NCBI RefSeq assembly: GCF_000346505.1
Contig: NZ_ANOH01000090.1
Coordinates: forward strand, 1-32,892
Reading direction: 5' to 3'
From: Aporhodopirellula sallentina SM41
Lineage (GTDB): Bacteria; Planctomycetota; Planctomycetia; Pirellulales; Pirellulaceae
Length of the DNA stretch: 32,892 nucleotides
Part shown: in pieces, positions 1 to 32,892 of the stretch
Position numbering within the stretch: the stretch's first letter is position 1
Layout of the letters: every line of letters begins with the position of its first letter
Translations under genes and position numbers: made by a program
The notes under the pieces: model-generated
Database searches by the model: none
The model's input: the letters and a program-made list of their open reading frames with translations, nothing else
What the model was told of the DNA's origin: nothing

Positions 1-341
1 CTCAGCCCCCCGAAGTTTGGCGACATCGGCTATCTCGATCGTCAAAACGCTCTAACGCCGCTTCACTCTGCTGGTTGTTTGAACACTCAAAAACTTACGG
101 CCCTTTACGGGTATTATTTTAGGCAACAACGTCTTCAAAACATGCGTTCCATCAAGGGTTTCGAGTGGACGCCAAACTACGACGCAAGGCGAGCGTACGC
201 AAGTGAATAGTGCTGCGACAATTCGACAAGAAGACGCGGCAGCGAGCGTCGACAAACGACTCGGAATGCTCTAACAATTAGATCTGCAAACGGAAATCAA
301 TCACGCAATTCCCCTGTTCAAGTAACCTTTGCGATACGAAC
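1..341. other. Non-coding leader upstream of the sulfatase cluster
   Basis: No convincing gene lies here. The only sizeable open frame (minus strand, 52-255) has no recognisable domain or ribosome binding site. The stretch starts with a short hairpin-type repeat (5-31) that recurs near 16339. The remainder presumably carries the promoter for the sulfatase genes, but I cannot identify a clear -35/-10 pair. Confidence 0.5.
5..31. repeat. Short dispersed hairpin repeat, copy 1
   Basis: The core GAAGTTTGGCGACATCGG closely matches the core GAGATTTGGCAACATCGG at 16342-16360. In the second copy, flanking GCCGA and TCGGC arms can form a small hairpin; here the 5' arm is changed to CCCCGA and only the inner CGA/TCG pairs. 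Two similar non-coding copies in one window suggest a dispersed intergenic repeat family of this genome. No function can be assigned. Confidence 0.45.
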
Positions 342-1814
342 ATGCGACAACTTCTTACGACCATTCTCTTGGCACTGAGTTTTTTGAGTTGCCATGGCGT
401 TGCCAGCGCACTCGAGGGCAGCCGTCCCAACATCGTTTTGGTCATGACCGACGATCAAGGCATGGGTGACTTGTCTTGCATGGGTAACCAGGTCGTCCGA
501 ACACCAAACGTTGATCATTTTCGCGAATACGCCGTTCGTTTCACCGACTTTCAGGTCAGCCCCACGTGCGCTCCAACACGTTCGGCGATCATGAGCGGCA
601 GGGCACCGTTTAAAAACGGCGTGACTCACACGATCCTGCAGCGTGAACGGATGTCCTTGGAAACTTTCACGGTCGCCGAAGCATTGAAAACCGCAGGCTA
701 TCGCACAGGCATCTTTGGCAAATGGCATCTCGGCGATGAGGACGATTACCTGCCCGGCAATCGCGGGTTCGATGAAGTCTTGATCCATGGCGCCGGTGGC
801 ATCGGGCAGGTCTCGCTAGGCGATTTTCCGCCAAACAAACAGAACGTCTACTTCGACAACGTTCTCTTGCACAACGATGAAATCGTCCAAACGAAGGGTT
901 TTTGCACGGACGTTTTCTTTGACGCGGGGCTCGCATGGATCGATCGACACCGTGACTCGAAAGATCCGTTTTTCGCCTACATCGCACCCAATGCTCCTCA
1001 CGCACCACTCTCAGCCCCTGAGGCATACAAGCAACGTTTTCTCGACCAAGGCTATGATGCGGGAACGGCCGGTCGATACGGAATGATCGAAAACATCGAC
1101 GACAATTTCGGTCAGTTGATGAAGCGTCTCGGCGAATGGGGGCTTTTGTCCAATACGTTGGTGATCTTCATGACCGATAACGGAGCCACCCACCTCAGCG
1201 GCAAATTGCACGGCAAGAAAATCCGTCACTTCAACGCCAACCTCAAAGGCGGCAAAAACTCGCCCTATGAGGGCGGCACCCATGTTCCCGCGTTCTGGTA
1301 TTGGAAGAACGTGTTCGAGGGCGGCAAGGATATCGATCAGCTCACCGCTCACGTGGACATCTATCCGACGTTGTGTGAACTCGCCGGTGCGGACTTGCCA
1401 TCGGACAGTCAAACCCTCGACGGCCGATCGCTCCTTCCGCTGCTGAAATCACCGAACTCGGATTGGCCCGATCGCGAACTTTTTTTCCACTGCGGACGAT
1501 GGCCGAATGGAAAAATGAGCGAGTTCCAATTTACCAAGTGCGCGGTACGGTCGGAGCGTTGGCGTTTCGTCAACAACGCGGAACTCTACGATATCAGCAA
1601 CGACCCGGGCGAAACCAACGACGTCTCGGCAAACTACCCCGAAGTCGTATCGCAATTGAGAAAGTCGTACGACGTTTGGTGGAACTCACTTCGGCCGTAT
1701 TTGGTCAACGAAGGACTGCCTCGCATCAAACCGGACCAACAGCCTCTCGCGATTCGCTACCACGAACAACTCCGCGAACGCGGAATCCCTGAGTGGGCCC
1801 CCAGCGACAAATAA
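342..1814 (+). CDS. Secreted type I sulfatase (family S1)
   Basis: This is a 490-residue arylsulfatase-type hydrolase that removes sulfate esters, probably from a polysaccharide, after export. Residues 1-23 look like a signal peptide ending near ASA. The N-terminal metal site is MTDDQG (D37, D38). The formylglycine motif CAPTR has Cys76, Pro78 and Arg80, which maturation enzymes convert to the catalytic formylglycine. GKWHLG supplies Lys127 and His129, APH supplies His220, and TDNG supplies Asp279-Asn280. All key S1 residues are therefore present and the length is normal. The C-terminal part holds the usual subdomain with an ELYDISNDPGE motif. The next sulfatase follows after 45 bp on the same strand, so co-transcription is likely. 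The substrate cannot be read from the sequence. Confidence 0.95.
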   Translation: MRQLLTTILLALSFLSCHGVASALEGSRPNIVLVMTDDQGMGDLSCMGNQVVRTPNVDHFREYAVRFTDFQVSPTCAPTRSAIMSGRAPFKNGVTHTILQRERMSLETFTVAEALKTAGYRTGIFGKWHLGDEDDYLPGNRGFDEVLIHGAGGIGQVSLGDFPPNKQNVYFDNVLLHNDEIVQTKGFCTDVFFDAGLAWIDRHRDSKDPFFAYIAPNAPHAPLSAPEAYKQRFLDQGYDAGTAGRYGMIENIDDNFGQLMKRLGEWGLLSNTLVIFMTDNGATHLSGKLHGKKIRHFNANLKGGKNSPYEGGTHVPAFWYWKNVFEGGKDIDQLTAHVDIYPTLCELAGADLPSDSQTLDGRSLLPLLKSPNSDWPDRELFFHCGRWPNGKMSEFQFTKCAVRSERWRFVNNAELYDISNDPGETNDVSANYPEVVSQLRKSYDVWWNSLRPYLVNEGLPRIKPDQQPLAIRYHEQLRERGIPEWAPSDK

Positions 1815-1859
1815 TCCCACTCGCATTTTTTCATAAACAGTCAAAGACAGGCCCCCCTG

Positions 1860-3353
1860 ATGGATTTCCAATTCAATTGGTCGCATGGAACGTTCGTTCG
1901 TTTTCAGGCAGCAATCATTTTTCTAGTGATCGGCTCTTCGGCCGCGGCCGTCACCCACGCGGAAACGTCCCCGCCGAACTTTGTCATCGTGTTCGCGGAC
2001 GACCTCGGCTACGGCGACCTCGGTTGCTTTGGTGCAACCAAGATCAAGACACCCAATCTCGATCAAATGGCCGAAGAGGGGATTCGATTCACCGATTTCT
2101 ACGCCCAAACGGTCTGCGGCCCTTCACGCGCCGCGCTGATGACGGGTTGTTACCCGCTGCGCGTTGCGATCGAGCACAATCGAGTCGAGGTGCATCCGCA
2201 TCTACACTCTGAAGAGATCACAATCGCCGAAGTCCTCGCCCCTCTGGGATACCAATCAATCGCGATCGGCAAATGGGATTTGGCAGGACATTCGCAATTG
2301 AAGTTTTCTCCGCATCTCCTTCCCACGCATCAAGGGTTCAACCGATTCTTTGGCACGCCGAGCAGTAATGACTCGATCGTCAATCTGCTCAAAGACGAAA
2401 AGATCGTTGAGAAAAGAGCCAACATGAGTCAACTGACGCGTCGGTACACCGATGCCGCGATCGACTTCATCAAAGAGAACAAACAACGCCCATTTTTCGT
2501 GTATTTGGCTCACTCGATGCCGCACGTAAAACTCGCGGTTTCGAAACAATTTGCGGGCAAATCGGCCGGTGGGCTTTACGGCGACGTGATTGAAGAACTC
2601 GACTTTCACGTCGGTCGCCTGTTGGATTTCCTCGAGGAGGAAGGCCTCGACGAGAACACGTATGTCATCTTCACCAGTGACAACGGTCCTTGGTTCTTTG
2701 GACGCAGCAAAGGACACATAAGGCGATTCGGCGACGACGCGGTTTCGTACGGAGGTTCGGCTGCGCCACTGCGCGGCGCGAAAACCAGCACGTGGGAAGG
2801 TGGCCTGCGAGTGCCGTTCATCGCAAGAGCACCGAAACGAATTCCGGCGGGCAGCGTTTGCCGGGAAGTCGCATCAACGATGGACCTGATGCCAACGCTC
2901 GCCAAACTCGCCGGCGGACAACCGCCAACGGATCGAGTGATTGATGGAAAGGACATTCGTCCTCTGCTGCACGCGGAGCCAAATGCCGAGAGCCCGACGG
3001 AGGCGTATTTCTTCTATCGACGCACGCGACTCGAAGCCGTTCGTTCAGGCAACTGGAAACTGGTTGTCCCCACGCCGGTCGACAAAACTTGGGCGCACTA
3101 CAGCAAAGCATCCGACGCCATCGAGATCACTCAACCAATGCTTTTCAATTTGGAAAGCGACATTGGTGAAACCAAAGACGTCGCCGCGAGCCATCCTGAG
3201 ATCGTCGCGACGCTGATGAAACACATCGACCGAGCGCGTCATGACATCGGCGACCACGATCGAATCGGCGAGCACGCAAGGTTCTTCGACGACCATCCGC
3301 GACGTCCCGACATTATGCCCCCATCGGAAAACGCATCAGCCAATCAGCGTTAG
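1860..3353 (+). CDS. Secreted type I sulfatase with altered GKW(H) motif
   Basis: This is a 497-residue S1-type sulfatase. An N-terminal hydrophobic stretch (about residues 16-34, ending THA) is the likely signal peptide. FADDLGYGDLG gives the Asp pair (D47, D48). CGPSR contains the formylglycine Cys86 and Arg90, PH supplies His222, and SDNG supplies Asp274-Asn275. The motif normally written GKWHLG reads GKWDLAG here (Lys138, Asp140), so the usual active-site histidine is replaced by aspartate. The reading frame is intact and all other catalytic positions are kept, so it may be an active enzyme with altered chemistry or specificity, or a weakened one. It lies 45 bp downstream of the first sulfatase and is probably in its operon. 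Confidence 0.94.
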   Translation: MDFQFNWSHGTFVRFQAAIIFLVIGSSAAAVTHAETSPPNFVIVFADDLGYGDLGCFGATKIKTPNLDQMAEEGIRFTDFYAQTVCGPSRAALMTGCYPLRVAIEHNRVEVHPHLHSEEITIAEVLAPLGYQSIAIGKWDLAGHSQLKFSPHLLPTHQGFNRFFGTPSSNDSIVNLLKDEKIVEKRANMSQLTRRYTDAAIDFIKENKQRPFFVYLAHSMPHVKLAVSKQFAGKSAGGLYGDVIEELDFHVGRLLDFLEEEGLDENTYVIFTSDNGPWFFGRSKGHIRRFGDDAVSYGGSAAPLRGAKTSTWEGGLRVPFIARAPKRIPAGSVCREVASTMDLMPTLAKLAGGQPPTDRVIDGKDIRPLLHAEPNAESPTEAYFFYRRTRLEAVRSGNWKLVVPTPVDKTWAHYSKASDAIEITQPMLFNLESDIGETKDVAASHPEIVATLMKHIDRARHDIGDHDRIGEHARFFDDHPRRPDIMPPSENASANQR

Positions 3354-3724
3354 CCGCGGTTTGCATGGGGTAATCCACAGTGTCGACGCGAACCCCGCTA
3401 TCTAACCACTTCGCAAAACCAAACGCCGTTGTCACCTAAAGAGAGGACAGACAGCCAACGGCAATCCGCTTAGTTTGATAGCTCGCGGTGCAAACGACGT
3501 TGCATCAAACAACGTCGATGACGCGCGGCAACCTCTCCCCATCTCTTGTTCACGAAGGCGTTTTGACGGCCTGCTGCTCCCGGCGCGACACGTGTCTTTC
3601 GGACAGATGAACCCTCGACCGATCGATGGCCGAGCGGTCCAGGGAAAGATCGTGCCCTCGGGTCGCACTGTCTACGCATCAGCGTCACTCTCCTTCCCCA
3701 GATCGATTCAAAAGCAATCGTCCC
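3354..3724. other. Intergenic spacer between second and third sulfatase
   Basis: There are 371 bases without a convincing gene. The third sulfatase's open frame extends upstream to an ATG at 3626, but the extra residues are arginine-rich and precede the signal peptide, so I treat 3626-3724 as untranslated. Other short frames here have no domain. A promoter for the third sulfatase could lie here, but none is clearly visible. Confidence 0.4.
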
Positions 3725-5188
3725 ATGCATCATCATTCGTTTCGCGGCACTCGGATGCGATTCGCCGCGGTTTACTGTCTCGTTTGCTTGTTCACGATCC
3801 AACTCACGATCGTGTCGGCGTCGGACGCGAGCACGCAGCCGGGTGTGACTTCGCCCCCGAACGATGACGCTCGTCCGAATATTGTTTTTATCTTCGCTGA
3901 CGATTGGGGATATGGTGATCTGAGTTGCCATGGCAGTTCGTTTTGCCTCACGCCCAACTTGGATCAAATGGCTGCCGAGGGAATCGACTTCACGAACTTC
4001 ACCGTCAACAGCCCGGTGTGTTCGCCGAGCCGTGTGGCGGTGATGACCGGACAGTTTCCGGCACGACAATGCATCCATCAACACTTCGCCGGGGTCACGT
4101 CCAACCGCAAACGCGGGATGCCCGATTGGATGGATCCGAACGGTCCGTCATTGCCACGGTTGCTGCAAGCGGCCGGCTATCGCACGGGACATTTCGGCAA
4201 ATGGCATCTCGGACGCGGTGCGAGTGCACCGAGCGAAGACGAGTACGGATACGACGCATTCGCAACATTTAACGGATCAAAGAAAAACGAGATCGCCAAA
4301 GACGGTCTCGCTTCCGTCGATCACGCCGAAGCATTCATTCGAACCAACAAGGACGTCCCGTTCTTCGTTAACCTTTGGCTTCACGAAGCCCACCTGGCTC
4401 ACTACCCACAAGAACACTATCTCGAGAAGTTTCGGGAACTTGACGAACAACAGCGAGTCTACGCGTCCGTAATCGCGGAAGGCGATGAGGGCGTCGGACG
4501 CATTCTCAAGTTACTGCAGGAACTCAATCTCAGCACAGGCACGCTCGTCGTCTTTTCGACCGACAACGGTCCCGAGGCAACCCGCGGACAAAATGCCAGG
4601 ATTCATCAACAGGGCGATCCGGGTCTTGGTGGCTACTACTCGGTCGGCGAATCAGGTGGTTTAAAAGGTAGAAAACGTTCGCTTTTCGCGGGCGGCGTGC
4701 GGGTTCCCTTTCTCGTTCGATGGCCGGGAGTCATCCCTCCAGGCAGGATCGACAGAACCTCGGTGATCACCGCCGTCGATCTACTGCCCACATTCTTACA
4801 TGTGGCGGGGGTCGAGCTGCCCGCGAACTACACACCCGACGGCGAAAATGTTTTCAACGCGTTTCGGGGAACTCCGATCACGCGCACCCGCCCGATATTT
4901 TGGGAATGGAGGGGACCTGCGTCACAAGAATACACCTGGCCCTCTTTGGGAGTCCGCGACGGACGTTGGAAATTGGTACTGAATCCCGACCTCGAAAAAG
5001 TGGAACTATACGACGTGAGCAGTGATTGGTCGGAAAGCCATGACGTCTCACGCCTGCATCCCGAAGTTGCCGATCAATTGACCCAAAAGATTATGGAATG
5101 GAAAGCGACACTTCCGACTGCTCCCAACGAGGCCTGCTGCGAGAACAAGAAAAACGCGAGAGCGTCGAAAAGGAACAAACACCAATAA
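3725..5188 (+). CDS. Secreted type I sulfatase (family S1), canonical active site
   Basis: This is a 487-residue sulfatase counted from the ATG at 3725. A second ATG at 3755 gives an even tidier signal peptide (MRF followed by a hydrophobic core ending VSA). The upstream ATG at 3626 would add 33 residues unlike a secretory leader. FADDWGYGDLS gives the Asp pair, CSPSR carries the formylglycine Cys99 and Arg103, and GKWHLG supplies Lys159 and His161. STDNGPE holds the Asp-Asn pair. CSPSR is the textbook sulfatase motif. The C-terminus is basic and ends in a short Lys/Arg/Asn-rich tail. The gene is followed after 110 bp by a secreted beta-helix protein, which fits a polysaccharide-degradation locus. 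The exact substrate and S1 subfamily are not determinable by eye. Confidence 0.92.
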   Translation: MHHHSFRGTRMRFAAVYCLVCLFTIQLTIVSASDASTQPGVTSPPNDDARPNIVFIFADDWGYGDLSCHGSSFCLTPNLDQMAAEGIDFTNFTVNSPVCSPSRVAVMTGQFPARQCIHQHFAGVTSNRKRGMPDWMDPNGPSLPRLLQAAGYRTGHFGKWHLGRGASAPSEDEYGYDAFATFNGSKKNEIAKDGLASVDHAEAFIRTNKDVPFFVNLWLHEAHLAHYPQEHYLEKFRELDEQQRVYASVIAEGDEGVGRILKLLQELNLSTGTLVVFSTDNGPEATRGQNARIHQQGDPGLGGYYSVGESGGLKGRKRSLFAGGVRVPFLVRWPGVIPPGRIDRTSVITAVDLLPTFLHVAGVELPANYTPDGENVFNAFRGTPITRTRPIFWEWRGPASQEYTWPSLGVRDGRWKLVLNPDLEKVELYDVSSDWSESHDVSRLHPEVADQLTQKIMEWKATLPTAPNEACCENKKNARASKRNKHQ

Positions 5189-5298
5189 CACCGACGAACA
5201 ATCTGCCGGAACCCCTGACGCTCAACAAAATACGCCCCTTCCTCCCCTCCCCATTCTCGGACGCCACCTCAAGGCTCTCACCCATTTCCCCCACGACC

Positions 5299-7353
5299 AT
5301 GAAACCGACACTCTTTCTCGCGTTCTGCTTGTTACTCACAAATGGCTCGCTCGCCGTCTCGAAAGAGCCCGCGGCTACCGCCGACTTCTACGTTTCGCCG
5401 GAAGGATCAGACACGTGGTCGGGTACGATCGCAGATAAGAATCCGTCTGGAACCGACGGACCGTTCGCCACACTCGCAAGGGCTCGCGATGCGGTTCGAG
5501 AGCTAAAAACGAATCACTCGGGGGACGTCCATGTATTCGTCCGCGGAGGCACCTACGCTCTCGACGACACGGTCGTTTTTGGGATCGAAGATTCAGGTGA
5601 TTCCGACACGACGATTTTCTACGAGGCCTATCCCGGCGAGACTCCTGTGCTCACCTCGGGACGCCCGATCGAGCAATGGCGAAGAGCGGATGACAATCTC
5701 CCCGGACTGCCGGACGCCGCTCGCGGCAAGGTCTACGTTGCGGACGTGACCGGATCATTCAAATGTCTCTTCGACGATCAAGGCTTGCTGCCGCGTGCCC
5801 GCTCGGCAGGTTTCATTCCAACGACACGTGGTAGTCGCAACCGACTGCACTTTCCCTCCGGAACATTGAGAGCGTGGCCGAACGTGACCGATGTCGAGGT
5901 CATCGTGCGACCTCACCATGCGTGGATTGTCAACGTGCTTCCGCTGAAATCAGTGGATGAACTATCGGGCACTGCGGAAACCTCAATCGATGCCACCTAC
6001 GCAATGAACCGGCTTCATTTTCTACCGACAACAAAATCATGTTGGGTTGAGAACGTCCTCGAAGAACTCGACGAACCGGGAGAATGGGCGGTCAATACTC
6101 AAACGCAGAAACTCTACCTTTGGCCACGAAACGACTCGACTATTCTCGCCCCGCAGTTGATCGAACTGCTTCGTATCGAAGGAAGCATCGACAAGGAGGG
6201 GCCTGTTGACTCGCCCGTTGAGAACATTTATTTTCGCGGCATTCAGTTTTCTCACGGTGACCGCTACACGCTGACCAAGGACGATGCGGGACTGCAACAC
6301 GATTGGGAGATGCACGACAAAGCCACCGCCCTCGTTCGAATGCGTGGCACGGAGAACTGCCGGATCGAAGGATGCCATTTCGTTCACAGTGGCGGCGGTG
6401 CGATCCGAGTCGATTTACACGGCAAGAAAAACCGAATCTCCGGCAACGACATCGAACACCTTGGCGGATCAGGCATCCTGCTCTGCGGATACGGACCGGG
6501 AACGAAAGATGTCAACGTCGAGAACCTTGTCGACAACAATCACATCCATCACGTCGGCCGAATCTATTCGCATTCCCCTGGGATCATGGTTTGGCAAAGC
6601 GGCGAGAATCGGATCGCCAACAATCTGATCCATCACACTCCGTATACCGGGATCATCGTGTCCGGATGCATGACGGAGTTCTTCGCCAAATCAGGTCGTG
6701 AACTGACGCGGACGATTCGTTGGCACGAGATCGGCGGAGGGCGGTCGAAGAAGACACTCGATGAAGTCAGGCCGTTCCTACACACGCATGACAACCTAAT
6801 CGAATACAACGAAATCCATCACGTGATGGAAGAACTTGGCGACGGAAACGCGATTTACATCCGCGGCGCCGGGGCGGGGAACGTCATTCGTCGCAACTAC
6901 GTTCATCACCTCGTCGCACCGATGATTATGCAGTGTGCTCTGCGAACCGACGGCGGACAACGTGACACGGTGATCGCTGAAAACCTGATCTACAAATGCA
7001 CGTCGCAGGGCATCATGTTGAAGCTCAACACGCGTGTTGAAAACAACATCGTTGCCAACGTGATCGCCCCACCTCGCGGTTACTATTTGTCGGTTCGCGA
7101 AGGACCGCTCGACGATGCGGTGATCCAACGGAACATTTTCTACTCCGATCGCGCGGACTGCCACTTCATCGATGAACTCCCACCGGGAAAAGGTAAGAAG
7201 TCGGAGGACCGCCGAGGTCGCGCACTCGCTCGCGCGGCCGATGCGAACACGGACCGTAACATCTACTACTGCACGACCGACCCGAGCGTTGCGAAAGACA
7301 TGCTCGAAAAAACAACAAAGCGACGGCGTGGATCAAAACAGTCTCGCGACTGA
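5299..7353 (+). CDS. Secreted right-handed beta-helix protein (GH141-like), 3' frameshifted
   Basis: The chosen start at 5299 (MKPTLFLAF) gives a signal peptide of about 19 residues; the open frame runs further upstream to 5098, but that part overlaps the sulfatase gene and has no leader. After the signal comes DFYVSPEGSDTWSGT and GPFATLARARDAVREL, the typical opening of long parallel beta-helix carbohydrate enzymes such as GH141. Asn/His-rich coils follow, with NRISGNDIEHLGGSGI-type and NNLIHHTPYTGI-type repeats. The frame stops at 7353 after a basic tail (KRRRGSKQSRD) unlike the family. The expected end of the domain continues in the next frame to 7471, so the gene has a one-base frameshift in a run of six A at 7307-7312. 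GH141 assignment is inference from the N-terminal motif. It probably cleaves or debranches a polysaccharide desulfated by the neighbouring sulfatases. Confidence 0.85.
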   Translation: MKPTLFLAFCLLLTNGSLAVSKEPAATADFYVSPEGSDTWSGTIADKNPSGTDGPFATLARARDAVRELKTNHSGDVHVFVRGGTYALDDTVVFGIEDSGDSDTTIFYEAYPGETPVLTSGRPIEQWRRADDNLPGLPDAARGKVYVADVTGSFKCLFDDQGLLPRARSAGFIPTTRGSRNRLHFPSGTLRAWPNVTDVEVIVRPHHAWIVNVLPLKSVDELSGTAETSIDATYAMNRLHFLPTTKSCWVENVLEELDEPGEWAVNTQTQKLYLWPRNDSTILAPQLIELLRIEGSIDKEGPVDSPVENIYFRGIQFSHGDRYTLTKDDAGLQHDWEMHDKATALVRMRGTENCRIEGCHFVHSGGGAIRVDLHGKKNRISGNDIEHLGGSGILLCGYGPGTKDVNVENLVDNNHIHHVGRIYSHSPGIMVWQSGENRIANNLIHHTPYTGIIVSGCMTEFFAKSGRELTRTIRWHEIGGGRSKKTLDEVRPFLHTHDNLIEYNEIHHVMEELGDGNAIYIRGAGAGNVIRRNYVHHLVAPMIMQCALRTDGGQRDTVIAENLIYKCTSQGIMLKLNTRVENNIVANVIAPPRGYYLSVREGPLDDAVIQRNIFYSDRADCHFIDELPPGKGKKSEDRRGRALARAADANTDRNIYYCTTDPSVAKDMLEKTTKRRRGSKQSRD

Positions 7354-7471
7354 TCCACTGTTTGTGGATCCCGAGAACGGCGACTTTCGATTCCGACCGG
7401 ACTCACCGGCGTGGGAGTTGGGAATCGTTCCGATGGACGTCTCCAAGATCGGCCTCCGACGAGCCGATTGA
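7307..7471 (+). pseudogene. Out-of-frame C-terminal end of the beta-helix gene
   Basis: Reading one base further on (+1) from the A-run at 7307-7312 gives QQSDGVDQNSLATDPLFVDP and then a segment with PENGDF, RPDSPAWELG and ISKIGL-like features, ending at 7471. The combination of DPLFVDP, NGDFRF and SPAWELG is the common C-terminal signature of secreted parallel beta-helix proteins. Removing one A restores a continuous protein of about 724 residues. It is either a real inactivating or modifying indel, a slippage site, or a sequencing error in a homopolymer. Confidence 0.8.
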
Positions 7472-7491
7472 GCGTCGTGTGCTGAGACGCC

Positions 7492-7546
7492 GTAGTGGAT
7501 CTTGTTAAAGATCCTGCTGAATGAGGATCTTAACAAGATCCACTAC
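7492..7546. repeat. Large palindromic intergenic repeat / possible bidirectional terminator
   Basis: The left arm (7492-7515, beginning GTAGTGGATCTTGTTA) and the right arm (7524-7546, ending AACAAGATCCACTAC) are near-perfect reverse complements over 23-24 bases, with one bulged A and an 8-base loop. It sits 20 bases past the end of the restored beta-helix frame and opposite the end of the topoisomerase gene. I recall similar elements from Rhodopirellula intergenic regions, but this is memory and not a search result. Confidence 0.8.
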
Positions 7547-7679
7547 CGGGACTGAGCTGAATCAACGACTCGTCGTGCATCACGATCAAGCACGAGGGTT
7601 CAAGGGCGCAGCAAAAGTCGCCGAGACTTTCGGTGATTCACGAGCCCTCCCGAAACTCTTGGCGGGCTGTTGATTTATT

Positions 7680-7746
7680 CGTTTAACGGGCAGCCAGAGG
7701 CGACCTACTTGCCACTGCCACGTCGCCTACGGCTACCGGTTAAACG
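7680..7746. repeat. Second palindromic intergenic repeat
   Basis: The outer arms CGTTTAAC (7680-7687) and GTTAAACG (7739-7746) are exact reverse complements. Inside them AGGCGAC pairs with GTCGCCT and GCAGCC roughly with GGCTAC, leaving a central loop of about 17 bases. The layered pairing indicates a structured, REP-like non-coding repeat. Confidence 0.7.
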
Positions 7747-7852
7747 AAAACAGGTTGACTCTTGATTAAATCGACAAACTCTTGGCGAGTTTCGCTACCC
7801 GAAGGCGAGGCTTTGGCGCGCCATTAGATTGAACCGGTAGAGAACAACTCCG

Positions 7853-9775
7853 TCACACGTCGATTTCGCTGGCGTCTTCGGCGCGTTCCATGATGAAGCG
7901 GAATCGTGCCGAGGCGTCGCGGCCCATCAGGTCGCTGATCGCTCGGTCGGTCTCGATGTGATCGTCAATCTCGACTTTCAGAAGACGTCGTTTGCTCGGG
8001 TCGAGCGTCGTTTTCCAAAGCACCTTCGGATCCATCTCGCCGAGACCTTTAAAGCGGGTGATCTTGGGTTCGGATCGACCGCCGTGCTCGCTGACGATCT
8101 CATCGCGGGCCTGTTCGTCGGCGGCCCAGTAGGTTTCTTTGCCGATGTCGACTCGGTACAACGGCGGCACGGCGATGAACAGTTTTCCTTCGGCGATCAA
8201 CGCCGACATGTGACGATAGAAGAACGTCAGCAACAACGTCGTGATGTGGTGACCGTCCGAGTCCGCATCGGCGAGCAGGATGATTCGGTCGTAACGCAAA
8301 TCGGCGAGGTTCACGTTCGGCCCGATACCGCAACCGAGCGTCGCGATCATGTCCTGAATTTCTTTGTTGTCGAGAATCTTCTTCAACGTTGCCGACTCGG
8401 TGTTGAGCACCTTTCCGCGGAGCGGCAGGATGGCCTGATAGTTCCGGTCGCGGCCCTGTTTGGCACTCCCACCTGCAGAGTCACCTTCGACGATGAACAG
8501 TTCCGAGCGGCCTTTGCCGCCCGATACGCAGTCGCCGAGTTTGCTCGGCAGCATGACGCGTTTGGATCCGCCTTTCCGCGAGACCGCTTCGCTCGCCGCA
8601 CGCGATGCCGCCCGAGCACGCGCCGCTGCGATCACGCGAGCGATGATTCCGTCGGCAATGCTCGGGTTGTTGTTGAGCCATTGTTCCATCGCACCACGGA
8701 CGTTCGATTCGACGACGCCGTGGGCTTCCGGGTTGTTGAGCCGGTCTTTGGTCTGGCCCTGGAATTGAGGTTCGGCGATGAAGATTGAAACGATCGCGAT
8801 CAACCCTTCGCGGATGTCTTCGTGGGTGATTTTGACCCCGCGAGGCGTCAGGTCGTGCGTATCGATGTAGTTACGGACCGCTTTGACGAGACCGCCGCGG
8901 AAACCATTTTCGTGCGAACCACCGTTGCCGGTCGGAATCCCGTTAACATACGAGCGGACGTGTTCGTCGGTCGATTCGGTCCACTGCAAGGACACCTCGA
9001 GCCGTTCGTTCTCGTCGACGCGGTAGGTAAACGGGGCTTCGTGGATCGTGCGAGCCCCGCGTTCTTTGATGACTTTCGCGAGGTAATCAACGATCCCGTT
9101 TTCGTGCAGATAGGTGACCTTCGTACCGGCAACTTCATCGATGTAATTGACCTTCACACCGCGGTGCAGGAACGAAGCGGTTTCGAGGCGGGCTACGATC
9201 GTCTCGCTGTTGAAAGTCGTTTTGGGGAAGATCGTCGGGTCGGGTTTGAACGTGATGGTTGTCCCCGTTCCACGGACGGCGCCTTTCAGTTTCTGCAAAC
9301 GTGAGGTCGCAACGCCCTTGGAAAATGTCATCCGGTACTGGGCACCGCCGCGTTTAACGACAGCGGTCAGTTCTTTGGAGAGTGCGTTGACGACCGATGC
9401 CCCCACGCCGTGCAAACCGCCGGAGGTTTTGTAGTTGGCCCCTTCGAATTTCCCGCCCGCGTGCAGAACAGTCAGCACCATTTCGAGAGCGGGCTTTTTC
9501 GTTTTCGGGTGTTTGTCGACCGGGATGCCGCGACCGTTGTCACTCACGGTGATCGTTTGACCGTCCTTATGCAGCGTCACTGTGATTTCGGACGCGTGCC
9601 CGTTCATCGCTTCGTCGACCGAGTTGTCGACGATTTCCCAGATCAGGTGATGCAGCCCCGCCGAGTTGACACCGCCGATGTACATCCCGGGACGCTTGCG
9701 AACGGGATCGAGTCCCTCGAGTGCGACGATGTCTTTAGCGTTGTACTGTGCGGCAGGTTTGGTAGCGGTGGACAT
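7853..9775 (-). CDS. Type IIA DNA topoisomerase subunit B (ParE/GyrB)
   Basis: This 640-residue ATPase subunit powers strand passage by a type IIA topoisomerase in the cytoplasm. The GHKL ATP site is visible as IWEIVDNSVDEA (Glu47, Asn51), DNGRGIP and the glycine lid SGGLHGVGASVVNALS. The TOPRIM domain begins VEGDSAGGSAKQGRDR (Glu430) and has LADADSDG (Asp503, Asp505, Asp507). The C-terminal PKITRFKGLGEMDP block ends the family core. DADSDG and ILPLRGKVLNTE resemble ParE more than GyrB, which usually has DADVDG. The partner subunit lies 89 bases upstream on the same strand, so the two form an operon. Length is typical of both ParE and the short form of GyrB. I prefer ParE, but an annotation as GyrB would be understandable. 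Confidence 0.93.
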   Translation of the reverse strand: MSTATKPAAQYNAKDIVALEGLDPVRKRPGMYIGGVNSAGLHHLIWEIVDNSVDEAMNGHASEITVTLHKDGQTITVSDNGRGIPVDKHPKTKKPALEMVLTVLHAGGKFEGANYKTSGGLHGVGASVVNALSKELTAVVKRGGAQYRMTFSKGVATSRLQKLKGAVRGTGTTITFKPDPTIFPKTTFNSETIVARLETASFLHRGVKVNYIDEVAGTKVTYLHENGIVDYLAKVIKERGARTIHEAPFTYRVDENERLEVSLQWTESTDEHVRSYVNGIPTGNGGSHENGFRGGLVKAVRNYIDTHDLTPRGVKITHEDIREGLIAIVSIFIAEPQFQGQTKDRLNNPEAHGVVESNVRGAMEQWLNNNPSIADGIIARVIAAARARAASRAASEAVSRKGGSKRVMLPSKLGDCVSGGKGRSELFIVEGDSAGGSAKQGRDRNYQAILPLRGKVLNTESATLKKILDNKEIQDMIATLGCGIGPNVNLADLRYDRIILLADADSDGHHITTLLLTFFYRHMSALIAEGKLFIAVPPLYRVDIGKETYWAADEQARDEIVSEHGGRSEPKITRFKGLGEMDPKVLWKTTLDPSKRRLLKVEIDDHIETDRAISDLMGRDASARFRFIMERAEDASEIDV

Positions 9776-9864
9776 GAATAATTTTGATTAGCGTGAAGCA
9801 ATTTCGGATGGGGAGCGGAGTCGTGTCTGGGCCGGCTAGCGGGACGACGCACCGGCCGGCAAAC

Positions 9865-12315
9865 CTACTCTTCGAAATTCTTAGGCGGTTCGATCGGGGC
9901 GTCGACGATCTCGGCGATCTTGCCGTTCTTCTGCAATTCGATACCGCGCCCGCCTCGTGAAGTCGTGCGGTACTTGGCCGTCGAGATCGTCTTCTTGGCA
10001 CCGCGGTTGGTAACGACGGTCAACAGGTCACGATCACCGGTGGAAGGTTTGAAGCCGAGCAAGCGATCGCTCGCGGCGAGCTTCATCAACAGCACACCTT
10101 TCCCTGCACCGGAGAGATAGTTGATCTCGTCGACCGGACAGACCATCGCACGGGCATCGGCGGAAACAGCGAGCACGGTTTCGGTACCGTGGATCGCCAT
10201 CACGTCGATGATCGAGGCACCGGCCTTCACGCGAGCAAACCGGCGACCGGCACGTGTGGACGGTTCGACGAAGCTCTGCAACCCGAAACGCAGCGAGTAT
10301 CCGTCGCTCGACGCGGCGAGTGCATGCGTCTCGGGATAGTAATCCCCTTTGGGGTCTTCCTCGATGTTTCCGATGATGCGTGGGTCGAGCGACATCGCCG
10401 CAACGATCTTTTCGCCGTCTTTGAATTTGAACAGCTTTTGAATCGGTTCACCGAAACCGGTCGACGCGGGGATGTCTTGCATCCGAGCGGTGTAGCAAAC
10501 GCCGAGCGAACTGAAGAAAGCGATCGTTTCGCGAGTGTTGCCGGCGACGCACGCGAGGATCTTATCGCCCTGCCGCAGTCGACTCTTGGACGGATCGGCA
10601 ATCAGTTTTTGCCGTTTGACCCATCCGTCAACTGTGATCAAGACGTGGCAGTTTTCGGCGACGATGAAGTCTTCTTCGGTGTACTCGACTTCCTCCGTCG
10701 GCACCATGATCTTGCTGCGTCGTCGGGCATCCTTGTCACTTCCGTAGTCGTTGACCAACTGCGTCAGTTCATCGCGAACGATGTTCCATCGTCCCGAGGA
10801 CGCGAAGTCTTCGTGGTCGTCGGCGAGCAGTTTTTCGATCTCGCGGACCCGTTTGCGTTTCGCTTTGAGTTCATCGAGGATCAAGTTGATTTCCAACCGG
10901 GCGAGACGATACAGCTTCAACTCGAGGATCGCGTCCGTTTGCTCGGCATCGAGTCCGCCTTTGGCCGCGGGAAACCGCTTCATGATCTTGGCGGCCGCGT
11001 CGGCTTTGCCTTCACTCGAGCGAATGATTTTGATGATCGTGTCGAGCGCATCAAAGATCAACGCGAGACCATCGAGAATGTGAATCCGTTTGAGCAGCGA
11101 ATTCAGTTCGTTGGTCAGTCGTGCGGTTAAAACGTCAAAGCGGAATTTGAGGAAGTACCACAGGATCTCTTTGAGCGAGAGACGTCGTGGCGAACCGACC
11201 TCGGGGTTTTCCGTCGGCGTCAGGCACGTCAGGTTGACGTTGAAGTTGGTCTGCAGCGGAGTGTGCTTGTAGAGAAACGCGAGCACCTTTTCCGGGTCCG
11301 CGTTTTTCTTCAGCAACAGATCGACACGGATGTCTTCGCTCGAAAGGTCGCGGACCTCTTCGACCAAAGGCAGCTTGTTCGCATAGACCAACTCGGTGAT
11401 CCGTTCGACCATCGTGGCTTTGTTGACCCCGAACGGGATTTCGGTGATCCGCAGGATGTCACCGCTCTTGGTCGACTCGGCGACTTCGCCGACGCCCCGC
11501 AGTTTGATCGTACCGGTTCCGGTCGCGTAGATCTCGCGCAGTTCTTCCTTCGTGTTGACGATCTGACCTCCGGTGGGAAAGTCCGGACCGTGGATCGCAT
11601 CACCGGCGACGAGTTGGTAATCCTTGATCTCGGGGTCACGCAACAGTTTCAACAGAGCGTTGCAGACTTCCTTCAAATTGTGAGGCGGGATGTTCGTCGC
11701 CATCCCGACCGCGATCCCGGTCGCCCCGTTGACCAACATGTTGGGAACGCGCGACGGCAGCACGACGGGTTCTTCGCGGGTGCCGTCGTAACTCGGTTTG
11801 AACGCGACCGTCCGCGTCGACAAATCCCTGAGGACCTCCGACGCGATCGGCATCATTCGGCATTCGGTGTACCGCATCGCCGCAGCGTTGTCGCCGTCGA
11901 TACTGCCAAAGTTGCCGCTGCCGTCGATCATCGGCATCCGCAGCGAGAACGACTGGCTCATCCGCACGAGTGCTTCGTAGATCGAGCTGTCGCCGTGCGG
12001 GTGATAGTTACCCATCACGTCCCCGACGACCTTCGCACACTTGCGGTGTTTCGCGGTCGAGTCGAGCCGCTGCTGGAACATCGTGTAGAGGATCCGTCGC
12101 TGGACCGGTTTGAGCCCGTCGCGGACGTCCGGGAGTGCCCGGGAGGTGATCACCGAGAGCGAATAATTCAGATAGCGGTCTTGGGCGGCCATCCGCAGCG
12201 GGATGTTTTCGATGTCATTAAACAGCGATTCGTCCGGAATCGCGCTCTGGGCTTTGCTCTTGCTGTTTTTGGATCTGCCGCGAGATGAGGAAGAGGAAGA
12301 ACGCCGTTTTGCCAC
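9865..12315 (-). CDS. Type IIA DNA topoisomerase subunit A (ParC/GyrA)
   Basis: This 816-residue subunit breaks and rejoins DNA. The start is a GTG at 12315. The first 25 residues are a Ser/Arg/Lys-rich tail that is probably unstructured. The winged-helix region contains HPHGDSSIYEALVRM, in which Ser110 and Glu114 correspond to the quinolone-resistance positions. Catalytic Tyr149 lies in AAAMRYTECRM. A coiled-coil and exit-gate region follows, and then a C-terminal beta-pinwheel from about residue 530. No clear GyrA box (QRRGGKG) is present; the nearest match is TTSRGGRG close to the C-terminus. Glu at the second quinolone position and the degenerate box suggest topoisomerase IV (ParC) rather than gyrase. 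It is first in an operon with the B subunit. Confidence 0.93.
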   Translation of the reverse strand: MAKRRSSSSSSRGRSKNSKSKAQSAIPDESLFNDIENIPLRMAAQDRYLNYSLSVITSRALPDVRDGLKPVQRRILYTMFQQRLDSTAKHRKCAKVVGDVMGNYHPHGDSSIYEALVRMSQSFSLRMPMIDGSGNFGSIDGDNAAAMRYTECRMMPIASEVLRDLSTRTVAFKPSYDGTREEPVVLPSRVPNMLVNGATGIAVGMATNIPPHNLKEVCNALLKLLRDPEIKDYQLVAGDAIHGPDFPTGGQIVNTKEELREIYATGTGTIKLRGVGEVAESTKSGDILRITEIPFGVNKATMVERITELVYANKLPLVEEVRDLSSEDIRVDLLLKKNADPEKVLAFLYKHTPLQTNFNVNLTCLTPTENPEVGSPRRLSLKEILWYFLKFRFDVLTARLTNELNSLLKRIHILDGLALIFDALDTIIKIIRSSEGKADAAAKIMKRFPAAKGGLDAEQTDAILELKLYRLARLEINLILDELKAKRKRVREIEKLLADDHEDFASSGRWNIVRDELTQLVNDYGSDKDARRRSKIMVPTEEVEYTEEDFIVAENCHVLITVDGWVKRQKLIADPSKSRLRQGDKILACVAGNTRETIAFFSSLGVCYTARMQDIPASTGFGEPIQKLFKFKDGEKIVAAMSLDPRIIGNIEEDPKGDYYPETHALAASSDGYSLRFGLQSFVEPSTRAGRRFARVKAGASIIDVMAIHGTETVLAVSADARAMVCPVDEINYLSGAGKGVLLMKLAASDRLLGFKPSTGDRDLLTVVTNRGAKKTISTAKYRTTSRGGRGIELQKNGKIAEIVDAPIEPPKNFEE

Positions 12316-12536
12316 GCCTGGTGGTCCCTATCGAGTTAGTTTTCGAGAAAAATGCGAGGTTCAGGGGTTATAGCGACCTTCCGGCCGGTAGCGAAACCCT
12401 AACGGTCGAGGAAGATGTTCCGGATTTGTCGAATGCCCCTAAAGTGGCGATCGTCAGGAGGCCAGGCGGTGAATTGATTTTGCGGGGCAGAGGAGGCCGA
12501 AACCATCGGTAGGAATATCTACCCAGGTCGTCGTTC

Positions 12537-12543
12537 AAGGAGG
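12537..12543 (+). promoter_or_regulatory. Strong Shine-Dalgarno site AAGGAGG
   Basis: AAGGAGG sits 9 bases before the ATG at 12553. It is the best Shine-Dalgarno match that I see in the window, where most genes have weak or no site. It fixes the start of the small secreted protein and suggests strong translation. Confidence 0.8.
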
Positions 12544-12552
12544 AACGCGCAC

Positions 12553-13119
12553 ATGAAGCGAACAACCAATCGAGCCGTGGCGACGGCCTCAATCAGCACG
12601 CGACGTTTTCGAAAAGTCTTTCTCACGCTCGCCGCGTCCGCATCGCTGCTGACCGGAGCGTCGTCTGCGATGGCGTTTGGCGGCCACGGTGGCGAGCGGA
12701 TTGTCAGCTCGCAAGTCGTCAGCGACGTCGCTGTCGGTGAAACCTACGAAGGCGGCGAATACGTCGGCGGCGACTGTGCCAGCGGAAATTGCGGCGGCAG
12801 CGGCGGATCCGGTGCGGTGCAAAACCGCGAATACGGCCAACCCGACCTGTTCTACAACTTTTACACCCAGGGCGGAGCCAACTCGGCCAACGCTCAGATG
12901 TACGTGGCACCGGTCCCGACGCCCCCACACGTCGGGCACACGTTCTACACGTACCAACCGTTTTACCCGCACGAGATGCTTTATAAGCATACCGACAAGT
13001 TTCACAACTATTATGACGGGGGTCGGGGAATGAACCGGACGCGAGTTTCGTACTCGTATCCACCGGTCAAAACAGCCGTCAGCAATTTCTACTGGAACGT
13101 GCTTCGGTTGCCCCGATAG
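12553..13119 (+). CDS. Small secreted Gly/Tyr-rich protein of unknown function
   Basis: I do not recognise a family in this 188-residue protein. The basic N-terminus (TRRFRK), a hydrophobic core and an AMA|F boundary near residue 41 form a long signal peptide. The mature part starts Gly/His-rich and has a Cys pair in GGDCASGNCGGSG that could form a disulfide. It then becomes rich in Tyr, Phe, His and Pro (for example HTFYTYQPFYPHEMLY). A perfect Shine-Dalgarno site supports the start. It lies 66 bases upstream of a second small secreted protein of similar aromatic composition, so the two are likely co-expressed. A cell-envelope or extracellular structural role is a guess from composition only. 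Confidence 0.75.
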   Translation: MKRTTNRAVATASISTRRFRKVFLTLAASASLLTGASSAMAFGGHGGERIVSSQVVSDVAVGETYEGGEYVGGDCASGNCGGSGGSGAVQNREYGQPDLFYNFYTQGGANSANAQMYVAPVPTPPHVGHTFYTYQPFYPHEMLYKHTDKFHNYYDGGRGMNRTRVSYSYPPVKTAVSNFYWNVLRLPR

Positions 13120-13185
13120 CTCGCGGTTACGCCCTCATCGCCCCTCGAAACACAGGGAATCCTCTCTTAACGGGGAAACAATGTC

Positions 13186-13569
13186 ATGATTCGAAGAACA
13201 CTCCTCTGTCTCGCCGTGATCGCGGCCGCCTGCTCGTCGTCGGCAACGACGCCGAAGGCGGAAGCCAGCGACATTTACGGGATGACTCACGTTTGGAACC
13301 TAAATTACGCCCAAACGCGTCCCTGGCACGGCAATTACTACTACGCCCCTTACGGCCAGCCCACCGCGTTGGTCGTGCCGCCTACGGTCAGCATGCGGCA
13401 GACATACTCCTGGGGCGTCAGCCAAAACCTGATGTATCCAGTCCACCATCAGTTCGGCCGTAATGCGTCGAGCCCCGGTGCGGCTGCCCCTGGTCAATTC
13501 CAACCGACACCGAATTGGCCCAGCCACACGGACCAATTCGGAATCTACTACGTTCGCGGCCCGTGGTAG
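13186..13569 (+). CDS. Small secreted Tyr/Pro-rich protein of unknown function
   Basis: This 127-residue protein has a signal peptide (MIRRTLLCLAVIAAA) followed by Cys-Ser-Ser. Cleavage could be by signal peptidase I near KAEA|SD; a lipoprotein fate at the Cys is possible, but the lipobox (AAAC) is poor. The mature part contains aromatic stretches such as HGNYYYAPYG and a C-terminal FGIYYVRGPW. GGGGA about 10 bases before the ATG is a plausible ribosome binding site. Composition resembles the protein encoded just upstream. A rho-independent terminator candidate 88 bases downstream would end this two-gene unit. I cannot assign a function. Confidence 0.72.
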   Translation: MIRRTLLCLAVIAAACSSSATTPKAEASDIYGMTHVWNLNYAQTRPWHGNYYYAPYGQPTALVVPPTVSMRQTYSWGVSQNLMYPVHHQFGRNASSPGAAAPGQFQPTPNWPSHTDQFGIYYVRGPW

Positions 13570-13906
13570 GCGTTCCTCTTGCCGATCGCTCGTCGTTTCC
13601 GCTTTTGCGGGTTCGGGCGATCTGGTGACCGAAGCCGCTCAGCCGTCATAACCTTCAAAGTCGTCTTGGGACCGCCATCCCGGGGCGACTTTTTTGCTGC
13701 GCGGTCGGCCGCTACTGTACGTGCGCACTACGTTTCAGTGCAGGTTTGGTATTCCAAAGCGTTTCAATGCAGGAATTCCCAACCAGATTGTCCGTACTCT
13801 ACCGTGCGCAGTCGTTAAACCTGCCGATACACGTAATGTCGACGCACTCAAACCGGTTCGTTTGACAGTTTCACTTCCGAGGTTTCCCGTCCCACCTGGA
13901 CGTATC
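13570..13906. other. Spacer holding a terminator and the fliD upstream region
   Basis: This is a 337-base non-coding stretch. It contains a rho-independent terminator candidate (13657-13695) for the two small secreted genes. An imperfect direct repeat follows: CGTTTCAGTGCAGG at about 13730 and CGTTTCAATGCAGG at about 13759. The open frame of fliD extends back to 13694, but the extra residues do not resemble a FliD N-terminus. I could not identify a flagellar sigma-28 or sigma-54 promoter with confidence. Confidence 0.5.
13657..13695 (+). terminator. Rho-independent terminator candidate
   Basis: AAAGTCG (13657-13663) pairs with CGACTTT (13686-13692). An inner TGGGA/TCCCG pairing extends the stem, and a T-run continues to 13695. 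It lies 88 bases after the second small secreted gene. Confidence 0.75.
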
Positions 13907-16267
13907 ATGGGCCGCATTCAATCATCTATCGGACTCATCACCGGCACCGACATTGTCGGAACAGTCGATCAATTGATGGCCATCAGTGCCCAGCCCCGCG
14001 ACCGTTTGCTCTCCAAAGCCTCGGAACTCGAAGGACAACAGCAGCAAGTCTCCTCATTGACGGCGACGGTCATCGGCGTCCAAATCGCCGGCGACGCGTT
14101 GGGCAGCTCATCGCTGTTCCGCAGCAAAAAAGCGACCTCGTCGAATACCGAGGCCCTGTCGGTCACGACCAACGACAATGCGACCGCGGGCGACTACACC
14201 GTCCGCACGCTGCAAACCGCCGCCACTCACAACATCCAGTCGGCTCAGCGATACGACGCCCAAGATGAAGCACTCGGCCTGACCGGCAGCCTGACGATCC
14301 AACCGAGCGGTTTTGTCGACGACAAAGTCCTGCTCTCAACGCTCAATGACGGGCTCGGTGTCCAAGCAGGCAAGATCCGCCTGACGGACCGATCCGGTGC
14401 CAGCGCCGAAGTCGACCTGACCAACGCTCGCACGATCGACGACGTCCTCGAAGCGATCAACGACTCGGGCGTCGACATCCAAGCCACGACCAGCGACGGG
14501 AAAATCCGGCTGATCGACAAAACCGGCAAAACCGACTCCAACCTGCGCGTCGAACAGCTCGGGTCGGCCGAAACCGCCGCCGACCTCGGTTTGTGGGGAA
14601 TCGACGAAGCCTCCTCCACCGTCGACGGCAAAACGATCGACCTGCCCGAGGGAACCACGTCGCTGCAGGGAGCCTCGCTCTCGCAACTCGGCGGCGGATC
14701 GGGACTCGGCACGCTGACCGATTTCGATATCGAATTGGCCGACGGCTCGACCGCGAATATCGACGTTTCCTCGGCCAACTCACTCGGCGAAGTGATCGAC
14801 GCGATCAACGGCAGCGGTCTCGAACTGATCGCTCGGATCAATGACGCCGGCAACGGTATCCGCCTGCGAGACGTCTCCGGTGGCGGCGGATCGTTCACCG
14901 TCAGCAGTTCCGACGACACCGCGGCGAACCTCGGAATCGACGGGGCCAACGACGACTCGATCATCAACGGCAGTGACTTAAACCTGCAATCGGTCACGCT
15001 CGAAACCGAGCTCGCCGACCTGAACCAAGGTCGCGGCGTCGGCACGGGCAGCTTCACAATCACCGATTCCAACGGCGACACCAGTGCGATCAACATCGAA
15101 GTCGACGAGATCGAAACCGTCGGCGACCTGATCGACAAGATCAACGAACTGAACATCGACGTCACCGCGTCTTTGAACGAAGCCGGTGACGGAATCCAAA
15201 TCGTCGACAACGCAGGCGGTACCGGTTCGCTCTCGGTCAGCGACACCGGTTCGAGCGAAGTGGCGGCCAACCTCGGCATCGCCGGGACCACCGAATCGAG
15301 CTCGCTCGTCGGCAGCGAAGCAACCACGATCGAAATTACCGCCGACGACACGCTCGATTCCATCGTCGAAAAGATCAACGAGTCCGGCCGTTACGCCGAC
15401 GCCTCGGTCATCGCCAACGACGATGGCACTTACTCCCTGCAAATTCGCGCCAACAAAGGCGGCGAAGCCGGTCGGATCGGTATCAACACCACGGACCTCG
15501 ATCTGAACCTGCGAACCGCGTCGCAAGGCCAAGACGCGGTGATCTCGATCGCGAGCGATGGCGGCACAACCCGTTTCCTGAATTCATCCGATGGCGTCTT
15601 CGAAGATTCCATCTCCGGGCTCGACCTGACCGTCAAAGAAGTTTCCAGCACACCGATTCAGGTTTCCGTCGACGACGACCCCAGCACCGCGGTTACGGCG
15701 ATCAACCGGTTCGTCGAACAGTACAACAAACTCGTCGATCAAATCGAAGAGTTCACGTTCTACAACCCGGACAGCCAAGAGGTCGGTTTGCTGTTCGGTT
15801 CGACCGAAACCCTCCGGATTCAAAACGGCTACGGACGTCTGCTCACCAGCAGCCTGTCCGGCGCCGGCGAGATCAAATCGCTCGCGCAGATCGGCGTTCG
15901 GCTCGATGACACCGGGAAGCTCACCGTTGACGAATCCAAACTCACCGACGCGTTGAACACCAACGCGGATGCGGTCGACGAGTTCTTCAATCGCACCAAC
16001 GATGAAGACGAAAACGTCGGCATGGTCGGCCAACTCAGCGACCTGGCGGATCGGTATGCAGGCACCGAAAGCGGCATGCTGATCAATAAATCGCAAACGC
16101 TTTCGACGCAGCTCGAACGGAACGCCGCTAGCGTCGAGTCGATGAACGCTCGGTTGGAATCACAGCGCGAGCAATTGCTCAACCAGTACTACGCGATGGA
16201 AGAAGCCATCGCCAAAATCCAGTCCAACGCTTCCTACGCGTCGGACATCACCTACCTCGGACTCTAA
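13907..16267 (+). CDS. Flagellar hook-associated protein 2 (filament cap), FliD
   Basis: FliD caps the growing flagellar filament and helps flagellin fold at the tip. The start at 13907 (MGRIQSSIGLITGTDIVGTV) gives 786 residues and the typical FliD N-terminus with GLITGTDI and a coiled coil (residues 1-75). The C-terminal FliD domain (about 540-786) ends in a coiled coil with LNQYYAMEEAIAKIQS, as in the family. Between them lie three ~90-100-residue repeats of the flagellin hook IN type (about 141-232, 258-346, 367-459), each ending AADLG or AANLG, and a fourth partial unit (about 474-534). This makes the protein much longer than enteric FliD (about 470). No other flagellar gene is seen nearby, so the gene stands alone. 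Identity is secure; the count of repeats is by eye. Confidence 0.92.
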   Translation: MGRIQSSIGLITGTDIVGTVDQLMAISAQPRDRLLSKASELEGQQQQVSSLTATVIGVQIAGDALGSSSLFRSKKATSSNTEALSVTTNDNATAGDYTVRTLQTAATHNIQSAQRYDAQDEALGLTGSLTIQPSGFVDDKVLLSTLNDGLGVQAGKIRLTDRSGASAEVDLTNARTIDDVLEAINDSGVDIQATTSDGKIRLIDKTGKTDSNLRVEQLGSAETAADLGLWGIDEASSTVDGKTIDLPEGTTSLQGASLSQLGGGSGLGTLTDFDIELADGSTANIDVSSANSLGEVIDAINGSGLELIARINDAGNGIRLRDVSGGGGSFTVSSSDDTAANLGIDGANDDSIINGSDLNLQSVTLETELADLNQGRGVGTGSFTITDSNGDTSAINIEVDEIETVGDLIDKINELNIDVTASLNEAGDGIQIVDNAGGTGSLSVSDTGSSEVAANLGIAGTTESSSLVGSEATTIEITADDTLDSIVEKINESGRYADASVIANDDGTYSLQIRANKGGEAGRIGINTTDLDLNLRTASQGQDAVISIASDGGTTRFLNSSDGVFEDSISGLDLTVKEVSSTPIQVSVDDDPSTAVTAINRFVEQYNKLVDQIEEFTFYNPDSQEVGLLFGSTETLRIQNGYGRLLTSSLSGAGEIKSLAQIGVRLDDTGKLTVDESKLTDALNTNADAVDEFFNRTNDEDENVGMVGQLSDLADRYAGTESGMLINKSQTLSTQLERNAASVESMNARLESQREQLLNQYYAMEEAIAKIQSNASYASDITYLGL

Positions 16268-16338
16268 GCGGTTCCCAAACCGTAACTGGATTCACCCAGA
16301 ATTCAGCCCACGCGCCGCACAACACGCGGCGTCGCCCC

Positions 16339-16362
16339 AGCCGAGATTTGGCAACATCGGCG
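16339..16362. repeat. Short dispersed hairpin repeat, copy 2
   Basis: AGCCGAGATTTGGCAACATC lies between GCCGA and TCGGC arms that pair as a short hairpin. The core resembles that at 5-31, with a few substitutions, so the two are likely members of one intergenic repeat family. Confidence 0.45.
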
Positions 16363-16745
16363 GGGTTGTTGGAACGGTGTGAATAACGCGTTCGCTCTCA
16401 AAACGCTGAACGTTCCTTCTTTATTAACACGGCTAATACAACGGTTCACGCAACGCATCCGTATTCTCTTTCGTGATGCCAGCGAACACTTGTTCCTCGT
16501 TGCTCAATTCTGATGCAACGGATGCCTGTCGTTCGTGCAACCGATCGCGGCGAGTAGAAATGTTCGCATGCACATTTGGTTGCCCCCACGCGTCAACGCG
16601 TAAGATGCGCCTCCTCCTCACTGTCGACATAACCGTCGCAAACCACTCGGCATCGTGAATCCATCCGCCCCAAAGTGTGCGTGAGTATCCGATGCGCGTC
16701 GCCGACGCACACCAGCACACTTTTTGGAATGCGTTGTGCTTTTCC

Positions 16746-16764
16746 GGCTGTCCTGCATACAGCC
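16746..16764. promoter_or_regulatory. Operator-like inverted repeat upstream of the redox cluster
   Basis: GGCTGT-N7-ACAGCC is an exact 6-base dyad with 13-base centre-to-centre spacing, about 70 bases before the start of the FAD/BFD/haem-b gene. It is the size of a dimeric regulator's site. No regulator gene is adjacent, so the binding protein is unknown. Confidence 0.4.
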
Positions 16765-16834
16765 ATGCACATTTATTTCCTACCAAGTGCTAGCGTCGGA
16801 TGGCTGAAGGCGCGAGCATTTCGACGGTCTCTCA

Positions 16835-18862
16835 ATGCTTCTGTCCCCCCAAAGCACGACAGCCCCCCAAAGCATGACAGCAACGCCCGCTGACAATGCG
16901 ACGGCGACACGACTGGTGGTCATTGGAGGAGGCATGGCGGCGCACGGCTTTTGTCGACGGATGGTCGACTCGCCTGCTCGTCCGGACTATGCATTGACGG
17001 TCTTTGGGGAAGAACCTCGCCCCGCCTATGACCGCGTGAACCTGTCCTCTCTGCTGAGCGGACGCGATGAGTCGGACCTGCTGCTCTCACCACGAGAATG
17101 GTACGAACAAAATAACATCGAACTCCACACCGGTCGCCGCATCACCGGCCTGGATTTGGCCAATCGCGTGATCACGGATCAACATGGTCATGTAGAACAT
17201 TATGATCAGCTCGTTCTAGCCACCGGCTCTTACCCCTGGGTCCCACCGATCGGCGGAGCGGACTCGCCGGGCGTGTTCGTTTACCGAACGATCGACGACC
17301 TCGATGCGATTCGCAAATACGTCGAATCCCACGGTGCTCGGTCCTCCGCGGTGATCGGTGGCGGACTTCTCGGGCTCGAAGCGGCGAAGGTGATCAAAGA
17401 CCTCGGACTGTCGACGACGATTCTCGAGGTCGCGCCCGGATTGATGCCGCGGCAACTCGACGCCCAAGCCGCCAAAGTCCTTCGAGAGCAGGTCGAGTCA
17501 CTCGGCGTCGATGTCCACGTGACCCGCCGGACCAAGAGCATCGCGCAAGACGGCGAGCAATTGCGACTCGATTTCGAGAACGCCGATCCACTCCGCGTCG
17601 ACATCGTGCTCGTTGCCGCCGGAATACGCCCGCGTGACGAACTCGCCCGTCAGGCGGGACTGAAACTCGGACCACGCGGCGGCATCGCCGTCAATCGGCA
17701 TCTCGAGACGAGTGATCCCAACGTGTTCGCGATCGGCGAATGTGCCTCGGTCGACGGGCATATCCACGGACTGGTCGCACCTTGTTACCGGATGGCGGAT
17801 GTCCTCGCGGCGAGACTTTCGAAACAGTCCGCTGAATTTATCGACAACGAAGAAGCCGTCGAGCTGAAATTGCTAGGTGTCCCCGTTATCACTCTCGGAC
17901 GTGCGATCGGGGAATCGACTTCGGGGGTCGTCGTGACTCACGCGGGCGAAGACAGCTATCGCAAACTGATTCTCGAACAGGGACGCGTCGTGGGCGCCGC
18001 GTCGGTTGGCGAATGGGAAGACGTCAACCTGATCCGCATGTCCGTCGCTCAGCACAAACGTTTGTGGCCGATGCAGCGGATACGCTTTCTCAAAACGGGC
18101 ACACCGTTCGCCGGTGGTGCCGGGCTGCCCATCCATCAATGGCCGGGCAACGCCACCGTGTGTTCGTGCATGAATGTCTCTCGAGCACAACTCGGCGCCG
18201 CAATCAGCGAGGGTTGCCGAACCGCTGCCGAACTATCACTCAGCACCGGAGCCGGAACGGCCTGTGGCACCTGTCGCAATTTGCTGTGCGAATTGGTCGG
18301 CCAAGGTCCGGAGAAGGTTCAAACACGCGGCAGCAACGTGGTCTTGGTCGCGTCGATCGTCGCTGCGATTCTGGCTGCCGCAATCGCGTTCCTACCGCCG
18401 ATCCCGATGGCAACCAGCGTTCAGGATAGCTGGCGAGAAATCGACGCTTTTTGGCGAGACGGTTTTACCAAACAGGTCACCGGGTTCAGCCTGCTGTTTG
18501 TGATGTTGCTGGCACTAACGTTTTCGCTGCGAAAGCGGGTCAAGTTCGTTCGCTTTGGCGACTACGGATGGTGGCGGGCCGCACACGCGACGATCGGCAC
18601 GGCGATGGTGTTGGGCCTGATCGTGCACACCGGAATCCGCATGGGCAGCAACCTCAACTTCGCCCTCAGTTCCACGTTCCTGGCATTGTCGTTCGTCGGC
18701 GGCTTGGCCGGCTTGGCGTCCTCGCTCGAAACCAAACTGACCGGCGACTCGGCCATGTTCGTCAGGGCATGGCGTCCCAAACTCACGTGGCTGCACATTG
18801 CCCTTTTCGTTCCGCTGCCCGCTCTGCTGGCTGGCCACATTCTGAGCGTCTACTGGTACTGA
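16835..18862 (+). CDS. NirB-like NAD(P)H/FAD reductase fused to BFD [2Fe-2S] and a bis-haem-type membrane domain
   Basis: This 675-residue protein has three parts. Residues about 25-410 are a pyridine nucleotide-disulfide oxidoreductase of the NirB type. VVIGGGMAA (near 28-36) binds FAD, VIGGGLLGLEAA (near 174-184) binds NAD(P)H, and FAIGECA plus GLVAPCYRMADVLA close the FAD site. Residues about 441-490 are a BFD-like [2Fe-2S] domain with CSC (Cys443, Cys445) and CGTC (Cys477, Cys480). Residues about 500-675 have four or five hydrophobic helices; two carry paired histidines spaced H-x13-H (His584/His598 and His654/His668), the spacing used to hold two stacked b-haems. The sirohaem domain of nitrite reductase is absent. 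The likely role is carrying electrons from cytoplasmic NAD(P)H across the membrane. An alternative start at 16874 lies in a tandem duplication. The next gene begins one base after the stop. Function is inferred. Confidence 0.9.
   Translation: MLLSPQSTTAPQSMTATPADNATATRLVVIGGGMAAHGFCRRMVDSPARPDYALTVFGEEPRPAYDRVNLSSLLSGRDESDLLLSPREWYEQNNIELHTGRRITGLDLANRVITDQHGHVEHYDQLVLATGSYPWVPPIGGADSPGVFVYRTIDDLDAIRKYVESHGARSSAVIGGGLLGLEAAKVIKDLGLSTTILEVAPGLMPRQLDAQAAKVLREQVESLGVDVHVTRRTKSIAQDGEQLRLDFENADPLRVDIVLVAAGIRPRDELARQAGLKLGPRGGIAVNRHLETSDPNVFAIGECASVDGHIHGLVAPCYRMADVLAARLSKQSAEFIDNEEAVELKLLGVPVITLGRAIGESTSGVVVTHAGEDSYRKLILEQGRVVGAASVGEWEDVNLIRMSVAQHKRLWPMQRIRFLKTGTPFAGGAGLPIHQWPGNATVCSCMNVSRAQLGAAISEGCRTAAELSLSTGAGTACGTCRNLLCELVGQGPEKVQTRGSNVVLVASIVAAILAAAIAFLPPIPMATSVQDSWREIDAFWRDGFTKQVTGFSLLFVMLLALTFSLRKRVKFVRFGDYGWWRAAHATIGTAMVLGLIVHTGIRMGSNLNFALSSTFLALSFVGGLAGLASSLETKLTGDSAMFVRAWRPKLTWLHIALFVPLPALLAGHILSVYWY
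16845..16880 (+). repeat. 18-base tandem duplication at the start of the redox gene
   Basis: CCCCCCAAAGCACGACAG (16845-16862) is followed directly by CCCCCCAAAGCATGACAG (16863-16880). The single difference turns ACG into ATG at 16874, creating a second potential start codon, in frame, that would remove the first 13 residues. Confidence 0.85.
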
Positions 18863-18863
18863 A

Positions 18864-20300
18864 ATGAAAGGAGCGAAAAGATTGTGGCTTTGGTTCATCG
18901 GCGTCAATGTGGCATTGGTCGGGGTCATTCTGTACTCCGCAATGGCACCGGGTGCATTGACCAAAACGATGCTGCTGCCGGGCGAAACCAGCCATGGGCA
19001 CTACCAAATCGAAATGCGCTGCGACGTCTGCCACACCGAGGGCAATGGCATCCGCGAGGACGCCTGTTTGGATTGTCATGCCGAGGAACTGCGGCTCGCC
19101 AAAGACACTCATCCATCGAGCAAGTTCAACGACCCGGTCAATGCGGAAATGCTCGCAACGCTCGACGCACAGAGTTGTTTGACATGTCACCGCGAACACG
19201 TCCAAGAGCAAACGCTCGAGATGGGGCTCACGATGCCGTCTGATTATTGCTACCACTGCCACCAGGAAACGCTGGAATCCCGCCCCAGTCACGCAAACTT
19301 CGCGTTCGACTCCTGTGCAACGGCTGGTTGTCACAACTACCACGATAACCGAGCCCTGTACGAGAACTTCCTCAACAAACACGCCAGCGAAGAAGACTTC
19401 CTGGCCGAAATGGTGGGACTCGTCCGCCCGGAGAAAACACCGGTTTTTACCGCACCGAATAAAAACACCGCCGGCCTAGCTGCCGAGAACACAGCCGATA
19501 TCAGTGCCGAAATTACTGCCGACGCACCGGAAACTTTCCCGAGCGATCCAGTGATCCTCGAAGAGTGGGCGTCAACGGCACATGCCGCCGCGGGCGTCAA
19601 CTGCAGCGACTGTCACGCTCCTCTGACCGTTTCGGATACGAGCACTCCTAACCAACCCAGCGAAACGGAACCGACGTGGGACGCCGCGGTCTCGCACGAG
19701 ACCTGCGGCCGTTGTCACGAACAACAGCTCGAAACATTCCTGCAGGGACACCACGGGATGCGATTGGCGCAGGACCTTTCGCCGATGACGCCGGCTCAGG
19801 CACGCCTTCCGATGCACGTCGACGCCGCCCATCGCGAACTCGATTGCAACGCCTGCCATACCGGCCATCGTTTTGACACGACGTTCGCATCGGTCGACGC
19901 ATGCTTGACGTGCCACAACGACGATCACAGCAACGCGTTTCTACAAACCAGCCATTTCCAAGCATGGCAATCCGAACTCGCCGGCGACTCACCCCAAGGT
20001 AGCGGAGTCACCTGTGCGACCTGCCACATGCCACGGCTCGAAGACGACGACGGTGAAGTTTGGGTCCAACACAACCAAAACGCGAACCTCCGTCCTAACG
20101 AAAAAATGATCCGAGAGGTCTGCATGCATTGCCATGGCCTTGCGTTTTCAATCGATGCCCTCGCCGACCGAGAACTGATCCGACAATGCTTCGGATCGAG
20201 TCCCTCGAAACATGTCGAAAGCGTCGACCTCGCCCAATCCTGGTTCGAAGAAAAGGAACGTCAAAAGGAGGCTCGAAGAAAGAAACGACAGTCCAAATAA
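18864..20300 (+). CDS. Membrane-anchored multihaem cytochrome c with 11 haem-binding sites
   Basis: This 478-residue protein begins with one transmembrane helix (about residues 7-27) that anchors it facing the periplasm. It contains ten CxxCH sites, with first Cys at 53, 68, 105, 129, 247, 281, 328, 347, 384 and 420. One unusual CX4CH site, CATAGCH (Cys151), brings the total to 11 potential covalent haems. Five haems lie in the N-terminal half (NrfH/NapC-like or class III-like spacing). An Ala/Thr/Glu-rich linker spans about 190-235, and six more haems lie in the C-terminal half. The C-terminus is strongly basic. Its ATG is one base after the stop of the FAD/BFD/haem-b gene, which implies translational coupling and a shared pathway. 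It probably accepts electrons from the membrane haems and passes them to a periplasmic acceptor. Whether it is a terminal reductase is not clear. Confidence 0.92.
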   Translation: MKGAKRLWLWFIGVNVALVGVILYSAMAPGALTKTMLLPGETSHGHYQIEMRCDVCHTEGNGIREDACLDCHAEELRLAKDTHPSSKFNDPVNAEMLATLDAQSCLTCHREHVQEQTLEMGLTMPSDYCYHCHQETLESRPSHANFAFDSCATAGCHNYHDNRALYENFLNKHASEEDFLAEMVGLVRPEKTPVFTAPNKNTAGLAAENTADISAEITADAPETFPSDPVILEEWASTAHAAAGVNCSDCHAPLTVSDTSTPNQPSETEPTWDAAVSHETCGRCHEQQLETFLQGHHGMRLAQDLSPMTPAQARLPMHVDAAHRELDCNACHTGHRFDTTFASVDACLTCHNDDHSNAFLQTSHFQAWQSELAGDSPQGSGVTCATCHMPRLEDDDGEVWVQHNQNANLRPNEKMIREVCMHCHGLAFSIDALADRELIRQCFGSSPSKHVESVDLAQSWFEEKERQKEARRKKRQSK

Positions 20301-20351
20301 CCCACCCATTTTTCATCCCGCGTTCGAACGCCTGATTGCCCGGTACCCAAT

Positions 20352-20405
20352 CACTCAGTGACCCAAAAATCAATCACTCAGTGCCCCAGTCCCGAACACT
20401 CAGTG
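20352..20405. promoter_or_regulatory. Three CACTCAGTG dyads, operator candidate
   Basis: CACTCAGTG occurs at 20352-20360, 20375-20383 and 20397-20405. Each is a 4-base inverted repeat around a central C, and copies start 23 and 22 bases apart, close to two helical turns, so bound proteins would sit on one face. They lie between the cytochrome gene and the DUF3365-globin pair, ending 45 bases before the ATG at 20451. This suggests separate regulation of that pair. Confidence 0.55.
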
Positions 20406-20450
20406 CAATCGCAAACGTTTGACCCAAGCATATCGTTAAAGGAATTCATC

Positions 20451-21083
20451 ATGACTTTCAGTCGTAAAACTACCCTCTCCGCGCTCGCCCTTTCGAGTGT
20501 GTTTTGTCTCGTCGCCGCAACATTCATGGGATGCGGCGGCGGAGCCACAGCCTCCGTTTCACCGCCTCCTCCGTCGGAACCCGGCATCCCCTACAAAAAG
20601 TTTGCGGACGCCGTGCACGCGGTGATGATGGCCGACCGAACCGTCTACGCGTCCAAGGTCGTGACCCGGCTCAAGAAACAGGACGCCCCTGTTGAGCCGA
20701 GCGAGTACTGGGAAGACGAAGACCACACCATTCCATTGCCGGCCCAAATGTTCCGAATGGGGTCAGAGTTGGTCTTTGAGAATCCCGAGGCCGGATTCAC
20801 TTACGCGTTGAAAAGCAAGTGGCCACTGAACGAACAAAACCGGCCCAAGAGCGAATTCGAAGTCAAAGCACTCGACTACATCGCCGAACACCCTGACGAA
20901 AACTTCTATGGCGAAGAAGAACTCGGCGGCGACAAATACTTCGTCGCTGCCTACGCCGACAAGGCCGTCGCGGAAGCGTGCTGGAGTTGCCATAACGATC
21001 ACGGCAACCGCGAAGACGACTACCCCGAGTTCAAGAAAGACGACGTCATGGGCGGCGTCATCGTCCGAGTTCCGATGCAGTAA
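20451..21083 (+). CDS. DUF3365 (Tll0287-like) monohaem cytochrome, probable lipoprotein
   Basis: The 210-residue product starts at 20451, preceded by AAAGGAA at 20438-20444. A signal peptide ends at FMG|CGGG, so Cys28 may be lipidated, although the lipobox is not ideal. A short Pro/Ser linker follows, then a DUF3365-type domain (about residues 48-210). Near its end is CWSCHND with one CxxCH haem site (Cys177, Cys180, His181), followed by a VMGGVIVRVP strand typical of the family. DUF3365 proteins are small periplasmic or sensor haem c domains; their substrates are mostly unknown. The gene sits 51 bases before the globin and 150 bases after the multihaem cytochrome. The spacer carries three operator-like dyads. 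It may act as an electron shuttle or a redox/NO sensor for the cluster. Confidence 0.85.
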   Translation: MTFSRKTTLSALALSSVFCLVAATFMGCGGGATASVSPPPPSEPGIPYKKFADAVHAVMMADRTVYASKVVTRLKKQDAPVEPSEYWEDEDHTIPLPAQMFRMGSELVFENPEAGFTYALKSKWPLNEQNRPKSEFEVKALDYIAEHPDENFYGEEELGGDKYFVAAYADKAVAEACWSCHNDHGNREDDYPEFKKDDVMGGVIVRVPMQ

Positions 21084-21134
21084 CCACGCACCGCAAACCA
21101 TTCATATCCAACACATCATTTAGGAAACATCACG

Positions 21135-21554
21135 ATGACCCCCGAACAAGTCACGCTCGTCAAAGACAGTTGGGAAAAGGTAAAACCGATTTCTGAAAAG
21201 GCGGCCGAACTCTTCTACGACCGTCTGTTCACTCTCGACCCGAGTCTCAAGTCGCTCTTCAAAGGCGACATGTCCGAGCAGGGCAAAAAGTTGATGGCGA
21301 CCATCTCGCTCGCCGTCGCCTCACTCGATCGGCTCGAAACCATCCTGCCGACCGTTCAGGCACTCGGTAAAAAACATGCCGTCGAGTACGAAGTACCCGA
21401 GTCGAGCTACGCGACGGTGGGTGAAGCGCTGATCTGGACGCTCGGCCAGGGCCTCGGCGACGACTTCACCGACGACGTGAAAGAAGCTTGGCTGCTCACC
21501 TACACGACGCTCTCGGCCGCCATGCTCAGCGGAACGGAAGAAGCAGCCGCCTGA
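21135..21554 (+). CDS. Single-domain bacterial haemoglobin (globin)
   Basis: This 139-residue protein has the full length of a three-over-three globin without a reductase domain. The proximal His is His81 in ALGKKH. Tyr28 in LFYDRLF fits the B10 position and Phe42 fits CD1. Gln49 is a candidate for distal E7. A B10 Tyr with an E7 Gln is the pattern in flavohaemoglobins and Vitreoscilla-type globins, which handle O2 and NO. GTP-like or sensor domains are absent. It has no signal peptide, so it acts in the cytoplasm. AGGAAA about 8 bases upstream is a fair ribosome binding site. It is last in the redox cluster and probably co-transcribed with the DUF3365 gene, which argues for a nitrogen-oxide or oxygen-linked role. 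Its reductase could be the FAD protein of the cluster, but this is speculation. Confidence 0.9.
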   Translation: MTPEQVTLVKDSWEKVKPISEKAAELFYDRLFTLDPSLKSLFKGDMSEQGKKLMATISLAVASLDRLETILPTVQALGKKHAVEYEVPESSYATVGEALIWTLGQGLGDDFTDDVKEAWLLTYTTLSAAMLSGTEEAAA

Positions 21555-21571
21555 ACGCGGCCGCGGCAAAT

Positions 21572-21677
21572 GTAGGCCGGATGAAGGAGAAACGTAGGCC
21601 GGATGAAGGAGGCTTCGCGACGCCCATCCGGCAGAACGGATCAACGCCGGAACGTCGCTGCGCTAGGTCCGGCCTAC
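21572..21677. repeat. Inverted-repeat element with duplicated left end
   Basis: The left end GTAGGCCGGA occurs twice (21572 and 21594). The right end TCCGGCCTAC (21668-21677) is its exact reverse complement. The whole could fold into a long hairpin of about 85-105 bases behind the globin gene and may serve as a terminator or a small mobile repeat. Confidence 0.65.
21646..21677. repeat. 32-base direct repeat, copy 1
   Basis: The unit begins GCCGGAACGTCGCTGCGCTA and continues to 21677. It recurs with one change (TAC to TGC near the end) at 21816-21847. Confidence 0.8.
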
Positions 21678-21712
21678 AAAGACGATCCAACAATCACGCA
21701 GACAAATTAGCC

Positions 21713-21754
21713 GATGTGTGTTAGCACCGGTTCGATGTGTGTTAGCACCGGTTC
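21713..21754. repeat. Perfect 21-base tandem repeat (two units)
   Basis: The unit begins GATGTGTGTTAGCACCGG and ends TTC. It occurs at 21713-21733 and again, without change, at 21734-21754. Confidence 0.9.
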
Positions 21755-21815
21755 CTCGCCCCAACCGCGGCCAACGCCGACCGGCTGATGCGTTTGGAAC
21801 GCTACCGGTGGGACT

Positions 21816-21847
21816 GCCGGAACGTCGCTGCGCTAGGTCCGGCCTGC
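21816..21847. repeat. 32-base direct repeat, copy 2
   Basis: This is a near-identical copy of 21646-21677 that ends 15 bases before the stop of the DUF6580 gene. The two copies flank the 21-base tandem repeat, so the segment may have been duplicated or inserted as a unit. Confidence 0.8.
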
Positions 21848-21861
21848 AATAATCTGCCGTT

Positions 21862-22449
21862 CTAACGTGCGGCGACCATCGCGGTTGCCCGTGCACCGGA
21901 CTTCACACCGACCAACGCGTATGCACCAAACAGGACTCCGGTGTAAACCAGATCGCCACTCAGGGTGAACTGGAAAAATGGAATCGCTGCGGTGTAGCAC
22001 GCGACCAATCCTTCCAACGTCGGCGGATAGAAACTGACATAGTGTGCGAAGTTCGTTGTCAGGAAAAACAACACGCTACCGATCAAACTGCCTGTCACGA
22101 TCCGGCCGCAACTCGCTGCGTTCATCGACAAACCGTTCGCACCACGGACGAACCGGGCACCGATCACCAGGTTCATCAGCAAGCACCCATAGATGACGGG
22201 CATCAATGGATGAAACCCGAGAAACATGTCACTGATCAACATCGATCCGACAATCACCGCCGCCGCGATGGCGGGACGCAAACAAACGGCACCGGCGAAG
22301 ATGCCGATCGCTGCCATGGGCGTGAAGTTCGGTGGGTGAGGCAACAGGCGTGAGGCGACCGCGACCACAACGGCGGCGCCGACCAAAGTAGCCTGTGACG
22401 CCGAGACAGCAGACAGCGAGCGTCGAATTCGTGCGGTAATCGTGTTCAT
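21862..22449 (-). CDS. DUF6580-type multi-pass membrane protein, possible substrate-binding transport component
   Basis: I take the ATG at 22449 as the start, giving 195 residues; the frame also runs back to a GTG at 22500. The hallmark is PHPPNFTPMAAIGIFAGA near residue 37, followed by a MLISDMFLGFH motif. I associate this pattern with the DUF6580 family of putative transport proteins. About five or six hydrophobic helices cover the chain, similar in size to S-components of ECF vitamin transporters. No ATPase or T-component gene is in the window. It is the last gene of the minus-strand unit that begins with a cobalamin-riboswitch-like leader, so a role in uptake of a cobalamin or related compound is a reasonable inference but not shown. 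The 164-base gap to the preceding gene contains a stable hairpin. Confidence 0.75.
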   Translation of the reverse strand: MNTITARIRRSLSAVSASQATLVGAAVVVAVASRLLPHPPNFTPMAAIGIFAGAVCLRPAIAAAVIVGSMLISDMFLGFHPLMPVIYGCLLMNLVIGARFVRGANGLSMNAASCGRIVTGSLIGSVLFFLTTNFAHYVSFYPPTLEGLVACYTAAIPFFQFTLSGDLVYTGVLFGAYALVGVKSGARATAMVAAR

Positions 22450-22518
22450 AGCAGCGTTTCTAGAGAGAGTAAGAAGGGACGTTGTTTGCAAAAGCCTCAC
22501 ACGAGAAACTCAGTCAAC

Positions 22519-22539
22519 CGAACCGCCAACGGGCGTTCG
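22519..22539. other. Hairpin in the DUF6580 leader
   Basis: CGAACCGCC (22519-22527) pairs with GGCGTTCG (22532-22539), with one bulged C and an AACG loop. It lies in the 164-base gap between the DUF1289 stop and the DUF6580 start, so it could be a processing site, attenuator or leader structure. There is no T-run. Confidence 0.35.
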
Positions 22540-22613
22540 CCTCGGTCTTCGATGCAACCGGCGACTAAATCGATTCGACGGTTAAGTTCTCGGATAGGCC
22601 CTAAAGGATTGAG

Positions 22614-22835
22614 TTAGCTATCATCTTGCCCGCACGACGCAGACAAGACGGATTCAAAGCGTCTTCGTTGCACGCAATTCAAAATGGAACGTTTTTCGTC
22701 CGTCGATGCAATCGACCAACGTCCAATTTCATTGAGTGTTCGAAAGCAACCACGACAGATCTGTTGATCATCGACCTGGCAAATTCCAGTGCACGGCGAT
22801 CGTGGGATCGAAAATGTACCGTTCGAACGCGTCAT
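22614..22835 (-). CDS. DUF1289 family small cysteine-rich protein
   Basis: The 73-residue product matches the DUF1289 pattern: PCTGICQVDD, then CRGCFRTLNEIGRWS and a basic ILNCVQRRR end. Cys15 and Cys19 with Cys28 and Cys31 form CX3C and CX2C pairs that could bind a metal or iron-sulfur centre. The function of DUF1289 is not known. Its ATG overlaps the stop of the giant upstream gene in an ATGA arrangement (22832-22835), so translation of the two is probably coupled. It is short but the family signature is clear, and there is no signal peptide, so it is cytoplasmic. Its place between a surface protein and a membrane protein is unexplained. Confidence 0.85.
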   Translation of the reverse strand: MTRSNGTFSIPRSPCTGICQVDDQQICRGCFRTLNEIGRWSIASTDEKRSILNCVQRRRFESVLSASCGQDDS

Positions 22836-25800
22836 CGTCGTAGCTCCGATTGTAGGGAGTCTGACGTTGATAACAATTCGAGTTCGCTCATCGCGACGTC
22901 AACCGAGACGGGGTCGATACGATTTGCCGCAGCGTCCAACCCGATCTCGACGGCTTCCACGCCGTCACCTGAGTTTTCGTTCGACACTGCCTCAATGCTC
23001 AGCGTGTTCAAGGAAACCGGTGCATCCGCGATCCGCTCTGCATCCCGTATCCATTTATCGTTCGATTCGACTTCTTCCGCCGGCGTGACGACAGGCGATC
23101 CAGCCATCGACTCGGCCGCCAACAGATCAACCGATGGCTCGGACGATGGTGCACCGCCGTCATTCTCGTTCAACCAATTGATTACTTGCAACGCATCGAG
23201 CGCCGTCACCAACCCGTCGCCGGAAACGTCGTAGTAGACTCCCGTCAGGTCATCGGTCGATTGCGGATCAGGCAATTCAAACGAAGGGTCCGCGTTGAGA
23301 CGATTGATGATCACCAGAGCGTCCGTCGCGGTGACACCGCCACTCGCGTTGACGTCCTGGGCGAGCACAAAGTTTCGCCACGCCTCGTCGGTCGCGACCT
23401 GCACACTGACGTCACCCGAAGTCACCGCTGCGGACAATTTGCCATCGACCATTGTCATTTCACCCAACCGCCAATCACCGGTCCAGCGAAGCGTTTGACC
23501 GGTCGTGGAAACGATCAGGGGAAGCGTTCCACCGTTCACCTGCGACAACTCATCGAGATCCAAATCGAACGTCAACGGATCACCGGCGTCGGCAACATCA
23601 GACGTGCCCAAGACAACCGTTTCAAACCCGATCACTCGGTCGTTCAACCACGCCGCCACATCGACGGCTTCGGCTTCATCTAAATCTCCCGGTGCGATCA
23701 CCGCCGTATCAACACCCGCACCGCCGTCGACTTGGTTGAATCCCTTAGTGTGCAACCAAGCCGAGTCGCTGCCCCCGGACATCCTCACGGTGACTGACGC
23801 GGCATCGACCGGGTTCAGCGTGAATTGCTGCGACGCGTTGCTGAACAGCAAATCGATTCCCGAGTCGTCGTCGTATTCATCAATCACCACGTCGAACTCG
23901 GTGCCGACGAGGTGGTTCACACCGTCGTGTTCGAGGGTCAACACCGCTGGCAAATCATCATTAAAGATTTCGATCGTGCCATCCGCGCCGGCGAATCCTT
24001 CCGCACTCGCGGTCACCTGAACAGTCAGATCATCGCCGTACTCCGCGTCATCGCTCAGCACCACGGGGACACGCACACTATCCACACCGGCGGGGATTAC
24101 GATCGAATCAGGAACCGACAAGCGACTAGGCGAACTGGACGCGAGTGTCACTTCCAACGGTTCACTCGTGTCGGCGTCATTGCGATGCACGACCATCGAA
24201 GGAACAGTAGCCGATCGGTCGATCAGCAAGTTATCGATCGCGAAAAAGGCCGGCGTGTTCATTCCAAATTCGCCGACATCGGACGATTCAAACGAGAACT
24301 GCAAACTCGATGCAGCCGACAGAGAACTCAAGTCCACCGTCGTCCAGTCATCAACAATGTAGTCGAGCGAGTCATCTTCGAAACGGTAGTCGGCAAGATA
24401 GAAATCGATTTCGCCAACGGATTCACCGGAGGCATCGAGTCCCTCGATCGTCAACAAGAAGTAATCCGGGTCGGTGCCATCTTCGCCACCGAATTGCTTC
24501 GCAAAGAAGTCGCCATCACGCATCGAAAGCGCTGCGTAGGTTGTGTTCGTGATCGAGATCGATTCGAACGTCGCCCCGGAAACATCATCCGGCATCGCAA
24601 TCGTCAACGGGGACGCGCCATATCCGCCCGCAATCGCAAACGTGTCCGATCCTTCCGCGCCACCTCCCGGTTCGGACGCGTCCACGTTTGCGTAGGCAGA
24701 AAACTGGTTCCCAAACCCGGCGGTCGTGACGTCGGTCACGTTGGACAACGCCCACCCGCTCCAACTGCCCCAGACCGGGTTGTAATCCGTCGGGAAGGCG
24801 AACGATTCCGCCGTGAATCCGCCCATCCCGTCCGAACCGTTGTTGAAACTCTCGGACAACAGCGTCGACCCGATGTCTTCAAAATCGACCAATTGCACAC
24901 CGTCGGCTTCGCTCGCAGTCTCGTCAAACAAAGTCAACGTCAACGTCTCGGTGTCATCCTCGAGAAGCGATACTTCTGCAGCTCCTGACACGAAACCGTC
25001 TGCCATTGCCGTAACGTTCCATTGGCGTTCGCCGTCAATCAACGCGTCAACCAATGCGTTGTCGATCCAGGCCACCGGCACGTCGACACTCGATTCGCCC
25101 TCAGGAATCACGACCGTCATTGGCACGATCAGTTCGTCTCGATCGCTACCTAATTGAACTTCTATCGCCTGCGACGTGTCGGCGGTGTTGCGTGAGATCG
25201 AAATTGTCGGCAGCGTCTCGGCGTTGGGGGTGAGCATGACATTATCAACGGCAAAGTAAGCCGGCGTGTTCATGCCGAACGAACCGTTGTCCGACGAAGA
25301 CAGGCTCATCGACAACACTTCCGCATCGCCGATCGGGCTGACATCCACCGTCATCCACTCATCCACGATGTAGTCGAGGCTGTTGTCATCAAAGCGATAG
25401 TCCGCCAAGTAGAACTCCACCTGACCGATGGAATTGCCGTCGCTGTCGAGGCCGTCAATGGTCAACAAAAGGAAGTCCGCGTCGTCGCCCGTTTCGCCTC
25501 CGAACTTTTTCGCAAACGCATCACCGTCACGCATCGACAATGCGGCGTAGGTTGTGTTGGTGATTTCGATTGACTCAAACGGCTGGTCACCATCGCGCGA
25601 AATCAACGCCGGCGAACCGGCATACGCGACCGCATAAGTCGACGAACCGTTCGCACCCGAACCAGTGATCGCGGAATACTGGTTCCCAAATCCTGGCGTG
25701 GCCGTGTCGTTGGCACGGCTGATCGAGAACCCGGACCAAAAATCAAAACCGAACGAATTGCTAAACGAGTTATTCAACGACACAGGACCGCTGACAAACC

Positions 25801-28621
25801 TCCCACTCGCCCCGGCGTTGTTATCGAACTCGCCATCGACCAAACCACGACCGAGCAACTCGAAGTCGCCGATCGCAATCGCGTCGGCTTCTGACAAACC
25901 GTCTTCTGGCGCGACAACACTCAGGGTCGGTTGATCGGTTTCGCTCACCGTCAGCCCGACCGCTACCGGCGTGACGTTTTGCGCAACCGCAGTAATGCCT
26001 ACCGTCAGTGGACCGGTCACGATTCCGTCACCGATCACCTGCATCGTGTGTGTCACCGAATCGGATCCGATGGGGATCACGACCGTTCCCGCCCCCGACA
26101 CACGGTCGCCGAGCGTCGTAGAGATCGTCACCTCTTGAGCAACATCGAGCGACGCGTTCACGCGCCGCACCAACACCTGGAACGGTTCCGCTTCCGATAC
26201 TTCCGTCAACGGATCGCCCGACAAATCTTGCAGCTCGATCTGCAGGCTCGCCGTATCGTTGTCGACAACGTTGACCTCCACCGACGAGGAAACAAAATTC
26301 TCGTTGCTGGCCAGCACCACGTAGCTCGACATCAGATTGTCGATCGTGTCATCGATCACTTCCACGGTGAACGTCGCTGACGCGTTTCCCGCGGGGATCA
26401 CGACTTCGTTGGGCACCATCAACGGTCCGCCACCGGGCAGCGACAACGAAACGATTACGGCCGATGTCGTGTCGACGGTGTTGCGAGAAACCGTGACCAT
26501 TTGGGTGATCTCCGGCGAGTTTTCACTCAGTTGGAAAGAAACAGGGTCAACCACCAATTTAGGGAAGTCATCTTCGCTGACCGATACCGAAACCTCCGCG
26601 TCTTCGTGCGAGCCCGAGACGGCGTGAATCACACCGGTGCTCCCGCCGCCAAATACTTCATCATCGAGCACTTCGATCGTGACATCCACCTCGCGGACCC
26701 CCGCATCGAACTGAACCGACGTGGGAACACTCAGCACGCCATCGAGATCATGGCTGAGCGTCACCTCCAACGATCCATCTAGGTCGGCATCGTTTCGTCG
26801 AAGAGTAAGCGTTCGTTCGCCTTCGCCCTCGACGGCTTCGAGACTCGCAGTGTCAAACGAAATCGCCAACGTTTCGTCGTCCTCGATGACCAACGACCGT
26901 GTCGTCGGCAACAGGGTCTCGACCGTGGCGGTCACCTCCAGCTCGCGACTGTCCGTCGGCACGTCGTCATTCGTCGGGGAGATTTCAAACTCGACGTACG
27001 CGGCACCGACCGGGATCGTCACTGACTCGGGCAAGGTCGCTTGGTCCGTTCCCGTTCGCTGCAAATTCACGTCCACCGGCGATGACGAATCCTCCGTCGG
27101 GCGAGAAACGCGAGCCGTAACGCTCTCGTCTTCGCTCGTCACATCGGTCTCCAAATCCATCGGCACTGCCGCGCGGAGCAACGTCACGTCATCAACGGCA
27201 AAGAACGCTGGCGTATTCATCCCGTAGGAACCGTTATCGCTCGACGTCATGCTGAACTGCAGCGACCGAGCCTCCGAGAGCGACGAGACATCCACCCGCG
27301 TCCATTTGTCGAGAATCGTATCCTGCGAATTGTCTTCAAAACGATAGTCGCCCAGCATCACGCTGACGTCGCCGACCGGATTGCCCGACGCGTCCACGCC
27401 CGTGATCGTCAACTGAAGGAAGTCAGGCTCGTCGCCGCTGTCACCGCCAAACTTCTTGGCAAACGAATCACCGCTGAGCATCGACAATGCGGTGTAGGTT
27501 GTGTTGGTCACGTACAAAGAATCGAAACGCGACGCACTCGCCGGATCGAGCGTGATCGTCGGAGGAGCCGCAGGCTCGGTCGGGGAAACGTCAAAGAAAC
27601 CGACCGCGAATGTATCCGATCCGTCGTACCCGCCGCCCGTGATGTTGCCGAACTGGTTCCCGAAACCAGCCGTCGCCGCGTCAGTCGATTTCGAAATCGA
27701 CCACCCCGTCCAACTCTGCCACTGCGTGTCGTAGTTGCTATTGAGCGAAATCTCGTCTTCGGCAAAGACGCCTGCGCCACTCGAACCATTGTCCGTGCCC
27801 TCGGCGGGCAGCCCACTGCCGAGCGTTTCAAAATCGACAACCACTTCACCGTACTCGACCTGGTGAATCACACCGATCGCATCGAGATCCAACCCAGCCG
27901 AACCGAACGTCGGCGTTGGGTCATAGATCGGATCGCCATCGGAATCGACCGTCAAACCATCACCAACAATGTCCACCAAACGTACATGAGTCACCGAGGT
28001 GACATCGAGCCCCGCCGTGCCGCGAAGCTCCTCGAGGTCGAACGGTGTTCCGTATCCGCCGCGATACTTTCCGGCCAAGTTATCGATCTGCGTCGGATCC
28101 ACTTCGCCGTAACTCGGCACCGCCGCAGGCGTCAGTGAATCGCTGTCAAAGCGAACAAAGTTCACCCCGTCGGACGAGACTTCGACGAACGCGAGTTCCA
28201 AGAACGTGTCGTTGATCGCGTTTTCGAAAACCGCAAAGTCGGCACCGAGGCCGTCACGGATCGGCGTCGCGAACTCGAGCGTGATCGAACCACCACGGCC
28301 GAGCGACACGACACCGTCGAACTCACCTTCGGCCGGACCGAGCGCGTTGGAGGTGTCCGTCCACTGCGCGTCCACGTCCGATCCCGGTGAGTAGTCGGCA
28401 ACCGCCGAGGCCCATCCGACGATCGCGGAATCCTCAAACGCAATCGCAGTCGATCCGTCTTCTCCTGCGGCCGGTGCGTAGGGTCCCGCCGCGAGCAAAC
28501 GCCGGTCTTCGAGTCCCTGCATCAACAGTCGCCGTTTGAACGGTTGGGTTCGTTGTCGTTTCACGGTTCGTTTGGACGCTCGTTTGGAAGTTCGTTTCAT
28601 TCTCATAGTTGGTTTCATCAT
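22832..28621 (-). CDS. Giant secreted surface protein: LEDRRLLA motif, three DUF4465 domains, Calx-beta-like modules, dockerin
   Basis: I chose the ATG at 28621 (1929 residues); the frame runs to 28702. The basic N-terminus leads to LEDRRLLA (residues 37-44), the planctomycete cell-surface motif used instead of a standard signal peptide. A beta-rich domain follows (about 45-255; VSLGRGGSITLEF, FAVFENAIND, FVEVSSDGV). Three DUF4465 domains lie at about 260-483, 916-1131 and 1242-1468, each with NTTY-ALSM, DYRF-DNS or DDS and FGMNTPA or YGMNTPA. About six Calx-beta-like modules lie between them. A dockerin-like pair of calcium loops (DVNASGGVTATDALVIINRL near 1756, YDVSGDGLVTALDALQVINW near 1797) lies near the end. 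It has few Cys and is strongly acidic. It likely acts at the cell surface as a binding protein. DUF4465 is linked in my recollection to B12 loci; this fits the leader upstream but needs proof. Confidence 0.92.
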   Translation of the reverse strand: MMKPTMRMKRTSKRASKRTVKRQRTQPFKRRLLMQGLEDRRLLAAGPYAPAAGEDGSTAIAFEDSAIVGWASAVADYSPGSDVDAQWTDTSNALGPAEGEFDGVVSLGRGGSITLEFATPIRDGLGADFAVFENAINDTFLELAFVEVSSDGVNFVRFDSDSLTPAAVPSYGEVDPTQIDNLAGKYRGGYGTPFDLEELRGTAGLDVTSVTHVRLVDIVGDGLTVDSDGDPIYDPTPTFGSAGLDLDAIGVIHQVEYGEVVVDFETLGSGLPAEGTDNGSSGAGVFAEDEISLNSNYDTQWQSWTGWSISKSTDAATAGFGNQFGNITGGGYDGSDTFAVGFFDVSPTEPAAPPTITLDPASASRFDSLYVTNTTYTALSMLSGDSFAKKFGGDSGDEPDFLQLTITGVDASGNPVGDVSVMLGDYRFEDNSQDTILDKWTRVDVSSLSEARSLQFSMTSSDNGSYGMNTPAFFAVDDVTLLRAAVPMDLETDVTSEDESVTARVSRPTEDSSSPVDVNLQRTGTDQATLPESVTIPVGAAYVEFEISPTNDDVPTDSRELEVTATVETLLPTTRSLVIEDDETLAISFDTASLEAVEGEGERTLTLRRNDADLDGSLEVTLSHDLDGVLSVPTSVQFDAGVREVDVTIEVLDDEVFGGGSTGVIHAVSGSHEDAEVSVSVSEDDFPKLVVDPVSFQLSENSPEITQMVTVSRNTVDTTSAVIVSLSLPGGGPLMVPNEVVIPAGNASATFTVEVIDDTIDNLMSSYVVLASNENFVSSSVEVNVVDNDTASLQIELQDLSGDPLTEVSEAEPFQVLVRRVNASLDVAQEVTISTTLGDRVSGAGTVVIPIGSDSVTHTMQVIGDGIVTGPLTVGITAVAQNVTPVAVGLTVSETDQPTLSVVAPEDGLSEADAIAIGDFELLGRGLVDGEFDNNAGASGRFVSGPVSLNNSFSNSFGFDFWSGFSISRANDTATPGFGNQYSAITGSGANGSSTYAVAYAGSPALISRDGDQPFESIEITNTTYAALSMRDGDAFAKKFGGETGDDADFLLLTIDGLDSDGNSIGQVEFYLADYRFDDNSLDYIVDEWMTVDVSPIGDAEVLSMSLSSSDNGSFGMNTPAYFAVDNVMLTPNAETLPTISISRNTADTSQAIEVQLGSDRDELIVPMTVVIPEGESSVDVPVAWIDNALVDALIDGERQWNVTAMADGFVSGAAEVSLLEDDTETLTLTLFDETASEADGVQLVDFEDIGSTLLSESFNNGSDGMGGFTAESFAFPTDYNPVWGSWSGWALSNVTDVTTAGFGNQFSAYANVDASEPGGGAEGSDTFAIAGGYGASPLTIAMPDDVSGATFESISITNTTYAALSMRDGDFFAKQFGGEDGTDPDYFLLTIEGLDASGESVGEIDFYLADYRFEDDSLDYIVDDWTTVDLSSLSAASSLQFSFESSDVGEFGMNTPAFFAIDNLLIDRSATVPSMVVHRNDADTSEPLEVTLASSSPSRLSVPDSIVIPAGVDSVRVPVVLSDDAEYGDDLTVQVTASAEGFAGADGTIEIFNDDLPAVLTLEHDGVNHLVGTEFDVVIDEYDDDSGIDLLFSNASQQFTLNPVDAASVTVRMSGGSDSAWLHTKGFNQVDGGAGVDTAVIAPGDLDEAEAVDVAAWLNDRVIGFETVVLGTSDVADAGDPLTFDLDLDELSQVNGGTLPLIVSTTGQTLRWTGDWRLGEMTMVDGKLSAAVTSGDVSVQVATDEAWRNFVLAQDVNASGGVTATDALVIINRLNADPSFELPDPQSTDDLTGVYYDVSGDGLVTALDALQVINWLNENDGGAPSSEPSVDLLAAESMAGSPVVTPAEEVESNDKWIRDAERIADAPVSLNTLSIEAVSNENSGDGVEAVEIGLDAAANRIDPVSVDVAMSELELLSTSDSLQSELRR

Positions 28622-28723
28622 GTTGTTCTTCGAGCTCGTTCGCTCATCCGTCGCGATCACTTGCTTCGCTACACGTATGGGTTGCGTCGGTATTGAATGC
28701 ATATGCTGAAGACTCGGGTCCGT

Positions 28724-29614
28724 CTAAAACTCGGTCACCTGTTCATGTCCGTTTCGGGTGCAATAGGCGGCTAACACTTCCAGGTCGATTTGTTCGACGA
28801 CGAACCGCGTCGCGCCGTCGCCGAGCAAGACCATCACGCCACCGGGATGAAAACTCCGCATGTCGTTTTCGAACGCGGGAGCCTTGTTGATCGGGAACGC
28901 TTGATCGAACAGATTGCGACCGTTGATCCATTGCCCGTCAGGGAACTCGGCATCTTCGGCCACGACGATCGTGTGCGAACTGCCGTCGAGCATGTCGCGA
29001 AACCCCAACGCCCGATCATGGATCATCATCCCGCGGGGTGGGTTGTTCGTGCTGACGATCCGCTCGCCGAAGATCCCTCCGTAGTCCGTCACGCCCATTT
29101 CATCGATGCGTGGTTCGGATCGCGGCGTGCTCGGACAAACGTATGCCGGCACCACTTCTCCGGCCGCCTCCGCGTTGGCGGGATCGTCAAAAGGCAAGTT
29201 GAAATCGATCTGCTCGGCGAGCGCCGACTGTTCCATGTAAGGCAGCACAAACGCCGACCACGCAAATTGTTTTCCGCCCGAGACTTCAGGACGAACCTCG
29301 ATCGCACCGGGAGGAAAATTGTTAAACGCCGAGTGATAGTTGTGCAGAGCCAGCCCGACCTGGTGCAGGTTGTTTTGGCATGACGCACGTCGCATCGCCT
29401 CGCGAGCCGCCTGGACAGCCGGCAACAACAACGCGACCAGCACGCCGATGATCGCGATCACCACTAGCAATTCGACCAACGTGAACGCTGCGGGGTGAGT
29501 CACCGCGACCTGCCGAGACTGCAAACAAAATCGACCCTGGCGACAGAACACCGCACTCGCCGGGCGGGCATCGTTGGTGGGAGAGCAAAGTGGCATCGGT
29601 AATCGATCAACCAT
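28724..29614 (-). CDS. DUF1559 protein with prepilin-type N-terminus
   Basis: Starting at the ATG at 29614 the product has 296 residues. A frame extension to 29731 is unlikely because it is Arg-rich and would reach into the riboswitch leader. FTLVELLVVIAIIGVLVALL (from about residue 44) is the type IV pilin/pseudopilin cleavage and membrane motif, followed by PAVQAAREAMRR. The DUF1559 body contains NNLHQVGLALHNYH and NFPPGAI. The family C-terminal motif FHPGGVMVLLGDGATRFV is present. Planctomycete genomes carry many such proteins; their function is unknown, though a pseudopilin-like surface role is often proposed. It is the first gene after the cobalamin-riboswitch-like leader and probably in one transcript with the giant DUF4465 gene, 102 bases downstream. 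Confidence 0.93.
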   Translation of the reverse strand: MVDRLPMPLCSPTNDARPASAVFCRQGRFCLQSRQVAVTHPAAFTLVELLVVIAIIGVLVALLLPAVQAAREAMRRASCQNNLHQVGLALHNYHSAFNNFPPGAIEVRPEVSGGKQFAWSAFVLPYMEQSALAEQIDFNLPFDDPANAEAAGEVVPAYVCPSTPRSEPRIDEMGVTDYGGIFGERIVSTNNPPRGMMIHDRALGFRDMLDGSSHTIVVAEDAEFPDGQWINGRNLFDQAFPINKAPAFENDMRSFHPGGVMVLLGDGATRFVVEQIDLEVLAAYCTRNGHEQVTEF

Positions 29615-30257
29615 GAACAAATGCTCGGACAACGGTCGCGACCCATTTCGTCGCGTTTTTTCGCTGCGGCATTCGCTCCAAAAGGAAACGAGGCAGTTCC
29701 TGACGCTGGTCTCGCCCAAGAAGACCCGCACGCGAACGATCGGTCATTCCGATCCGCACACGATGCGTTTGACGCCCGATACCTGGTAGGTCTTCTGACT
29801 CCCGGCGCTTCCCACAAACCTTGCCTTCTCGCCGGAAACTGCCCGATTCGGCCCGCATGATCGCGGACGCCGGGAGGCAATGTGCGGCAATGGCCAAGAA
29901 AAGGATTGGGTTTTAGATTCCCGCGTTTCGTTGCTGAAAATCGCAAAAACAGCGATTTCCACACAAAACACCGCGAATCGTGGCGTCGGATACAGCGGCC
30001 GGGCCGTCTCGGAATCTCACCGAAGTTCCCTGTTCTCGCGACGGCCAGCCAGCCGTCACGGCACCAAGTATCGTTGCCGGGGAGTATCAGCGGGCTTGCC
30101 TAAATTGTCAATGACAAAGATCTGGCGGCGAAATCGGAAAATCAGTTAACTTCCATTCAAGCCGTCTAATCGTTACAGCCGATCCAACCCCATGACGGAC
30201 CCCGCGATCCTGTGGGGACGCAGCAATTTTGCATACAGACAAGAAGGACTTTGTCCA
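29615..30257. other. Divergent intergenic region with riboswitch-like leader
   Basis: This 643-base region separates the divergently transcribed DUF1559 and thioredoxin-YHS genes. It holds a cobalamin-riboswitch-like element on the minus strand (29781-29880) and, toward 30200, the promoter region of the thioredoxin-YHS gene, with a GAAGGA ribosome binding site at 30243-30248. The several short open frames show no protein signature. Confidence 0.6.
29781..29880 (-). promoter_or_regulatory. Cobalamin-riboswitch-like leader (variant)
   Basis: Read on the minus strand, the 3' part GGGAGTCAGAAGACCTACC (29785-29803) matches the conserved end of cobalamin riboswitches (consensus about AGTCAGGAGACCTGCC). 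It is preceded at a short distance by a GGGAAG box. Two mutually exclusive helices are possible: CTCCCGGCG (from plus 29868-29876) or CCGGCG (plus 29830-29835) can each pair with CGCCGGGAG (plus 29799-29807). Such switching stems suit a riboswitch. The B12-box GCCACTG is not seen in canonical form (GGCAAGG stands near that place) and no 5' AGGT partner is evident, so it may be a variant class or a divergent member. It lies 167 bases before the DUF1559 start and would control the minus-strand gene set. Confidence 0.6.
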
Positions 30258-31433
30258 ATGCGACTCGCATGGCTACGACAAATCAAGACTCACACCACGC
30301 TTATCGTGAGCGTGTTCGTTGCGAGCAACACGCTCGGTCTCGGGCAGGTTGCCGCCGAAATTCCGTGGCGCAGCGAGCTGACCAAAGCACACGCCGAAGC
30401 CAAGGCACAAAACAAACCGCTGCTGCTGCACTTCTACAGTGACAACTGCGTTTGGTGTGACCGGCTCGAAGCCGGCGCGTTCCAATCGCCCGAAGTCGCC
30501 AATGCCGTCGCCGGCGGGTTCGTCCCCGTCAAAGTCCACGCGGGCAAATCGCCTGAATTGGCCAAGATGTTCAAAGTGACGAAATTTCCGACCGACGTCG
30601 TCGTGACGCCCGCCGGAAAAACACTCGCCCACTCGGTCAGCCCACAGGATCCGAATCGCTACATCGCGATGCTCGCCCAAGCCGGCAGTCAAATGCTGCC
30701 CGCTCAAGCCACGCCGCCCGCACCGACCGCACGCCCCGGCCAAACCCAAGCCCGACTCGCCTCGGCACCGCAACAACCTGCGACACAGCAACCACAATTG
30801 CCGGTCAACGCGTCGGGCAGCTTCGCGATGCAACAGGTCCCATCGCCCGCACAACAACCAGCACACCCACCGACCGTGAACCCTCACGCCGGATTACCAT
30901 TGCCCGGCGGAGCAACCGCACGACTCGCCGGTGCACGCACCGACGGCATGTCGCTCGGAATGCCAGCCCAAATGGCACCGCCCGCAACCGAACAGCTCGG
31001 CGCCGCCGTTGAGCCCACACCTGCACCGGCCCCCGCGTCGACTTCGTCACCGAAGCTCGCCATGGAAGGCTACTGTGCCGTCACCGTCATCGACGAAGAC
31101 AAATGGGTCGAAGGCAATCCCAAGTTCGGCGTCGTTCACCTCGGCAAACTGTATCTGTTCAGTTCGCAAGAAAAGATGGAAACGTTCCTCGCCGACCCGA
31201 TGCCCTACACACCCGTGTTGAACGAAATCGACGTCGTGCGATTCTTTGAAGAACGCCAAATCGTTCCCGGCAAACGCCGCTTCGGGATGCGAGATCCGAT
31301 CCATCAACGGATGTTCTTCTTCGCCGACGAAGCCGCCATGAACCACTTCTTCAACGAGTACGAGCGTTACACCGACGCCGCGATCGAAGTCATGGCACGA
31401 GCAGTCGAAGACGCTAACCCCGACGCTAGCTAA
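30258..31433 (+). CDS. Secreted thioredoxin-like protein fused to YHS-type domains
   Basis: The start at 30258 is set by GAAGGA nine bases upstream; the frame runs to 30192. The 391-residue product has a signal peptide (about 1-33, ending VAA). A thioredoxin-fold domain (about 40-145) has the CVWC redox motif (Cys64, Cys67), HFYSDN before it and the cis-Pro motif KFPTDVVV. A long Pro/Gln/Ala-rich linker (about 144-266) follows. A YHS-type domain (about 267-321) reads GYCAVTVIDEDKW, HLGKLYLFSS and DPMPYTPVL; a second, degenerate copy follows (about 330-370, KRRFGMRDP, MFFFADEAAMNHFF). YHS domains are linked to metal binding. It may handle disulfides or metals in the periplasm. The convergent neighbour is separated by a terminator hairpin. 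Confidence 0.88.
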   Translation: MRLAWLRQIKTHTTLIVSVFVASNTLGLGQVAAEIPWRSELTKAHAEAKAQNKPLLLHFYSDNCVWCDRLEAGAFQSPEVANAVAGGFVPVKVHAGKSPELAKMFKVTKFPTDVVVTPAGKTLAHSVSPQDPNRYIAMLAQAGSQMLPAQATPPAPTARPGQTQARLASAPQQPATQQPQLPVNASGSFAMQQVPSPAQQPAHPPTVNPHAGLPLPGGATARLAGARTDGMSLGMPAQMAPPATEQLGAAVEPTPAPAPASTSSPKLAMEGYCAVTVIDEDKWVEGNPKFGVVHLGKLYLFSSQEKMETFLADPMPYTPVLNEIDVVRFFEERQIVPGKRRFGMRDPIHQRMFFFADEAAMNHFFNEYERYTDAAIEVMARAVEDANPDAS

Positions 31434-31489
31434 CTCCGACGCTACCGAACCGAAAGGCTGGGGTAAAACAGCGTCTAGCTATCGTTGCC

Positions 31490-31530
31490 AACGTTCACCA
31501 AGCCTGACTGTTATGGCCGCTGTGAACGTT
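31490..31530. repeat. Inverted repeat near the end of the thioredoxin-YHS gene
   Basis: AACGTTCAC (31490-31498) and GTGAACGTT (31522-31530) are exact reverse complements with a 23-base loop. It lies just before a stronger terminator-type stem and may help end transcription. Confidence 0.5.
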
Positions 31531-31548
31531 CCATTAAAACGTAGTGCG

Positions 31549-31587
31549 ACCGAAATGGAAGTTTAACAACGTCCATTTCGGTTTCTT
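31549..31587. terminator. Strong hairpin terminator candidate between convergent genes
   Basis: ACCGAAATGGA (31549-31559) pairs perfectly with TCCATTTCGGT (31572-31582) around a 12-base loop, followed by TTCTT. An 11-base stem with a T-rich tail lies between the convergent thioredoxin-YHS and response-regulator genes; the T-tail favours the plus strand. Confidence 0.8.
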
Positions 31588-31619
31588 GGTACCGGCCGTC
31601 TACCTGGTCGATCGCCTGC

Positions 31620-32786
31620 TTACGCGAAACTCAACGCTTCGGTTTCGCATCGCGTGTTCGAAATCGAACTCGACACGATTGCCACATCGTAACGGCTCAA
31701 AGTGGGGTCGTTTTGCATGTTCTCGATCATCGGTCGCGTCAGCGGTCGGCCGCCCGCGATCACGTTGCATCCCTGTCCGTTCTTGATATCGCGGAAAGGA
31801 ATCATCCCAGGCTCCAGCTCTTGGATCGACAGCGTCTGCACACAGAGTGCGTCCCGGTTGTCGTTCAAACTTTCAACCGCGCTGACCATGCGGTCGGATA
31901 GCTCAGGCATGATCCGCCGAATCGTTGCCGACGCTGCTTCGACGCACATGCCCTTCATCGTCAAATAGTTCCAGTAGAACACGACGCGTAGCAACAACGC
32001 GGACGTCTCTTCGCGGCTGCCCGATTCCTGATAGCGTTCGGCTTTGGCGACCAATCGCAACAGATCGCCGATCCAATCGAAACGCGGAATCTTCTTCAAC
32101 AGTCCAGCCGACACCGAACAGATTCTTGCAAACAAACGTTTGTGCTCGTCCGAACACGGATCCAGCCGTTCAAACAGTTCCGCCTCTTGCGGCGATAGCA
32201 TCGCGATCCCCACCAGAAACACTCGCGCCGCGATACGCTCTTCCCACCCTAACTCGATCGCCATCGAGTTAGCCAAATCATTGACCGACTCGAGCATGCG
32301 TCCGGTATCGATGTGACGCCCGTCAGGCATCTCGATCAGGTCCGCCATCAAATCCAACGTCCCCGAGATCGTCCCGCTGAGCATGTCCTTTGCCGACACA
32401 GACGATTGGTATTCCGCCTGGGCGGCTCCGAGAGCGGACACGAGTTCTTCAGGCGGACAGGGTTTGGAAAGGAACCGAAAAACCCGTCCGTCGTTCACGG
32501 CTTGGACCGCAGTCTGCAAATCCTTGTTCGCGGTCAACATCATGAATGTCGCATTGGGCATCTTTCGGCGCAGGTATCCGATGGTTTCGATCCCGTTGAC
32601 GTCCGGCATTTGCATATCGACAACGACGACCGAGAAAGGTCCCGACGCATCGGTTGCTTCCAACGCAGGCTTGCAACCTTCTGCCGTAACGATTTCGAAC
32701 TCGGATCCCAGTTTCGCATTTGCGGCGCCTTCCAAATAACGCAGCAAGATTGGGTCGTCATCGACGAACAGCACTTTCTTTAACAT
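31620..32786 (-). CDS. Response regulator with degenerate HD-GYP-like output domain
   Basis: The start is the ATG at 32786 (LKKVLFVDDDP); a TTG one codon upstream also fits the frame. The 388-residue product begins with a receiver domain (about 1-120). It contains an acidic pocket (VDDDP), the phospho-acceptor Asp57 in VVVVDMQMPD, Thr in MLTAN and Lys in LSKP. The remainder is helical and reads like the HD-GYP fold of RpfG-type proteins. The catalytic HD pair is lost (the equivalent stretch reads VGIAMLSPQEAEL) and no GYP motif is seen. It probably signals by protein interaction rather than by cleaving cyclic-di-GMP. The short C-terminal part (LSIQELEPGMIPFRDI) resembles the end of such regulators. 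No histidine kinase is visible in the window. Upstream sequence reaches the window edge. Confidence 0.87.
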   Translation of the reverse strand: MLKKVLFVDDDPILLRYLEGAANAKLGSEFEIVTAEGCKPALEATDASGPFSVVVVDMQMPDVNGIETIGYLRRKMPNATFMMLTANKDLQTAVQAVNDGRVFRFLSKPCPPEELVSALGAAQAEYQSSVSAKDMLSGTISGTLDLMADLIEMPDGRHIDTGRMLESVNDLANSMAIELGWEERIAARVFLVGIAMLSPQEAELFERLDPCSDEHKRLFARICSVSAGLLKKIPRFDWIGDLLRLVAKAERYQESGSREETSALLLRVVFYWNYLTMKGMCVEAASATIRRIMPELSDRMVSAVESLNDNRDALCVQTLSIQELEPGMIPFRDIKNGQGCNVIAGGRPLTRPMIENMQNDPTLSRYDVAIVSSSISNTRCETEALSFA

Positions 32787-32892
32787 CAATATGCCCCAAC
32801 GGATTCAGTACACACCGGTCACAATAAGCCTGAAGGCCCGGTGACATTTTCGCCCCCCGTTTAACATGACCGACTTTTGGAAAAGTACCTTT

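Follow-up and report, generated by a model that had tools for sequence, protein, structure and literature searches.

Bacterial nitrate assimilation is usually drawn as uptake, a molybdenum reductase and a sirohaem reductase, a picture that lacks a transmembrane electron-transfer chain and a globin. NirB (TIGR02374) combines an FAD/NAD(P)H head and a BFD [2Fe-2S] domain with a sirohaem/[4Fe-4S] half. NrfA has a Lys-ligated catalytic haem (CxxCK), some NrfA using CxxCH, and is partnered by quinol-oxidising NrfH or NrfCD, while in NADPH oxidases and ferric reductases the electrons of NAD(P)H cross the membrane by way of two stacked b-haems, held by H-x13-H pairs on two helices. In the narK-bjgb-flp-nasC operon of Bradyrhizobium japonicum, nitrate assimilation genes are accompanied by those for an NAD(P)H flavoprotein and a single-domain globin, which serve NO defence (PMC4724949); the excerpt of the paper available names for that operon no b-haems in the membrane, no cytochrome with many haems and no lipoprotein of the sCache_heme type.

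The locus described here lies in a window of 32,892 nucleotides from Aporhodopirellula sallentina SM41 and consists of four neighbouring genes, g1, g2, g3 and g4, all on the + strand between 16835 and 21554. A first-pass annotation had described them as a FAD/BFD/H-x13-H fusion, an 11-site cytochrome c, a DUF3365 lipoprotein and a globin, and our Pfam scan and motif census agree with this composition; the single base that it placed between g1 and g2 is also there (g1 ends at 18862, g2 starts at 18864). The literature searched yielded no description of the cassette, no named system with the same composition, as that annotation had asserted, and no homologous cluster already characterized. The cassette looks like an undescribed layer of nitrate assimilation.

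Results

The product of g1 (16835..18862, + strand; 675 residues) is a NAD(P)H-FAD oxidoreductase of the NirB N-terminal type followed by a BFD [2Fe-2S] domain and a five-helix membrane domain of dihaem-b type. Pfam assigns Pyr_redox_2 (3e-54) and Fer2_BFD (9e-9), the pair of domains that characterizes the NirB head, with DUF4405 found only under its cut-off. The match to NirB (439.3 bits against a cut-off of 578.35) covers NirB positions 1-466 only, and the Pfam scan detected no NIR_SIR, the sirohaem/[4Fe-4S] half, in g1, which has its membrane domain in that place. The BFD-like domain (18155..18295, + strand; residues 441-487) retains C443, C445, C477 and C480 in 78/78 sequences. In the membrane domain (18326..18859, + strand; residues 498-675) H584, H598 and H654 are present in all 78 sequences, window included, and H668 in 77, giving two H-x13-H pairs (H584/H598 and H654/H668) on two helices as in transmembrane reductases with two b-haems; the AF2 model (mean pLDDT 79.6) places helices at 577-599 and 637-658/660-674. 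Such (nearly) invariant putative ligands argue against a membrane domain devoid of haem, haem itself being predicted. This domain has no credible sequence match in the PDB (one at E 0.39) and weak ones in Pfam (DUF4405 in 25/54 members, Ni_hydr_CYTB in 11/54), while Foldseek with the g1 model returned only FAD proteins among the matches listed (50 of 1572). We regard it as a predicted two-b-haem carrier that, unlike NADPH oxidase and ferric reductase, is coupled to a FAD domain of the Pyr_redox_2/NirB type and a BFD cluster and presumably delivers electrons to a multihaem protein.

One base downstream, g2 (18864..20300, + strand; 478 residues) encodes a cytochrome c with an N-terminal membrane anchor and 11 haem sites, 10 CxxCH and one CX4CH, a census shared by 82/83 aligned sequences including the window, the remaining one having 11 CxxCH. 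Each of the 11 motifs has His as its last residue in 83/83 sequences, so that g2 contains no CxxCK catalytic haem; since some NrfA use CxxCH, this leaves catalysis possible. A further 11 histidines outside the motifs are kept in 82 or 83 of the 83 sequences, and hence all haems could be bis-His, as in a pure wire. Pfam matches are to Cytochrom_c3_2, C7 and Cytochrom_C552. Octahaem and pentahaem nitrite reductases can be aligned to parts of the protein (E 3.9e-11 for the whole profile, 1.7e-5 for the best single stretch), the haem modules shared with NrfA and octahaem enzymes being those of its middle and C-terminal parts. Nonetheless the window protein reaches only 27.8 and 30.9 bits against NrfA/octahaem nitrite reductase models with cut-offs of 595 and 692.5, and its 11 sites, lack of CxxCK and apparent drive by an NAD(P)H flavoprotein set it apart from those enzymes. 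In NCBIfam, DmsE-type models match 70/70 members and NrfA models 36/70 and 16/70, all weakly; compared with the DmsE/MtrA decahaem proteins, the window g2 scores 34 bits against a cut-off of 192.2 (TIGR03508), has 11 motifs instead of ten, is anchored at its N-terminus and is without a demonstrated MtrB-type partner. The AlphaFold model (mean pLDDT 44.6) is too poor for haem placement. A nitrite reductase activity of g2 is possible on these alignments.

The third gene, g3 (20451..21083, + strand; 210 residues from that ATG), encodes a stand-alone Tll0287/DUF3365 (sCache_heme) monohaem lipoprotein, with 68 bits (1.6e-18) against a cut-off of 24.1 for the Tll0287-like family PF11845, a lipobox cysteine (C28) and one CxxCH (177-181) whose Cys, Cys and His occur in 83/84 rows, the remaining row being gapped. 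It is thus a stand-alone member with CxxCH of the sCache_heme/Tll0287 proteins (PMC12889525), from which it differs in residing in a cassette, in its conserved Met100 (83/84) and in having no distal Cys ligand as in Tll0287, no cysteine beyond the lipobox and CxxCH being conserved. A PDB search with its profile gives Tll0287 no better than E 0.79, under a chance-level match at 0.57, and no output domain was detected by the Pfam scan. The last gene, g4 (21135..21554, + strand; 139 residues), encodes a single-domain globin (PF00042, 1.1e-14) with 3s1i as best PDB match and a flavohaemoglobin-type NCBIfam match under its cut-off. Y28, Q49 and H81, present in 55/55 sequences including the window, are taken here to be Tyr B10, Gln E7 and His F8, the NO-dioxygenase-type set, and g4 is accordingly a candidate NO dioxygenase.

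One scan returned 396 relatives of g2 over many phyla, the best 80 of which were examined as named loci. Among these best 80, g2 is immediately preceded by the g1 membrane domain in every case and has g3 near it in 79 and a g4-type globin in 59; 52 keep the order g1-g2-g3-g4, 18 have g1-g2-g3 without g4 and 10 are permuted. The g4-type globin is absent at 21/80 loci, two of which end at g3 while five have a truncated globin instead. The counts for g3 and g4 rest on tblastn and not on neighbour clustering, where they are low because clustering keeps the longest ORF. Within the phylum of the window, where the first-pass annotation had proposed to look for synteny, 13/13 fetched loci show the order g1-g2-g3-g4, and synteny extends far beyond the one genome: with the same gene order and strand recurring in different phyla, the cassette is more than a chance assembly. 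The four genes are a conserved bacterial unit.

Conservation was scored in rows from the 80 named loci (72 for g1, 77 for g2, 78 for g3 and 49 for g4), together with the window, L037 and L044-L047; the sets A5, A6 and A7 comprise 70, 54 and 57 sequences. Rows were excluded for internal stops (g2 L069, L115, L123; g3 L067; g4 L067, L070, L072, L095, L105, L122) or for length (g1 L067, L079, L095, L097, L099, L102, L118; g3 L092; g4 L109, L110, L125, L126), and one or two duplicated genomes are among them (L045/L083; L046/L092). The cassette is not planctomycete-specific, a point missed by the first-pass annotation, and reaches from Planctomycetota and Verrucomicrobiota to Gammaproteobacteria.

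Most genomes that carry the cassette also encode an NrtA-type nitrate ABC transporter. Among 60 genomes, its own included, NrtA occurs in 12/12 with the cassette versus 7/48 without it (Fisher 3.6e-8; 1.8e-4 with one row per genus), and among 57 genomes around an Alcanivorax in 14/16 versus 19/41 (p 0.004). Twelve loci were hand-picked from the latter 57. Nrt loci that otherwise resemble each other either contain the cassette as a whole or lack it as a whole. Across many phyla, 45 cassette genomes (45 of the 80 named loci, hand-picked before the search by no written rule) yielded an NrtA-type protein in 36 and a NasA-type reductase in 40, leaving 9 and 5 respectively with no match. Neighbours within 10 kb at the best 80 of 396 loci include NrtA (22/80), NasA (8/80), Rrf2 (7/80) and ANTAR (5/80) proteins. 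Nitrate genes also occur without the cassette (7 NrtA and 20 NasA among the 48 cassette-free relatives; four in the same genus). Among the relatives, 11/12 cassette genomes have an L063-type sirohaem reductase, with NIR_SIR matches at the same places, the twelfth (G030) having a long NirB-type frame with NIR_SIR, and NirB is found in 14/16 cassette genomes around Alcanivorax. We rejected the cassette as a general replacement for nitrite reductase because such sirohaem enzymes usually coexist with it.

A sigma54-like -24/-12 element, TGGAATGCGTTGTGCT (GG-N10-GC; 16725..16740, + strand), precedes the g1 start by 110 bp with 2 mismatches to the pattern, and the GG-N10-GC element is aligned in 8/8 genus members compared. 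Elements of this type occur at 46/83 cassette loci versus 31/681 control genes and, on the reverse strand, at 2/83, an enrichment that in spacer controls is given by the N4 spacer only; L039 carries an element that falls outside the rows with at most 2 mismatches. The named loci supplied the control genes, nitrate genes among them, and the promoter tests exclude six duplicate loci and those with the first cassette gene near a contig end (five at the 220-base limit of the sigma54 test, nine at the 420-base limit of the operator test), while near-identical pairs (L109/L110, L107/L113 and L058/L061, for example) count separately in the sigma54 test. Judged by this pattern match, the cassette appears to be under sigma54 control.

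Signals of NsrR type are rarer. An AAGATGC half-site (16602..16608, + strand), weak alone, stands upstream in the window, where the full AAGATGY-N9-RCATCTT operator is absent; half-sites occur at 14/79 loci versus 39/672 control genes. The exact operator is found upstream at 4/79 loci (L036, L037, L038 and L090, three of the four from one genus) versus 0/672 controls, as the full AAGATGC-N9-GCATCTT palindrome in L036, L037 and L038, and the E. coli ytfE NsrR site has the same architecture in the available part of its description (PMC5320621). Of the six Rrf2 neighbours scanned, five have NsrR as their best match, under its cut-off. With the consensus strings that we assumed for the other operators, the upstream scan gave no significant enrichment for NorR-like GTCA-N3-TGAC (2/79 versus 5/672), NtrC-like GCAC-N7-GTGC (3/79 versus 6/672), FNR-like (0/79 versus 3/672) or NtcA-like sites (2/79 versus 19/672).

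Discussion

The sequences show four co-conserved genes with their cofactor motifs, sigma54-type elements, and a link to the genes by which nitrate is taken up and reduced. Since the cassette tends to be found together with genes for nitrate uptake, a role in dealing with toxic by-products of nitrate use is probable; our reading, to which we give a probability of about 0.5, makes it an accessory module of nitrate assimilation, under sigma54 control, by which nitrogen-oxide by-products (NO, probably nitrite) would be removed. The pairing of nitrate assimilation with NO defence in B. japonicum is a precedent. The globin had already been taken in the first-pass annotation as a pointer to NO or nitrite chemistry, which holds up, with nitrate assimilation as the setting. 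In the proposed mechanism g1 would oxidise NAD(P)H on the cytoplasmic side and pass electrons through FAD and [2Fe-2S] to an inner b-haem (H584/H654), an outer b-haem (H598/H668) and the periplasmic 11-haem g2, which together with the monohaem lipoprotein g3 would hand them to NO or nitrite. The globin g4, or the truncated globin in its place at some loci, would act as a cytoplasmic NO dioxygenase, possibly reduced by the FAD head of g1, and the whole would work alongside the sirohaem reductase, not in its stead. The path from NAD(P)H to the c-haems drawn by the first-pass annotation is thus plausible, although the direction of its electrons, the occupancy of the haem sites and the final acceptor are what we infer, and the interpretation offered there is, as a whole, partly supported.

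A bolder and more tentative proposal, which we rate somewhat below an even chance, is that of an unrecognised system over many phyla, in which NAD(P)H would directly drive periplasmic NO or nitrite reduction by an 11-haem cytochrome through a NirB-half/dihaem-b fusion, with a cytoplasmic NO-scavenging globin, and would serve high-affinity nitrate assimilation as a dedicated arm for detoxification or salvage. Such reduction would be neither quinol-linked and Nrf-type nor cytoplasmic and NirB/NirA-type.

Removal of NO or nitrite has against it that no catalytic residue set is evident in the g2 sequence and that DmsE-type matches are commoner than NrfA ones. Also counting against it are the rarity of NsrR operators, the lack of enrichment of NorR- and NtrC-like sites, the cassette genomes that gave no NrtA or NasA match, the loci lacking a g4-type globin and the many genomes that have nitrate genes but not the cassette. 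The excess of DmsE-type matches, together with the equal numbers of haem motifs and conserved histidines, compatible with bis-His ligation throughout, would also suit a non-catalytic MtrA/DmsE-like wire in which g1, g2 and g3 export electrons to some other acceptor in the periplasm or the outer membrane and the link to nitrate is regulatory only; an Alginate_exp barrel adjoins 17/80 loci, and PMC12889525 describes sCache_heme proteins that stand alone as redox-type. This we consider unlikely, given how far the window g2 falls under the DmsE cut-off and that neighbour clusters of at least 5 loci hold no terminal reductase beyond nitrate-type and CysJ-like genes. An equally improbable account is nutritional, with g2 as an assimilatory, ammonium-forming periplasmic nitrite reductase fed directly by NAD(P)H that recaptures nitrite where Nrt takes up nitrate with high affinity. 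The alignments to octahaem and pentahaem nitrite reductases, the NrfA matches and the link to NrtA speak for it, as does the fact that the only two NrtA-positive genomes around Alcanivorax with no match in the search for NirB both carry the cassette (G443 and G447); the missing CxxCK and the sirohaem enzymes of nearly all cassette genomes searched speak against it. Far less probable than either is that g3 and the chain form a periplasmic redox or NO sensor and not a metabolic sink. Some DUF3365 domains do sense NO where they are joined to signalling modules (PMC12889525), sigma54- and NsrR-type signals lie upstream and a response-regulator cluster is near 5/80 loci, but g3 is devoid of an output domain and the part of the named neighbour clusters scanned, those found in at least 5 loci, includes no kinase or chemoreceptor.

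If the cassette destroys NO or nitrite, as in the by-product-removal reading, it bears on NO leakage in nitrate use and would provide a function for hundreds of multihaem cytochromes (the 396 relatives of the one scan) and for some stand-alone DUF3365 proteins.

The genomic setting, with its NrtA-type ABC transporter, NasA-type reductase, ANTAR regulator, sigma54-type elements and few NsrR-type operators, had escaped the first-pass annotation. Upstream of the cassette a GGCA-N6-TGCC palindrome is also enriched, at 6/79 loci versus 6/672 controls.

Architecture of the cassette

The window encodes on its + strand a NirB-like FAD/BFD/membrane fusion (g1, 16835–18862; Pyr_redox_2 and Fer2_BFD), a multihaem cytochrome c (g2, 18864–20300), a Tll0287-like (DUF3365) monohaem lipoprotein (g3, 20451–21083) and a globin (g4, 21135–21554). 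Reading frames and Pfam and NCBIfam domains agree with the first-pass annotation, which had described these genes as an undescribed transmembrane electron-transfer cluster, and g1 and g2 are indeed one base apart (18862 versus 18864). The likeness of g1 to NirB, however, is restricted to NirB positions 1–466, with a score under the NirB cut-off. The solved globins nearest to g4 by PDB match, 3s1i and 3ubc, are both named haemoglobin-like flavoprotein and are presumably Hell's Gate globin; Y28, Q49 and H81 are present in 55/55 g4 sequences.

The eleven haem sites claimed for g2 recur in all 83 aligned sequences (window included), as ten CxxCH and one CX4CH motif in 82 and as eleven CxxCH in the remaining one. 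Ten histidines outside the motifs are invariant in these 83 (H46, H112, H143, H160, H240, H297, H335, H355, H364 and H403) and an eleventh, H83, is kept in 82/83, the next best being H173 at 79/83. Since the conserved non-motif histidines equal the haems in number, the alignment suggests that every g2 haem may be bis-His, or that one conserved histidine may serve an active site. The BFD and membrane-histidine parts of g1 also stand, all four BFD cysteines and H584, H598 and H654 being present in 78/78 sequences and H668 in 77/78. An AF2 model of g1 (mean pLDDT 79.6, pTM 0.54) has helices at 500–519, 543–565, 577–599, 607–632 and 637–658/660–674. A cytoplasmic FAD head would orient both helices that bear these histidines from inside to outside, placing the H584/H654 pair near the cytoplasm and the H598/H668 pair near the periplasm.

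Conservation and distribution

Full-length g1 occurs in 12/60 genomes (59 relatives and its own) and g2, at E 1e-25, in 4 of 294 sampled genomes of the same phylum, its own counted. The synteny across planctomycetes that the first-pass annotation had left to be checked holds at every locus fetched for the presence of g1 or g2, the order g1-g2-g3-g4 being found at 13/13 loci of the phylum. The gyrA, fliD and two post-globin genes of the window lie beside the cassette at only two of these (L035 and L040).

Scanning 84,980 species genomes yielded 454 pattern matches, among them 396 g2 relatives (E 1e-3), the best 80 of which, many metagenome-assembled, are our named loci. As named in the records, they belong to Planctomycetota, Verrucomicrobiota, Lentisphaerota, Poribacteria, Dadabacteria, Nitrospirota, Alpha-, Beta- and Gammaproteobacteria, Acidobacteria (Bryobacterales) and Myxococcales. 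Among these best 80 of 396, the g1 membrane domain lies on the same strand within 600 bases upstream of g2 in 80/80, g3 within 3.5 kb of g2 in 79/80 (6.4 kb in the other) and g4 within the same distance in 59/80. Fifty-two loci have the order g1-g2-g3-g4 and 18 have g1-g2-g3, while 10 are permuted. Pairwise identities correlate between g1 and g2 (r 0.78), g2 and g3 (0.70), g2 and g4 (0.65) and g1 and g3 (0.62). Two of the 21 loci lacking g4 stop at g3 (L060 and L065), and five encode truncated globins that fall in a single cluster, the L089 member being PF01152.

The permuted loci (L052, L055, L057, L079, L089, L090, L091, L094, L101 and L120) have g3 and/or g4 upstream of g1-g2. The truncated globin replaces g4 at L089 (4101–4475), L094, L101, L107 and L113, from some Verrucomicrobia and Aliagarivorans, and a small monohaem lipoprotein cluster is present in all five.

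Linkage to nitrate assimilation

The nitrate transporter component NrtA is present in 12/12 cassette genomes versus 7/48 others of the 60 (own included; Fisher 3.6e-8), or p 1.8e-4 with one count per genus, this collapse being the only phylogenetic correction of our co-occurrence p-values. A NasA-type reductase is found in 31 of the 60, including 11/12 with the cassette; four genomes of the same genus (G002, G006, G008 and G010) hold NrtA, NasA and a reductase of the type found at L063 without the cassette. Behind the named loci, 36/45 genomes have NrtA (E 1e-40) and 40/45 a NasA-type protein (E 1e-80), the weakest matches of which, at 31–37% identity, may include other Mo enzymes. In another set, 57 presumably gammaproteobacterial genomes around an Alcanivorax, g2 occurs in 16, NrtA in 33 and both in 14 (p 0.004). 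NirB exceeds its cut-off in 42 of the 57, including 14/16 with the cassette, and the cassette is therefore an accessory to the usual nitrite reductase and no substitute for it.

Neighbouring genes of the best 80 of 396 loci were clustered and one member per named cluster scanned. They include an ABC ATPase (25/80), an NrtA-like binding lipoprotein (22/80), NrtB (18/80), an Alginate_exp barrel (17/80), a small monohaem lipoprotein (10/80), a NasA-like reductase (8/80), Rrf2 (7/80) and ANTAR (5/80) proteins, with at least one of NrtA, NrtB, NasA and ANTAR beside the cassette at 29/80 loci and at 19/49 of those exceeding 20 kb. The transporter genes score just below or below the cut-offs of the NCBIfam nitrate models, and the solved structures nearest to the NrtA-like protein belong to ABC systems for nitrate and bicarbonate: NrtC-type chains, then CmpC, then NrtA 2g29 and bicarbonate-binding 2i48. 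At L063, from Roseiconus nitratireducens, NasA is followed by a sirohaem-type reductase whose relatives carry NIR_SIR, then by a CysJ-like flavoprotein, the barrel and the cassette, and Rrf2 lies downstream. Four of 12 nrt loci picked from the Alcanivorax group hold the cassette, between the barrel gene and ANTAR/second NrtA genes in L156 and L163 (an antisense ORF being listed at the ANTAR position of L163) and behind the barrel, as the last element of the run, in L162 and L166. The same run lacks the cassette in L157–L161 and likewise, together with the barrel, in L164; L167 is an L166-type run without it and L165 a different arrangement.

Upstream elements

In eight genus members, what is conserved upstream is confined to a GG-N10-GC element and some short stretches, the rest of the DNA having diverged. 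The sigma54 core consensus is TGGCAYR-N4-TTGCW. Allowing two mismatches with GG and GC fixed, a sigma54-like element lies in the 200 bp before the first cassette gene at 46/83 loci versus 31/681 other genes of the named loci (p 1.7e-30, a value that overstates independence because cassette loci within a phylum are related); with at most one mismatch the counts are 16/83 and 16/681. The reverse strand gives 2/83, and spacers of 1, 2, 3, 5, 6 or 7 give 1–3 loci. By recorded group, the element precedes 25/34 loci in Planctomycetota, 7/12 in Verrucomicrobiota, 11/24 in Proteobacteria, 1/2 in Lentisphaerota and 2/3 of unknown affiliation, and none in Poribacteria (0/4), Dadabacteria (0/2), Acidobacteria (0/1) or Nitrospirota (0/1).

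Exact AAGATGY-N9-RCATCTT palindromes lie upstream of the cassette at 4/79 loci versus 0/672 controls, namely three loci of a single genus (L036, L037 and L038) and the verrucomicrobial L090, where an NsrR-like gene adjoins the cassette. This form is shared by the ytfE site of E. coli (PMC5320621), and NsrR sites are also treated in PMC1274295. Six neighbouring Rrf2 proteins scored best as NsrR (five) or RirA (one), all below equivalog cut-offs, and a seventh, from L063, is a weak NsrR match. A GGCA-N6-TGCC palindrome was also observed upstream of the first cassette gene at L035, L037, L040, L041, L043 and L078 (6/79 versus 6/672 controls).

Proposed function

We put at about one in two the probability that the cassette is an NAD(P)H-driven chain which would carry electrons from inside to outside and remove NO and/or nitrite during nitrate assimilation, g4 serving the cytoplasmic side. 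Gene content, motifs, linkage and promoter-like elements are seen in the sequences; haem occupancy, direction, partners and acceptor are inferred. There is a precedent for the functional class, the handling of nitrogen oxides in nitrate assimilation, in a globin-flavoprotein NO defence that lies within a nitrate-assimilation operon (PMC4724949). DUF3365 corresponds to sCache_heme, whose stand-alone members look redox-type and whose signalling-fused members bind NO (PMC12889525). Each component of the cassette is a member of a known family or looks like one; for the assembly as a whole, no named equivalent was found. In keeping with the first-pass view that no named system shares its composition, no description was found in full-text literature (titles, abstracts and opened papers), most subscription papers lying outside this coverage. 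An undecahaem complex, Uet, is mentioned in PMC10734462 but, compared by description alone, has other gene company.

Features downstream of the globin gene

Short REP-type-like repeats lie just 3' of g4, GTAGGCCGGATGAAGGA at 21572 and 21594 (21572–21610) and CGGAACGTCGCTGCGCTAGGTCCGGCCT at 21648 and 21818 (21648–21845). Beyond them, at 22832–28702 on the − strand, is a very large repetitive protein of 1956 aa, relatives of which adjoin the cassette only in L035 and L040 of the 13 fetched loci.
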